Below, one piece after another: positions 1 to 64,000 of a DNA stretch of 64,000 nt. The stretch is from NCBI RefSeq assembly GCF_000504285.1, contig NZ_KI632511.1, positions 1,113,372-1,177,371 on the forward strand. Direction: 5' to 3'. Numbering within the stretch: the first letter of the stretch is position 1; every line of letters begins with the position of its first letter. The stretch is from Actinospica robiniae DSM 44927. GTDB taxonomy: Bacteria > Actinomycetota > Actinomycetes > Streptomycetales > Catenulisporaceae. The translations under genes and the position numbers were made by a program. The notes beneath the pieces are model-generated. The model was not told where the DNA came from. It saw nothing but the letters and a program-made list of their open reading frames with translations, and searched no databases.

Positions 1-1
1 C

Positions 2-1279
2 TCCGGCGGCAGCCCGCAGAGCTGGAACCAGACCGTGATGACCGCGCTGGCCGGGCAGATCGGCTTCGCCGACGTGCACTGGTACCCGCAGAACCCGGGC
101 AACGAGACCGACTCCGCGCTGCTCGGCGACACCTCGCAGATCCCGTCGATGGTCTCCACACTGAAGTCGGAGCTGAGCCAGTACGCCGGGCAGTCGAACG
201 TGCCGATCGACATCACCGAGACGAACTCGGTCTCCTCGAACCCGGGCAAGCAGTCCACCAGCCTCGTCAACGCCCTGTATCTCGAGCAGGACTACCTCGG
301 CTGGCTCGGCAGCGGCGTCTCGAGCGTGGACTGGTGGCAGATCCACAACGGCATCGTCACCGGCGGCAACAACGGCTCCTCGCTCTACGGCAGCACGAAC
401 TACGGCGACTACGGAGTGCTCTCCAACGGGGGCTGCGCGACCGGCGGCTCGCCCTGCGAACCGGCGGCCGACACGCCGTTCCCGGCCTACTACGGCCTGA
501 AGCTGCTCGGCCAGTTCCTCCACCCGGGTGACACGCTGGTCTCCGCCTCCTCCAGCCAGTCCCTCGTGCAGGCGTACGCGGTCAAGGCCGCGAACGGCTC
601 GCTGCGGGTGATGCTGGTCAACGACGACCCGACCAACTCCTACACCGTCAACCTCGGCTACTCCGGCTTCAGCCCGGCCGCCGGCGCGCCGTCGGTCTCC
701 ACGCTCGCCGAGCCCGGCTCCGCGATCACCTCCGGGACGGCCGGCAGCGCCGCCTCGCAGACGGTCACGCCGTACTCGGTCACCGTCGTCACGCTCCAGC
801 CCGGTTCGGCCAGCTCCAGCCCGAGCGCCAGCCCGACCTCCGCCTCGCCCAGCGCCTCGGCTTCGGCCTCGGCTTCGGCTTCGGCCTCGCCGAGCGCCAG
901 CCCGAGCCACTCCGCGTCGCCGTCGAGCTCCCCGTCGGCCTCGGCCTCGCCGTCCGCGTCCGTGACTCCCCCGTCCAGCGGGTGCACCCTGACCTGGTCG
1001 GTGCTGAGCGCGTGGAGCGGCGGCTACCAGCTCAACTTCACCGTGACCAACAACGGGTCGAAGGCGACCAGCGGCTGGAAGGCCGGCTGGACCTGGCCCG
1101 GGTCGCAGACGGTCACCCAGATCTGGAACGCGAACGAGACCCAGTCCGGCGCGACCGTCACCGCGACGAACCTGAGCTACAACGGCTCGATCCCGGCCGA
1201 CGGCTCGACCACCTTCGGCATGCTGGGCGGCGGGACCGCGCCCACCTCGCTGTCCGGAATCACCTGCTCCGCCAGCTGA
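2..1279 (+). CDS. Secreted clan GH-A-like glycoside hydrolase with C-terminal CBM2 (5' partial)
   Basis: The reading frame is open from the window edge, so the N-terminus is missing. The visible part has the end of a (beta/alpha)8-type glycosidase: an ITETNS segment, where the Glu is a candidate nucleophile, and an SVDWWQIHNG strand. A beta-sandwich region follows, then a long Ser/Pro/Ala linker, and a final ~95 residues typical of a family 2 cellulose-binding module (Cys near each end, conserved Trp in GWKAGWTWPG and WNAN). The product is probably an exported plant polysaccharide hydrolase, possibly arabinofuranosidase-like. The catalytic family cannot be fixed without the N-terminal half. 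The CBM2 call is firm; the enzyme specificity is inference. Confidence 0.85.
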   Translation, partial: SGGSPQSWNQTVMTALAGQIGFADVHWYPQNPGNETDSALLGDTSQIPSMVSTLKSELSQYAGQSNVPIDITETNSVSSNPGKQSTSLVNALYLEQDYLGWLGSGVSSVDWWQIHNGIVTGGNNGSSLYGSTNYGDYGVLSNGGCATGGSPCEPAADTPFPAYYGLKLLGQFLHPGDTLVSASSSQSLVQAYAVKAANGSLRVMLVNDDPTNSYTVNLGYSGFSPAAGAPSVSTLAEPGSAITSGTAGSAASQTVTPYSVTVVTLQPGSASSSPSASPTSASPSASASASASASASPSASPSHSASPSSSPSASASPSASVTPPSSGCTLTWSVLSAWSGGYQLNFTVTNNGSKATSGWKAGWTWPGSQTVTQIWNANETQSGATVTATNLSYNGSIPADGSTTFGMLGGGTAPTSLSGITCSAS

Positions 1280-1300
1280 TCCGCAACACCGGTTGATCCA

Positions 1301-1331
1301 TGCCGCGCCACCTCGCCGAGGTGGCGCGGCA
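1301..1331 (+). terminator. Hairpin terminator after the CBM2 glycosidase
   Basis: A perfect inverted repeat with 15-bp arms (TGCCGCGCCACCTCG and its complement) around a single central base, 21 bp after the stop codon. No T-run follows, as is common for actinomycete terminators. It separates the glycosidase from the LysE-type gene. Confidence 0.75.
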
Positions 1332-1382
1332 CGGCCGTTTCACGCGGTCAGCGGACCGCTCGCGCCGTGCGAGACTCGATGC

Positions 1383-2060
1383 GTGCTCGGAACCGTGAAT
1401 CTGCCGGAGTTCACCCTCGGCGCCCTCCTGATCGTCCTGCTGCCCGGACCCAACTCGATGTACGTGCTGTCCGTGGCCGCGCGCAGGGGCGTGCGACGCG
1501 GCTACCGCGCGGCGCTCGGGGTCGTGCTCGGCGACACGGTGCTGCTCACCCTGACCGCCGCGGGCGCGGCCTCGCTGCTCTCGCGCTCCCCCGCGCTCTT
1601 CGACGTCGTGAAGTACCTCGGCGCGGCCTACCTGGCCTGGCTCGGGATCGGGATGATCCGTGCGGCGCTCGGGGTCGTGCGCGGGCTGCGCCACCGGGCC
1701 GCCGGCACCGTCGTGACGCAGGACTCTGCCACCGCTGCGGAACGCGAAGCCACGGACCACAACCCGCTGCGCCGGGCCCTGATCGTCAGCCTGCTCAATC
1801 CCAAGGCGATCCTTTTCGATCTGGCCTTCCTGAGCCAGTTCGTCAGTCCGCACGCGGCGCATCCGATCACGGCGTTCTTCTTGCTCAGCGTGATCGTGCA
1901 GATCTTCTCCGTGTCCTACCTCTCGGCTCTGATACTCGGCGGCGACCGGCTCGCCGCACGTTTCCGGCGCCGGCGGCGGCTGACCGCCTCGCTCACCGGC
2001 GGGGTCGGGTCGCTGTTCCTGGGCTTCGCGGTGAAACTCGCCACCGCCTCGCTCGGCTGA
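1383..2060 (+). CDS. LysE/RhtB-family amino-acid exporter
   Basis: This inner-membrane protein of about 225 residues belongs to the LysE/RhtB/LeuE family, which exports amino acids or their derivatives. The N-terminal signature LPGPNSMYVLSVAARRGVRR and the segment KYLGAAYLAWLGIGMIR are the family hallmarks, and five to six hydrophobic helices can be traced. The GTG at 1383 was chosen because it gives the usual short N-terminus before the first helix; a GTG at 1395 is equally possible. An open frame extends upstream to 1293, but it would add a charged tail that the family lacks. The substrate is unknown. A LacI-type gene follows 24 bp downstream and may be co-transcribed. Confidence 0.85.
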   Translation: MLGTVNLPEFTLGALLIVLLPGPNSMYVLSVAARRGVRRGYRAALGVVLGDTVLLTLTAAGAASLLSRSPALFDVVKYLGAAYLAWLGIGMIRAALGVVRGLRHRAAGTVVTQDSATAAEREATDHNPLRRALIVSLLNPKAILFDLAFLSQFVSPHAAHPITAFFLLSVIVQIFSVSYLSALILGGDRLAARFRRRRRLTASLTGGVGSLFLGFAVKLATASLG

Positions 2061-2084
2061 GGCGGAATCGGGCAGAATCACACC

Positions 2085-3011
2085 ATGAACGGCCGAGTCA
2101 CGCTCAAGGACGTCGCCGCCGCGTGCGGGGTGTCGCGGTCCACCGCCGGGTTCGTCCTGGCGAACGACCCGCGGCAGAAGATCTCGGAGGAGACCCGCCA
2201 GCGCGTGCACCAGGCCGCGCGCGATCTGGGCTACGTGACCCACGGGGTGGCCCGGGCACTGCGCGAGGGATCCTCGAGGGTCGTCGTGCTGGAGATCGAC
2301 TGGATCTACGAGGGCAACTACTCGCGCAGCTACATCCGCGGACTGAGCGCCGAACTCGACGCGCACGACTACGACCTGCTGGTGCGGCACGGGCCGGTCT
2401 CGCCGGGCGCGACGCAGCGCATCCTCGACTCCATCGCGCCCCGGGCGATGCTGCGTTTCGCCGAGCCCTACCTGACCGGCCGCGATCTCGAGGACACCGG
2501 CGGCGGCTGGGTGGACGGCCTGGCCGCGCACGTGGCGCTGCAGATCAACTACCTGGCCGACAAGGGGCACGAGCGGATCGCCCTCGCCCTGCCGGAGACG
2601 CACACGCCGCTCGTCGGCGCCCGCCGGCGGCTGACGCTGCAGCACGCCGGCTCGCTCGGGCTGCCGGAGCCGGTCTGCTTCGACATCCCGGCCGACCGCG
2701 ACGCGGCACGCACCCGAGTCGAGCGGTTCCGGCGTGAAAATCCGCAGGTGAGCGCCGTCGCGGCGTTCACCGACGACGTCGCGCTGCGTGCCGTGACCGC
2801 ACTGCGCGATCTCGGCGCGACGGTGCCGGACGACCTGGCCGTGATGGGCTACGACGACACCGAGTACGGCGCGCTCGTCACGCCGGCGCTCTCCTCAGTG
2901 CACATCGACGCGGAGGTGCACGGGCGGCGGGTGGCCCGCCAGGCGCTCGGTCTCGGCGCCGAGGGGATCGCCACGAGCGCCGCGAGGGTGGTGGCGCGGG
3001 AGTCCGCGTAA
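2085..3011 (+). CDS. LacI-family transcriptional regulator
   Basis: A 308-residue LacI/GalR regulator. The N-terminal helix-turn-helix is clear (TLKDVAAACGVSRSTAGFVL), followed by a hinge and a periplasmic-binding-protein-like sensor domain with typical strands (VVVLEIDW, VAAFTDDVALRAVTAL, DLAVMGYDDTEYG). The family usually represses sugar-use genes and is released by a sugar ligand. The target is not shown here; the neighbouring glycosidase or the LysE-type exporter are candidates. The C-terminus is slightly short for the family (usually 330-350 residues) but keeps the final HGRRVARQAL helix. Confidence 0.9.
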   Translation: MNGRVTLKDVAAACGVSRSTAGFVLANDPRQKISEETRQRVHQAARDLGYVTHGVARALREGSSRVVVLEIDWIYEGNYSRSYIRGLSAELDAHDYDLLVRHGPVSPGATQRILDSIAPRAMLRFAEPYLTGRDLEDTGGGWVDGLAAHVALQINYLADKGHERIALALPETHTPLVGARRRLTLQHAGSLGLPEPVCFDIPADRDAARTRVERFRRENPQVSAVAAFTDDVALRAVTALRDLGATVPDDLAVMGYDDTEYGALVTPALSSVHIDAEVHGRRVARQALGLGAEGIATSAARVVARESA

Positions 3012-3055
3012 CGCCGAAAGCTTAGTTTGACTCCCTGGATCGCGCTGGTCAGGGC

Positions 3056-3099
3056 GGCTAGATTGCTCCCCATCGCTCGTGGCTAGATCGATCTAGCCA
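3056..3099. promoter_or_regulatory. Perfect 20-bp palindrome plus extra half-site upstream of MFS gene
   Basis: The bases at 3080-3099 read TGGCTAGATCGATCTAGCCA, a perfect palindrome. A second GGCTAGAT half-site lies at 3056-3063, 25 bp upstream in direct orientation. The site is in the 206-bp gap before the MFS gene and is a strong candidate operator, for example for a TetR-, PadR- or MarR-type repressor. No such regulator gene is adjacent. A TTGACT motif at 3027-3032 may be a -35 element. Confidence 0.6.
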
Positions 3100-3217
3100 G
3101 CTCGAGGAAGAAGAGAGCCGTCGGCTTCCCGAGAGCGTCGCAGCCACCTGACCGCCCCGTCGGGAACGGGACCGCCCCACCGATCCAGCCGCTCGTACAC
3201 ATACACATCGAGGTGTC

Positions 3218-4843
3218 ATGTCTACTTCTTCGCCAGCTGCGTCCACGCCTGCCGCATCACCGTCACGGACAGCCGGCGGCGCCGAGCCGGACCCCGCCAA
3301 CCGGGCGGCCACGATCGCCCTGGCCTGCCTGGGCGTCTTCGTCTCCTATCTGCCCGTCGTCGGCGTCTCCACCGCGCTCCCAGTGATCCAGCAGGCCCTG
3401 AACGCCTCGACCGTCGGGCTGCAGTGGATCACCGACGCCTTCATCCTGCCGACGGCCGCGCTGCTGCTCTCCTTCGGCGTGCTCGGCGATCTGCACGGCC
3501 GTAAGAAGATCTACCTCTCCGGCCTCACCCTCACCGTGCTCGGCTGCCTGGTGGCGCTCACCGCGCACGGCGTGGCGCAGGTCTGCGTCGGCCAGGCGCT
3601 GACCGGCGTGGGCACGGCCGCGCTGCTGCCCTCCACCATCGGCCTGATCTCGCACGTCTGCCCGGACCACAGGGTACGGGCCCGCGCGATCGCCGCGTGG
3701 ACCGCGAGCCTGGGTCTGGGACTTACGCTCGGCCCGCTGTTCAACGGCCAGATCCTCAACCACGTCGGCTGGCGCTGGATCTTCCTGCCCACCCTCGTGC
3801 TCGGCGCCCTGATCGCGGTCGCGGGCGCCTTCCTGCTGACCGACTCGCGGGCCGACCGGATGCGCCACCTCGACGTCCCCGGCCAGCTGCTGGCCGTCAT
3901 CGGCATCACCGGGGTCGTCTTCGGCGTGATCGAGGGCGGCGGCACGGCGGGCTGGGGCTCGACCGAGGTCATCGTGGCCTTCATCCTGGCGGCCGTCGCA
4001 CTGGTCGGGTTCGTCGCGGTGGAGCTGCGCTCGGCCAGCCCCATGTTCGACGTGCGCCTGTTCCGCTCCCGCGCCTTCTCCGGCGCCGCCGTGGTCATGG
4101 GCGTCACGCTGTTCGCGCAGGTCGGCCTGGTGTTCACGCTCAGCGAGTACTTCGGCCTCGTGCACCACGCCTCCACCTGGGACATCGGTGTGCGGCTGAT
4201 AGCGCTCAACGGCTTCACGGTCGTGCTCAGCCCGGTGGTCGGCCGGCTGATGAACCGGGTGGCTCCCAGCCTGCTGCTGCTGGCCGGCCTGGTCGTCGCG
4301 GGCATCGGCGCGCTGCTGGTGAACGTGTTCAAGGCGGACACCGGCACCGGCGAGGCGGCCCTCGTCATCGGCGTCCTGGGCATCGGCATCGCGCTGGCCA
4401 TGGCCCCGATCACCGCGGTGACCGTGGACGCGCTGCCGCGCAGGCTCGCCGGCACCGCGGGCTCCGCGAACAGCGCGCTGCGCCAGATCGGCAGTGCGCT
4501 CGGCCCGGCCGTGTTCGGCGTGATCCTGACCAACCGCACGCTGGCCACCCTGCCCGGCCACCTGGCCGCCTCGGGCCTGAGCCAGGCCGACCAGGGCCAG
4601 GTCGACGGCATGGTCTCGAACGTCGGCATCCAGGCCGGCGCGTTCCTGCACCTGTCCACCGACCAGTCCACCGGCCAGGCGCTCGCGGCCTACGGCGACA
4701 GCTTCACCGACGCCCTGCACACCTGCGCCCTCGTCGGCGGTGTCAGTATCCTGATCGCGGCGGTGATCTCGCTGGTCCTGATCGGGGTACGGCGCACGGT
4801 CGCGGCCGAGCCGGCCGCCGAGGCGGTCGCGGTCTCGGCGTAG
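3218..4843 (+). CDS. MFS transporter, DHA2 (EmrB/QacA) drug-efflux type
   Basis: A 541-residue proton-driven exporter with about 14 transmembrane helices, as expected for the DHA2 family. The motif-A segment DLHGRKKIYLSG follows helix 2, and helix 5 carries the antiporter-type motif (AWTASLGLGLTLGPLFNG). The start ATG has a GAGGTG just upstream. The N-terminal ~30 residues are Ser/Ala/Pro-rich and cytosolic. It most likely exports a toxic compound or a secondary metabolite; the substrate is unknown. The gene has its own promoter region with a 20-bp palindrome and is convergent with the next gene, with only 19 bp between the stops. Confidence 0.92.
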   Translation: MSTSSPAASTPAASPSRTAGGAEPDPANRAATIALACLGVFVSYLPVVGVSTALPVIQQALNASTVGLQWITDAFILPTAALLLSFGVLGDLHGRKKIYLSGLTLTVLGCLVALTAHGVAQVCVGQALTGVGTAALLPSTIGLISHVCPDHRVRARAIAAWTASLGLGLTLGPLFNGQILNHVGWRWIFLPTLVLGALIAVAGAFLLTDSRADRMRHLDVPGQLLAVIGITGVVFGVIEGGGTAGWGSTEVIVAFILAAVALVGFVAVELRSASPMFDVRLFRSRAFSGAAVVMGVTLFAQVGLVFTLSEYFGLVHHASTWDIGVRLIALNGFTVVLSPVVGRLMNRVAPSLLLLAGLVVAGIGALLVNVFKADTGTGEAALVIGVLGIGIALAMAPITAVTVDALPRRLAGTAGSANSALRQIGSALGPAVFGVILTNRTLATLPGHLAASGLSQADQGQVDGMVSNVGIQAGAFLHLSTDQSTGQALAAYGDSFTDALHTCALVGGVSILIAAVISLVLIGVRRTVAAEPAAEAVAVSA

Positions 4844-4862
4844 CGACGCCCGATCAGCAGCC

Positions 4863-5456
4863 TCACGCGTCCGTCTTGCCGTGCGCCTCGGCAAGGCGGT
4901 CGCGTGCCTGGTCGTAGAGCGCCGCGAAGGGGGCGACGACGGCTTCGGTGCGCGGATGACCGGCCAGTGCGGGGTGCGGACGGGTCGGGGCGATCCGGCC
5001 GGCCCGCTTCATCCAGCGGCCGAGCTCCTCCTGCTCCTGCGCGCTCAGTTCGGCCAGCACGGCCGGGAACTCGTCGCTCTCCTCGTGCGCGGCGTGCAGC
5101 TCGAACGCCTCCTCGAGCAGCCGCAGCCGCGGCAGGAACTCCGGGCCCCGCACGTCGGTGCGCTCGAGATCGGCCAGTTCCCGCGCCAGCGACTCCTCCT
5201 CGTCGGTGGACGCGCGGGTCAGGCCGGCCGGCAGCAGCTTGTCGGTGACCGTGCGCAGCACCACGTCCTCGGCGGCCTGGTGGGTCGCGATCAGCTCCCG
5301 CAGCGTGTCGAACGCGGCCGACCGGTCTGCCCCCTCGGTCGCGGTGACGGCGTCGAACTGGTCGCGGATCCGAGCGTGCTGCTCGTAGAGCACCGCGACG
5401 ATCGTGTCACCCGGAAGGCGGGCGGCGGTCATGCGCTCTTCGTGCGCCGTGTCCAT
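4863..5456 (-). CDS. Hemerythrin HHE-domain protein
   Basis: A 197-residue helical protein with the hemerythrin-like His/Glu pattern (YEQHARIRDQF, IATHQAAEDVVL, FELHAAHEESDEFPAVL). Such proteins bind a di-iron centre and are linked to oxygen, nitric oxide or redox stress. An open frame runs further upstream, but the ATG at 5456 was chosen because it has an AAGGGGTG ribosome-binding site at the right distance and begins directly before the domain. It is divergent from the GCS2 gene. The C-terminal ~60 residues (after the HHE region) are Arg/Pro/Ala-rich and unassigned. Confidence 0.88.
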   Translation of the reverse strand: MDTAHEERMTAARLPGDTIVAVLYEQHARIRDQFDAVTATEGADRSAAFDTLRELIATHQAAEDVVLRTVTDKLLPAGLTRASTDEEESLARELADLERTDVRGPEFLPRLRLLEEAFELHAAHEESDEFPAVLAELSAQEQEELGRWMKRAGRIAPTRPHPALAGHPRTEAVVAPFAALYDQARDRLAEAHGKTDA

Positions 5457-5488
5457 GCGCAACACCCCTTTTCCCGTCATGGGGCCGC

Positions 5489-5513
5489 GTTCCGGCGGCC
5501 GGTTGCGGGTAAC
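5489..5513 (+). promoter_or_regulatory. SigB-type promoter candidate for GCS2-family gene
   Basis: GTTC at 5489-5492, a 14-bp spacer and GGGTAAC at 5507-5513 resemble the GNNT/GTTN-N14-16-GGGTAY pattern known for SigB-class sigma factors of streptomycetes. It would give a leader of about 70 nt before the GTG at 5588. Confidence 0.5.
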
Positions 5514-5587
5514 CACCCACAACCGGATGAAACCGCGCAGAAAGAGGCACCGCCCGGCACCAGGAGGCACGTACGACGGGAGGCACT

Positions 5588-6712
5588 GTGAAGGGACGCA
5601 CACTCATCCGCGACCGGCTCACCTTCGGCGTCGAGGAGGAGTTCCTCCTCGCCGACCGCGAATCGCGTTTCACCGCGGCCCGGGCCGACGAGGTCATCGC
5701 GGACGCCGCGCGGGTGCTCGGCGAGCGGGTGACCACGGAGTTCTGCAGCTCCCAGCTCGAGACCCGCAGCGAGGCCTGCGACACGGCCGGCGCGCTCTAC
5801 CGCGACCTGTCCGACGCCCGGCGCGCCGCCCTCGCGGCGGCGGCCCGCTCCGACTGCGTGCTGCTCGCCAGCCCGTGCGCGGTGCTCAGCCACCGCCCGC
5901 CGCCGATCCGCACCGACGGCCGCTACCAGCGCATCGCCGAGCACCTCGGGCACTTCCTGGCGACCACGACCTGCGAGATCAACGGCTGCCACATCCACAT
6001 CGGCACCTTCGGCCGGGCCGACGCGCTGCTGCTCAGCTCCCGCCTGCGCGGCTGGCTGCCGGTGGTGCAGGCGCTGGCGGCGAACTCGCCGTTCGCCGAG
6101 GGCTGCGACCGCGCCTGCGCCAGCTGCCGGGGCCTGGAGTACGGGCGTTGGCCCACGGTCGGGCCCGCGCCGGTCCTGGACGAGCACGGCTACGCCCGGC
6201 ACGCCGAGGAACTGGTGTCCACCGGCGCCGTGATCGACCGCAAGATGATCTACTGGTACGCCCGGCCGAGCGAGCACCTGCCCACGCTGGAGATCCGAGT
6301 CGCCGACGCCAACTCCGACCTGCGCACCGTCGTGCTGCTCGCGGTGCTGCTGCGCGCGCTGGCCACGGTGATCCTCTCCGACGGCGAGGATGCCCGGCCC
6401 GAGGAAGAGATCGACGACGTGCTGCTGGCGGAGAACCACCGGCGCGCGGCCCGCTACGGGCTGGCCGGCACGCTCCTCGACCACCGCTCCAGCACCGAGC
6501 AGACGGTGCCGCAGCTGCTCGGCGCGCTGATGCGCCAGGCCCGCCCGGCCCTCGAGGCCTCCGGCGACATCGACTTCGCGGTCAGCCACCTGCAGCGGCT
6601 GCTGCGCCACGGCAACGGCGCCTACCGGCAGTGCGCCGTCTACGCGGACACGCGCTCGCTGCCCGCCGTCGTCGACCTGCTGGCACACGAAACGGCCACG
6701 AGCCTGGCCTGA
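5588..6712 (+). CDS. GCS2-type carboxylate-amine ligase (YbdK-like glutamate-cysteine ligase family)
   Basis: A 374-residue member of the glutamate-cysteine ligase 2 family. The N-terminal LTFGVEEEFLL carries the conserved Glu cluster for ATP/Mg binding, TTEFCSSQLETRS and EINGCHIHIG are family motifs, and LEIRVADANSD is the C-terminal signature. These enzymes join an amine to a gamma-carboxylate; YbdK has weak gamma-glutamylcysteine activity, and the true substrates are often unknown. The GTG at 5588 follows GGGAGG. The upstream SigB-type motif and the hemerythrin neighbour suggest a thiol/redox stress role. Confidence 0.9.
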   Translation: MKGRTLIRDRLTFGVEEEFLLADRESRFTAARADEVIADAARVLGERVTTEFCSSQLETRSEACDTAGALYRDLSDARRAALAAAARSDCVLLASPCAVLSHRPPPIRTDGRYQRIAEHLGHFLATTTCEINGCHIHIGTFGRADALLLSSRLRGWLPVVQALAANSPFAEGCDRACASCRGLEYGRWPTVGPAPVLDEHGYARHAEELVSTGAVIDRKMIYWYARPSEHLPTLEIRVADANSDLRTVVLLAVLLRALATVILSDGEDARPEEEIDDVLLAENHRRAARYGLAGTLLDHRSSTEQTVPQLLGALMRQARPALEASGDIDFAVSHLQRLLRHGNGAYRQCAVYADTRSLPAVVDLLAHETATSLA

Positions 6713-6749
6713 GCCGGGCCCGCGGCCGTCGCACGGGACTGAGCACGGA

Positions 6750-6977
6750 TCAGGTGCCGGCGGCCCGGGCGTCGTCGGCCCGGGTGCGTCCGGCCTCCTC
6801 GGCCCGCCGCCGCTCGATCAGCTCGGCCTCCTCCGGCCGGTCCTCTTCCTCCAGCTCCGGCTCGCGCCACGCCTCGGCCCGGGTCGAGTGGCCGGCCCGC
6901 AGCGGCGCCTCCATCTCGTCCTTCAGCTCGTCGTCGCGCACGGGGCCGTGCTTGTCGCTGGTCCGCACTACGGTCAT
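6750..6977 (-). CDS. Small conserved hydrophilic protein (75 aa)
   Basis: A 75-residue, highly charged protein (KHGPVRDDELKDEMEAPLR then HSTRAEAWREPE) with no cysteines and no membrane segment. The pattern of a DDEL/E-rich start followed by an EAWREPE motif is one I recall from short hypothetical proteins in streptomycetes. AGGAG lies 8 bp before the ATG at 6977. It is the last gene of the minus-strand MEDS-DJ-1 unit (44-bp gap). The function is unknown; the Glu/Arg-rich C-terminal half is probably disordered. Confidence 0.75.
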   Translation of the reverse strand: MTVVRTSDKHGPVRDDELKDEMEAPLRAGHSTRAEAWREPELEEEDRPEEAELIERRRAEEAGRTRADDARAAGT

Positions 6978-7021
6978 CGTCGGCTCCTTACCTTGTCGGT
7001 GCACTGTTTTCGGTTGGTCGG

Positions 7022-7615
7022 TCACCCGGGGGCGGTCTCGGCGAAACGCTGCACCAGCGTGTCGCAGAAGATCGGCAGGTCGTCCGGGCCGCGGCTGGTG
7101 ATCAGCACGTTCGGGCCGCTCTCGCAGAGCACGACCGGCTCGTCGCGCCAGTTGCCGCCCGCGTTGCGGATGTCGGTGCGCAGGCTCGGCCACGAGGTCA
7201 GCGAGCGCCCGGTGACCAGGTCCGCCTCGACGAGCAGCCAGGGCGCGTGGCCGATCGCCGCCACCGGCTTGCCCGCGGCGAAGATCGCACGGGTGAAGTC
7301 GACGGCTTTGCTCTCGCCGCGCAGCAGGTCCGCGTTCGCCGCGCCGCCGGGCAGCACCAGCGCGTCGAACTCGTGCGGTGAGACCTCGGCGAGCGTGCGG
7401 TCCACCGGCAGCCGGGTGCCGCGGTCCAGGTACTCGAAGAGCTGGGCGTGGCCGTCCTGCGGGGACAGCAGCACGGCGTGCCCGCCCGCCTCCGCCACCG
7501 CCTCCCAGGGCTGGAGCGTCTCGGACTCCTCGGCGCCCTCGATCGCGATCAGGAAGGCCACCTCGAGCCCTGCCAGCACCTCGTTCTCGTACGCCACCTC
7601 GTTCTCCGGGTCCAT
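7022..7615 (-). CDS. DJ-1/PfpI-family protein lacking the catalytic Cys
   Basis: A 197-residue PfpI/YhbO-like protein. The flavodoxin-like fold is clear (VAFLIAIEG, FDALVLPGGAANADLL, LTSWPSLRTDIRNAGGNW, VLITSRGPDDLPIFCDTLV). The nucleophile elbow, normally AICHGPW, reads AIGHAPW, so the catalytic cysteine is a glycine; the adjacent His is kept. The codon is GGC, read directly at about 7249. Protease, glyoxalase or deglycase activity of the classic kind is therefore unlikely. It lies 20 bp after the MEDS kinase gene on the same strand; AAAGGAG precedes the ATG at 7615. Confidence 0.87.
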   Translation of the reverse strand: MDPENEVAYENEVLAGLEVAFLIAIEGAEESETLQPWEAVAEAGGHAVLLSPQDGHAQLFEYLDRGTRLPVDRTLAEVSPHEFDALVLPGGAANADLLRGESKAVDFTRAIFAAGKPVAAIGHAPWLLVEADLVTGRSLTSWPSLRTDIRNAGGNWRDEPVVLCESGPNVLITSRGPDDLPIFCDTLVQRFAETAPG

Positions 7616-7635
7616 CTCCCACTCCTTTCCGTGGT

Positions 7636-8568
7636 CTATGTCGGCAGATACGCGCGCACGGCGGTGCCGGAGGCGGGCGTGGAATGGATCAGCAGCAGGT
7701 CGCACACCTGGTTGGCGGTCCACAGCCCGGCGCCGCCCTCGGCGGTCAGGGCCGGCCGGCGGCGGCCGACGAGCGGGTCGCTGATCAGGCCCTCGTCGCG
7801 CACCTCGCATACCGCGTGCCCGTCCTGCGCCCACAGCTCCATCCGGCCGTGGCCGCCGCCGTGGCGCACGCTGTTGCAGGCCAGCTCGTCCGCCACCAGC
7901 ACGAAGTCCGCTACATCCCTGCCGTACAGACCGAGCTGGTCGGCCCGCTCCCTGATGGCGGTGCGCAGCCACGGCAGCGCCTCGACTCCGAAGGACGCCG
8001 AGAACAGCGGCGGTCCCAGGTCCGGCGGTTCGGCGTCGAGCGCTTCGCGGCCGCCGTCCACGGCGCAGGCCTCACCGTCAACCGCCGGCAACGCGCCCCG
8101 CGAGCCGGGATGGGTGCGTGCGACGTCCTCGATCACCTCGCGCGGCAGGTGCGCGCGGTCGTAGGGGCACAGCAGCCCCCACTCGGGGCCGTTCTCGAAG
8201 GCCGTGTTGAGCAGGTGCTCGTGGCGCAGGCACTCGCGGATCTCCAGCTCGCTGCGTCCGGCCCACACCGGCTCGCCGACGCCCCGGAACGCCGTTCCCC
8301 GGGCGGTGTTGCGCTCGACCCACTCCTGCCAGGCCGGGATCAGCCGGGCCGGGTTGCGCCCGACCTGGGCCATGTCGAGGAATTCCACCCGGGCCGCGTC
8401 GGCGCCCAGCTCCTCGCGCAGCGACCGGGCGTGCTCCTCGACCACGGCCACCAGGACGGATTCGCCCGCGGCCAACCCTTCGCGCACGTAACGCGCGGTG
8501 TCCGCCACGTAATGGGGCGCTTCCTGGTAGAAGAGCGCTTCGTGCCGGAACCGCCCAGCCGGCTCCAT
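7636..8568 (-). CDS. MEDS-domain anti-sigma-type histidine kinase-like ATPase
   Basis: A protein of about 310 residues. The N-terminal ~170 residues are a MEDS domain (FRHEALFYQEAPHYV, AAGESVLVAVVEEH, WEWV/ERNTARG-type segments), found with SigB-family regulators. The C-terminal half is a HATPase_c_2 domain with N-box ELACNSVRHGG, G1-like EVRDEG and G2-like GGAGLWTANQV. It should bind and inhibit a sigma factor or phosphorylate an anti-anti-sigma protein. The ATG at 8568 was chosen because GGAGGAC lies 8 bp upstream and it starts at the domain. The partner may be the STAS protein at 18664-19014. Confidence 0.88.
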   Translation of the reverse strand: MEPAGRFRHEALFYQEAPHYVADTARYVREGLAAGESVLVAVVEEHARSLREELGADAARVEFLDMAQVGRNPARLIPAWQEWVERNTARGTAFRGVGEPVWAGRSELEIRECLRHEHLLNTAFENGPEWGLLCPYDRAHLPREVIEDVARTHPGSRGALPAVDGEACAVDGGREALDAEPPDLGPPLFSASFGVEALPWLRTAIRERADQLGLYGRDVADFVLVADELACNSVRHGGGHGRMELWAQDGHAVCEVRDEGLISDPLVGRRRPALTAEGGAGLWTANQVCDLLLIHSTPASGTAVRAYLPT

Positions 8569-8613
8569 GGTGGTTCGTCCTCCGCGATCTCGGTTCTCGG
8601 GTCGCGCGCCGGG

Positions 8614-8637
8614 TTGCCCCTCGCACCACGGGTAAAC
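8614..8637 (-). promoter_or_regulatory. SigB-type promoter candidate for MEDS/DJ-1 unit
   Basis: On the minus strand GTTT (8637-8634), a 14-bp spacer and GGGCAA (8619-8614) lie in the gap between the HAD and MEDS genes. The -10 differs by one base from GGGTAA. This would let the MEDS, DJ-1 and 75-aa genes be expressed apart from the HAD gene. Confidence 0.4.
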
Positions 8638-8653
8638 GCCCCGATCCTCGACC

Positions 8654-20817: not shown

Positions 20818-22107
20818 TCACAGCGTCGCGCGCACCAACGCCGCAGCGAGATCCGGCAGTTCGTCGCCTTCGACCAACGATGCCAGCTTTGCAGGGTTGC
20901 GCGGGAGCCGCAGCTTGGCGGCGCCCGCCAGCGCCCGCTGATCGAAGGCGGGCCGCAGCTGCGGCCAGACGCCCTGGGCCTCGCGGCAGAAGATCTCCGC
21001 CCCGACCGGGCCGATCCGGCGGAACTCCTGGAGCAGGCGCCTGATCTCCTGAGGCTCTCCCCCGGCCTCGTCCCGGAGCCGGCGCAGGTCGCCGTGCCAC
21101 CGGTCGACCAGCAGGTTCGCGCCCTCGCCGAGCGCCGTGGCGGTGCTCTCGTCGTAGCGCTTGTAGTGTGCGCGGCCGAGCGCGTCCACGATCGACTGCC
21201 AGGACGCTCCGGCCATGGCGCGCGGCGTGCGCCAACCGGCGGCGTAGATCTCGCGCGCCGCGGCGACGGCGATGGGCGTGCTGATCCGCACCGAGAGCAG
21301 CGTGGTGAGCACGAGCAGCTGGTAGAGCGGCGACGGGGTGTCCTTGAGCCGGATGCCGGCCTCCTGCGCGAACGTGGGGCCGGACTCCTCGATCAGTTTC
21401 GCCGCGCGGTCCTTCGCCGTCCGGCCTGCGGTCCTTCCCTTGCTCTCGCTCATCGTCTTGCCAGCCTTGTCCTCGCGCTTGTCATCGGCGGCGATCCGGC
21501 TGAGCGTGCGGCCAGTGCGGGCTGAGCGCAGCCGTTGCGGGTCGGCCTCGCTGTCCGCCTTCGCGTACCGATCGGACTTCTTGACCAGCAGCCAGTCGTC
21601 CGACCCGTCGCGGCCGTTCATCCGGGTCAGCGCGAACGCGCCGTGGAGCTTGTGCCCCTCCAGCACGAAGGAGACGTGCCCCCTCTCCACGCCCTCGGCC
21701 AGCGAGATCTCCGGACCCGAGCGCCCGGCCCTGGTCCGGTTCCGGTAGGTGCCCTCGTCCCACACCATGACCGTGCCGCCGCCGTACTCGCCCTTGGCGA
21801 TCTCGCCCTCGAAGGTGCGGTACTGCATCGGATGGTCCTCGGTAGGCGTCGCCAGCCGTTTGACCTGCGGATCGTTCGAGGGCCCCTTGGGCACCGCCCA
21901 GGACTTGAGCACCCCGTCCGCCTCCAGCCGGAAGTCGTAGTGCATCCGGCGCGCGTCATGCAGCTGGACCACGAACACCGGCCGCCCGTCCCCACCCGCG
22001 CCGCCGCGGCTCCCGCCGTCCGGTTCGGCCGTCCGGTCGAAACTGCGCTTGCGCCGGTATTCAGCGAGGTGCTTGCCCGACTCGCCCATCTCGTCTCCCG
22101 TGCTCAT
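20818..22107 (-). CDS. LigD-type 3'-phosphoesterase fused to a HhH-GPD-like DNA glycosylase domain
   Basis: A 429-residue two-domain protein. Residues ~25-185 are a LigD 3'-phosphoesterase with the metal-binding signature LHDARRMHYDFRLE and the motifs SWAVPKGPS and FEGEIAKGEYGGGTVMVWDEG. After the usual RSARTGRTL linker and a Lys-rich bridge, residues ~235-429 form a helix-hairpin-helix glycosylase-like domain (LTTLLSVRIST, FRRIGPVGAEIFCREAQGVWP, RPAFDQRALAG). The EndoIII catalytic Lys position is Ala and there is no C-terminal Fe-S cluster. It probably trims damaged 3' ends in NHEJ. The ATG overlaps the mgtC stop (ATGA), which fixes the start and implies coupled translation. Confidence 0.88.
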   Translation of the reverse strand: MSTGDEMGESGKHLAEYRRKRSFDRTAEPDGGSRGGAGGDGRPVFVVQLHDARRMHYDFRLEADGVLKSWAVPKGPSNDPQVKRLATPTEDHPMQYRTFEGEIAKGEYGGGTVMVWDEGTYRNRTRAGRSGPEISLAEGVERGHVSFVLEGHKLHGAFALTRMNGRDGSDDWLLVKKSDRYAKADSEADPQRLRSARTGRTLSRIAADDKREDKAGKTMSESKGRTAGRTAKDRAAKLIEESGPTFAQEAGIRLKDTPSPLYQLLVLTTLLSVRISTPIAVAAAREIYAAGWRTPRAMAGASWQSIVDALGRAHYKRYDESTATALGEGANLLVDRWHGDLRRLRDEAGGEPQEIRRLLQEFRRIGPVGAEIFCREAQGVWPQLRPAFDQRALAGAAKLRLPRNPAKLASLVEGDELPDLAAALVRATL

Positions 22108-22616
22108 CGCTTGCCTCGATTCTCGTCATCGGCGCGCTCGGCGTCGTGGTCGCGGCCCAGCGGCAGCCGCCGCGTGATCGGACCGGTGAAGCTCAGCAGC
22201 AGATAACTCGCCGTCGCCAGGCTGGCGAGCACCGGCAGGCCGGCGGCGCAGGCCGCGCCGATCGCGGCGGTGAGCCAGATCCCGGCCGCCGTGGTCAGCC
22301 CGCGCACCGAGCCGCGGTGCACGAAGATCACGCCGGCGCCGATGAAGCCGACCCCGGAGACGATCTGCGCGGCGACCCGGGACGGGTCGAGCACGATCGT
22401 GCCCCGGGTCAGCACGTCGCCGAACCCGTACTTGCTGACCAGCATGAACAGCGCCGAGCCGATGCCGACGACGGTGTAGGTGCGCAGCCCGGCGTCCTTC
22501 TGCCGCCACTCGCGCTCCAGCCCGACCAGCCCGGAGAGCAGGAAGGCCAGCACGAACTCGCCGACCTGCGCCCAGCCTTCGCCTTGGGACTGGATCACCG
22601 ACGCAGCCGCCACCAT
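22104..22616 (-). CDS. mgtC: MgtC/SapB-family membrane protein
   Basis: A 170-residue protein with four to five transmembrane helices. The family core is exact: [48 protein letters not shown] and [17 protein letters not shown]. MgtC proteins modulate membrane energetics or the F1Fo ATPase and help survival in low magnesium or acid, though the exact action varies. The short C-terminal tail is charged and cytosolic. Its stop codon overlaps the start of the DNA-end-processing gene by 4 bp. The upstream SigB-type motif is among the best in the window. Confidence 0.92.
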
Positions 22617-22657
22617 CGCGATCCGTTTCCTTCCGCCGCCGTCGAGAAGCGAATCGG

Positions 22658-22681
22658 GTACCCGCCCGCGCCGGTGGTAAC
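22658..22681 (-). promoter_or_regulatory. SigB-type promoter for mgtC-phosphoesterase operon
   Basis: On the minus strand GTTA (22681-22678), a 14-bp spacer and GGGTAC (22663-22658). The -10 matches GGGTAY exactly. The start codon at 22616 is about 40 bp downstream. Confidence 0.55.
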
Positions 22682-22812
22682 CAGCCTGGCCGCCCGCCTG
22701 CCGGCCCGCGACGCAAGGACCCGGGAATCAGCAGGGTGGCGCAAGCGCCGGCGGCGACCGGGCGCCGCGCGCGACAGAATGCCCGACGGCCCCGGCTGAG
22801 CCGGCGCGGGTG

Positions 22813-22836
22813 GTTTACCGGCCGGGCTTCGGGTCA
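22813..22836 (+). promoter_or_regulatory. SigB-type promoter candidate for orphan nuoD
   Basis: GTTT at 22813-22816, a 14-bp spacer and GGGTCA at 22831-22836, about 55 bp before the nuoD start. The -10 differs from GGGTAY at one or two positions. It is back to back with the mgtC promoter in the same 275-bp gap. Confidence 0.4.
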
Positions 22837-22891
22837 CGAAGAGGGCGAGATCTCCGTCTCCGGCGGGACGCGCGAACAAGGAGGCGCCGTC

Positions 22892-24202
22892 ATGGCCGAG
22901 GCAGACCCACCGGGTGCGCCGTACGTGGACATGGGCGCGGACGCGAGCTGGGAGAGTGTCCTGACCGCGGTGCGGGAGGACCACCAGGAGCGCATCGTCG
23001 TCAACCTCGGGCCGCAGCACCCGTCCACCCACGGCGTGCTCCGGCTGATCCTCGAACTCGAGGGCGAGACGGTCATCGAGGCGCGCTGCGGCATCGGGTA
23101 CCTGCACACCGGGATCGAGAAGAGCTGCGAGTACCGCAGCTGGACCCAGGGCGTCACCTTCGTCACCCGTGCGGACTATCTGGCCCCGATGTTCAACGAG
23201 GCCGCCTACTGCCTCGGTGTGGAGGCACTGCTCGGCGCGACCGAAGAGGTACCCGAACGGGCCAACGTCATCCGGGTCATGCTGATGGAGCTCGGCCGGA
23301 TCGCCTCACACCTCGTCGCCATCGCCACCGCCGGCATGGAGCTCGGCGCGATCACCGTGATGACGTACGGCTTCCGCGAGCGCGAGCTCATCCTGGACAT
23401 GCTCGAGGCGATCACCGGCAACCGGATGAACCACGCCTACATCCGGCCCGGCGGCCTGGTCACCGACCTGCCGCCGGACACCCCGGAGCGCATCGCCGAG
23501 CTGCTGCCGCTCCTGCGCGAGCGGCTCGAGGACTACCGGCGGCTGCTCGACGGCAACCCGATCTTCCGCGGCCGGACCGAGAACGTCGCATACCTCGACA
23601 CGGCCGGCTGCCTCGCCCTCGGCGTCACCGGGCCCATCCTGCGCGCCACCGGCCTGCCGCACGACCTGCGCAAGTCCCAGCCCTACTGCGGCTACGAGGA
23701 CTACGACTTCGACGTGCCGACCCGCACCGACGCCGACGCCTTCAGCCGCTACCTCGTGCGCGTGGACGAGATGCACCAGTCGCTGCGGATCGTCGAGCAG
23801 TGCCTCGAGCGGCTGCGTCCCGGCCCGATCATGCTGGAGGATCCGAAGATCGCCTGGCCCGCGCGGCTTTCGCTGGGCGGGGACGGGCAGGGCATCGATC
23901 TGGACCGGGTCCGGCACATCATGGCCGAGTCGATGGAGGCCCTGATCTACCACTTCAAGCTGGTCACCGAGGGCTTCCCGGTGCCGGCCGGCCAGGTCTA
24001 CACGGCGGTCGAGTCCCCGCGCGGCGAACTCGGCGCCCACCTGGTCAGCGACGAGGGCACCCGGCCGTACCGGGTGCACCTGCGCGACCCGTCCTTCAAC
24101 AACCTCCAGGCGCTGCCCGCGCTGATCGAGGGCGGCCTGCTGGCGGACGTCGTCGCGGCGATCTCCTCCGTCGACCCGGTATTGGGCGGCGCGGACCGCT
24201 GA
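22892..24202 (+). CDS. nuoD: NADH-quinone oxidoreductase subunit D (orphan NuoD)
   Basis: A 436-residue protein of the 49-kDa/NuoD family: [63 protein letters not shown] and a C-terminal [14 protein letters not shown]. In complex I this subunit lines the quinone pocket with NuoB. No other nuo gene is nearby, so this copy is an orphan. It may be a stress-specific replacement subunit or part of another hydrogenase-like complex. The ATG at 22892 has AAGGAGGC 7 bp upstream; an open frame upstream is ignored. Confidence 0.92.
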
Positions 24203-24315
24203 GCGTGCCGCGTGTCAAGCACTGGGTTCTCTGCGGTTTCCGCTGATGGCGGACCGGGCATCTTCTCCGGCGTCTCGCGTCCTGTTTGCCGTAAGCGTCG
24301 TGTGCGGAGGCGGTA

Positions 24316-25254
24316 ATGCCAGCGAGTTGGACGGGTTCGATCGTTTTCGGCATGGTCAGCGTCCCGGTGCAGCTGATGAAAGCCACCGAGGCGCACTCCG
24401 GGCCGAGATTCCACCAGGTGCACGAGAAGGACGGCGGTCGGATCCGGCTCAAGCGGTTCTGCGAGGCCGAGGACAAAGAGGTGCCCTACGCCGAGATCGC
24501 CAAGGGCTACGACCTCGGCGACGAGGAGGAGCTCATCCTGACCTCGGACGACCTGGAGAAGCTGCCGATCCCCAGCAAGGGCACGATCGAGCTGCTCGCG
24601 TTCGTGGACACCGACACCTTCGATCCGATGCAGTTCGAGACGGCGTACTACGTGGCGCCCGGCAAGCGCAGCCCGGCCAAGCCCTACGCGCTGCTGCGCG
24701 AGGCGATGCGCGAGTCCGGCAAGGTGGCCGTCTCCAAGATCACCCTGACCACGCGCGAGTCGCTCGCCGTGCTCCGGGTCAAGGACGACCTGCTGGTGCT
24801 GCACACGATGCTCTGGCCGGACGAGCTGCGCCCGGCCACCGGGATATCGCCGCCGACCGCCGAGGTGCGCGCCGAGGAGATGAAGATGGCGCACACCCTG
24901 ATGGACGCGCTCTCGGAGAACTTCGACATCGAGGCGCTGCACGACGAGTACCGCGAGGCGGTCGAGGAGCTGATCGAGTCCAAGACCGAGGGCCGGGTGC
25001 CCACGCCCGCCTCGAAGCCGGCGCCGGTCTCGAACGTGGTGGACATCACCGCGATGCTCAAGCGCTCCATCGAGGCGCAGACCTCCCGCTCGGGCGGCTC
25101 GGGCGGGGCGAAGGGGCGCGGCGGCGGCGCGGCCAAGAAGGCCCCGGCCAAGAAAACCGCCCCGAAGAAGACCGCGGCGGCCAAGCGGACCACGGCGAAG
25201 AAGACCGCAGCCAAGAAGAGCACGGCGGGGCGGGGCGGGCGCAAGGCCGGCTGA
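24316..25254 (+). CDS. ku: Ku-type DNA end-binding protein
   Basis: A 312-residue bacterial Ku. The start is canonical (SWTGSIVFGMVSVPVQLMKA), and the core contains IRLKRFCEAEDKEVPYAEIAKGYDL, SKGTIELLAFVDTDTFDP and ELRPATGISPPTAEVRAEEMKMAHTLMDALSE. The homodimer threads onto broken DNA ends and recruits LigD-type ligase. The last ~55 residues are a Lys/Ala/Thr/Pro-rich tail (repeated AKKTA) like a histone H1 tail, expected to bind DNA non-specifically. GGAGG lies 5 bp before the ATG. The separate ligase and phosphoesterase genes lie within 5.3 kb. Confidence 0.95.
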   Translation: MPASWTGSIVFGMVSVPVQLMKATEAHSGPRFHQVHEKDGGRIRLKRFCEAEDKEVPYAEIAKGYDLGDEEELILTSDDLEKLPIPSKGTIELLAFVDTDTFDPMQFETAYYVAPGKRSPAKPYALLREAMRESGKVAVSKITLTTRESLAVLRVKDDLLVLHTMLWPDELRPATGISPPTAEVRAEEMKMAHTLMDALSENFDIEALHDEYREAVEELIESKTEGRVPTPASKPAPVSNVVDITAMLKRSIEAQTSRSGGSGGAKGRGGGAAKKAPAKKTAPKKTAAAKRTTAKKTAAKKSTAGRGGRKAG

Positions 25255-25286
25255 GCCGCGCCGGCCGCCCATTGCGCTCTTGCGAC

Positions 25287-25619
25287 CTACGGCAGCTTCG
25301 CGACCGTCAGCACGAACACCGAGTCCTCCAGCGCCTCCAGGCTGTGCCGGGCCGGCGGGATGGCGAGCAGGTCCCCGGCCATCGCCTCCCACGCGTCCTG
25401 GCCGCTGACCAGCCGGACCCGGCCGCGCAGCACCAGCACGCTGGCCTCGCCGGGGTTGTCGTGCTCGGAGAGCTCGGTGCCGGCGCGCAGGGCGAGGATC
25501 GTCTGGCGCAGCACGTGCTCGTGCCCGCCGTAGACCGTCTCCGCGCTGCGTCCGGCCGGGGTCGCCGCGGCCCGCTCGAGGTGTTCGCGGCCCAGCGCGT
25601 CGAGTGAGAACTTCTGCAT
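25287..25619 (-). CDS. Small cupin-domain protein
   Basis: A 110-residue single cupin. The barrel motifs are RAGTELSEHDNPGEASVLVLRG and AGDLLAIPPARHSLEALEDSVFVLTV; His residues in the first motif and H in PPARHS are candidate metal ligands. Proteins of this type bind small molecules or act as simple metalloenzymes; the ligand is unknown. The ATG at 25619 was chosen because it begins the conserved MQKFSLDAL start. It is divergent from the aconitase gene with a 97-bp shared promoter region. Confidence 0.8.
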   Translation of the reverse strand: MQKFSLDALGREHLERAAATPAGRSAETVYGGHEHVLRQTILALRAGTELSEHDNPGEASVLVLRGRVRLVSGQDAWEAMAGDLLAIPPARHSLEALEDSVFVLTVAKLP

Positions 25620-25682
25620 GCTCCCGAGTCTGGCACGCCCCACGCCGGGCGGGCCGGAGGGCGGCGTATCGGCGCGTTCGGG

Positions 25683-25707
25683 GTATGTCCGGCGCATTCC
25701 GGGGTAA
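25683..25707 (+). promoter_or_regulatory. SigB-like promoter candidate for a leaderless aconitase transcript
   Basis: GTAT (25683-25686), a 15-bp spacer and GGGTAA (25702-25707). The ATG is at 25717, so transcription would begin at or a few bases before the start codon, and no ribosome-binding site is visible. Confidence 0.4.
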
Positions 25708-25716
25708 CCGCGGCGG

Positions 25717-27660
25717 ATGGGATCGAACGTCGCACGCAAGCTCATCGGCTCGCATCTGGTGTCCGGCGAGATGACGCCGGGCTCGGAGATCGGGCTGCGG
25801 ATCGACCAGACGCTGACGCAGGACGCCACCGGCACGATGGTGATGCTCGAGCTCGAGGGCATCGGCCTGGACCGGGTGGCCACGGACCTCTCCGTCCAGT
25901 ACGTCGACCACAACCTGCTCCAGGCGGACGAGCGCAACATGGCCGACCACCTGTTCCTGCGCTCCGCGGCCCGCCGTTTCGGCCTGTGGTACTCCGGGCC
26001 GGGAAACGGGGTCTCGCACCCGACCCACATGGAGCATTTCGGCAAACCCGGTTCCACCCTCGCCGGTTCGGACTCGCACACCTGCGCGGCCGGCAGCCTG
26101 GGCATGCTCGCGATCGGCGTGGGCGGCCTGGAGGTGGCGCTGGCCATGGCGGGCGAGCCGCTGTACGTGGCGATGCCGCGGATCTGGGGCGTGCGCCTGG
26201 TCGGGCGGCTGCCGGACTGGGTCAGCGCCAAGGACGTGGTCCTCGAGATGCTGCGCCGGCACGGGGTCGGCGGCGGGGTGGGCCGGATCATCGAGTACCA
26301 CGGGCCGGGGCTGGAGGCCCTCTCGGCCATGGACCGGCACGTGATCGCGAACATGGGCGCGGAACTCGGCGCGACCACGAGCGTCTTCCCGGCCGACCGG
26401 GCGGTGCGCGACTTCCTGCGCTCCCAGGGGCGCGGCGAGGACTACACGGCGCTCGCGGCCGACCCGGACGCGACGTACGACGTGGAGGACGAGATCGACC
26501 TGTCGTCGCTGGAGCCGCTGATCGCGCGGCCGGGCTCGCCCGGTGACGTGGTGACGGTGTGTGAGGCGGCCGGGCAGGAGGTGCACCAGGTCGTGGTCGG
26601 CTCCTCGGCCAACCCGGGGCTGCGCGACTTCGAGATGGTCGCGGCCCTCGTGCGCGGGCGCACGATCCACCCGCAGGTCTCGCTCGACGTGAACCCGAGC
26701 AGCCGTCAGATCCTGCTGGAGCTCACCCGGTCCGGCGCGACCGCCGCGTTGGTCCAGGCCGGGGCGCGGATCCACCAGACCGGCTGCATGGGCTGCATCG
26801 GCATGGGCCAGGCGCCCGCCGTGGGCCACCACAGCCTGCGCACCTTCCCGCGCAACTTCCCCGGACGCTCGGGCACCAAGGACGACAAGGTCTGGCTCTG
26901 CTCTCCGGAGACGGCCGCGGCCGCAGCGCTGACCGGCCAGATCACCGATCCACGGGAGCTGCCCGAGCACCTCGGCATCGCCTATCCGCACATCTCGCCG
27001 CCGCGTGAGGTCACCGTCATCGACACACAGTTCGAGGCGCCGCTCTCGCCGGAGCAGGCGAGCCAGGTGCAGCTCGACAAGGCGCCGAGCATCGGCGGGC
27101 TGCCCGAGCTCGACCCGCTGCCCGACGAGCTGACCGTTCCGGTGCTGATGAAGGTGGGCGACGACGTGTCCACCGACGAGATCCTGCAGGCGGGCGCACG
27201 CGCGCTGCCGTTCCGCAGCAACATCGAGAAGCTCGCCGAGTTCACCTTCGTCCAGCTCGACGAGGACTACCCGCGGCACGCGCACGAGACCGGCGCGCAC
27301 GCCGTGGTCGGCGGCGTCAACTACGGGCAGGGTTCCTCCCGCGAGCACGCCGCGATCGCGCCGCGCCACCTCGGGCTGCGGCTCGTGCTCGCCAAGTCGT
27401 TCGCGCGCATCCACCACCAGAACCTGGCGAACTACGGCATCCTCCCGCTGGAGTTCGCCGAGCCCGGGGACTACGACCGGATCGAGCGCGGTGACGAGTT
27501 GGTGCTCACGAACCTGCGTGGGCAGCTGGAGAACGGCGACAGCGTGGAGATCCGCAACACCACGCGCGACCAGACCTATCCGGCGCGGCATCACCTGTCG
27601 GAACGTCAGGTCAAGTCGGTGCTGGCGGGCGGTCAGATCCCGCTGCTCAAGCAGAGATGA
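25717..27660 (+). CDS. Aconitate hydratase, short (about 650 aa) type
   Basis: A 647-residue aconitase interconverting citrate and isocitrate. Ligand cysteines for the [4Fe-4S] cluster are visible (GSDSHTCAAG near residue 120 and GCMGCIGMG near 352). Substrate motifs RNFPGRSG and YGQGSSREHAAIAPR are present, and the swivel domain is at the C-terminus. It is far shorter than the ~900-residue AcnA usual in streptomycetes and resembles the ~650-residue form known from other phyla. It may be a second, stress-linked enzyme or an iron sensor. No ribosome-binding site precedes the ATG. No TCA-cycle genes are nearby. Confidence 0.9.
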   Translation: MGSNVARKLIGSHLVSGEMTPGSEIGLRIDQTLTQDATGTMVMLELEGIGLDRVATDLSVQYVDHNLLQADERNMADHLFLRSAARRFGLWYSGPGNGVSHPTHMEHFGKPGSTLAGSDSHTCAAGSLGMLAIGVGGLEVALAMAGEPLYVAMPRIWGVRLVGRLPDWVSAKDVVLEMLRRHGVGGGVGRIIEYHGPGLEALSAMDRHVIANMGAELGATTSVFPADRAVRDFLRSQGRGEDYTALAADPDATYDVEDEIDLSSLEPLIARPGSPGDVVTVCEAAGQEVHQVVVGSSANPGLRDFEMVAALVRGRTIHPQVSLDVNPSSRQILLELTRSGATAALVQAGARIHQTGCMGCIGMGQAPAVGHHSLRTFPRNFPGRSGTKDDKVWLCSPETAAAAALTGQITDPRELPEHLGIAYPHISPPREVTVIDTQFEAPLSPEQASQVQLDKAPSIGGLPELDPLPDELTVPVLMKVGDDVSTDEILQAGARALPFRSNIEKLAEFTFVQLDEDYPRHAHETGAHAVVGGVNYGQGSSREHAAIAPRHLGLRLVLAKSFARIHHQNLANYGILPLEFAEPGDYDRIERGDELVLTNLRGQLENGDSVEIRNTTRDQTYPARHHLSERQVKSVLAGGQIPLLKQR

Positions 27661-27702
27661 GCCGTGCCGGTACGCGGCGGCATAGGCACAGGCACAGACC
27701 GC

Positions 27703-28260
27703 TCAGCCGGGCCGCCGCACCGCGTAGATCGGCATCCACTTCATCGGCTCGAGGGTGACCCGCGCGCCTCGGTGCGGTGCGACCACTACCTTCCCACCGC
27801 CTGCGTAGATGCCGACGTGCGAGGCGTCGCGGTAGAAGATCACGAGGTCCCCGGCCTTGATCCGGCCGAGCGGCACGGCTTTACCCGTGCGTGCCTGCTG
27901 CTGCGTCGTGCGCGGGATCGAGACCCCGGCCGTGCGCCAGGCCCGTTGGACCAGACCGGAGCAGTCGTAGACAGCAGGGCCGGTGCCGCCGTAGACGTAG
28001 GGCTTGCCGCGCTGCGCGAGGGCGAAGTTCAGGGCGATCCGGCCGCGCGCCGCCACGCTGACGGGCGCCCGGCTGACCGCGGCCGGATGCGCCTTAGCCC
28101 GGTGCACCACCACCGGTCTCGTCACTCGGAGCGCGCCGGCTTCGGATGCGGGAGCCGCCGGAGCCACCGCTATGCTCGCCGCCATCGCGAGCACGGCTGC
28201 GCATACGCGGACCCACCTGCGCCGGAACCGGTTCGTACGGCAGCCATCTGATCTACACAT
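27703..28260 (-). CDS. Secreted NlpC/P60 (C40) peptidoglycan peptidase
   Basis: A 185-residue exported cell-wall hydrolase. The N-terminal ~45 residues form a signal peptide with a basic n-region (NRFRRRWVRV), a hydrophobic core and an APAAPASEA cleavage region. A short linker leads to the NlpC/P60 domain with catalytic Cys in YDCSGLVQRAW, His in ASHVGIYAGGG and the third polar residue in VVAPHRG. It should cleave D-Glu to diamino-acid bonds in peptidoglycan stems. The ATG at 28260 has GAAGAAGG upstream. A strong hairpin separates it from the gene upstream on the same strand. Confidence 0.9.
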   Translation of the reverse strand: MCRSDGCRTNRFRRRWVRVCAAVLAMAASIAVAPAAPASEAGALRVTRPVVVHRAKAHPAAVSRAPVSVAARGRIALNFALAQRGKPYVYGGTGPAVYDCSGLVQRAWRTAGVSIPRTTQQQARTGKAVPLGRIKAGDLVIFYRDASHVGIYAGGGKVVVAPHRGARVTLEPMKWMPIYAVRRPG

Positions 28261-28387
28261 ACGACCTTCTTCGCGAGCCGGGGATGGGCCGCCGCAGGTG
28301 CCCGACCCGCCTCCGCGTATGCGCGCATACGTCCCGCAATGGGCCGAATCAGCCACCGTACGCAATCGTGCGCGCCGCCGGACGACT

Positions 28388-28430
28388 GAGGCCGGCCGCA
28401 CAGCGCTCGCAGCGCCGTGCGGCCGGCCTC
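28388..28430 (-). terminator. Strong hairpin terminator after HesB-like gene
   Basis: Perfect 14-bp arms (GAGGCCGGCCGCAC at 28388-28401 and its complement at 28417-28430) enclose a loop that can itself pair (GCGCT/AGCGC). It lies 22 bp past the stop of the minus-strand HesB-like gene and before the NlpC/P60 gene. No T-run. Confidence 0.75.
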
Positions 28431-28452
28431 ACAGCCCTCGGTCAGGCGGGTC

Positions 28453-28782
28453 TCAGCCCGCGTCGTCGTCGCCGGAGGGCCCCTCCGCGTCCTGCTGGCG
28501 CACGTGGAAGACCACCTCGCCGTCCTGGGCGGTGTCCGCGTCCAGGACCTTGTCGGCGAGCCGGCCGGCCGCCACCGGGTCCAGGTAGAGCCGGCCGCCG
28601 CGCACCTGGAAGACCTCGTCCTTCGGCCCCGGGCCGGCGGTCAGCGCGGCGTTCCAGCCCTCGACGGCGCGTTCGCCGCCACCGGTCGCCGTGCTGATCC
28701 GCAGCCCGGCGCTCTCCGGCAGCTCGGGCCGGTCGGTCAGGGCGTCGATCGTCTCGGCAGCGGCTTCGGTCAGAACCAACAT
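28453..28782 (-). CDS. HesB/IscA-like protein without cysteines
   Basis: A 109-residue protein like the actinobacterial HesB/adhesin-type family (MLVLTEAAAETIDALTDRPELPESAGLRIS, then LYLDPVAAGRLADKVLDAD). True IscA/HesB proteins use three cysteines to carry Fe-S clusters; this one has none, so cluster assembly is unlikely. The acidic C-terminal tail is EGPSGDDDAG. It is the last gene of a minus-strand unit sigma factor, anti-sigma-like protein, HesB-like protein (43-bp gap) and ends before a strong hairpin. Confidence 0.75.
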   Translation of the reverse strand: MLVLTEAAAETIDALTDRPELPESAGLRISTATGGGERAVEGWNAALTAGPGPKDEVFQVRGGRLYLDPVAAGRLADKVLDADTAQDGEVVFHVRQQDAEGPSGDDDAG

Positions 28783-28825
28783 CGCATTCTCGCTTTCGTC
28801 GTCCTCGTGGTTGGATCCCGCCCGG

Positions 28826-29284
28826 TCATTCGGGGCGGGCCGGCAGCGGCTCGACCAGCGTCAGCACGCCGAGGCCTTCGTGCGCCTGGACGCGGACGTC
28901 GCCGACGAGGGCGCGCAACAGCGCCCAGCCCGTCTCGTCCACCTGCGGCCAGCCCGCCGGGGTGGCCGCGCGGACGCTGACGTGCAACTCGTCGGGGAAC
29001 AGGTCGTAGCTGATCTCCATGGTCTCCGGCAGCGGCCAGGTACCGAGTCCGGCGGGCTCGGGCGAGCCGGCCTCCAGGAAGCAGAGGCAGGCCTCGTTCA
29101 CGGCCAGTCTCAGGTCCGTGACCCGGGTCAGCGGGAAGCCGAGCACGGCGGCGACGTGCATCGCGCAGGTACGCGCCAGCGCCAGATAATCCTTGTCCGC
29201 GAGCATGTTCAGCGTCACCATCCGCACCGGAGCCGTGCTCCGCGTGTCGGTGATTCCCGAGGTCGCCCGTACGCCGTCAGTCAC
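28826..29284 (-). CDS. RsbW-like anti-sigma protein (degenerate HATPase), copy 1
   Basis: A 152-residue protein with the RsbW/SpoIIAB layout: a first strand (VRMVTLNMLAD), LALARTCAMHVAAVLGFPL, an N-box-like LRLAVNEACLCFLE and a C-terminal GWALLRALVGDVRVQAHEGLGVLTLVEP. The G1 (DxGxG) and G2 (GxGL) ATP-binding boxes are not recognisable, so it may bind its sigma factor without kinase activity. It lies 96 bp downstream of the sigma gene 29381-30175 on the same strand, as expected for an anti-sigma pair. A close paralogue is at 31665-32096. Confidence 0.75.
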   Translation of the reverse strand: MTDGVRATSGITDTRSTAPVRMVTLNMLADKDYLALARTCAMHVAAVLGFPLTRVTDLRLAVNEACLCFLEAGSPEPAGLGTWPLPETMEISYDLFPDELHVSVRAATPAGWPQVDETGWALLRALVGDVRVQAHEGLGVLTLVEPLPARPE

Positions 29285-29380
29285 CGGTCTGCTCCCCTTC
29301 TGACGAAGACCAGCAGCCCTGGTTACCGCAATCGCGGCAACAATGCGCCCGAACCCGAACGCGCTGAGATCCTCAACGGA

Positions 29381-30175
29381 TCAGGCCGCGGTCAGCGAGA
29401 ATCCCTCGCGCAGCTGCGCGATGATCTTCGCCAGCAGCCGGGAGACCTGCATCTGGGACAGGCCCAGCTCCTCGCCGATCTCCGCCTGGGTCATCCCGCG
29501 GAAGAAGCGCAGCAGCAGGATCCGCTTGTCCCGCGCGGGCAATCCGGCCACCAGCCCGCGCAGCACCTCGAGGTTCTCGGTCAGCGCGAACCCGGGGTCG
29601 TCGTCGCCCAAGAGCTCGCCCAGACTGGCGCTGTCCTCCTCGAACCCGACCGGCCGGTCGAGCGAGGAGGTGGTGTACGCCCCGGCCGCGTCGAGCGCCT
29701 CGACCACCTCGTCCTGTTCGACGCCGATGCGCGCGGCGAGCTCCGGGATGGTCGGCTCGCGGCCGAACTGCGCGATCAGGTCGTCGCGGCTGCGGTGCAG
29801 CGCCGCGGTGAGCTCCTGCATGTGCCGCGGCACGTGGACCGACCAGGTCGCGTCCCGGAAGTAGCGCTTGATCTCGCCCACGATCATCGCGGTGGCGTAG
29901 CCGAGGAACCCGGTGCCGTGCTCCGGGTCGAAGTTGTCCACCGCCTTGACCAGGCCCAGGTAAGCGACCTGGTCGAAGTCGTCCTCGGCCCCGTCGTGCC
30001 GGCTGTAGCGGCGGGCGATGTGCCGGGCGTAGGGCATGTGGTCCTCGACCACCTCCGCGCGCAGCCTCTCCCGCCGCGCGTCGCCCTCCGGCAGGTCGGA
30101 CATCCGCCGCAGCACGCGCATCGTCTCCGCGCGCTGCTCAGCGCGCTGTTCGGCGCGCTGCTCGACACACGCCAT
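29381..30175 (-). CDS. SigB/SigF-family sigma factor, duplicated module copy 1
   Basis: A 264-residue sigma factor with region 2 (GLVKAVDNFDPEHGTGFLGYATAMIVGEIKRYFRD), region 3 (QFGREPTIPELAARIGVEQDEVVEALDAAG) and region 4 (MTQAEIGEELGLSQMQVSRLLAKIIAQLREGF). The N-terminus carries three tandem EQRA units encoded by a 12-bp repeat. GGAGGTGAAGG precedes the ATG. Protein and DNA are very close to the gene at 30653-31471, so the pair is a recent duplication. A GGGTAGC lies upstream at about 30217 on the minus strand, possibly a self-recognised promoter. Confidence 0.93.
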   Translation of the reverse strand: MACVEQRAEQRAEQRAETMRVLRRMSDLPEGDARRERLRAEVVEDHMPYARHIARRYSRHDGAEDDFDQVAYLGLVKAVDNFDPEHGTGFLGYATAMIVGEIKRYFRDATWSVHVPRHMQELTAALHRSRDDLIAQFGREPTIPELAARIGVEQDEVVEALDAAGAYTTSSLDRPVGFEEDSASLGELLGDDDPGFALTENLEVLRGLVAGLPARDKRILLLRFFRGMTQAEIGEELGLSQMQVSRLLAKIIAQLREGFSLTAA

Positions 30176-30346
30176 CCACCTTCACCTCCGGCCCTGATCG
30201 ACGCCAAGGTGGGCCGCTACCCGTTTCCGTGCTCGAATCACCCGTTCGGCCGGATTGTTTCCGCGCGGGCGCGTGCGGCGGCGGAAACTGGATACTCGTG
30301 GCGATCAAGCCCGACCGAAGAAGCGAAGCGAGAAGGGAAGACGTTC

Positions 30347-30619
30347 ATGTCCGTTTCGCACGATGCCAGGTCGCAGGCCCTTTCCCCGCCGACCGACCTG
30401 GGCGAGAGCTACGACCCGTTCCGCGCGACCCACCCGGCCGTGCTGGTCCACGACGCCGCGAGCGACGTGTTCGAGCAGGCCTGGGCGGACCGTACCGCCC
30501 GCTGCCCGCAGTGCCACAACGGCACCGCCGAGGCACGCGGGACCGCCTCGTTCGACAACCGCCGCTGGGTGCGCTTCAGCTGCGGCGACGTGATCTCGGT
30601 GGAGCAGACGGCCGGCTGA
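30347..30619 (+). CDS. Small protein with CPQC motif, between the two sigma genes
   Basis: A 90-residue protein with a CPQCHN motif and a later SCG, which could form part of a zinc-binding site, although only three cysteines plus a His are available. The first ~45 residues (ESYDPFRATHPAVLVHDAASDVFEQAW) are unassigned. The ATG at 30347 has AGAAGGGAAG upstream. It is on the plus strand between two minus-strand sigma genes, which it separates. Function unknown; a small redox- or zinc-responsive regulator of the modules is a guess only. Confidence 0.65.
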   Translation: MSVSHDARSQALSPPTDLGESYDPFRATHPAVLVHDAASDVFEQAWADRTARCPQCHNGTAEARGTASFDNRRWVRFSCGDVISVEQTAG

Positions 30620-30652
30620 GCCGCCGCGGCCGCCGGGGCGCGGCCGGCCGGC

Positions 30653-31471
30653 TCACTCGAAGCCCTCGCGCAGGTCGCACAGGATCTTGGTGAGGATCCG
30701 GGAGATCTGCATCTGGGACAGACCGAGCTCCTCGCCGATCTCCGCCTGCGTCATCCCGCGGAAGAAGCGCAGCAGCAGGATCCGCTTGTCCCGGTCCCGC
30801 AGCTCCGAGACCAGGCCGCGCAGTACCGCCCGGTCCTCGGTCAGCGCGAAGCCCGGGTCCTCGCCGCCGATCAGCTCGCCGAGGCTGGCACAGTCCTGCC
30901 CGAAGCCGACCGGACGGTCGAGCGAAGAGGTGGTGTAAGCGCCGGCCGCGTCGAGTGCCTCGACCACCTCGTCCGGATCGACCCCGATGTGCTCGGCCAG
31001 CTCCGGTATGGTCGGCTCCCGGCCGAGCTCGGTGGTCAGCGCGTCGGTGGCCTTGTGCAGCGCGCCGGTGAGCTCCTGCATGTGGCGCGGTACGTGCACG
31101 CCCCAGGTGGCGTCGCGGAAATAGCGCTTGATCTCGCCCACGATCATCGGCGCGGCGTAGCCGAGGAACGCGGTGCCGTGGTCCGGGTCGAAGTTGTCCA
31201 CCGCCTTGACCAGGCCCAGATAGGCGACCTGCTCGAAGTCCTCGTCGGCCACCCCGCGGCGGCCGTAGCGGCGGGCGATGTGCCGGGCGTAGGGCATGTG
31301 GTCCTCGACCACCGCCGCGCGCAGCCTCTCCCGCTCGAGGTCGCCGGCGGGCAGCCCGGACATCCGCCGCAGTACGCGCATCGTCTCGGCGCGCTGATCG
31401 GCACGGTCGTCGCACGCCGCTTCGCCCGGGCTCGGAACCGCCGGGCCCGGGATCATCGGCTGATCTTCCAC
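30653..31471 (-). CDS. SigB/SigF-family sigma factor, duplicated module copy 2
   Basis: A 272-residue sigma factor nearly identical in regions 2-4 to the one at 29381-30175 (NFDPDHGTAFLGYAAPMIV, TTSSLDRPVGFG, GMTQAEIGEELGLSQMQIS). The GTG at 31471 was chosen because AGGAAAG lies 8 bp upstream; the frame stays open to 31561 without a better start. The N-terminal ~35 residues (VEDQPMIPGPAVPSPGEAA) differ from copy 1. The related anti-sigma-like gene lies upstream here, not downstream as in copy 1. It is convergent with the small CPQC-protein gene. Confidence 0.93.
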   Translation of the reverse strand: MEDQPMIPGPAVPSPGEAACDDRADQRAETMRVLRRMSGLPAGDLERERLRAAVVEDHMPYARHIARRYGRRGVADEDFEQVAYLGLVKAVDNFDPDHGTAFLGYAAPMIVGEIKRYFRDATWGVHVPRHMQELTGALHKATDALTTELGREPTIPELAEHIGVDPDEVVEALDAAGAYTTSSLDRPVGFGQDCASLGELIGGEDPGFALTEDRAVLRGLVSELRDRDKRILLLRFFRGMTQAEIGEELGLSQMQISRILTKILCDLREGFE

Positions 31472-31664
31472 GCTGGGACTTTCCTGACGAGAGCCGATCG
31501 AAGGCAGATACTGCAGCCCGGTGGGTAACCGACTGCGGGCTCTCGCAAACGCCACTCGCACGGAAGAGGTCGCCCCCGATATGCGCGCTCCACCTTCCGG
31601 CCGCGTCCGCGCTGGTCAGTGGCCTGCCGCGCCGGCTCGGGCCGTCTGAACGTCCTCGAACAGA

Positions 31665-32096
31665 TCAGCGCATCGGCAGCGGCTCGATCAGGGTCAGGAC
31701 GCCGATGCCTTCCCGCACCTCAATCCGGACCTGGCCGACCAGGCTGCCGAGCATCGCCCAGCCGAGCTCGTCGCGCGCCGGCCAGCTCCGCGGCGCCCGG
31801 GCCCGGATGGTGACGTGCAGGTGGCGGGGGTAGCGGTCGTAGCTCAGCTCCATCGTCTCCACGGTCTCCGGCGGCGGCGCGTCCGCGCTGACCGGCCGGG
31901 CCGGGGTGAGGAAGGAGGTGCAGGCCTCGTCGACGGCGAGGCGCAGGTCGTTGACCCGCGGCAGCGGAAGGAAGAGCAGCGCGCCGACGTGCATCGCCGA
32001 GGTGCGGGCCAGCGCGAGGTAGTCCTGGTCGGCCAGCAGGGTCAGGGTGACCATCCGCACCGGCGTGCCGTCCTCGAGATCCCGCGTCTGCCCCAT
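31665..32096 (-). CDS. RsbW-like anti-sigma protein (degenerate HATPase), copy 2
   Basis: A protein of about 143 residues, paralogous to 28826-29284 (VRMVTLTLLADQDYLALARTS, LRLAVDEACTSFL, GWAMLGSLVGQVRIEVREG, LTLIEPLPMR). An N-box-like segment remains, but no clear DxGxG or GxGL box is present. The ATG at 32096 is favoured; a TTG at 32132 would add 12 residues. It lies about 190 bp upstream of sigma copy 2 on the same strand. It probably sequesters one or both duplicated sigma factors. Confidence 0.75.
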   Translation of the reverse strand: MGQTRDLEDGTPVRMVTLTLLADQDYLALARTSAMHVGALLFLPLPRVNDLRLAVDEACTSFLTPARPVSADAPPPETVETMELSYDRYPRHLHVTIRARAPRSWPARDELGWAMLGSLVGQVRIEVREGIGVLTLIEPLPMR

Positions 32097-32151
32097 CGCC
32101 CCACGTCGCTCCCGGCCGGTGTACCGACTCAAGATTATGCGCCAGGGCGGT

Positions 32152-32197
32152 GCTCCGCCCCGGCTTCCGCGCCCACCGCGCGAAGCCGGGGCGGAGC
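32152..32197 (-). terminator. Hairpin terminator after GH54 gene
   Basis: Arms of about 20 bp (32152-32172 and 32178-32197, one bulged C) enclose a 5-base loop, 26 bp past the stop of the minus-strand GH54 gene. It insulates the anti-sigma gene downstream. Confidence 0.75.
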
Positions 32198-32222
32198 TGC
32201 CTCCGGACCCTGACTCAGCTGC

Positions 32223-33746
32223 TCAGCTGAGGGTCCACTGCTGGTTGGAACCGCCGTTGCAGGTCCACAGCTCCACGAGGGCGCCGTTGGCCGTGGAGGC
32301 CCCCGTCACGTCGAGGCAGAGGCCGGACTGGACCCCGGTGATCGTGCCGTTCGAATTGACGGTCCACTGCTGGTTGGTCTGGCCGTTGCAGGCGTAGATG
32401 ATGACCTTCGTGCCGGCCGTCGTGCCCTTGCCGTTCGCGTCCAGGCAGAAAGTCGAGCCGGAGACGGTCGCGGTCAGCTCGTTCGAGGAGTTGCGGGTCC
32501 AGGTCTGGTTCGCCCCTCCGCTGCAGGTGTTGATGTCCACCTGGGTGCCCGAGGTCGTGGTCGAGTTCGGGTCCTCGAGGCACTTGCCGGCGCCCACCGC
32601 GTGGAGCTCACCGGCGCTGCCGCCGGTGCTGGTGCCGCCGGAGCCGTATCCGGCCGCGACGATGTTGGCCTGGACCGAGGCCTCAGTCGCGGACGAGGCG
32701 TAGCCGGTGGTCATGACGCCCTCGTAGAAGGTGCCCGCCGAGCTCTTGCTGTTGTCACCACCGATTCCGAGGATGATCGCACCCTGCTTGTGCATCGGGT
32801 TGTAGCCCGAGACGTTGGGGCGTGCGCCGCTGTAGTCGGTGGCCAGGCCGCCGGACTGCGCGTTGCCGCCGAGGATGGCCCACTGGTTGGCGCCGCCCTC
32901 GATCATCGCGGTGGTGTAGCGGTAGTTGGTCGTCGGGTCGTTCGAGTTGTATCCGGCGTTGACGCCCGAGTACAGCCCGTTCTCCATGTCGGCCATGATC
33001 CACGGGCCGTTGCCGGCGCCGTAGCCCCAGGCCTTCTCCGTACCGAAGTAGATCGCTTCCATGGTGCCGTTGCCGTCGTCGTGGGCGTCGGTCTCGGCGT
33101 TGCCGTAGTCGAAGCAGCAGCCCGAGTTGTAGTGGGTGCCGTCGAGCACCGCGTACTCGCTCTCGGCGTTGTCCCCGGTCGCGATCCCGCTGGTGGAGTC
33201 GTCACGGTAGCCGTCGCCGGCCGCGATGTAGACCCCGTACGCCTCATGCCCGTTCAGGGTCGTCGGTGCGGCGGTCGCGTTCGCCAACGCGTCCGGGCCG
33301 CCGGCCGCGCCGCCCGCGGGCGCGTCGGTCAGGTTGTTGCCGTGGCCGGACTGGTCGTAGATCTCTGTGATCACGCACGAGGTGCCGGAGCAGAACGAGT
33401 CCTGCGCCGCCGCGTTCGCATAGCCGCCGGCCGAGGTCACGCCGATGTTCAGCGTCGTGTTATCCGACGAACGCCGCACCTGGTAGAGGTTCCCGTTGTA
33501 CGCCGCGTACAGCGCGCGCGTCGTCGAGTGCGCCGCCACGCAGGGCGTGCCACCGGACGCGTAGATGTCGCACGGACCCTGGGTCGCGGCCTGGGCCGGG
33601 ATCGCGGTGGCGAGGACGCCGACGAAGCCGCCCAGCGCCACGCCGGCCGCGAGCGTCATCTTGCTGATAGCGCTAACATGCCAGCGCAGGTGGGGGCCGC
33701 GGCGCAACGTGCGGACAGGGGGCGCGGAGCTCGTGTCTCTGGTCAT
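32223..33746 (-). CDS. abfB: Secreted alpha-L-arabinofuranosidase B-like (GH54) with ricin-type CBM13
   Basis: A 507-residue exported enzyme. A signal peptide (basic RRGPHLRWHV, hydrophobic core, AIPAQA cleavage) is followed by a GH54 catalytic domain (GPCDIYASGGTPCVAAHSTT, YNGNLYQVRRSSDNTT, VITEIYDQSGHGNNL, YNSGCCFDYGNAETD) typical of fungal AbfB. The C-terminal ~125 residues are a ricin B-type lectin domain with three QW repeats (NQTWTRN, NQQWTVN, NQQWTLS) instead of the fungal CBM42. It releases arabinose side chains from hemicellulose. The ATG at 33746 has GGAGA 5 bp upstream. Two LacI-type operators flank the start. Confidence 0.92.
   Translation of the reverse strand: MTRDTSSAPPVRTLRRGPHLRWHVSAISKMTLAAGVALGGFVGVLATAIPAQAATQGPCDIYASGGTPCVAAHSTTRALYAAYNGNLYQVRRSSDNTTLNIGVTSAGGYANAAAQDSFCSGTSCVITEIYDQSGHGNNLTDAPAGGAAGGPDALANATAAPTTLNGHEAYGVYIAAGDGYRDDSTSGIATGDNAESEYAVLDGTHYNSGCCFDYGNAETDAHDDGNGTMEAIYFGTEKAWGYGAGNGPWIMADMENGLYSGVNAGYNSNDPTTNYRYTTAMIEGGANQWAILGGNAQSGGLATDYSGARPNVSGYNPMHKQGAIILGIGGDNSKSSAGTFYEGVMTTGYASSATEASVQANIVAAGYGSGGTSTGGSAGELHAVGAGKCLEDPNSTTTSGTQVDINTCSGGANQTWTRNSSNELTATVSGSTFCLDANGKGTTAGTKVIIYACNGQTNQQWTVNSNGTITGVQSGLCLDVTGASTANGALVELWTCNGGSNQQWTLS
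33665..33678. promoter_or_regulatory. LacI-type operator inside the 5' end of the GH54 gene
   Basis: TGATAGCGCTAACA, a near-perfect inverted repeat centred on CG, typical of LacI-family operators. It lies within codons ~23-27 of the GH54 gene, 128 bp (centre to centre) from the upstream copy. Confidence 0.6.
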
Positions 33747-33792
33747 CAGCTCTCCTGACGAAGCCGTCCGGGCACGCGGGATACGCGCCCGA

Positions 33793-33806
33793 TGTGAGCG
33801 TTAACA
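33793..33806. promoter_or_regulatory. LacI-type operator upstream of the GH54 gene
   Basis: TGTGAGCGTTAACA shares the TGNNAGCGYTAACA form of the internal site. It lies 47 bp upstream of the start codon, where it would cover the promoter. The regulator may be the LacI protein at 2085 or 35464, or one elsewhere. Confidence 0.6.
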
Positions 33807-33966
33807 TTTTGAGCACCACGCGGGCCCGCGGGTGAAGGTGTCGCTGTGGGTGGCGCGAAGGGTTCTGGGGAAAGATGCCCCGGCTTCAGCCCTCTGTCAA
33901 GGGTCCGAAACCGGCCGGACACGTCGATCGATGATCAGGACGCCCCGGGCCCCGCCCGACCTGCTG

Positions 33967-34701
33967 TCACATGCCGCCGGACACGCGCAGCACCGCGCCG
34001 GCGGCGAAGGACGCGTCGGGCGAGAGCAGCCAGGCGACCGCACCCGCGATCTCCTCCGGCCGGCCGGCGCGGCCCAGCGGGATGTTCGGCGCCATCCAGG
34101 CCGGGCGCTGCGGATCTTCATGGAACTCGGTCCAGACCACGCCGGGCGCGACGCAGTTGACCCGGATCCCGTCCGCGGCGACCTCCTTGGCCAGCCCCAC
34201 CGTCATCGCGTCCACGGCGGCCTTCGCGGCGGCGTAGTGCACGTATTGGCCGGGGCTGCCGAGGGTCGCGGCCGCCGAGGAGATGTTCACGATCGCGCCG
34301 CCACGGCCCGCGCCCGACATGTCGCGGATGGCGCGGCGCGCGCACAGCAGGTACCCGAGCACGTTGACGGCCAGCGCATCGTGCAGGCCGGCCGGATCCG
34401 CCTCGGCGAGCGTCCCGTTCGGCCCGCTGACCCCTGCGTTGTTGACCAGGCCGGTCACCGGCCCGAGCTCGGCCGCGGCGGCGTCGAAGAGCCGGTCCAC
34501 TGACGTGGCGTCAGCAGTGTCCACCTGCACGCACGCACACGCACGCCCGGCCTGCCGCACGTCGGCGGCGACGAGCTCGGCGGCTGCGGCGTCATGCCGG
34601 TAGCCGATCACCAAGTCGTGCCCCTCGGCCGCGAGCCTGCGGCAGATCGCCGCCCCGATTCCGCGACTGCCTCCGGTGACGACCGTGATCATTTGCGCCA
34701 T
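33967..34701 (-). CDS. Short-chain dehydrogenase/reductase
   Basis: A 244-residue classical SDR. The cofactor motif is TGGSRGIGAA near the N-terminus, NNAG occurs at ~90, the catalytic set is Ser in NISSAAA plus Tyr and Lys in YVHYAAAKAAVDAM, and the C-terminus has SPDASFAAGAVLRVSGG. An Arg-rich loop after strand 2 (IGYRHDAAA) suggests NADPH. The substrate is unknown; the FabG-like form fits many oxidoreductases. A GGGTAG lies about 10 bp before the start codon on the minus strand, so the transcript may be nearly leaderless. It is divergent from the small gene at 34739. Confidence 0.9.
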   Translation of the reverse strand: MAQMITVVTGGSRGIGAAICRRLAAEGHDLVIGYRHDAAAAELVAADVRQAGRACACVQVDTADATSVDRLFDAAAAELGPVTGLVNNAGVSGPNGTLAEADPAGLHDALAVNVLGYLLCARRAIRDMSGAGRGGAIVNISSAAATLGSPGQYVHYAAAKAAVDAMTVGLAKEVAADGIRVNCVAPGVVWTEFHEDPQRPAWMAPNIPLGRAGRPEEIAGAVAWLLSPDASFAAGAVLRVSGGM

Positions 34702-34738
34702 AGCCGAAGACTACCCCCGGTCCACTACTGTGACGCGC

Positions 34739-34927
34739 ATGGACGAAGCCGCCGCAGCCCCCGCCGCACCGAGCTGGGAAGTCTGGCGCCAGGACGACAA
34801 CGGCAACCGCTACCTCGTCTCCGCCCACCCTGACGTAGCCGCTGCTCGGATCCGCGTGGCCGAGCTCGAATCAGGTGTCGCACATAAGCAGACGTATTGG
34901 GTGAGCGAGCGTGACAGTCATACCTGA
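34739..34927 (+). CDS. Small SPOR-like/WRQDDNGN protein (62 aa)
   Basis: A 62-residue protein with the core WEVWRQDDNGNRYLVSAHPD, an alpha helix rich in Ala/Glu and the end HKQTYWVSE. This matches short actinomycete proteins, sometimes labelled SPOR-domain-like, with no proven function. TACTGT lies 7-12 bp before the ATG, so the transcript is probably leaderless. The next gene overlaps by 17 bp in another frame, indicating an operon. Confidence 0.75.
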   Translation: MDEAAAAPAAPSWEVWRQDDNGNRYLVSAHPDVAAARIRVAELESGVAHKQTYWVSERDSHT

Positions 34928-35321
34928 TCCGGAGCCTGACTGGCGGCCGGCGCTCTCCTACCAGGGCGGCAACAGCAATCCCGTGCGGCAACGCTCGATG
35001 TTCGACCGAGCGGGCCGGCACTATCGCGAGATCGCGATCCTGCGGCTCGAGTTGCAACAGCTCGCGCATCGCCTTCGGCTGCACGTCGAGGCCGGGTTCG
35101 ACGAACTGGGTGAGATCGAGGCCGCCTTCTTCGCGATCGGTGACCTCGAATTCTTGGCGTACCGCTACCGGGCCGACCACGGGGTCCTCGTCGACCTGCA
35201 TCGCGGGGCGGATCTGGAGGCGGCTGAGGCGCTCGACCGGCTTCTCAGCGTGCTGGGTGTGGATCGCGGTGTCATCGCCGCGCTCGTCCAACCGGACGGC
35301 TCGTGGGAGACGATGGATTAG
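34911..35321 (+). CDS. Hypothetical protein (136 aa), overlapping the small gene before it
   Basis: A 136-residue soluble protein of unknown family. The middle is helical and Leu-rich (YREIAILRLELQQLAHRLRLHVEAGFDELGEIEAAFFAIGD broken here into helices), followed by FLAYRYRADHGVLVDLHRG and an acidic end. No signal peptide and no cysteines. The GTG at 34911 lies within the previous gene, so translation is probably coupled. The two genes may form a small complex or a regulatory pair; there is no evidence for a function. Confidence 0.6.
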   Translation: MTVIPDPEPDWRPALSYQGGNSNPVRQRSMFDRAGRHYREIAILRLELQQLAHRLRLHVEAGFDELGEIEAAFFAIGDLEFLAYRYRADHGVLVDLHRGADLEAAEALDRLLSVLGVDRGVIAALVQPDGSWETMD

Positions 35322-35463
35322 CGCCCGCTTGATCGCCTCGGCGCCCGAAGCTTGGACCAGCGAGTTCGACAGCGTTCGATGACCCGACGCCCCTTCAGTG
35401 CGACAATGGCAGCTCGGGCCGGCGTCCGACGCGCGGCGGCCGGGCGGCGGAGGGACGGGGCAG

Positions 35464-36501
35464 GTGGCGGACACTGCTGGTGATGGGACGGGGCCGCGGG
35501 CGGTCACCATCGCGTCCATCGCGCAGTCGGCCGGGGTCTCCGTGCCCACCGTCTCCAAGGTGCTCAACGGCAGATCGGGCGTCTCCCCCGAGACCCGGGC
35601 CCGGATCGAAGGGCTGATCGACCAGTACGGCTATCGGCGCCCGCCGCACCGCAGCAACGTGGTCGAACTCGTCTTCCGCGAACTCGAGACGATGTGGGCC
35701 GTGGAGATCATCCGGGGCGTGGAACGCGTCGCGCGGCGCAACCGGGTCGGGGTGGTCGTCTCCGGCTACGGCCGCGAGGACTCCGACGGAGCCGGCTCCC
35801 CGGTCGAGGACACGGTCGAACGCCGTCCGCACGCCGTGCTCTCGGTCGCGCGGCTGTCCGAACGGGAGCGCGGGCAGCTGACGGCGAGCCGGATCCCGTT
35901 CGTTGTCTTCGATCCGGTCGACGAGCTGCCCGACGACGTGGCCTTCGTCGGCGCGACGAACTGGCGCGGCGGACGCTCGGCCACCCGGCACCTGATCGAC
36001 CTCGGGCACCGCCGCGTCGCCATGATCTCCGGTCCTGACCACGCCTTCTGCCGGGCCCGGCAGGCCGGCTACACCTCCGCCATGGCCGCGGCCGGGCTGG
36101 CCGTGGACCCGGAGCTGGTGGTCAGCACGCAGCTGACCCGGGAAGCGGGCTGCGCGGCCGGGCGCGCCCTGCTGGCCCTCGCCGAGCGGCCGACCGCGAT
36201 CTTCGCCGCGAACGACATGCAGGCGCTCGGGGTCTACCAGGCCGCGCGCGAGGCGGGCCTGGCCATCCCGGCCGACCTGAGCGTGGTCGGGTTCGACGAC
36301 CTGCCGGTGGTGGCGTGGATGGACCCGCCGCTCACCTCCGTGCACCAGCCGCTGGCCGAGATGGCCGCCGCGGCGACCGAACTCGCCCTCGCGCTCGGCC
36401 GCGGCGAGCCGGCGCCGCAGCTCGGGATGGAGATCGCCACCACGCTCGCGGTGCGCGCCAGCACCGCTCCCCCGCCGGGCGCCCCGCGCCCCTCGGAGTG
36501 A
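35464..36501 (+). CDS. LacI-family transcriptional regulator
   Basis: A 345-residue LacI/GalR repressor. The helix-turn-helix is VTIASIAQSAGVSVPTVSKVL, followed by the hinge NGRSGVSPETRARIEGLIDQYGYRR and a sugar-sensor domain (AIFAANDMQALGVYQAAREAGL, VVGFDDLPVVAWMDPPLTSVHQP). The GTG at 35464 was chosen because GGAGGGACGG lies upstream; the frame extends to 35398 without a good start. Such regulators typically control plant-polysaccharide genes, so the GH54 gene 1.7 kb away, which has LacI-type operators, is a plausible target. Confidence 0.92.
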   Translation: MADTAGDGTGPRAVTIASIAQSAGVSVPTVSKVLNGRSGVSPETRARIEGLIDQYGYRRPPHRSNVVELVFRELETMWAVEIIRGVERVARRNRVGVVVSGYGREDSDGAGSPVEDTVERRPHAVLSVARLSERERGQLTASRIPFVVFDPVDELPDDVAFVGATNWRGGRSATRHLIDLGHRRVAMISGPDHAFCRARQAGYTSAMAAAGLAVDPELVVSTQLTREAGCAAGRALLALAERPTAIFAANDMQALGVYQAAREAGLAIPADLSVVGFDDLPVVAWMDPPLTSVHQPLAEMAAAATELALALGRGEPAPQLGMEIATTLAVRASTAPPPGAPRPSE

Positions 36502-36563
36502 ACCTCTAAGCTGGTCGGACGCCCGGCGAAGCGGCCGGGCCCGGACCGACGGAGGAACTCGCG

Positions 36564-38948
<2,385 letters not shown>

Positions 38949-39040
38949 GACGCGCGCCCCCTGCGGAGGCGGTGGCTCACCGTAATCTGCTACAACCGTG
39001 TCGTGAAGCACAACTGGCGACGAACGTGAGGAGAGTCCGC

Positions 39041-40951
39041 GTGTCCGGCGGAAGCGAGACCTTGGAGTTCCAGGCGGAGACCCGTCAGCTGCTGCACCTG
39101 GTGGTGCACTCGCTCTACTCGAACAAGGACATCTTCCTGCGGGAGCTGATCTCCAACGCCTCGGACGCGCTGGACAAGCTCCGGCTCGAGTCGCTCAAGG
39201 ATCCGGACCTGCCCGCGGACACCGCGGACCTGCACATCGAGATCGAGGCGGACGCCGGCGCGCGAACGCTGACCGTGCGCGACAACGGGATCGGGATGTC
39301 GCGCGACGAGGTGGTCGAGCTGATCGGGACGATCGCGAAGTCGGGCACGGCGAGCCTGCTGGAGAAGCTCAAGCAGGCCAAGGACGCCGCGGCCTCGACC
39401 CTGATCGGCCAGTTCGGCGTGGGGTTCTACTCGGCGTTCATGGTCGCCGACAAGGTCTCCCTGGTCACCCGGCGGGCCGGCGAGGAGCACGGCACCCGCT
39501 GGGAGTCGGCTGGTGAGAGCACCTACGAGATCGAGCGGGTCGAGCAGGCGCCGCAGGGCACCAGCGTCACCCTGCACCTGAAGCCGGCCGACCCGGACAA
39601 CCACCTGTTCGACTACACGGCCGAGCGCAAGATCCGAGAGATCGTCAAGAAGTACTCCGACTTCATCCGCTGGCCGATCCGGCTGGCCGCCCCCGCGTCG
39701 GACACGGCGGACACGGCGGACACGTCGGCCGAGGCGGCGCCGATCAACTCGATGAAGGCGCTGTGGGCCCGGCCGCGCAACGAGATCACCGAGGCCGAGT
39801 ACCACGAGTTCTACAAGCAGCTCGCCCACGACTGGTCCGACCCGCTGGAGACCATCCACTTCAAGGCCGAGGGCACGTTCGAGTACGAGGCGCTGCTCTT
39901 CCTGCCCGCGCAGGCCCCGTTCGACCTCTACACCCGCGAGGCCCGGCGCGGTGTCCAGCTTTACGTGAACCGCGTGTTCATCATGGACGAGTGCGACGCG
40001 CTGATGCCGCAGTACCTGCGCTTCGTCAAGGGCGTCGTGGACGCGCACGACCTGTCGTTGAACGTCTCGCGCGAACTGCTGCAGCACGACCGGCAGATCC
40101 GCGGGGTGCGCCGGCGCCTGGTGACCAGGGTGCTGTCGACCGCGAAGGACCTGCAGGGCAAGGACCCGGAGAAGTACCGCGGCTTCTGGGACGCGTTCGG
40201 CCGGGCGCTGAAGGAGGGCCTGCTCGAAGACCAGGACAACCAGGCCACGCTGCTCGAACTGCTCCTGCTCGACACGACCCACGACGCTGCCGAGCCGACG
40301 ACGTTGCGCGCGTACGTGGAGCGGATGAAGCCGGAGCAGAGCGAGATCTACTACCTGACCGGGTCCAGCCGCGCGGCCGTGGAGAACTCGCCGCACATGG
40401 AGGCGTTCCGGGCCAAGGGCTACGAGGTGCTGGTCCTGGTCGATCCCATCGACGAGGTCTGGGTCGACCAGGCGCCCGAGTTCGACGGCAAGGCGCTGCG
40501 GTCGATCGCCAAGGGTCAGGTGGACCTGGACGCGGCGGAGCAGAGCGAAGAGGAGGGCAAGGCGCAGGCCCAGGCGCAGGAGGAGTTCACCCCGCTGCTC
40601 GAGTTCCTGGCCGAGTCGCTGGCCGAGAAGGTCAAGTCGGCCCGGCTCTCCACCCGGCTCACCGACTCCCCCGCCTGCCTCGTCGGCGACACGAACGACC
40701 TGACGCCGGCGCTGGAGAAGCTCTACCGGGCGATGGGCCAGCCGGTGCCGCACACCAAGCGCATCCTCGAGGTGAACGCGGCGCACCCGCTGATCACCGG
40801 CCTGCGCACGGCCCACGCCGCGAACTCGGGCGACCTCGGCGAGAGCGCGGAACTGCTCTACGGCCTCGCCCTGCTGGCCGAGGGCGGGGAACTGGCCGAC
40901 CCGGCCCGATTCAGCAAGCTGATCGCCGATCGGCTGGCGCCGACGGTCTGA
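39041..40951 (+). CDS. htpG: Hsp90-family chaperone HtpG
   Basis: A 636-residue Hsp90. The N-terminal ATPase has FLRELISNASDALDKLR, DNGIGM and IGQFGVGFYSAFMVADKV; the middle domain has LYVNRVFIMDE and LNVSRELLQ, and the C-terminal dimerisation part is present. An Ala/Asp/Thr-rich insert (ASDTADTADTSAEAA) replaces the usual linker between N and middle domains. The GTG at 39041 has GAGGAGAG upstream. No HAIR, CIRCE or SigB-type motif was recognised in the 92-bp gap. The non-coding repeat element begins 62 bp after the stop. Confidence 0.95.
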   Translation: MSGGSETLEFQAETRQLLHLVVHSLYSNKDIFLRELISNASDALDKLRLESLKDPDLPADTADLHIEIEADAGARTLTVRDNGIGMSRDEVVELIGTIAKSGTASLLEKLKQAKDAAASTLIGQFGVGFYSAFMVADKVSLVTRRAGEEHGTRWESAGESTYEIERVEQAPQGTSVTLHLKPADPDNHLFDYTAERKIREIVKKYSDFIRWPIRLAAPASDTADTADTSAEAAPINSMKALWARPRNEITEAEYHEFYKQLAHDWSDPLETIHFKAEGTFEYEALLFLPAQAPFDLYTREARRGVQLYVNRVFIMDECDALMPQYLRFVKGVVDAHDLSLNVSRELLQHDRQIRGVRRRLVTRVLSTAKDLQGKDPEKYRGFWDAFGRALKEGLLEDQDNQATLLELLLLDTTHDAAEPTTLRAYVERMKPEQSEIYYLTGSSRAAVENSPHMEAFRAKGYEVLVLVDPIDEVWVDQAPEFDGKALRSIAKGQVDLDAAEQSEEEGKAQAQAQEEFTPLLEFLAESLAEKVKSARLSTRLTDSPACLVGDTNDLTPALEKLYRAMGQPVPHTKRILEVNAAHPLITGLRTAHAANSGDLGESAELLYGLALLAEGGELADPARFSKLIADRLAPTV

Positions 40952-41013
40952 GCACGCGTGTTCCCGGCCGCGGGTCGCTTTCTCGCGGCCGGACCAGGTG
41001 GCTCGGGTCTACT

Positions 41014-41493
41014 GCGAGTTGATGGTCGGCTGGGTGCTCGTGGGGTGTGAGCGTGGCGTGTCGGGTCAGGGTGGTCGTCTTGGTGTGGGCGGCCGCTTCG
41101 CGCCGCCCGTTTCGTCTGACCACCCGCCCACCCGTTGCGTCGGCGGAGCGGGCTGCGGTTTCAAGATCTCGCCTCCGGCGCGGGCCTTCCCTCGGAGAGA
41201 GATGCCGGGGTTGCGTGGGTGCTGTCGTTGGCGGAGCGGACTGGGGTTCGGGGTGGTGGGGTTGCGGGGGCGTGCTCTCTCCTCGGCCGATCCCCGGAGG
41301 CAATCAGGAACCTGCCGGGAGGTCAAGCGGCGGTGGCCCGCGCTGTGCTGTTTTCGTCTTCGCGCCGCTTGACCTCCCGGCAGAACCCTGATCGGGCTTC
41401 GCCTGCCCGACCGAGGAGAGAGCCCACCCCCTGGGGAGTGGTGCGAGCTGCACTCGGGCCCAGTCCCGGACCGCGGCCCGGCCGCGCTCGATC
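41014..41493 (+). repeat. Left arm of long inverted repeat, containing a 150-bp hairpin
   Basis: Contains a secondary inverted repeat at 41274-41423. Its inner arms (41312-41332 and 41363-41383) are a perfect 21-bp match around CCGGGAGGTCAAGCGG with a 30-base loop, and its outer arms are GCTCTCTCCTCGG and CCGAGGAGAGAGC. Confidence 0.8.
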
Positions 41494-41835
41494 CGGAAGA
41501 ATCCTGCATCACCTTGATCCGGTCATCTCGATCCTCGATCCACGCGAAAGAGTCCCGTGTCGCGCTCGGTGCGGAAGGATTCTGCATCACCTTGACCCGG
41601 CCATCCCGATCCTCGATCCGCCCGAAAGGTCGGCGCTCGGGTCGCGCTGATGTCGGATCCTGCATGGCCTCGGCGCGATCGACCCCGATCCCAGACCTCG
41701 CGGCGCAATCCCGCAGGCCGGCCGTGCCCGATGCGGAAGGATTCTGCATCACCCTGATCCGATTGGCCCGGAGCTCACGCAACGCGCAAGATCGCGTGGC
41801 TCGGTCGCATGCCGAGGACAAATCCTGCACCGTTT
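41494..41835. repeat. Tandem repeats of 78-84 bp in the element core
   Basis: Four to five units anchored on CTGCA(T) at 41504, 41582, 41660, 41744 and 41824, spaced 78, 78, 84 and 80 bp. Units 1, 2 and 4 share CGGAAGRATYCTGCATCACC followed by TGAYCCG; unit 3 and the last are degenerate. Similar GGATTCTGCA occurs in the loop of the right-arm hairpin. Confidence 0.7.
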
Positions 41836-42070
41836 TCAGCCACACCCCCGCCGCCACCTGCCCAGCCATCCCGACCACCACCCCTCCCGTCATAAGCCGC
41901 GATCCCCGTACATTTCCATGCTAGACGCCGCCACCGACAAAAGATGCGAATCCGTCCTTTGCCGGAAAAGAAAAAATACGGGAGATTTCCGGGGAACTCG
42001 GGCGCACTCCCCGACGTTGAAAGGAGTAGAGAAGCAAAGAGCGGCCCAGAACGGCGATGCATGATCGTGC

Positions 42071-42510
42071 ATCAAGCGCGACCGGGCCACGGGCCGGGGC
42101 TCGGCCCGAGCGCAGCTCGCACTGCTCCCCCCAGGGGGTGGGCTCTCTCCTCGGTCGGGCAGGCGAAGCCCGATCAGGGTTCTGCCGGGAGGTCAAGCGG
42201 CGCCCTGCAGAATCCGCCACCAGCGGAAGCCACCGCCGCTTGACCTCCCGACAGGTTCCTGATTGCCTCCGGGGACCGACCGAGGAGAGAGCACACCCCC
42301 GCAACCCCACCACCCCGAACCCCAGCCCGCCCCACCACGCCGGCAACTGCGCAGACCCGGCACTCTCTCCGAGGGAAGGGCCCGCGCCGGAGGCGAGATC
42401 TTGAAACTCCAGCTCGCCCCGCCAACGCAACAGGTGGGCAGTGTGGTCAGACGAAACGGGGCGGAGCGAAGCGGCCGCCCCCACCAACACTCAGCCGACC
42501 ATCAACTCGC
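42071..42510 (-). repeat. Right arm of long inverted repeat, containing a second hairpin
   Basis: Reverse complement of the left arm. Its own hairpin has inner arms 42182-42202 and 42234-42254 (one mismatch) with a different loop, so the 21-bp core occurs four times in the element in alternating orientation. Confidence 0.8.
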
Positions 42511-42953
42511 TAGGCCTTCGCAACCGGCGTCGGCCGGGGCGGCAGCTTCCTGAGCGCGTGCTGATACGCGACGGCGAGTGCCTCCTCAGCCGGCACGGCG
42601 AAGTCCGGGACCAGGCTCGCGCTGAGGACTCCAGCGCCGTCGGCGGTGGTGGTGCCCGTGGCGCCGGCGGTCAGCAGGTAGACCGGCTGGTCGAGGCGGA
42701 CGGATTCGACGTCGGCCGGCACGGCGCCGCAGGACCACGAGGAGACACCGCTCGGCGCCCGACCGTCGTCACCGCCTTCGCCGCGCAGATCCAGGATCAG
42801 CGCGTCGGTGTCCGCGAGCGCGGTCATCGCGGCAGTGACGAAAGGTGCAGCGTCGCCCGGCTCGGCGACCAGAGCCTCGGTCTCGAGGTAGCCGATATTG
42901 CCCTCGAGGCGCTCGATGCGCCGCACGCCCTGGTTCTCGGTGGTCATCCCCAT
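42510..42953 (-). pseudogene. S41-peptidase (IRBP-like) remnant with internal deletion
   Basis: A 147-residue open frame resembling S41 peptidases of the retinol-binding-protein type, but incomplete. RRIERLEGNIGYLE and AAMTALADTDALILDLRGEGGDD match the start of the peptidase core; FAVPAEEALAVAYQHALRKL matches its end. The expected N-terminal helical domain is absent. The catalytic Ser-Gly-Gly-Glu-Glu-Phe region and its Lys are missing, replaced by VYLLTAGATGTTTADGAG. It is probably inactive. The stop codon coincides with the outer end of the inverted-repeat element, which suggests the insertion or a rearrangement shaped the gene. Confidence 0.6.
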
Positions 42954-43077
42954 GACCGGCGATCCTAGTACGTGTCCGCCAGTGGAGATTCACCGGCTTG
43001 GCCTTAGCGGCCGAGGCGGGCCCGCGCGGGCGTGGCGGTGGTCACGGCGGCGGTCGCCGGGTGGCTGCGGCAGGGCC

Positions 43078-43404
43078 TCAGCCTTCGCCGGACGTCCGCT
43101 GCGGCACGACGGTCGCGGGCGGGGAGTGGCCGGCGGAGGAGCACGGGATGTTGGCCCACCAGCCGCCGGGATACAGGACGTCGACGCAGACGAGTTCGTC
43201 CGCGGACTCCCGCCGGTAATGATCGAGCACGAATACGGCGCGATCCAGCGCGCCGGCTTCGCACTCGGCGTTGTGGTAGGTGCGGAACGGCTGGTCGCGG
43301 CAGTCGGTCACCCGCCAGGTGCACCGGATGGTCCAGAGCGGGTACTCCTGCGCGTCCGCGTCGAGCTGCTCGGCGACGCCGTCGATGGACATTGATTCGG
43401 GCAC
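43078..43404 (-). CDS. Hypothetical protein (108 aa) divergent from GntR regulator
   Basis: A 108-residue protein of unknown family with a short beta-rich pattern (YPLWTIRCTWRVTDC, FRTYHNAECEAGALDRAVFVLDHYRR, ELVCVDVLYPGGWWANIPC). Its four or five cysteines and aromatic residues suggest a small folded or metal-binding protein. The GTG at 43404 is favoured because GGGAG lies 12 bp upstream; an ATG at 43392 is the alternative. It shares a 132-bp divergent promoter region with the GntR gene, including three CGTATACG boxes, so it is probably the regulator's target. Confidence 0.6.
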   Translation of the reverse strand: MPESMSIDGVAEQLDADAQEYPLWTIRCTWRVTDCRDQPFRTYHNAECEAGALDRAVFVLDHYRRESADELVCVDVLYPGGWWANIPCSSAGHSPPATVVPQRTSGEG

Positions 43405-43450
43405 GGCCGCTTGAGTCTCCCTGTGCGCGAGGGACGTCTGCCAGGCCCAC

Positions 43451-43490
43451 CGTATACGCGGCTTCGTATACGCACAACCCTTCGTATACG
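43451..43490. promoter_or_regulatory. Three CGTATACG palindromes, probable GntR operator
   Basis: Octamer CGTATACG occurs at 43451-43458, 43465-43472 and 43483-43490 (14- and 18-bp steps). They lie between the divergent genes, 47 bp before the GntR start. GTATAC-type palindromes are usual for HutC-like GntR regulators; autoregulation is likely. Confidence 0.65.
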
Positions 43491-43536
43491 ATGAAATCCT
43501 CCGCGCGAAGGAGCGTGGGAGCGAAGGGAAGCGTCG

Positions 43537-44226
43537 ATGGCCGAGCCGGCTTACGTCGCCCTCGCGGGCGCCTATGCGCGACAGATCCGCGGCGGGCAGC
43601 TGGCGCCGGGCGCGCGGCTGCCCAGTTACGCCGAGCTGGTGGAGCGGCACGCCGTCTCCGAAATCGTTGCCCGCAAAGCGATCCAGCTGCTGCAGAGCCA
43701 AGGGCTGGTCCGGTGCGTGCGGCGCCAGGGCGTCTACGTCGCGGACCGGATCGACATGGTGCGCGTCTCGCCGGAGCGGCAGCGCGAATCTGCGGAGACC
43801 TCGTTCCGCAACGAGGCCGAGGGGCGGATCACGGTCGAACGCGAGACGAGCCGAATACCGGCGAGCGCGGAGCTGGCCGAGGCCTTCGATCTGGCCGCGG
43901 GCCAGCTGATCACCCGCGTCGTGACGAAGGCGGCCGAGGACGGCCGGCCGATTTCGATCTCTGACACCCATCAGCCGCTCGACGTGGCCGACGCCTCCGG
44001 CGCGACCTGGCTGGAGGAGACCATCGCGGACCGCCTGCCCACCGCGGAGCACGCGCAATGGCTGCGCACGCGCCCCGGGGACCTGGTCAAGACCGTGCAT
44101 CAGCGCTTCTGCGGCCCGGACGGCCGGCTGCTGATGCTCTCAGACGTCTCCTATCCGCGCGACCGGTACGACGCCTTCACCTTTCGCATGACCCTGCGAC
44201 CGGAGACGGCGGGCACCGAGGAATGA
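43537..44226 (+). CDS. GntR-family regulator, HutC/UTRA type
   Basis: A 229-residue regulator. The N-terminal winged helix has YVALAGAYARQIRGGQLAPGARLPS, ELVERHAVSEIVARKAIQLLQSQGL and RRQGVYVAD; residues ~75-225 are a UTRA effector domain (ITRVVTKAAEDGRPISISDTHQPL, DLVKTVHQRFCGPDGRLLMLSDVSYP). UTRA domains bind small ligands such as sugars, amino-acid derivatives or conjugation signals. GAAGGGAAG precedes the ATG. Three CGTATACG boxes upstream suggest self-control and control of the divergent gene. A UTRA-only protein is encoded at 46689-47246. Confidence 0.9.
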   Translation: MAEPAYVALAGAYARQIRGGQLAPGARLPSYAELVERHAVSEIVARKAIQLLQSQGLVRCVRRQGVYVADRIDMVRVSPERQRESAETSFRNEAEGRITVERETSRIPASAELAEAFDLAAGQLITRVVTKAAEDGRPISISDTHQPLDVADASGATWLEETIADRLPTAEHAQWLRTRPGDLVKTVHQRFCGPDGRLLMLSDVSYPRDRYDAFTFRMTLRPETAGTEE

Positions 44227-44257
44227 CAGCTCGCTGATTCACATCTCGCGCTCGCGG

Positions 44258-45109
44258 CTATCCTCGAATCCGGATCCAGCCCTGCGCCTGGTCGGCCAGG
44301 TTCCACCAGGAGACGAAGGACGGATCGCTGGAGGAGAGCTCCCAGCGCGCCGAGAGTGCGTCGAAGAACGCGTCGTCACCGGTCCGGCCGCCGGGCGGCT
44401 CGCCGACGTAAACGAGGCGCTCACCCCCGGCACCTTCGAAGGCGTCGAGGATCTCGGACGCCATGGTGTTGCCCCATCCCGGCGGCCAGCACAGGAACAG
44501 CACGCACCCGGCCCGGCTCGCGATCCGCAGGCCGTCGAGCGCCGCGACGAAGTGCCAGACGTCGGCCTGGCCGGGGATGCGCGGGAACGAGACGTTCTCG
44601 GCGCGGTCGGGCGGTTCGAGTTCGAACGCGTCGACGGCGAGTCCGGCCCCGCTCAGCTGCGCGGCCCAGTAGCCGCGGCCCGCGCCCACCTCCACCACCG
44701 GGCGTCCGTCGCAGAACCCGGCGACCCAGGCGAGCGTCTCCGGCGAGGGGATCGCGTAGGAGTAGGCGGCCTGCAGGATCAGCTGGGCGTAGGCGAGCTG
44801 CGCGCTGCCCTCGGCCGTGCCGCCGTCCACCACCCGCCTGCCTACGCGCAGCGAGACGGACGGCGCGACGATGTCCCAGTACGGGTTCGCGCTCACCGCT
44901 GTCCCGCCGGTCATGAAGTGCAGGAAGCGCAGGTCGAAGTCGAAGGCGGCGACCGCCTGCGCCTCGGCCGGCTGAGGCATGGCGGCCGCGACGTTGAAGT
45001 ACTCGGCCACCTTCGGATATTCGAGCCGCAGCCGTGGCTCGTCCCCGAGCAGCCCGATCAGCTCTTCGCGCCGTTCCGCCGTCAACGCCAGCTCCGTCAC
45101 ACGGTCCAT
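44258..45109 (-). CDS. Class I SAM-dependent methyltransferase-like protein
   Basis: A 283-residue protein with a Rossmann-type methyltransferase core in its C-terminal half: motif I VVEVGAGRGYWAAQL, motif II VDAFELEPP, and a motif IV-like CVLFLCWPPGWGN. The first ~110 residues are mainly helical and unassigned. The substrate is unknown; FLCWPP is reminiscent of NPPY-type methyltransferases but is not the same. The ATG at 45109 was chosen as the start of the conserved part; a GTG at 45133 is possible. It lies on the same strand as, and downstream of, another methyltransferase gene. Confidence 0.72.
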   Translation of the reverse strand: MDRVTELALTAERREELIGLLGDEPRLRLEYPKVAEYFNVAAAMPQPAEAQAVAAFDFDLRFLHFMTGGTAVSANPYWDIVAPSVSLRVGRRVVDGGTAEGSAQLAYAQLILQAAYSYAIPSPETLAWVAGFCDGRPVVEVGAGRGYWAAQLSGAGLAVDAFELEPPDRAENVSFPRIPGQADVWHFVAALDGLRIASRAGCVLFLCWPPGWGNTMASEILDAFEGAGGERLVYVGEPPGGRTGDDAFFDALSARWELSSSDPSFVSWWNLADQAQGWIRIRG

Positions 45110-45166
45110 TGTGGCCCGCGGACCCGAGCGCACGGCCGAAGCGGCGCGGGGAAGTTTCGGCCGGTT

Positions 45167-45970
45167 TCAGCCGGCCGGTGTGGCGGCCTCGATCGGCGCG
45201 GTGGCGAGGTGGAGCACCGCGCCGCGGTCGAGGACGATGCCGCCGGCCTCCTGCATCCGGTCCAGTTCGGCCAGCGCACGGCCGCGGAACTCGGCCGCGT
45301 CCCGCGGTTCGAGCGCCTCGACGGTGGCCGCGAAACCGTGCGACATATGGAAGTCCCAGCCCATCCGCGGCGTGGCGATCGGCAGGTGGACCTCGAGGGC
45401 GATCGAGCGGACGTCCGTGAAGCCGGCCTCGCGCAGATCGGGCGCGACATCGGCACTGTGCCAGGGCAGCGGCCGAACAGCCCGCTTGGCGTAGTCGCCG
45501 ACGAGCTTGTTCCAGCCGTCCCAGCGTCCTTCGTCCTCGCACGGACCCGGCGTGGTCAGCGCGACTCGGCCGCCCGGCCGTAGCACCCGGCGCGACTCGG
45601 CCAGCACCCGCGGCCGGTCGGACACCAGATGGATCATGAAACCGCCGGTGACCAGGTCGTATCCGCCCGACGGAAGGTCGAGCCGGCGCACGTCCATCAA
45701 CCGCGCGTCGATCCGGGGATGCTCGGCGCTCAGCAGCTGCACCATCCGCGGCGCCGCGTCCACGGCGGTCACCATGCAGCCGCGTGACCAGGCCTGCGCC
45801 GCGATCGCGCCGCGGCCGCTGCCGATGTCCAGCAGCCGGGTCCCGGCCGGCACGTCCACCCGGTCCATCGTCTGCCGGGCGAACTCGGCGAAGAACGGCA
45901 CGACCTGGTCGTAGCGGTCGGCGAGACGATCGAAGAGGTCTGGCACCGTCTGAGTCACGTCCCGAACCAT
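45167..45970 (-). CDS. SAM-dependent methyltransferase, UbiE/Methyltransf_11 type
   Basis: A 267-residue methyltransferase. It begins DLFDRLADRYDQVVPFFAEFARQTMDRV, has motif I LLDIGSGRGAIAAQA, motif II VTAVDAAPRMVQLL, the post-II DVRRLDLPSGGYDLVTGGF and motif III VLRPGGRVALTTPGP. The C-terminal half (WDFHMSHGFAATVEALEP) would hold the acceptor site. Its substrate is unknown; similar proteins act on quinones, antibiotics or small metabolites. The start may be the ATG at 45970 or a GTG four codons later. No biosynthetic cluster is evident around it. Confidence 0.87.
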   Translation of the reverse strand: MVRDVTQTVPDLFDRLADRYDQVVPFFAEFARQTMDRVDVPAGTRLLDIGSGRGAIAAQAWSRGCMVTAVDAAPRMVQLLSAEHPRIDARLMDVRRLDLPSGGYDLVTGGFMIHLVSDRPRVLAESRRVLRPGGRVALTTPGPCEDEGRWDGWNKLVGDYAKRAVRPLPWHSADVAPDLREAGFTDVRSIALEVHLPIATPRMGWDFHMSHGFAATVEALEPRDAAEFRGRALAELDRMQEAGGIVLDRGAVLHLATAPIEAATPAG

Positions 45971-46078
45971 GGCGCAATTCCCCGGCCCGGGCAAGCGGAT
46001 TCGGCGGATCGTGATTCCGGCGGCGCGGGCGGAGTCCGGCTCGCCCCCGGGGCGTCGGCGGCCGGGCATAATGGCGTT

Positions 46079-46684
46079 GTGCACGGGGTGGCTCGAGGTA
46101 CGGATGCGAGAGCGCGGACGGTGGTGCTCGTCGAAGGGCCCAGCGATCTGACCGCGCTCGAGGTGCTGGCGCGGCGGCGTGGGATGGGTCTCGAGGCCGA
46201 GCGCGTGTCGCTGGTGTCGATGGACGGGATCACCAACATCGGCCGCTTCCTGGCGCGCCTTCACACCGACGAGCCCGAGGCGCACATCGCCGGGCTCTAC
46301 GACGACGCCGAGGAGCGGTTCGTCCGGCGCGGCCTGCAACGGCTGGGCATCGACGTGCCCGAGGATCGCGCGGCGCTTGAGGCGTTGGGCTTCTTCTCCT
46401 GCTCAGCGGACCTGGAGGACGAGCTGATCCGGGCGCTCGGGCCGTCGGAGGTGGAGCGGCTGGTGGAGGCGGAAGGGCACCTGCGCTCGTTCCGGACGCT
46501 GCAGCAGCAGCCCGCATTGCGCGACCGCTCCCTGCACGACCAGCTTCGCCGGCTGATGAGCGGACGCTCGGGCAACAAAGAGCGATACGCCGCGGTCATG
46601 GCCGAAGCGGTGCCGTGGGAGCAGGTGCCGCCGCCGCTGGCAGGCGTGCTGACGTACGTCGCCGGTACCATCACGTCGCGCTAG
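46079..46684 (+). CDS. Stand-alone TOPRIM-domain protein (OLD-like)
   Basis: A 201-residue protein whose N-terminal half is a TOPRIM fold: TVVLVEGPSDLTALEVLARRRG supplies the conserved Glu, SMDGITNIGRFL the second strand, and AGLYDDAEERF the Asp pair. The order resembles the TOPRIM of OLD-family nucleases, but no ATPase domain is attached. The C-terminal half is helical (EVERLVEAEGHLRSFRTLQQQ). A metal-dependent nuclease or nucleotidyl role is likely. The GTG at 46079 follows CATAAT by 5 bp, so the mRNA is probably leaderless. The stop is 4 bp before the UTRA-only gene, implying an operon. Confidence 0.78.
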   Translation: MHGVARGTDARARTVVLVEGPSDLTALEVLARRRGMGLEAERVSLVSMDGITNIGRFLARLHTDEPEAHIAGLYDDAEERFVRRGLQRLGIDVPEDRAALEALGFFSCSADLEDELIRALGPSEVERLVEAEGHLRSFRTLQQQPALRDRSLHDQLRRLMSGRSGNKERYAAVMAEAVPWEQVPPPLAGVLTYVAGTITSR

Positions 46685-46688
46685 TCTC

Positions 46689-47246
46689 ATGGCTGTGCCC
46701 GAATGGATCACCTCATCAGAGCCGTACCTCGCGCCCAGAGACCCGGCGACAGCCGACCCGTGGCGTGAGGAAGCTGCGTGGGCAGGCGGGGTCGGCGCGC
46801 ACAAGGTGATCCTGGTGGCGCGGCAGGTGCCGTCGGAGCGGGTGGCCGGCCTGCTCGGCATCGCCCTCGATGAAGCCGCCGTTCTGCGCCGGCGCCTCGT
46901 CACGCTCGACGATGTGCCAGTCGAGGTCTCCGACTCCTGGTATCCCGCGGAGATCGCGGACGGCACGCCGCTCGCCGAGGACCGACCGATCAAGGGCGGA
47001 GCGCTTCGCGCGCTGGCCGAGCGCGGCTACGTCGCCGAACGCCATGTCGAGGAAGTGGCCGCGGTCGCGGTGCCGGCCGAACTGAGCGACCTGCTCCCCC
47101 GCTCGCCGGTCATCGAGCTCACCCGCACCAGCTACACGGCGGACGACGTTCCGTTCGAGGTCGCCGTCATGCTGATGAGCCCCGAGATGGCTCCGGGCGT
47201 GCCGCGGCGACTGCGGTACGAGATCCGCTACCGCGCGGACGAGTGA
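46689..47246 (+). CDS. UTRA-domain-only protein (GntR-like without HTH)
   Basis: A 185-residue protein that aligns by pattern with the effector half of HutC-type GntR regulators (VAGLLGIALDEAAVLRRRLVTLDDVPVEVSDSWYP, IELTRTSYTADDVPFEVAVMLMSPEM) but has no winged-helix domain. It may sense a ligand and act through a partner, or be a remnant. It follows the TOPRIM gene by 4 bp and probably depends on it for translation, since no ribosome-binding site is visible. The GntR regulator at 43537-44226 is a possible partner. Confidence 0.75.
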   Translation: MAVPEWITSSEPYLAPRDPATADPWREEAAWAGGVGAHKVILVARQVPSERVAGLLGIALDEAAVLRRRLVTLDDVPVEVSDSWYPAEIADGTPLAEDRPIKGGALRALAERGYVAERHVEEVAAVAVPAELSDLLPRSPVIELTRTSYTADDVPFEVAVMLMSPEMAPGVPRRLRYEIRYRADE

Positions 47247-47249
47247 GGC

Positions 47250-48737
47250 TCACTGGGTGATCCAACCGGTGAGCGCGCACAGTCTGGCAAGGCCGGGCTC
47301 GGTCTCGTGATCGTGCTCGCGGTGCTCTCTGTGGTCACGCCTGGGGGCGGGGCGGGCGCGGGTGCCGGCGGCGGCGGTCCGATTGGCGGCGATGACCCGG
47401 CCGGACGCGTTGACCAGCGCGTGCGGCGACGCGGCGGCGCACAGGGCCGGCATGATCCTCCGCTCGATCAGATCGCAGGGTACGTCCATGGCCGCCACAC
47501 CGAGCGGTCGGCCCTGGTGATACGCGGGGACGGAGAAGGTGAACGTGTACTGATTCGTGCACGCGTAGTCCAGGTAAGGGCCCGCGACGTGTCGACGGCC
47601 GGCGGTGATCGGCACGTCGTACCACTCATTGGTGACGTAGTCGAAGAAGTCGGGGCCGTCCGGATCCAGGTTGACCCGCAGGGATTCGGGGGCACCACCC
47701 TCCTGCCGCCACCACCACTCGAGCCAGTAGGGGGCGTCCTTGAGCACCTGCGGCGCGACCACGATGCCGGTGCCGACAGCGATCGAGCGGAATCGTTCGA
47801 GTGTGGCGTGGATACGCGGTCGCAGAGCCGCGATATCAGAGGTCAGGTACGATCCGCCGTCGCCCGCGTTGGCGGCGAATGAGGCCTCGAACTCCTGCGC
47901 GGCCCCCTCCAGGTCGGCGAATACGCTCTCGAAGTCGTCGGCCAGGTCGGACCAGGCATTCTGAGGAGTACCGTCCGCGCGGTAGAGGTCGATACGCCAC
48001 TGCAGCAGTAGGTCGGTCTCGTACGCGATGTGTTGGCGGGCAAGACGGCGCGCCGCCTCCGGCTTGCCGTCGGCCACGGCGTCGACGAGGGCGCACCGGA
48101 CCCGTACGGATTCTTCGTGCTCTGTGTCGCTCAGCAGAGTCCAGACCAGGTCGCCGAGCTCGGCCCGCAGGTTCGCCTCGTGCTGCGCGATCCGCGGCGA
48201 CTGAGCCGCCGCGGCGAGTTCGATGCCGAACTCACTGTCCGCCCGCCGCCGTTCGCCCGGCTTCGCAGCCGCGCTCAGCCGGTCCACCCGTCGGCGCAGC
48301 GCCGCGATCTCGATCTCGGACGCGCGCTGCGCGGCCAGCTCGGCGGCGGTACCCAGCACCGCCTGCCGCTGGTCGCCGAGCTCGCGCAGCTGGCGCACGG
48401 TCAGGCCGGCCAGGCCGGAACGGCTGAGCGCGTCGCTGGAGGGCCGGGCGACGAAGCTGCCGCCGTTGCGTCCACGCCGGGTCTCGAGCAGGCCGCGTTC
48501 CCGCAGATCCGAGAGCGCCTCGCGCAGGGTGAGCGTCGCGACGCCGAGCTGCTCGGCCAGCGCGGCCTCCGCGGGCAGCCGCTCGCCCGGCGCGACCAGC
48601 CCGCGGCGGATCGCCTCGGCCAGGTGCTCGGCCACCTGGTCGGCCCGGCCGGCGCCGTCCCGCCGGCCGTGTCCCAGGGCTCTGATGGCGCGCACGGCGG
48701 CGGTGGTCAGGCCGGATCCGGGCGGGGTGGCGGGCAT
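47250..48737 (-). CDS. GntR/FCD-family regulator fused to a Cache-type sensor domain
   Basis: A protein of about 495 residues. Residues ~25-95 are a GntR winged helix (VAEHLAEAIRRGLVAPGERLPAEAALAEQLGVATLTLREALSDL split into helices, then RRGRNGGSFVA). An FCD-like helical region with His/Asp residues comes next, then an extracellular-type Cache/PDC fold (GTGIVVAPQVL, YWLEWWWRQEGG, FDYVTNEWYDVPI, GPYLDYACTNQYTFTFSVPAY, GVAAMDVPCDLIERRI). No membrane helix is seen, so the Cache domain would act in the cytosol. The tail is His/Arg-rich. It is divergent from an APC permease and a C-S lyase, its likely targets. The ATG at 48737 has AAAGGA upstream. Confidence 0.82.
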   Translation of the reverse strand: MPATPPGSGLTTAAVRAIRALGHGRRDGAGRADQVAEHLAEAIRRGLVAPGERLPAEAALAEQLGVATLTLREALSDLRERGLLETRRGRNGGSFVARPSSDALSRSGLAGLTVRQLRELGDQRQAVLGTAAELAAQRASEIEIAALRRRVDRLSAAAKPGERRRADSEFGIELAAAAQSPRIAQHEANLRAELGDLVWTLLSDTEHEESVRVRCALVDAVADGKPEAARRLARQHIAYETDLLLQWRIDLYRADGTPQNAWSDLADDFESVFADLEGAAQEFEASFAANAGDGGSYLTSDIAALRPRIHATLERFRSIAVGTGIVVAPQVLKDAPYWLEWWWRQEGGAPESLRVNLDPDGPDFFDYVTNEWYDVPITAGRRHVAGPYLDYACTNQYTFTFSVPAYHQGRPLGVAAMDVPCDLIERRIMPALCAAASPHALVNASGRVIAANRTAAAGTRARPAPRRDHREHREHDHETEPGLARLCALTGWITQ

Positions 48738-48768
48738 CGGGGGCAGCAGTCCTTTCCCGGGCAGAGCC

Positions 48769-48796
48769 TTGACGCTAATACATTTAAAGATACATG
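48769..48796 (+). promoter_or_regulatory. Housekeeping-type promoter with ATACAT repeats for the APC permease operon
   Basis: TTGACG at 48769-48774, a 16-bp spacer and TACATG at 48791-48796. ATACAT occurs twice, 12 bp apart (48778-48783 and 48790-48795), across the promoter in an AT-rich patch. These may be half-sites for the divergently encoded FCD-type regulator. Confidence 0.55.
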
Positions 48797-48828
48797 ATTT
48801 GCGGACTTGGCCATCAAAGGAGACGACC

Positions 48829-50454
48829 ATGAGCGAATCCGACGGCCCGTCGGCCCCGCCCGACGAGGACGCCGCGCATCTGCAACGCCTCGGCTATCAC
48901 CAGGAACTCCACCGCGTCCTAGGGTTGTTCGACAACTTCAGCGTGGCCTTCTCGTACCTCTCGCCGATGGTAGGGGTCTACTCGCTGTTCGTCCTCGGCG
49001 TCGGCACCGCCGGCCCGGCGTATCTGTGGCTGATGATCCCGGTGGTCGGGTTCATGCTGCTGGTCGCGCTGGTCTTCGGCGAGCTGGCCAGCCACTATCC
49101 GATCGCGGGCGCGCTCTACCAGTACGGCAAATGGTCGGTCGGGCCGAAGTACGGCTGGTGGATCGGCTGGATCTACGGGCTGGCCCTGCTGGTCACGGTC
49201 GCGAGCGTCGACACCGGCGTCGTCGGATATCTCACGACCCTGCTGAACAATCTCTTCGGCACCCACCTGGACGGCACCTCGCACGGCACCATCTTGCTGG
49301 TGACGGTCGTCCTCATCGTCATCCAGACCCTGATGAACACGGTCGGCGCGAAGCTGATGGGCCGGATCTCCCGGCTCGGCGTGTTCGTGGAGACCATCGG
49401 CACCTTCGGCGTGGCCATCGCGCTCGCCATCGCCGGCTTCCACCACGGCTTCGGCTTCCTGTTCTCCACGCAGGGCGCCGCACACGCGGCCGGCAACCCG
49501 CTCGGCGTGGACTTCGGCGGGCACTGGATCACCGGCGCCGCGCTGGTGGCCATCCTCGCCCACGCGTACATCTACTACGGGTTCGAATCCGCCGGCGATA
49601 TCGCCGAGGAGACGAAGTCGGCCTCCCGGGTGGTGCCGCGCACGATGCGCGCCTCGCTGCTCTACGGCGCGGTCGCCTCGGCCGTGCTGATCATCGGACT
49701 GCTGCTGGCCATGCCTGCCTCGGCCAAGGGCTACGCCGACGCCGCGTCCTTCAGCGGCGGCGTACCCGCGATCCTCGGCCAACTGCCCTCCGGGGTTCAG
49801 GACGTGTTCCTGGTGGTCGTGTGCATCGCGTTCTTCTCCTGCGGCACCGCGGTCCAGGGCGCGGGCTCCCGTCTGATGTACTCGTACGCGCGGGATCGGG
49901 TCCTGCCGTTCAGCGCGAAGCTGAGCTCGGTCTCCAAGCGCTTCCACACCCCGGTCAACGCGCTCATCGTGGCCTGTGTGATCCCGGTGCTCTTCACGCT
50001 GCTGGTCAACGTCAATCCGTCGCACAACGTGCGGATCCTGTGGTTCGAGATGCCTGCCGGCGTCAATGCACTGACGCTGCTGGTGTCCTTCGGCGTGTCC
50101 GGGATCTACCTGTCGTTCCTGCTCACGGTGATCGGTTCGATGATCGCGCGGGCGCGCGGGTGGCAGCCGGCCGGTTCGTTCCGGCTCGGCCGCTGGGGCT
50201 GGCCGGTGAGCATCGCAGCGTCGCTGTACCTGGCGCTGATGCTGGTCAACATCATCTGGCCGTCCGGTCTGGCGAGCCCGCGCGGCAGCCTGTTCAACTT
50301 CGACTGGATCACGCTGATGGTCATGGTCGTGCTGCTGGCCGTCGGCGCGATCTACTTCCTGGCCGCCCGGCCGTACCGCCGCTTGGCTCCGCCGGCCGAG
50401 CCCGTCACCGCGTCGGCCCCGGCCGCTTCCGCCGAGACGCCTGAAGCGGTCTGA
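48829..50454 (+). CDS. APC-superfamily amino-acid permease
   Basis: A 541-residue transporter with about 12 transmembrane helices. Helix 1 has FDNFSVAFSYLSPMVGVYSLF and the following region has GELASHYPIAGALYQYGKW, both usual for the AAT/ACT group of APC permeases. The cytosolic N-terminus is acidic and the C-terminal tail is Ala/Pro-rich. It probably imports an amino acid or amine. AAAGGAGA precedes the ATG at 48829. A pyridoxal-phosphate C-S lyase gene follows 27 bp downstream, so cystathionine, cystine or a related sulfur compound is the best guess for the substrate. Confidence 0.92.
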   Translation: MSESDGPSAPPDEDAAHLQRLGYHQELHRVLGLFDNFSVAFSYLSPMVGVYSLFVLGVGTAGPAYLWLMIPVVGFMLLVALVFGELASHYPIAGALYQYGKWSVGPKYGWWIGWIYGLALLVTVASVDTGVVGYLTTLLNNLFGTHLDGTSHGTILLVTVVLIVIQTLMNTVGAKLMGRISRLGVFVETIGTFGVAIALAIAGFHHGFGFLFSTQGAAHAAGNPLGVDFGGHWITGAALVAILAHAYIYYGFESAGDIAEETKSASRVVPRTMRASLLYGAVASAVLIIGLLLAMPASAKGYADAASFSGGVPAILGQLPSGVQDVFLVVVCIAFFSCGTAVQGAGSRLMYSYARDRVLPFSAKLSSVSKRFHTPVNALIVACVIPVLFTLLVNVNPSHNVRILWFEMPAGVNALTLLVSFGVSGIYLSFLLTVIGSMIARARGWQPAGSFRLGRWGWPVSIAASLYLALMLVNIIWPSGLASPRGSLFNFDWITLMVMVVLLAVGAIYFLAARPYRRLAPPAEPVTASAPAASAETPEAV

Positions 50455-50481
50455 TTCCGCAGAAGCCGCATACGGAGTTGG

Positions 50482-51744
50482 ATGGGGACCATGGTGAAGG
50501 TGAACGACGAATCCATGGTCCCCGCCGACCGACTGCGCACCGACCCTCTCGTCCAACTCGACCGCGAGCAGCTGCGACGCCGCAGCAGTATGAAGTGGCG
50601 TGCCTACCCCGAAGACGTGCTGCCGCTCTGGGTCGCCGAGATGGACGTCCCGCTCGCACCGCCGATCGCCGAGGCGCTGCACCGCGCCGTCGATCTCGGC
50701 GACACCGGCTACCCGCACGGCACCGCATACGCCGAGGCACTCGCCGAGTTCGCCGCACACAGGTGGGGCTGGGACTCGCTGCGGGTCGAGCGCACCGCTC
50801 TGGTGCCCGATGTGATGCTCGGCATCGTCGAGGTGCTGCGCTTGATCACCGGCCCGGGCGACGCCGTCGTCGTCTGCCCGCCGGTCTATCCGCCGTTCTA
50901 CGCCTTCATCGAGCATGACGCGCGCCGTGTCATCGAGGCGCCGCTGGGGTCTGACCTCCGCCTGGACTTCGACACCCTCGAAGCCGCGTTCGTCGCCGCC
51001 CGCGAAGGCCGCCGTCGAGCGGCATTCCTGCTGTGCAACCCGCACAACCCCACCGGGGTCGTACACACCCGGGCGGAGCTCGACGCCGTCGCCGGACTCG
51101 CGCAGCGCCACGGCGTGCGGGTGGTCTCGGACGAGATCCACGCGCCGCTTGTGCTGGCCGGCGCGTCGTTCACCCCATTCCTGACGGCCGACGGCGCGCA
51201 GGACGGCTTCGCGGTGCTGTCCGCGTCGAAAGCGTGGAACCTCGCCGGGCTCAAATCCGCGCTCGTCGTCGCCGGCCCGGGAGCCGTGGGCGATCTGCGC
51301 CGCATGCCCGAGGAGGTCGGCCACGGCCCGAGCCACCTCGGCGCCATAGCCCATACGGCCGCATTGCGCGAGGGCGGCGCCTGGCTCGACGATCTGCTGC
51401 TTGGCCTCGACGCGAACCGAAGTCTGCTCGGCGAGCTGATCGCGCGTCACCTGCCGTTCGCGGGCTACCAGGCGCCGCAGGGCACATACCTTGCCTGGCT
51501 GAACTGCACGCCGCTGGGCCTGCACGACGACGCGGACCAGCCCGAGGGACCCGGCGTGGTGGGTGATCTGTCGGGCCCGGCGACCTTCTTCTTCGAGCAG
51601 GCGAAGGTCGCGCTCAGTTCCGGCCACGTCTTCGGTTCGGGCGGAGCCGGACGCGTGCGGCTGAACTTCGGCACCTCGCCGGAGATCCTGCGCGAGGCGC
51701 TGGGGGCGATGGGCCGCGCCGTCGCCGACCGGGCCGGCGCGTGA
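50482..51744 (+). CDS. MalY/PatB-type PLP-dependent C-S beta-lyase / aminotransferase
   Basis: A protein of about 420 residues of fold-type I, aminotransferase class I/II. The start [33 protein letters not shown] is diagnostic of the MalY/PatB group, [16 protein letters not shown] and [14 protein letters not shown] bind the cofactor, and the PLP lysine is in [12 protein letters not shown]. These enzymes split cystathionine or related thioethers to a thiol, pyruvate and ammonia. The start at 50482 is uncertain; ATGs at 50491 or 50515 are alternatives. It is co-transcribed with the APC permease and probably controlled by the divergent GntR-FCD-Cache protein. Confidence 0.9.
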
Positions 51745-51756
51745 TCCACTGGAGGT

Positions 51757-52008
51757 ATGGAGGACGTGGACGACGTGGATGATGTGGATATCCTCACGCC
51801 GAACGCCGTGCTGATCGGCGGGCCGGAGCCGATCGGCGGGCGGCAGGTGCGGGTCGATCAGGGCGTGACCGAGGTGCGCGCGAGCGCCGGGGACGGCAGC
51901 GGGCTGCACGCGTGGGCGCGCACGGGCCGGATGGAGCCGCGGCAGGGCGGCGGCTGGCTGCGGGTGTATGCGTACACCGGCCCGGCCGATCAGGCGGTCG
52001 CGCTCTGA
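51757..52008 (+). CDS. Small hypothetical protein (83 aa), DUF5988-like
   Basis: An 83-residue soluble protein with an Asp/Val repeat at the start (EDVDDVDDVD), then LTPNAVLIGGPEPIGGRQVRV and a C-terminal beta pattern (GWLRVYAYTG). The GGPE segment recalls the short DUF5988 proteins of actinomycetes, but the match is from memory and weak. GGAGG lies 4 bp before the ATG. It is 12 bp after the C-S lyase gene and may be the last gene of that operon. Confidence 0.6.
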   Translation: MEDVDDVDDVDILTPNAVLIGGPEPIGGRQVRVDQGVTEVRASAGDGSGLHAWARTGRMEPRQGGGWLRVYAYTGPADQAVAL

Positions 52009-52051
52009 TCGGTCCCGACCCCGGCCCGCGCCCCGGCCTGCGGCTCAGCGC

Positions 52052-52561
52052 TCAGCGCCCGATCGAGCCGTCGAGCTGCTCGCGCAGGATGTCGGCGTGC
52101 CCGGCGTGTCGGGCCGTCTCCTCGATCAGGTGGATGACGATCCAGCGCAGCATGTGCGCCTCCAGGGTGCGCCCGGTGCCGCGGACGGCGCGTGCCTCCA
52201 GGCTCGGCGCCGCCTCGATCACCTCGTTCGCCCGGGCCGTCGCGGCCCGGTAGGCGGCCAGGATGTCGGCCGCCGACTCGTCCGCGGCGACGTCCATGCC
52301 GAGATCCGCGGGCGCCACGTCGACGCCGGCGAAGCCGCGCACGAACCAGTTCAGCTCGGCCGCGGTCAGATGCTTGATCAGCCCGAGCAGGTTCGTCCCG
52401 GACGGCACCCCGGCCGTGCGGGCACCCGGCTCGGTCGCGCTTTCCGCCTTCGCCGCGATCGTGCCGCGCAGGTAGTTCAGGAAGCTGAGCAGCACCGCCT
52501 TCTCGTCGTCGGAATCGAGCGTGGGCGGCCGGGTGTCTGCGCGGTTCTGATGATCGGTCAC
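52052..52561 (-). CDS. DinB/DUF664-family protein (mini-circle protein type)
   Basis: A 169-residue four-helix-bundle protein. The DUF664 pattern is VLLSFLNYLRGTIAAK, GLIKHLTAAELNWF and LRWIVIHLIEETARHAGHADILREQLDG; three His residues (in KHL, IHL and RHAGHAD) form the likely metal site of the DinB superfamily. Some relatives are mycothiol- or bacillithiol-dependent enzymes; the activity here is unknown. The start is a GTG at 52561. It is divergent from the F420-type oxidoreductase with an 82-bp gap. Confidence 0.87.
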   Translation of the reverse strand: MTDHQNRADTRPPTLDSDDEKAVLLSFLNYLRGTIAAKAESATEPGARTAGVPSGTNLLGLIKHLTAAELNWFVRGFAGVDVAPADLGMDVAADESAADILAAYRAATARANEVIEAAPSLEARAVRGTGRTLEAHMLRWIVIHLIEETARHAGHADILREQLDGSIGR

Positions 52562-52643
52562 CGGTTCAGCCTAGCGGCGCGGTCATCGCAGCCCTCATCG
52601 CAGCCCTCTTGTGGGCTCGGCAGACGCTCACGCACCATGAACT

Positions 52644-53678
52644 ATGAAAACGGACGCCACTCTGGCCGGTGCGCCGGCGGACTGCGCGAAACTCATGGCC
52701 GAGGCTGAAGCGCGCCAGCTCGACCGCGCGTTGGTCACCGAGTCTGCGCACGATCCGTTCCAGCTGCTCGCCGTCGCGGCGCGGAGCACATCGCGGATCG
52801 AGCTCGGCACCGGCGTGGCCATCGCGTTCGCGCGTACGCCGATGACGCTGGCTTACAGCGGCTGGACGCTGCACGCTCTGAGCGACGGGCGCGCGGTGAT
52901 CGGGCTCGGGTCGCAGGTGCGTGCGCATGTGGTGCGGCGGTTCGGGATGCCGTGGAGCCGGCCGGCCGTGCGCATGCGCGAGTTCGTCCTGGCCACGCGC
53001 GCGATCTGGGACTGCTGGCAGCATGACACGAAACTGGACTTCCAGGGCGCGTTCACGACACACACCCTCATGCCGCAGCCCTTCAATCCCGGCCCGCTGC
53101 CGTACGATCCGCCGCGGCTGCTGGTCGCGGCCGTCGGGCCGCGCATGGCCGAGACCGCCGGTTCGGTCGGCGACGGCATCATCTGTCACCCGTTCGCCAC
53201 ACCGCAGCACCTGCGCGAGCAGGTACTTCCAGCGGTGTACGAGGCGCGAGCCGCCTCCGAGCGGGAAGGCGCGGCGTGGACGACGAGAACATTCGAGGTC
53301 TGCGGTGGCGTGCTCGCCGCGGTCGGCCGCACGGATCGGGAGCTCGAGCAGGCGATCGAGGGCGTGCGAGAGCGGATCGCGTTCTACGGCGCGACTCCGG
53401 GGTACGAGGCCGTACTCGCCTCCCTCGGCTGTTCTGATCTTCACGCCGAGTTGCACGGCCTCTCGCGGCAGACGCGCTGGCAGGAGATGGGCCGGCTCAT
53501 CGACGACGACCTGCTGCACGCGATGGCCGTCGTGGGAACTCCGGCACAGGCCGCGCGCGAGCTGACGGACAGATACGACGGCGTGCTCGACCGCGTCTCG
53601 CTCGCGCTCTCGCGCCGCGCGGACCCGGTCACCGCCCTCGAGACGCTGACGGAGCTCAGGGCATTGTCGTCGCCGTGA
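52644..53678 (+). CDS. LLM-class F420-dependent oxidoreductase
   Basis: A 344-residue luciferase-like TIM barrel. It starts MKTDATLAGAPADCAKLMAEAEARQLDRALVTE, then AARSTSRIELGTGVAIAFARTPMTLAYSGWTLHALSDGRAVIGLGSQ in blocks, and IWDCWQHDTKLDFQGAF. These match a subgroup predicted to use coenzyme F420 rather than FMN. The substrate is unknown. The ATG at 52644 lacks a clear ribosome-binding site. The 3' end overlaps the convergent membrane-protein gene by 23 bp. Confidence 0.88.
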   Translation: MKTDATLAGAPADCAKLMAEAEARQLDRALVTESAHDPFQLLAVAARSTSRIELGTGVAIAFARTPMTLAYSGWTLHALSDGRAVIGLGSQVRAHVVRRFGMPWSRPAVRMREFVLATRAIWDCWQHDTKLDFQGAFTTHTLMPQPFNPGPLPYDPPRLLVAAVGPRMAETAGSVGDGIICHPFATPQHLREQVLPAVYEARAASEREGAAWTTRTFEVCGGVLAAVGRTDRELEQAIEGVRERIAFYGATPGYEAVLASLGCSDLHAELHGLSRQTRWQEMGRLIDDDLLHAMAVVGTPAQAARELTDRYDGVLDRVSLALSRRADPVTALETLTELRALSSP

Positions 53679-54210
53679 GGGGCTGCGGCGCGACGGACCC
53701 GCCAACCTGCTCCGCCTCGCCGCGTTCGAGCTCCCGGGTAAGACGATAGGCCAGGTAGAGCGGGATCGAGCCGAAGACGCCGAACGAGCTGTCGACCGCG
53801 ATCCACCACAGTGGCAGGTGCCGCAGCGGCGCGCAGATCAGCGCGAGCGGGATGACCCCGGCACAGGCGATCAGGCCGAACTTCAGCACCCAGAAATTGC
53901 GCACGGGCTCGCGGTACGGTCCCCAGAACGCTACCGCGATGCTCAAGTGGGCGAAAGCCAGCCAATCGGTGCCGTAGGCGATGAAGGGATATTTCGCGTA
54001 GGCGGCGGTCAGATCCGCGCTCACCTTGTCGATCCACGTGGTCAGGAACGGCAGGTGCCGGGCGACCGGCCAGGCGCCGCCGTGCAGGAACCGGTCCAGT
54101 GCCCGCGCCTCGATGCCGAGGGGGAACGCCGTGAACCCGCTGAGGATCAGGCCTATGACGAATACGAGGAGCAACCGCCGGATTCTGCGCACCTGCGCCG
54201 TCTCGTTCAC
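53656..54210 (-). CDS. Hypothetical membrane protein (184 aa)
   Basis: A 184-residue protein with about four to five hydrophobic helices (LLLVFVIGLILSGFTAF, FIAYGTDWLAFAHLSIAVAFW, FWVLKFGLIACAGVIPLALICA, LWWIAVDSSFGVFGSIPLYLAY). No known domain is recognised. The start is a GTG with AAAGG directly before it. The C-terminal tail is cytosolic and charged. It overlaps the end of the convergent oxidoreductase gene by 23 bp, so the two messages could pair. Function unknown. Confidence 0.72.
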   Translation of the reverse strand: MNETAQVRRIRRLLLVFVIGLILSGFTAFPLGIEARALDRFLHGGAWPVARHLPFLTTWIDKVSADLTAAYAKYPFIAYGTDWLAFAHLSIAVAFWGPYREPVRNFWVLKFGLIACAGVIPLALICAPLRHLPLWWIAVDSSFGVFGSIPLYLAYRLTRELERGEAEQVGGSVAPQPLTATTMP

Positions 54211-54375
54211 CCTTTGATGTTAGGCCGGGCGGGATCGCGGCCCGCTGCCGGGCGGCGGTCTTCACAGTGTCTTCACCGGTCACGCCCGCGCTCGCGGCCA
54301 CGCCGGCCGGACCGCCGCGCGCCACCGTACGCCAGCGCCGCGAAGTTTGTCAGTGGGCGATGTGATACTTCGAGC

Positions 54376-55179
54376 GTGTACCTCGCAGACCTCTCCCTCG
54401 CCGATTGGCGCACGCTCGACGTCACCGGCGCGGCCCGGTTCGCCCAGCAGGCGGCCGATCAGGTGGACGGCCGCGTCGTCGACGTGCGGGCCGTGGCGTA
54501 CTTCGGCGCGCCCTTGTACCAGGTCGTCATCGAACGCGAAGGCGGACGCTACGCCCTGATACCCGGCGGAACGGCCGTCGTCGGCTACGACCCCGAGCAG
54601 TGGCAGCCCTCGGACGAGCTGCTCGACGCCTACCGGGCGCAGACGCTCGGCGGCGGCTTCGGCTTCCACTCCGATCCGCACGATCTGCTGCGCGAGACGC
54701 TCACGCCGCTGCGCGCGGTCTCGCTGCCGACGCTGCTGATCGCGGTCGAGAGCGAGCGGCTGTCCGCCCCGGCAGCGGATATGGCCGAGGTGCTCGCGGG
54801 GCGTGGGCAGCGGCTGCCGAGCCCGGACGAGTGGGAGCACGCCTGCGGCGCGGGCGCGGCGACGCTGTGGTGGTGGGGCGAGCAGTGCCCGGTCGACCGC
54901 TCGCCCTACGACGACGAGGCGGGTCCGCAGCACCAGCCGAACCTGTTCGGCTTGAAGATCGCGCACAACACCTACGACGCCGAGGTGACGAGCGAGCAGT
55001 CCGTGGTCAAGGGCGGGGACGGCGGCGAGTCGGTGTGCGGCGGGTACGGCAGCTTCGTGGAGTGGCTGCCGCTGGCGACGGCGAGCCGCAACCGGGCCAT
55101 GGCAGAGTTCGTCTACGGCCCCGACGGCGAAAAGCTGTTCGAGGATTACTCGGTGCGGCCGGTGATCGACCTGGTCTAG
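54376..55179 (+). CDS. FGE/SUMF1-like domain protein
   Basis: A 267-residue protein. Its second half resembles the formylglycine-generating-enzyme fold (RLPSPDEWEHACGAGAATLWWWG, PNLFGLKIAHNTYDAEV, VVKGGDGGESVCGGYGSF, ENDS ..SVRPVIDLV), whereas the first ~130 residues are unassigned (VYLADLSLADWRTLDVTGAARFA). The FGE active-site Cys pair is not evident, so true sulfatase maturation is unlikely; such proteins also act in ergothioneine-like chemistry or as binding proteins. GATACT ends about 7 bp before the GTG, so the mRNA is probably leaderless. Confidence 0.7.
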   Translation: MYLADLSLADWRTLDVTGAARFAQQAADQVDGRVVDVRAVAYFGAPLYQVVIEREGGRYALIPGGTAVVGYDPEQWQPSDELLDAYRAQTLGGGFGFHSDPHDLLRETLTPLRAVSLPTLLIAVESERLSAPAADMAEVLAGRGQRLPSPDEWEHACGAGAATLWWWGEQCPVDRSPYDDEAGPQHQPNLFGLKIAHNTYDAEVTSEQSVVKGGDGGESVCGGYGSFVEWLPLATASRNRAMAEFVYGPDGEKLFEDYSVRPVIDLV

Positions 55180-55376
55180 GCACATTGCTCCAAAAGAGTG
55201 GCGGCGCGGCCGCTCACCCTCTCGCACTACCCGCGCGTTCGGCCTCGAGGCTGTGACCTGCGAGGACGAGCGAACGCGGCCGTGAGCGAGCGCCGTGCGG
55301 TGGACCGGCCGGGGCGTGGACAGCAGAGTTGGATCAACGGCCAGCCGTCCTCGATTCCGCAAGGAGAGCCACCGTC

Positions 55377-56249
55377 ATGCGCGTGTTCGTCACCGGCGCG
55401 TCCGGGTTCATCGGTTCCGCCCTCGTCACCGACCTGCTCGAGGCCGGGCACGAGGTGGTCGGGCTCGCCCGTTCGGACGAGTCGGCCGAGGTCGTGACCG
55501 CCGCGGGCGCCGAAGTGCTGCGCGGCTCGGTGGAGGACCTCACCGTCCTGCGCACCGGCGCGGCGGAGTCCGCCGGGGTGATCCACCTCGCCTTCGACCA
55601 CGACCTCTCCCAGCACGACGCGGCGGCCCGGGCCGAGCTCGGTGCGATCAAGGCGTTCGGCGACGTGCTGGCCGGCTCGGGCCGGCCGCTGGTCGTGGCG
55701 AGCGGCGGCCCGATCGGCGGCGAGCACGACACCCGCCCGCCCTCGACCAGCCCGCGGGTGGCCGGGGCCAACGCGGCGCTCGCCCTGGCCGAACGCGGCG
55801 TGCGCTCGTCCCTGGTGCGCCTCTCCCCCACCGTGCACGACCGGGCCGCATGCCCCATGGTCACCGCCCTCGCCCGGATCGCGCGCGAGAAGGGCGTCTC
55901 AGGCTACGTCGAGCAGGGCTCCACGCGCTGGCCCTCGGTGCACCGGAAAGACGCCGCACGCCTGTTCCGACTGGCACTGGAGAAAGCACCGGAGGGCTCG
56001 GTGCTACACGCGGTCGCTGAGGAGGGCGTGGAGATCCGCAAGATCGCCGAGGTGGTCGGCCGCCAACTCGATCTGCCGGTGGCCTCCGTCGCCTCGGCCG
56101 ACGCCGTCGACCACTTCGGCTTCCTGGGCCGGCTGCTCGGCCTGGATCTTCCCGCCAGCAGCCAGGTCACCCGGAGCCTGCTCGACTGGAATCCGACCGG
56201 CCCGGGCCTGCTCGCCGACCTCGAGCACGCCGAGTACCTCAAGAGCTGA
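55377..56249 (+). CDS. NAD-dependent epimerase/dehydratase-family protein (extended SDR)
   Basis: A 290-residue extended or atypical SDR. The cofactor motif is VFVTGASGFIGSALV at residues 3-17; the region LVVASGGPIGG and VRLSPTVHD follow. The usual YxxxK active site is not obvious (the motif region reads STSPRVAGANAALALAERG), as in atypical SDRs that act as reductases or NAD(P) sensors. The ATG at 55377 has AAGGAGAG 8 bp upstream. The 197-bp gap before it shows no further feature. Substrate unknown. Confidence 0.88.
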   Translation: MRVFVTGASGFIGSALVTDLLEAGHEVVGLARSDESAEVVTAAGAEVLRGSVEDLTVLRTGAAESAGVIHLAFDHDLSQHDAAARAELGAIKAFGDVLAGSGRPLVVASGGPIGGEHDTRPPSTSPRVAGANAALALAERGVRSSLVRLSPTVHDRAACPMVTALARIAREKGVSGYVEQGSTRWPSVHRKDAARLFRLALEKAPEGSVLHAVAEEGVEIRKIAEVVGRQLDLPVASVASADAVDHFGFLGRLLGLDLPASSQVTRSLLDWNPTGPGLLADLEHAEYLKS

Positions 56250-56345
56250 CGCCCGCTCCGCCCGTCCTCTCGCGCGCCGGCACCCTTTCTCCCGCCTGCC
56301 CTTCCCCGCGCTTCGGCACCCTTGACAACCGGTGCCGCGCTCCAT

Positions 56346-56385
56346 CACCCTTTAACTATGACGTTAGATAAGCAGGAAAAGGGTG
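56346..56385. promoter_or_regulatory. Inverted repeat CACCCTTT/AAAGGGTG across the start of the YtrA-type gene
   Basis: CACCCTTT at 56346-56353 pairs with AAAGGGTG at 56378-56385. Two more CACCCTT copies lie at 56281-56287 and 56317-56323, and TTGACA at 56322-56327 may be a -35. The pattern suits an autoregulatory GntR operator. Confidence 0.45.
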
Positions 56386-56798
56386 ACGGGGGGTCCCGCA
56401 TCGTGTTCCGGCTGGATCCCGGGTCGGGCGTGCCGACCTACCTGCAGCTCGTCCACCAGGTCGAACACGCGCTCCGGCTGGGTTACCTGGCCGTCGGAGA
56501 CCAGCTGCCGAAGGTGAAGGACGTGGTCGCCGGCCTGGCCATCAACCCCAACACCGTTCTCAAGGCGTACCGCGAACTCGAGCACAAGGGCCTCGCCGTC
56601 GGCCGCCCGGGCCAGGGCACCTTCGTCTCCGGCACCCTCGGCTCTCCCCCGCCCGGTGACCACGATCTGCTGCGCGACGAGCTCGGGGCCTGGATGGGCC
56701 GGGCAGCCGACGCCGGTTTGGACACCGACGCGATCGCGGCACTGTTCAGCAGCGTCCTGCACGACTTCGGCACCGCGGGCTCCGGAGCGGCCCGATGA
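56358..56798 (+). CDS. GntR-family regulator, YtrA subfamily
   Basis: A regulator of about 146 residues with the short YtrA layout: VFRLDPGSGVPTYLQLVHQVEHALRLG, then the winged-helix core DQLPKVKDVVAGLAINPNTVLKAYRELEHKGL and GRPGQGTFVSG, and a short helical C-terminus for dimerisation with no effector domain. YtrA regulators sit in and repress ABC-transporter operons responding to cell-wall-active compounds. The start is uncertain: ATG at 56358 or GTG at 56403 after a GGGGGG run. Its stop overlaps the ABC ATPase start by 4 bp. Confidence 0.9.
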   Translation: MTLDKQEKGDGGSRIVFRLDPGSGVPTYLQLVHQVEHALRLGYLAVGDQLPKVKDVVAGLAINPNTVLKAYRELEHKGLAVGRPGQGTFVSGTLGSPPPGDHDLLRDELGAWMGRAADAGLDTDAIAALFSSVLHDFGTAGSGAAR

Positions 56799-57727
56799 CG
56801 AGTGAGAGCTCTGCTCCAGGCGCCGCTCTCGCGGCCGAGGGCCTGAGCAAGCGCTACGGCGCGGCGTGGGCCCTTCGCGACTGCACGCTGAGCGTCCCGG
56901 CCGGACACGTGGTCGCCCTCGTGGGACCGAACGGCGCGGGCAAGACCACCTTCCTGCACCTCGCGGTCGGTCTGGCGACGGCCAGCTCCGGGCAGGTGAG
57001 CGTCCTCGGAGGCCACGCGGTCGGCAGCCCGGCCGCTCGCGCCGGCGTCGGCTTCGTCGCCCAAGACGCGGCGCTCTACCCGAACCTCACCGTCGCGCAC
57101 ACGATCCACCTGGCCCGCAACCTCAACACCGTCTTCGACTCCGACCGAGCCGCTGCGCGTATGGCAGAGCTCGATATCCCGCTCGGCCGCAAGGTCGGCA
57201 AGCTCTCCGGCGGGCAGCGCGCGCAGGTCGCCCTTTCGCTCGCGTTGGCCAAGCGACCGCAGCTGCTCATCCTCGACGAGCCGCTCGCGAGCCTGGATCC
57301 GTTGGCCCGACACGAATTCATGGCTTCGCTGATGGCCGCCGTCGCCGAGGACGGCATATCGGTGATCTACTCGTCGCACGTCGTCGCAGAACTCGAACGC
57401 GTCGCTGACTACCTGGTGCTGCTGACCGAGGGGCGCGTGCAGGTGGCCGGCGAGGTGGACGACCTACTCGCCACCCACCGCGTCTACACCGGCCCGGCGG
57501 ACCAGGCCGACCAGGTCGCCGCGCGGCTGCCGGTGGTGCGCGAGCAGCGTGCCGAGTCCCAGGCGCACCTGCTGGTGCGCACCCGTGGCCCGCACGCTGA
57601 TGCTCCGGCCGACTGGACTGCTCAGCAGGTGGGCCTCGAGGAACTGGTCCTGGCCTACCTGCGCAAGCCGAAGGCCACCGCGTTCCCGGAACCCCGCGCT
57701 CTGACCGGAAAGGGCACCCAGTCGTGA
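56795..57727 (+). CDS. ABC transporter ATP-binding protein
   Basis: A 310-residue ATPase with Walker A GPNGAGKTT, Q-loop FVAQDAALYPNLTV, signature LSGGQRAQVAL, Walker B LLILDEPLASLDP and H-loop YSSHVV. The last ~70 residues are an extra domain after the ABC core, as in antibiotic or cell-wall-stress exporters. It is coupled to the YtrA-type regulator (ATGA overlap) and to the permease (GTGA overlap), giving a three-gene operon. The likely role is export of, or resistance to, a membrane- or wall-active compound. Confidence 0.93.
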   Translation: MTSESSAPGAALAAEGLSKRYGAAWALRDCTLSVPAGHVVALVGPNGAGKTTFLHLAVGLATASSGQVSVLGGHAVGSPAARAGVGFVAQDAALYPNLTVAHTIHLARNLNTVFDSDRAAARMAELDIPLGRKVGKLSGGQRAQVALSLALAKRPQLLILDEPLASLDPLARHEFMASLMAAVAEDGISVIYSSHVVAELERVADYLVLLTEGRVQVAGEVDDLLATHRVYTGPADQADQVAARLPVVREQRAESQAHLLVRTRGPHADAPADWTAQQVGLEELVLAYLRKPKATAFPEPRALTGKGTQS

Positions 57728-58734
57728 CCGCCATATCCGCCGCCAGCGCCGCCTCCCCACATCCTGCGCGCCCGAAGCTGCGCGGGCTGGCCTGGGTGAC
57801 GCTGCGCCAGCAGCGCACCGCATTGCTCGCGCTCACGGCCGTCCTGGCCTGCTGCGCCTTCGCCCTGGTCTTCTACGGCCTGCGGATGCACGCGGACTAC
57901 CGCACTCTCGGCTTGTCCGACTGCGTGCCGCAGGCGCCGCACCGGGCGCGCGATTGCGCCATCCGGATTCAGGAGTTCGGCAGCGACCAAAACCGCGTCA
58001 ATCAGCTGATGGCGTTCTTCCTTCCGCTGCCGGTGCTGTTCGGCCTCTTCCTCGGCGCGCCGCTGCTGGCTCGCGAGTACGAGTCCGGCACGTACCGGTT
58101 CGCCTTCACCCAGGCCGCCGGCGCGACCCGTTGGCTGGTCAGCAAGATCGCTTTGCTCACTGTATTCACCATCGCCGTCACGGCGGCCTTCACCTGCGTG
58201 GTCATCTGGTGGTACGCGCCGCTCGTGCCGCTCAACGGCCGGCTCGGCAACACCTCCATCCAGGAGATCTACGGGGCTGTCTTCGTCGCACGGGCGGTCT
58301 TCGCCCTCGCCGTCGGGCTGATCGCCGGGGCACTGCTGCGCCGGGTCGTACCCGCGATCGGTGTCACGCTGGTGGTCTGGATCGCCGTGGTCGTCCCCTC
58401 GATCACGGAGCTACGCCCTCATCTGCTCTCGCCGCTCACCCTCGTGAACGGCGGCACCCCGAGCGGCTGGATCATCAGCGACACCTGGACCAATCCGAGC
58501 GGCCACACGCTGACCCTCGAGCAGATCGGCAACCTCACCTACAACGCCGCACTGGCCGGGCACAAGCTCGACATGGCCTCCTATCTGGCGGGGCAGGGCT
58601 ACCGGCACACCGTGATCTACCAGCCCGCGAGCCGGTTCTGGGCCCTGCAGTCGATTGAAGCCGGCGGGCTGGCGGTCGTCTCGGTGATCCTGCTCGCGGC
58701 CACCGTGTGGGTGGTGCGGCGCCGTTCGGTCTGA
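57724..58734 (+). CDS. ABC transporter permease
   Basis: A 336-residue membrane protein of the ABC-2 type with about six helices (ALLALTAVLACCAFALVFYG, MAFFLPLPVLFGLFLGAPLL, LLTVFTIAVTAAFTCVVIWW, VGLIAGALLRRVVPAIGVTLVVW, GLAVVSVILLAATVWVVRRR). A large outside loop follows helix 1 (SDCVPQAPHRARDCAIR, a possible disulfide pair) and another precedes the last helix. The REYESGTYRFAFTQ segment is a coupling-helix motif common in this family. The start overlaps the ATPase stop (GTGA). Confidence 0.9.
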   Translation: MTAISAASAASPHPARPKLRGLAWVTLRQQRTALLALTAVLACCAFALVFYGLRMHADYRTLGLSDCVPQAPHRARDCAIRIQEFGSDQNRVNQLMAFFLPLPVLFGLFLGAPLLAREYESGTYRFAFTQAAGATRWLVSKIALLTVFTIAVTAAFTCVVIWWYAPLVPLNGRLGNTSIQEIYGAVFVARAVFALAVGLIAGALLRRVVPAIGVTLVVWIAVVVPSITELRPHLLSPLTLVNGGTPSGWIISDTWTNPSGHTLTLEQIGNLTYNAALAGHKLDMASYLAGQGYRHTVIYQPASRFWALQSIEAGGLAVVSVILLAATVWVVRRRSV

Positions 58735-58740
58735 CGCGAT

Positions 58741-59622
58741 TCAGCTCGTGAGCGAGACCGGACGCTTGCGTGGCGCGCTGGCGGGCCCGACGGCGCGCAC
58801 GACGCGGAAGGTGGCCTCGCGTGCGGCGGCGTGCCAGGCCGCACGGGCGTCGGCCGCGGCGGCCTGCCGGCCGACCGCCACCAGGCGCAGGGCGCGCGGG
58901 AGCAGGAGGTGCGGGCTGCGGCGCAGCTCGCGGCCGAAGGCGTCGTGCACGCTCGTCGGCAACGTCAGTATCGTCCCGCCGCGTTCGTCGACCAGTCGCA
59001 GCAGACTGACGACGTCCTCGTATCCGAACTCTGCGTCGGGCAGGACGAGCGTCGCGCTCGCCGTCAGGGTGCTGAAGATCTCCTCGATCGCGAATTCCAA
59101 GGCAGGCGAGGCGAGTTGGAGCTGCCGGTCGCTCGGCCGCAGCCGGTATTCGGCCACTGCGTTCTCGATGTGGTCGACGGCGGCGCGCTGCCCGGCGACC
59201 ATCGGCCGGAGGCGCGCAGTGACGCCGGCACGGTAGGTCAGGTACGCCGGCCGTCCCTCCAGCCGCGTGTCGGCGTCCGTGGTGTGCAGCGCGTACTCGG
59301 TGACGACGGCGACCGCCCCGGCGTCCGCGACCAGCGCCGCACGCCGCTCGGGCGTGTCGCGCCGGTCGAGCGGCAGGAAGGCGGCGCCGAGGATGCCGGC
59401 GGCCAGCATCGCCGCGATCATGCGGGGGCTGCTGGGCAGATCGAGCGCCACGACGCGCTCCTCGCCGACGCCCGCGCAGGCGAGTTCAGCAGCAAGTTGC
59501 ACGGCGAGCGCCTGCAGTTCGGCGTACGTCACGGCGAGTTCGCCCTGGCGTATGGCGGCCGACTGCTTCGCCCGGTCGGCGCTGCGGGCGACCAGTTCGT
59601 GCAATGCGTCGGGGCGTCCCAT
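58741..59622 (-). CDS. Truncated AMP-binding (adenylation) domain protein
   Basis: A 293-residue protein corresponding to about the first half of an NRPS-like adenylation domain. Core A1/A2-like parts are visible (VTYAELQALAVQLAAEL, ERVVALDLPSSPRMIAAMLAAGILGAAFLPLD), as is the A4-like LQLASPALEFAIEEIFSTLTASATLVL. The A3 phosphate-binding loop, normally TSGTTGxPKG, reads TYRAGVTARLRPM, and everything after about A5 is missing. It cannot activate a substrate in the usual way. The ATG at 59622 has TTGGAGG 6 bp upstream. It may be a remnant, or a binding or scaffold protein. Confidence 0.75.
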   Translation of the reverse strand: MGRPDALHELVARSADRAKQSAAIRQGELAVTYAELQALAVQLAAELACAGVGEERVVALDLPSSPRMIAAMLAAGILGAAFLPLDRRDTPERRAALVADAGAVAVVTEYALHTTDADTRLEGRPAYLTYRAGVTARLRPMVAGQRAAVDHIENAVAEYRLRPSDRQLQLASPALEFAIEEIFSTLTASATLVLPDAEFGYEDVVSLLRLVDERGGTILTLPTSVHDAFGRELRRSPHLLLPRALRLVAVGRQAAAADARAAWHAAAREATFRVVRAVGPASAPRKRPVSLTS

Positions 59623-59960
59623 GAGGACCTCCAATGCTGATCACGCGACCGCGCGGCCGTGGCGGACAGGCGGCGCGGCGCGGAGAATCGAGCCCTGCGA
59701 CAGTGCTCGGGCGTGTGGGCGGGTCGACGGCGGCGCGACGAGTCTGCGGCCCCCCGGACGAGGTGGTGGGTATCCGGGTGCGGGCGCACCGGTGGCGCCG
59801 GAGAAGGGTGTCTCCGGCGAATCGCGCTCCGTGACGCTTCGGTAGCGTACTGATGTTCGCCCCGCCTGACAAGGCGGCTCGGCGCGCGCCAGATCCCCGA
59901 TGCGCCGGGCTAGCCGGGGTAGGGTCGGGAGCGCACAGGTCGGAAGCGGTGGTGTGACAG
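59623..59960. other. 338-bp divergent intergenic region
   Basis: No convincing gene. It holds a small hairpin CCGCCT-GACA-AGGCGG (59862-59877), a GGGTATCC at about 59767 and a GGGGTAGGGT stretch about 40 bp before the membrane-protein start. Promoters for both flanking genes must lie here, but none is clear enough to mark. Confidence 0.5.
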
Positions 59961-61709
59961 ATGGCTGATACGTTCGCGCGAGCCCGCGGCGTCGACGCGG
60001 AGTCAGTCACGCGCCGCGGCCTGGTCGGGAGAGTGGACGACCAGCGCGACTCGAGGCTGACCGAGTCGCTCAGCCGTCATCGCTGGCTCTTGGCCGCGCT
60101 CGCCGCGGGCGTCGTCCTCCCCTTGATCGTGGCAGTCGTCACCGGCGGCCTTTCCATCCCGCACAACGACGGCTGGGCCTACAGCCGGATCGCCGCCCAT
60201 TTCGCGCACACGGGTGACGTGGACCTCGTCGGCTGGAACCGGTCCGCGCTCATCGGACAGTTCGCGCTGCTCGGCCCGCTGGCCGCACACGTCACCGCGC
60301 AGCAGACGTTCGTCGTGGTGCTGGCCCTGGTCGGCCTCGTATCCGTCTACGACCTGCTGATCCGCTCGCTGGGGCCGCGCAACGCGGGCATCGCGACGCT
60401 GATGTTGGCGCTGTGGCCCGGATTCGGCTTGCTGGACACCTCGTTCATAACAGATGTGCCCGCGCTTGCGGCGACGTTCCTTTGCCTCGCAGTAGGCCGC
60501 AGGGCCCTGGCACGCGACTCGCTCGTGCTCTTCGGACTGGCGATCATCGCAGGGTTCTGGGGCACGACGATCCGGGCCCAGGCACTGGCCGCGCCCGTGG
60601 CCCTGCTGCTCTACGCGGCGCTCACGCGGCACTCCCGGGCGCGGGTGCGCCTGCTCGCAGCCGGGGCGTGCGCGGTGGCGTTCGCGGTCGGATTCGCCGT
60701 GTTCAACGCGTGGTTCGAAGGTCTTCCCGGGGGCGATCTGCCGCCCTACCGGCTCGTATCCTCGCCGCTGGGCACCGCCGTATCGACGACGCTGCAGTCA
60801 TACTTCACCGTCGCGCTGCCCGCCGCGCCCGCAGTCTTCTGGGCTGCGCGGCCGCGTAGCTGGTCCAGGGCCGCGCGCTGCACGGCGCTCGTCACAGCCG
60901 CCCTGTCCTTCGTGGCCGTTCTTCACTTTCGCCAAGGCCTGTTCCCCGGCAACTACCTGGCCCAGGAAGGCTCTTACGCGCACGCGTCGGTCAGTGTCAG
61001 CACCGTGCTACCGGACTGGTTCTGGCTGCTGCTGTCGGCGATCGCGCTGGTCTCCGGCTCGCTGCTTGCCGGTTTGATCGCGCACAAGGCGCGCCAAGCG
61101 GACAAGCTGGTCGCCGTATTCACCGTGACGTTCACGGCCGGCACGATCGGCACCTTCCTGCTCGGCGAGTTCGTCTATGACAGGTATCTGATCGAGATCC
61201 TGCCAGGCATGCTCGCCGTGGCGCTGCTCCCGGAACCGATCTCGCTCTTGGCCCAGCGCACCGCCACCGGCGAGGCTCCGGCCGCATCGTCGCGAAGGCC
61301 GCCGGCTTCGGCAGCCTGGACGCGGCGGATCAGCGCCCTGGCTGCCGGGCTGCTCGTCGGCTGTGCCGGTCTCATACTGCTGACGGACGGACTCAGCACC
61401 GACGAGCAGCAGTGGAACGCTGCGGCAGCGCTTCAGGCGAGCGGCGTGCCGGCCATGCGGATCGACGCAGGGCTCGACTGGCTCGGCTTCCACGACAGCG
61501 GCAGCGTGATCAACCGCAGTCCGGCCGTCGAGGACCGGCCGCTCGGCTATTTCACCGACCAGCCGGCCTGCTACGTGGTCTCCCAAGCAGCCGAGACTGC
61601 CCAGCGCGGATGGAGCCTGGCCGAGGTGACCGCGTTCCAGCGCTTTCTCCTCGTCGGCACGGCCCACGAGTACGTCTACGCCACGCACGCGGCCGGCTGC
61701 CCGGGTTGA
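59961..61709 (+). CDS. Polytopic membrane protein, GT-C (ArnT/PMT-like) glycosyltransferase candidate
   Basis: A 582-residue protein with about 11-12 hydrophobic segments. After helix 1 comes a periplasmic-type loop SIPHNDGWAYSRIAAHFAHTGD broken by DVDLVGWNRSALIGQ, similar in position to the acidic catalytic loop of GT39/GT83 glycosyltransferases (usually DE or DD; here ND). LDTSFITDVPALAATFL resembles the second motif. The C-terminal ~140 residues are soluble. It may transfer a sugar from a polyprenyl carrier. GGAAGCGG lies upstream of the ATG. No partner genes are adjacent. Confidence 0.72.
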   Translation: MADTFARARGVDAESVTRRGLVGRVDDQRDSRLTESLSRHRWLLAALAAGVVLPLIVAVVTGGLSIPHNDGWAYSRIAAHFAHTGDVDLVGWNRSALIGQFALLGPLAAHVTAQQTFVVVLALVGLVSVYDLLIRSLGPRNAGIATLMLALWPGFGLLDTSFITDVPALAATFLCLAVGRRALARDSLVLFGLAIIAGFWGTTIRAQALAAPVALLLYAALTRHSRARVRLLAAGACAVAFAVGFAVFNAWFEGLPGGDLPPYRLVSSPLGTAVSTTLQSYFTVALPAAPAVFWAARPRSWSRAARCTALVTAALSFVAVLHFRQGLFPGNYLAQEGSYAHASVSVSTVLPDWFWLLLSAIALVSGSLLAGLIAHKARQADKLVAVFTVTFTAGTIGTFLLGEFVYDRYLIEILPGMLAVALLPEPISLLAQRTATGEAPAASSRRPPASAAWTRRISALAAGLLVGCAGLILLTDGLSTDEQQWNAAAALQASGVPAMRIDAGLDWLGFHDSGSVINRSPAVEDRPLGYFTDQPACYVVSQAAETAQRGWSLAEVTAFQRFLLVGTAHEYVYATHAAGCPG

Positions 61710-61722
61710 GCCGCAGGATCGT

Positions 61723-62199
61723 TCAGGCGAGCTTCCGGAGCTGCTCGGCGATCGTGTCGATGCCCTGATAGGTCAGCCCGAGCATCGCGACGTGCTTCCA
61801 GCGCAGCACGCCCTCGCCGTCGATGAGGAAGACCGACCGCCGCAGCACTTTGCCGACGGTGATGCCGTACGCCGAGGCGACGGCGAGGTCGGTGTCGGCC
61901 AGCAGCGGCATGCCGAGAGAGTGGTGGCGGGCGAAGCCCTCGTGGCTGTCCACGTCCTGCGGGCTGATCCCCCAGACCGTGGCGTCGAGCTCGGTGAAGC
62001 GGTCGAGGCCGGCGGAGTACGAGCACATCTGCTTCGTGCACACGGACGTCTCGTCACCCGGGTAGAAGGCGAGCACGAGCGGCCGCCCGCGCTGGGCGGA
62101 GAGGGCGAACTCGCGCCGATCGGCTGCGCCGTCGGCCAGCAGGACGCCGGGAAGGGTGAAGTCGGGGGCTGGCTGCCCGATAACAGGGCTCTTCGGCAT
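61723..62199 (-). CDS. bcp: Thioredoxin-dependent peroxiredoxin, Bcp/PrxQ type
   Basis: A 158-residue peroxiredoxin that reduces hydrogen and organic peroxides. The thioredoxin fold is clear (IGQPAPDFTLPG, FYPGDETSVCTKQMCSY, VWGISPQDVDSHEGFARHH, PLLADTDLAVASAYG, RSVFLIDGEGVLRWKHV). The peroxidatic Cys is in SVCTKQMC, and the Cys five residues later is the resolving residue typical of PrxQ. GAGGAG lies 8 bp before the ATG. A promoter/short-ORF/hairpin unit lies 230-360 bp upstream on the same strand and may be its leader. Confidence 0.92.
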   Translation of the reverse strand: MPKSPVIGQPAPDFTLPGVLLADGAADRREFALSAQRGRPLVLAFYPGDETSVCTKQMCSYSAGLDRFTELDATVWGISPQDVDSHEGFARHHSLGMPLLADTDLAVASAYGITVGKVLRRSVFLIDGEGVLRWKHVAMLGLTYQGIDTIAEQLRKLA

Positions 62200-62427
62200 C
62201 GTATGGCTCCTCGGTCCGCGCTGTCGTCGGGAGCCACTGTACGGCTCCGCCAGGCGGGCTCCGCACTGAGGGCGCCGACCGGTCCCACGAAAGAGGAATC
62301 GCAGCACAAAAGCAGACAGCCCGCAGGTCACTTCCCTCCCGACCGGGCGCTACTGCGCTCGGCACCGGGCGGGCACCGTGGACGAACGGTGGACCTGCGG
62401 GCCGGGTGTCTGTCTGGTATTCGCCTA

Positions 62428-62458
62428 CCGCCGGTTACCTCGACGGGTCGGCCGGCGG
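62428..62458 (-). terminator. Hairpin directly after the short minus-strand ORF
   Basis: CCGCCGG (62428-62434) pairs with CCGGCGG (62452-62458) around a 17-base loop. On the minus strand it starts right after the TAG of the short ORF. It could be a terminator or attenuator. Confidence 0.4.
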
Positions 62459-62517
62459 CTAGCGGACGGCCACCTCACGCGTCCTGAGAATACTCAATTT
62501 CAGGATCACCTCCTTTC
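62459..62517 (-). other. Short leader-like ORF with a near-perfect Shine-Dalgarno
   Basis: GAAAGGAGGTGATCC (62517-62503 on the minus strand) is complementary to the 3' end of actinobacterial 16S rRNA over about 15 bases. A frame follows reading LKLSILRTREVAVR and ending at TAG (62461-62459). Possible starts are CTG, TTG (12-14 codons) or an upstream GTG (23 codons). A promoter lies just upstream and a hairpin just downstream. The peptide is basic; no family is recognised. Confidence 0.45.
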
Positions 62518-62528
62518 GGTGTGCCTCC

Positions 62529-62557
62529 ACGCTAAGCAAGCCCGGCGCCGGACGCAA
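62529..62557 (-). promoter_or_regulatory. Housekeeping promoter, TTGCGT-N17-TAGCGT
   Basis: On the minus strand TTGCGT (62557-62552), a 17-bp spacer and TAGCGT (62534-62529), the form used by the main vegetative sigma factor of streptomycetes. It would start transcription about 5-8 bp before the strong Shine-Dalgarno. Confidence 0.6.
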
Positions 62558-62611
62558 GGCCTTTTTCGATCTCCGCCGACACCGGGTCTCCACCCGACCC
62601 GCCCGCCGCGT

Positions 62612-62664
62612 CGAAACTTTCGATATTTTCGGCCTAAACATGCGGTCAATCTTTCGGTAGATTG
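62612..62664 (+). promoter_or_regulatory. CGAAANTTTCG-type hemicellulase operator and second inverted repeat
   Basis: CGAAACTTTCG (62612-62622) is a perfect palindrome of the CGAAANTTTCG form reported upstream of actinomycete xylanase genes, and an overlapping CGATATTTTCG follows (62621-62631). CAATCT/AGATTG (62647-62652 and 62659-62664) is a further inverted repeat. The region is AT-richer than its surroundings and lies 55-105 bp before the GH67 start. Confidence 0.55.
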
Positions 62665-62717
62665 GCTCCCGCCACTGCTCGCCGCCTCAGACCGCGCAGA
62701 TAAGGGTCCAGATCGCC

Positions 62718-64000
62718 ATGCCCGCTCTCCCCTCGCCCGTCCACCCCGCCTGGCTGCCGTCGGAAGCCCTGCGCGCCCTCGGTTCCCGCCGCGTCGTCGT
62801 GCGCGGCGAAGGCCTGCTCGTCGAGACCGTCGCCGCCGAGACCCAGAACGCCTGCGCCCGTTTCGGCGGCGTCGCCACGTTCCTGCCGTCGGCCGCCGAG
62901 AATGCAGAAGGTACCGAGAGCGCTGCGGACATACCGGCCGCCGACCTCGTCTTCTCCCTCGCCCCGCAGCGCGAGGAACTCGGCGACGAGGGCTTCGAAA
63001 TCGCCCGTACCAGCGGCGACGTCACCACGGTCCACGCCGCGGCGCCCGCCGGCCTGCTCTACGGCTTCTTCCACGTCGTACGGCTGGGCGAAGCCGCGTT
63101 CGCCGCCGACCTGCCGTCCGGCGGAGTGCAAAAGCCCGCACTGAGCCGGCGCATGGCCGATCACTGGGACAACGTCGACGTCGAGCCGACCATGGGCCAG
63201 GTCGAGCGCGGCTACGCCGGCGGCTCGATCTTCTGGGAGGCCGGACGGCTGCGCGAGGACCTGAGCCGGGTGCGCTCCTACGCGCGCCTGCTGGCCGCAT
63301 GCGGGATCAACGCCGTCTCGGTCAACAATGTGAACGTTCACCGTACCGAGGCGCACCTGCTCACCGACCGCCTCGGCGACGTCGAAAAACTTGCCGAGGT
63401 GTTTCGACCGTACGGCATCCGCGTCCACCTCTCGGTGAACTTCGCGTCCCCGCTCGTCCTCGGCGGCCTGAGCACCGCCGATCCGCTCGACCCGGCCGTG
63501 CGCACATGGTGGGCCGCGACGACCGCCGAGGTCTACGCGCGCATCCCCGACTTCGGCGGCTACGTAGTCAAGGCCGACTCCGAGGGCCAGCCCGGCCCCT
63601 TCGGCTACGGCCGCACCCACGCCGACGGCGCGAACACGCTGGCCGACGCGCTCGCCCCCTTCGGCGGCGTCGTGCACTGGCGCGCGTTCGTCTACAACCA
63701 CCGCCAGGACTGGCGCGACCGCTCCACCGACCGAGCCCGCGCCGCCCACGACCACTTCGCCCCCCTGGACGGAAACTTCCGCGAGAACGCGATCCTGCAG
63801 GTCAAGCACGGTCCGATCGACTTCCAGACGCGCGAGCCGATCTCCCCGGTGATCGCGGCCATGCCCACCACCCGCCTCGCCGTCGAGCTCCAGGCCACCC
63901 AGGAGTACACCGGCCAGCAGAAGCACGTCTGCTACCTCGCCCCGATGTGGAGCGAAGTGCTCGGCTTCGCGCCCTGGGGCGAGAACGGCGACACCGTCGC
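62718..64000 (+). CDS. aguA: Alpha-glucuronidase, GH67 (3' partial)
   Basis: The frame runs off the window after 427 codons; GH67 enzymes are usually near 680-700 residues. The N-terminal beta domain ([27 protein letters not shown]) is followed by the (beta/alpha)8 core: [85 protein letters not shown] and [16 protein letters not shown], all characteristic. It removes 4-O-methyl-glucuronic acid from xylo-oligosaccharides inside the cell. No signal peptide is present, as expected. The ATG at 62718 has AAGGG upstream at a long distance. A xylanase-type operator precedes it. Confidence 0.93.

Follow-up and report, generated by a model that had tools for sequence, protein, structure and literature searches.

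An end-healing domain in one chain with a glycosylase fold

Why would a 3'-phosphoesterase of bacterial non-homologous end joining (NHEJ) share a polypeptide with a domain that has the fold of DNA glycosylases? The question is raised by one gene of the soil bacterium Actinospica robiniae. In the window, i.e. the whole stretch of 64,000 nucleotides that we analysed, an unbroken open reading frame runs on the reverse strand from an ATG at 22107 to a stop at 20818. Its 429 codons encode a fusion of a LigD-type 3'-phosphoesterase (hereafter PE) and an HhH-GPD-fold domain (hereafter GLY), delimited by profile matches (PF13298, TIGR02777) and AlphaFold modelling. The PE domain covers residues ~43-182 (21562-21981, reverse strand), the linker residues 183-234 (21406-21561, reverse strand) and GLY residues 235-429 (20821-21405, reverse strand). 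The linker, shorter in A. durhamensis, contains an internal ATG (Met219, 21451-21453, reverse strand) near the point where free-standing GLY genes start.

The identity of the first half is clear. It matches PF13298 over residues 48-162 (144 bits, cut-off 31.1) and TIGR02777 over residues 14-179 (204 bits, cut-off 144). In P. aeruginosa LigD, the metal- and phosphate-coordinating residues are given in sections of PMC8656161 as His42, His48, Asp50, Arg52, His84 and Tyr88, together with Gln40 and Ser61. All eight are found in the fusion at a constant offset of +8 (Q48, H50, H56, D58, R60, S69, H92 and Y96). Since the active site is complete, the PE half should be active, as far as one can judge from residues. 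It is also the single PF13298 match in the 9.92 Mb, one-contig genome. The fusion chain has no ligase domain, as a DNA ligase D would, and the ligase is a separate gene (19021-20043). Models of defence systems gave no match to the fusion protein, nor to the hemerythrin-domain, ligase or MgtC proteins encoded around it. An AlphaFold model of the full-length fusion does not inform on the arrangement of the domains: 2 of the 18 alignment rows cover the PE half, which is modelled at pLDDT ~35.

The neighbourhood of the fusion

Downstream of the fusion lie a hemerythrin-domain (HHE) gene (20059-20730, reverse strand) and a free-standing ATP-dependent DNA ligase of the NHEJ type, from the LigD ligase-domain family (19021-20043, reverse strand; TIGR02779, 272 bits, cut-off 228). 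Ku is encoded on the forward strand at 24316-25254 (TIGR02772, 278 bits, cut-off 150), 2.2 kb from the fusion start. A gene that by eye resembles nuoD, encoding an NADH dehydrogenase subunit, lies at 22736-24202, between Ku and the mgtC-fusion pair. Both species that carry the fusion share this arrangement, with the fusion followed by the HHE gene and the NHEJ-type ligase, and Ku beyond the nuoD-like gene (by eye). The A. robiniae genome further has three matches to LigD-type polymerases, all outside the window, and three to ATP-dependent ligases, one of which is the ligase at 19021-20043. Because the PE, polymerase and ligase matches stand apart, the NHEJ parts of this bacterium are separate genes. 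Further along are an anti-sigma-factor-antagonist-like gene (18664-19014) and, adjoining it, a very large hybrid sensor kinase (14535-18608) in which several HAMP-like repeats accompany regions that resemble GAF, kinase and receiver domains, both genes being recognized by eye.

The gene upstream, mgtC (MgtC/SapB family, 22104-22616, reverse strand), has a stop that overlaps the fusion start within an ATGA. The earlier note on this DNA, made from the letters alone, had pointed out this overlap, which is as described, and had built on it a tie between end repair and a magnesium and acid-stress protein. As a property of the system, this tie is not supported: no mgtC lies in the 10 kb that surround the fusion of A. 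durhamensis, nor was one found at the GLY or PE loci of the other genomes searched for it (flanks of 1.5 to ~7 kb). The note had also proposed a near-consensus SigB-type promoter for the two genes. A box is indeed present upstream of mgtC (GGTT-N15-GGGTAC, of the form GNNT-N15-GGGTAC, 22658-22682, reverse strand) and another precedes the HHE gene (GCAT-N15-GGGTAT, 20779-20803, reverse strand); by consensus, we take both to be of SigB type. Yet, the frequency of such boxes is that of chance, with 3 matches in the 64-kb window and 3.3 expected from 30 Markov-shuffled copies, and nowhere in the window does the strict form GTTT-N14-16-GGGTAT occur. In A. durhamensis a GCAT-N15-GGGTAC box also stands before the HHE gene (contig L051, ~5111-5135), although the two species have little else in common in this intergenic region. 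The ligase operon might thus be under a stress promoter.

A family with the fold of endonuclease III and its own conserved residues

Sequence searches say little about the second half of the protein. A Pfam search with residues 235-429 matched no family. The best we found was a weak similarity to TIGR03252 (15.5 bits, cut-off 136.5). PF00730 is absent from the matches of 28 GLY members at E 1, and a search of the PDB with the GLY profile, taken to E 10, gave 47 matches, the best at 0.039 and none of them a DNA glycosylase. The structural model is more telling. Built on an alignment with 27 relatives, it has a mean pLDDT of 96.4, and Foldseek ranks complexes of EndoIII with DNA first (E 1.1e-3, probability 1.00; nothing at E 0.001 or below). 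Structural alignment with VIA-align gave Z scores of 16.1 for NTHL1, 15.2 for EndoIII, 14.9 for the DUF2419 queuosine hydrolase, 14.2 for MUTYH and 13.8 for SsOgg. As modelled, GLY has the HhH-GPD fold of this superfamily. The initial description of the gene as a phosphoesterase joined in one frame to an HhH-GPD-like glycosylase domain is thereby borne out in both halves, by the profile matches for the first and by the model, which the note had asked for, for the second.

The residues of the domain give more specific hints. The hairpin reads R-I-G-P-V-G, and Asp389 follows its second glycine at +20, a spacing that we take to be that of the catalytic Asp of EndoIII. In place of the EndoIII lysine (+2 of the hairpin) stands Glu371, and lysine is missing from this position in all 74 homologs; its absence had been read correctly from the single sequence. 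Since GLY has a single cysteine and thus lacks the four-cysteine motif of EndoIII, it should have no Fe-S cluster. Over the same 74 homologs (which entered with a GLY match at 1e-5, duplicates, short rows, L014 and L049 being left out), Y315, Y318, D319 and R375 never vary, R317 is conserved in 73, and position 376 holds Glu in 72 homologs and Asp in the other 2. Because they are near-invariant, we regard Y-x-R-Y-D (Y315-x-R317-Y318-D319) plus R-E (R375-E376) as the signature of the GLY family. It is present in all 13 aligned copies that are associated with PE or fused to it.

Conservation of Asp389 is high without being complete: it is kept in 65 of the 73 homologs with a residue at this position and replaced by G, S, Q or L in the other 8. 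These eight (L027, L031, L038, L039, L041, L043, L045 and L046) have mostly intact YxRYD and RE motifs, and are either inactive or have a different catalytic centre. This brings forward the main rival to a catalytic GLY, namely that the domain is a weak or dead enzyme, which binds abasic or distorted DNA and brings PE to it, leaving the base bond uncut. The Mag2 protein of S. pombe reportedly binds such DNA, and Foldseek also matched the GLY model to structures of Mag2. A pure reader would fit with the Schiff-base lysine missing throughout the family, and with a canonical Asp that can be lost while Y81, Y84, D85 and R141 (the four invariant residues, in domain numbering) never are. But the Asp is kept in 13 of 13 aligned copies associated with PE or fused to it, and so strongly conserved a set of polar residues suggests chemistry. 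We thus regard a mere reader as unlikely. Given a link between GLY and PE, the chances that GLY catalyses base excision seem to us somewhat better than even.

GLY and PE tend to occur together and are sometimes neighbours

Free-standing GLY genes are common in Actinomycetes, which allows one to ask how often they accompany PE. In a sample of 246 genomes of the class, GLY was matched strongly in 66, while PE was matched in 127 and Ku in 188. GLY and PE occur together in 47 genomes, GLY only in 19, PE only in 80 and neither in 100 (p = 2.8e-4, Fisher test). We did not count as GLY-positive the 19 of 85 genomes with GLY matches whose matches were all weak (~20-31 bits). The association persists upon stratification into six families (odds ratio 3.7, p = 0.018), with strata compiled by hand from lists that omit some genomes without matches. 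It is strong in the Streptomyces-family sample (n = 45), where 21 genomes have both, 6 GLY only, 2 PE only and 16 neither (p = 1.3e-5). These statistics, like those on adjacency below, ignore most of the phylogeny. Since 19 of the 66 GLY genomes have no PE, GLY can act without it.

In the Streptomyces family, the two genes are also neighbours more often than random positions in an 8-Mb genome would predict. Of the 90 genomes of this family with both, 10 have GLY and PE no more than 2 kb apart, for ~0.06 expected. These are 2 of 21 genomes in a first sample (G040 and G049) and 8 of 69 in a second (G558, G564, G583, G619, G621, G623, G628 and G660; 0.045 expected). The second sample consists of 70 genomes in list order (G554 to G702), chosen for having at least two whole-protein matches regardless of distance; two weak paralog rows (G567 and G689) were left out. 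GLY and PE are far apart in the other 80 of the 90 genomes. Among the class genomes listed with both genes outside the order of the Streptomyces family, 0 of 18 have them within 2 kb (hand count).

The layouts of these neighbours are diverse. In G049, G619, G621 and G623 the GLY start overlaps the PE stop by 4 nt (GTGA or ATGA); the GLY proteins are 85-98% identical and the layout is shared by descent. PE and GLY stand in tandem in G564 and G583. GLY is divergent from PE in G628, and faces the genes of a Ku-PE-LIG array in G040 and G558. Four further genomes, outside the adjacency counts, extend this variety: G773 has PE-POL-GLY, G801 has PE-POL with GLY facing, G807 shares with G660 a POL-LIG-PE array with GLY divergent, and in G838 PE and GLY follow one another in a single reading frame, interrupted by one stop. 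Hence, GLY is found repeatedly next to PE and further genes of NHEJ, which strengthens the proposal that the fusion links base-damage recognition to end cleaning. Such proximity is genuine but confined to a minority of genomes, in the order of A. robiniae and once in Amycolatopsis. In the latter case, A. taiwanensis encodes a 526-aa PE-POL protein without a ligase domain (L057, 3196-4776), and GLY follows 194 bases on. The PE of G583 (L120, ~6758-7324) has a C-terminal half that is unlike PE and looks frame-shifted, and overlaps the GLY start by ATGA; here, GLY seems to outlive a decayed PE.

The fusion is specific to one lineage of Actinospica

The fusion itself has a narrow distribution. In A. 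durhamensis CSCA 57 (L051, identical in G001) an unbroken frame runs through PE and GLY, with a linker that is 13 residues shorter at one place, in frame. The two fusion proteins differ at ~20% of residues, and between the two genes the third codon position varies most in PE, linker and GLY alike: in PE identity is 0.75 at third positions, against 0.86 and 0.88 at the other two, and third-position identity is 0.54 in the linker and 0.64 in GLY. In A. acidithermotolerans (L052) GLY and PE are unfused and on different contigs. The fusion is thus lineage-specific, since a third species of the genus has two separate genes. In a tree of 16 rows the two fused copies group together (support 90/82), beside the A. 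acidithermotolerans copy. Whole-protein searches of 60, 391, 394 and 70 partly overlapping genomes gave an unbroken two-half match in A. robiniae and A. durhamensis alone, among the matches listed; the fusions rank first in these lists. One scan of viral contigs revealed no GLY relative, and among 500 matching plasmid records none had one place covering 80% of the fusion. The copy on a Kitasatospora plasmid is annotated 'endonuclease'.

So narrow a distribution suggests a second rival. The fusion might be a neutral joining of neighbours, with domains that work independently and no mechanistic meaning. It occurs in two of three Actinospica species and in no other genome among the matches listed; a single stop separates the two domains in G838; PE and GLY are not neighbours in most genomes; and Met219 in A. 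robiniae, absent from A. durhamensis, is probably a relic start. As this ATG was kept near the start sites of free-standing GLY genes, a second, shorter product is possible in A. robiniae. Yet, although about a fifth of the residues differ between the two fusion proteins, each retains PE and GLY in an intact common frame, and the 48 codons before the GLY match of A. durhamensis contain no in-frame ATG, GTG or TTG. Added to this, PE and GLY adjoin in several other layouts. Neutral joining seems rather improbable to us. A functional link between GLY and PE in the order of A. robiniae we regard as likely.

A putative two-domain enzyme of end preparation

Since GLY is fused to PE in two Actinospica species and lies beside it among break-repair genes in some related bacteria, it probably helps to ready damaged ends for rejoining. 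On present sequences and models, we would describe it as probably an accessory of split NHEJ-type end repair, a monofunctional glycosylase or a reader of damaged bases working with PE. More precisely, our preferred reading, to which we give a probability of about one half, is that the fusion is a two-domain end-preparation enzyme of a split NHEJ system, in which GLY is linked to PE and is most likely a monofunctional glycosylase. PE heals 3' ends, including by trimming 3'-ribonucleosides according to PMC8656161; bacterial Ku and LigD reportedly act on abasic sites and 5'-dRP ends (PMC4245934 and PMC4770248); and LigC binds glycosylases, as discussed below. A glycosylase-fold partner of PE would fit in among these activities.

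We picture the following order of steps. With its complete active site, the PE half would remove 3'-phosphates and 3'-ribonucleosides. The GLY half would flip a damaged base located in the break or close to it and, most likely, excise this base. This excision would be monofunctional, using Asp389 without a Schiff-base lysine. Incision of the AP site by another activity would then block the 3' end, which PE, being tethered, would heal before polymerase and ligase act. As for its origin, GLY is normally separate, and one lineage of Actinospica would have lost the stop between neighbouring PE and GLY genes.

A third rival takes GLY away from damaged bases. GLY might act on ribonucleotides or free nucleotides, as DUF2419 does, and cooperate with ribonucleotide trimming by PE and with an NHEJ polymerase that adds ribonucleotides. 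The Z score of DUF2419 is tied with that of EndoIII, and the trimming of 3'-ribonucleosides by PE, as described in PMC8656161, would provide the context. But the top structural matches are DNA glycosylases, and the hairpin and the spacing of the Asp are those of EndoIII. This makes action on nucleotides a long shot. Finally, an assembly or sequencing error that joined two genes, a frameshift in particular, might be suspected from the separate PE and GLY of the third Actinospica species, and was named at the outset as what would undo the case; it is excluded by the unbroken frame of the independent A. durhamensis assembly, the in-frame difference in the linker and third-position variation in all parts of the gene.

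The preferred reading of a two-domain end-preparation enzyme invites a wider and more tentative one. Breaks caused by oxidation or radiation have damaged bases near their ends, and the usual picture of bacterial NHEJ comprises Ku and the three activities of LigD. It is conceivable, though we lean against asserting it, that the end-joining machine of actinobacteria has in GLY a dedicated subunit for the recognition and excision of damaged bases, which clears base damage beside the break and hands the end to PE. GLY would then be the first NHEJ component with a glycosylase fold, and the Actinospica fusion would be this partnership made covalent. If so, end processing in NHEJ would be of four kinds, and end joining would be physically linked to base excision repair. 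In any case, the GLY family, of glycosylase fold, is widespread and has no Pfam model, and in part of its range its gene lies next to that of PE, overlaps it or is fused to it.

Comparison with known systems

Neither the PE family nor the HhH-GPD fold is new. Their joint architecture, the place of GLY among NHEJ genes and any role of GLY were not found in our searches of the open-licence PMC literature, which listed no paper that ties a glycosylase-fold gene to the PE or NHEJ loci of Actinomycetes. We therefore take the fusion to be a novel arrangement. In Streptomyces, NHEJ sets are split and variable, with Ku, ligase, polymerase and nuclease domains as separate genes, as the main text of PMC5124664 describes them; the A. 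robiniae parts are separate genes in the same way. That main text has 0 occurrences of 'endonuclease' and of 'glycosylase', and does not mention GLY under those words.

Each half of the fusion resembles known proteins and departs from them. With the LigD 3'-phosphoesterase (TIGR02777/PF13298), including the free-standing PE of Methanocella and Streptomyces, the fusion shares the full domain and the eight active-site residues. Yet, LigD-type PE is known alone or with POL and LIG domains, whereas here it precedes a glycosylase-fold domain. With endonuclease III and NTHL1, GLY shares the fold, the hairpin GxG and, presumably, the Asp 20 residues after the hairpin, but it has neither the catalytic Lys nor the Fe-S cysteines and does not match PF00730. 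Its sequence is weakly similar to that of the HhH-GPD-type base excision repair protein TIGR03252; a score so far below the cut-off indicates a different family. Likeness to the DUF2419 queuosine nucleotide glycosylase is in fold alone, at 12% identity, and the DUF2419 protein is longer and has an RNA-nucleotide as substrate. A functional parallel is mycobacterial LigC, which with its polymerase binds base excision repair glycosylases and works in base excision repair (sections of PMC5663958). There too, an NHEJ-type ligase and polymerase are associated with glycosylases, but through contacts between separate proteins (FPG and MPG), whereas Actinospica has a covalent fusion to PE of a different glycosylase-fold family.
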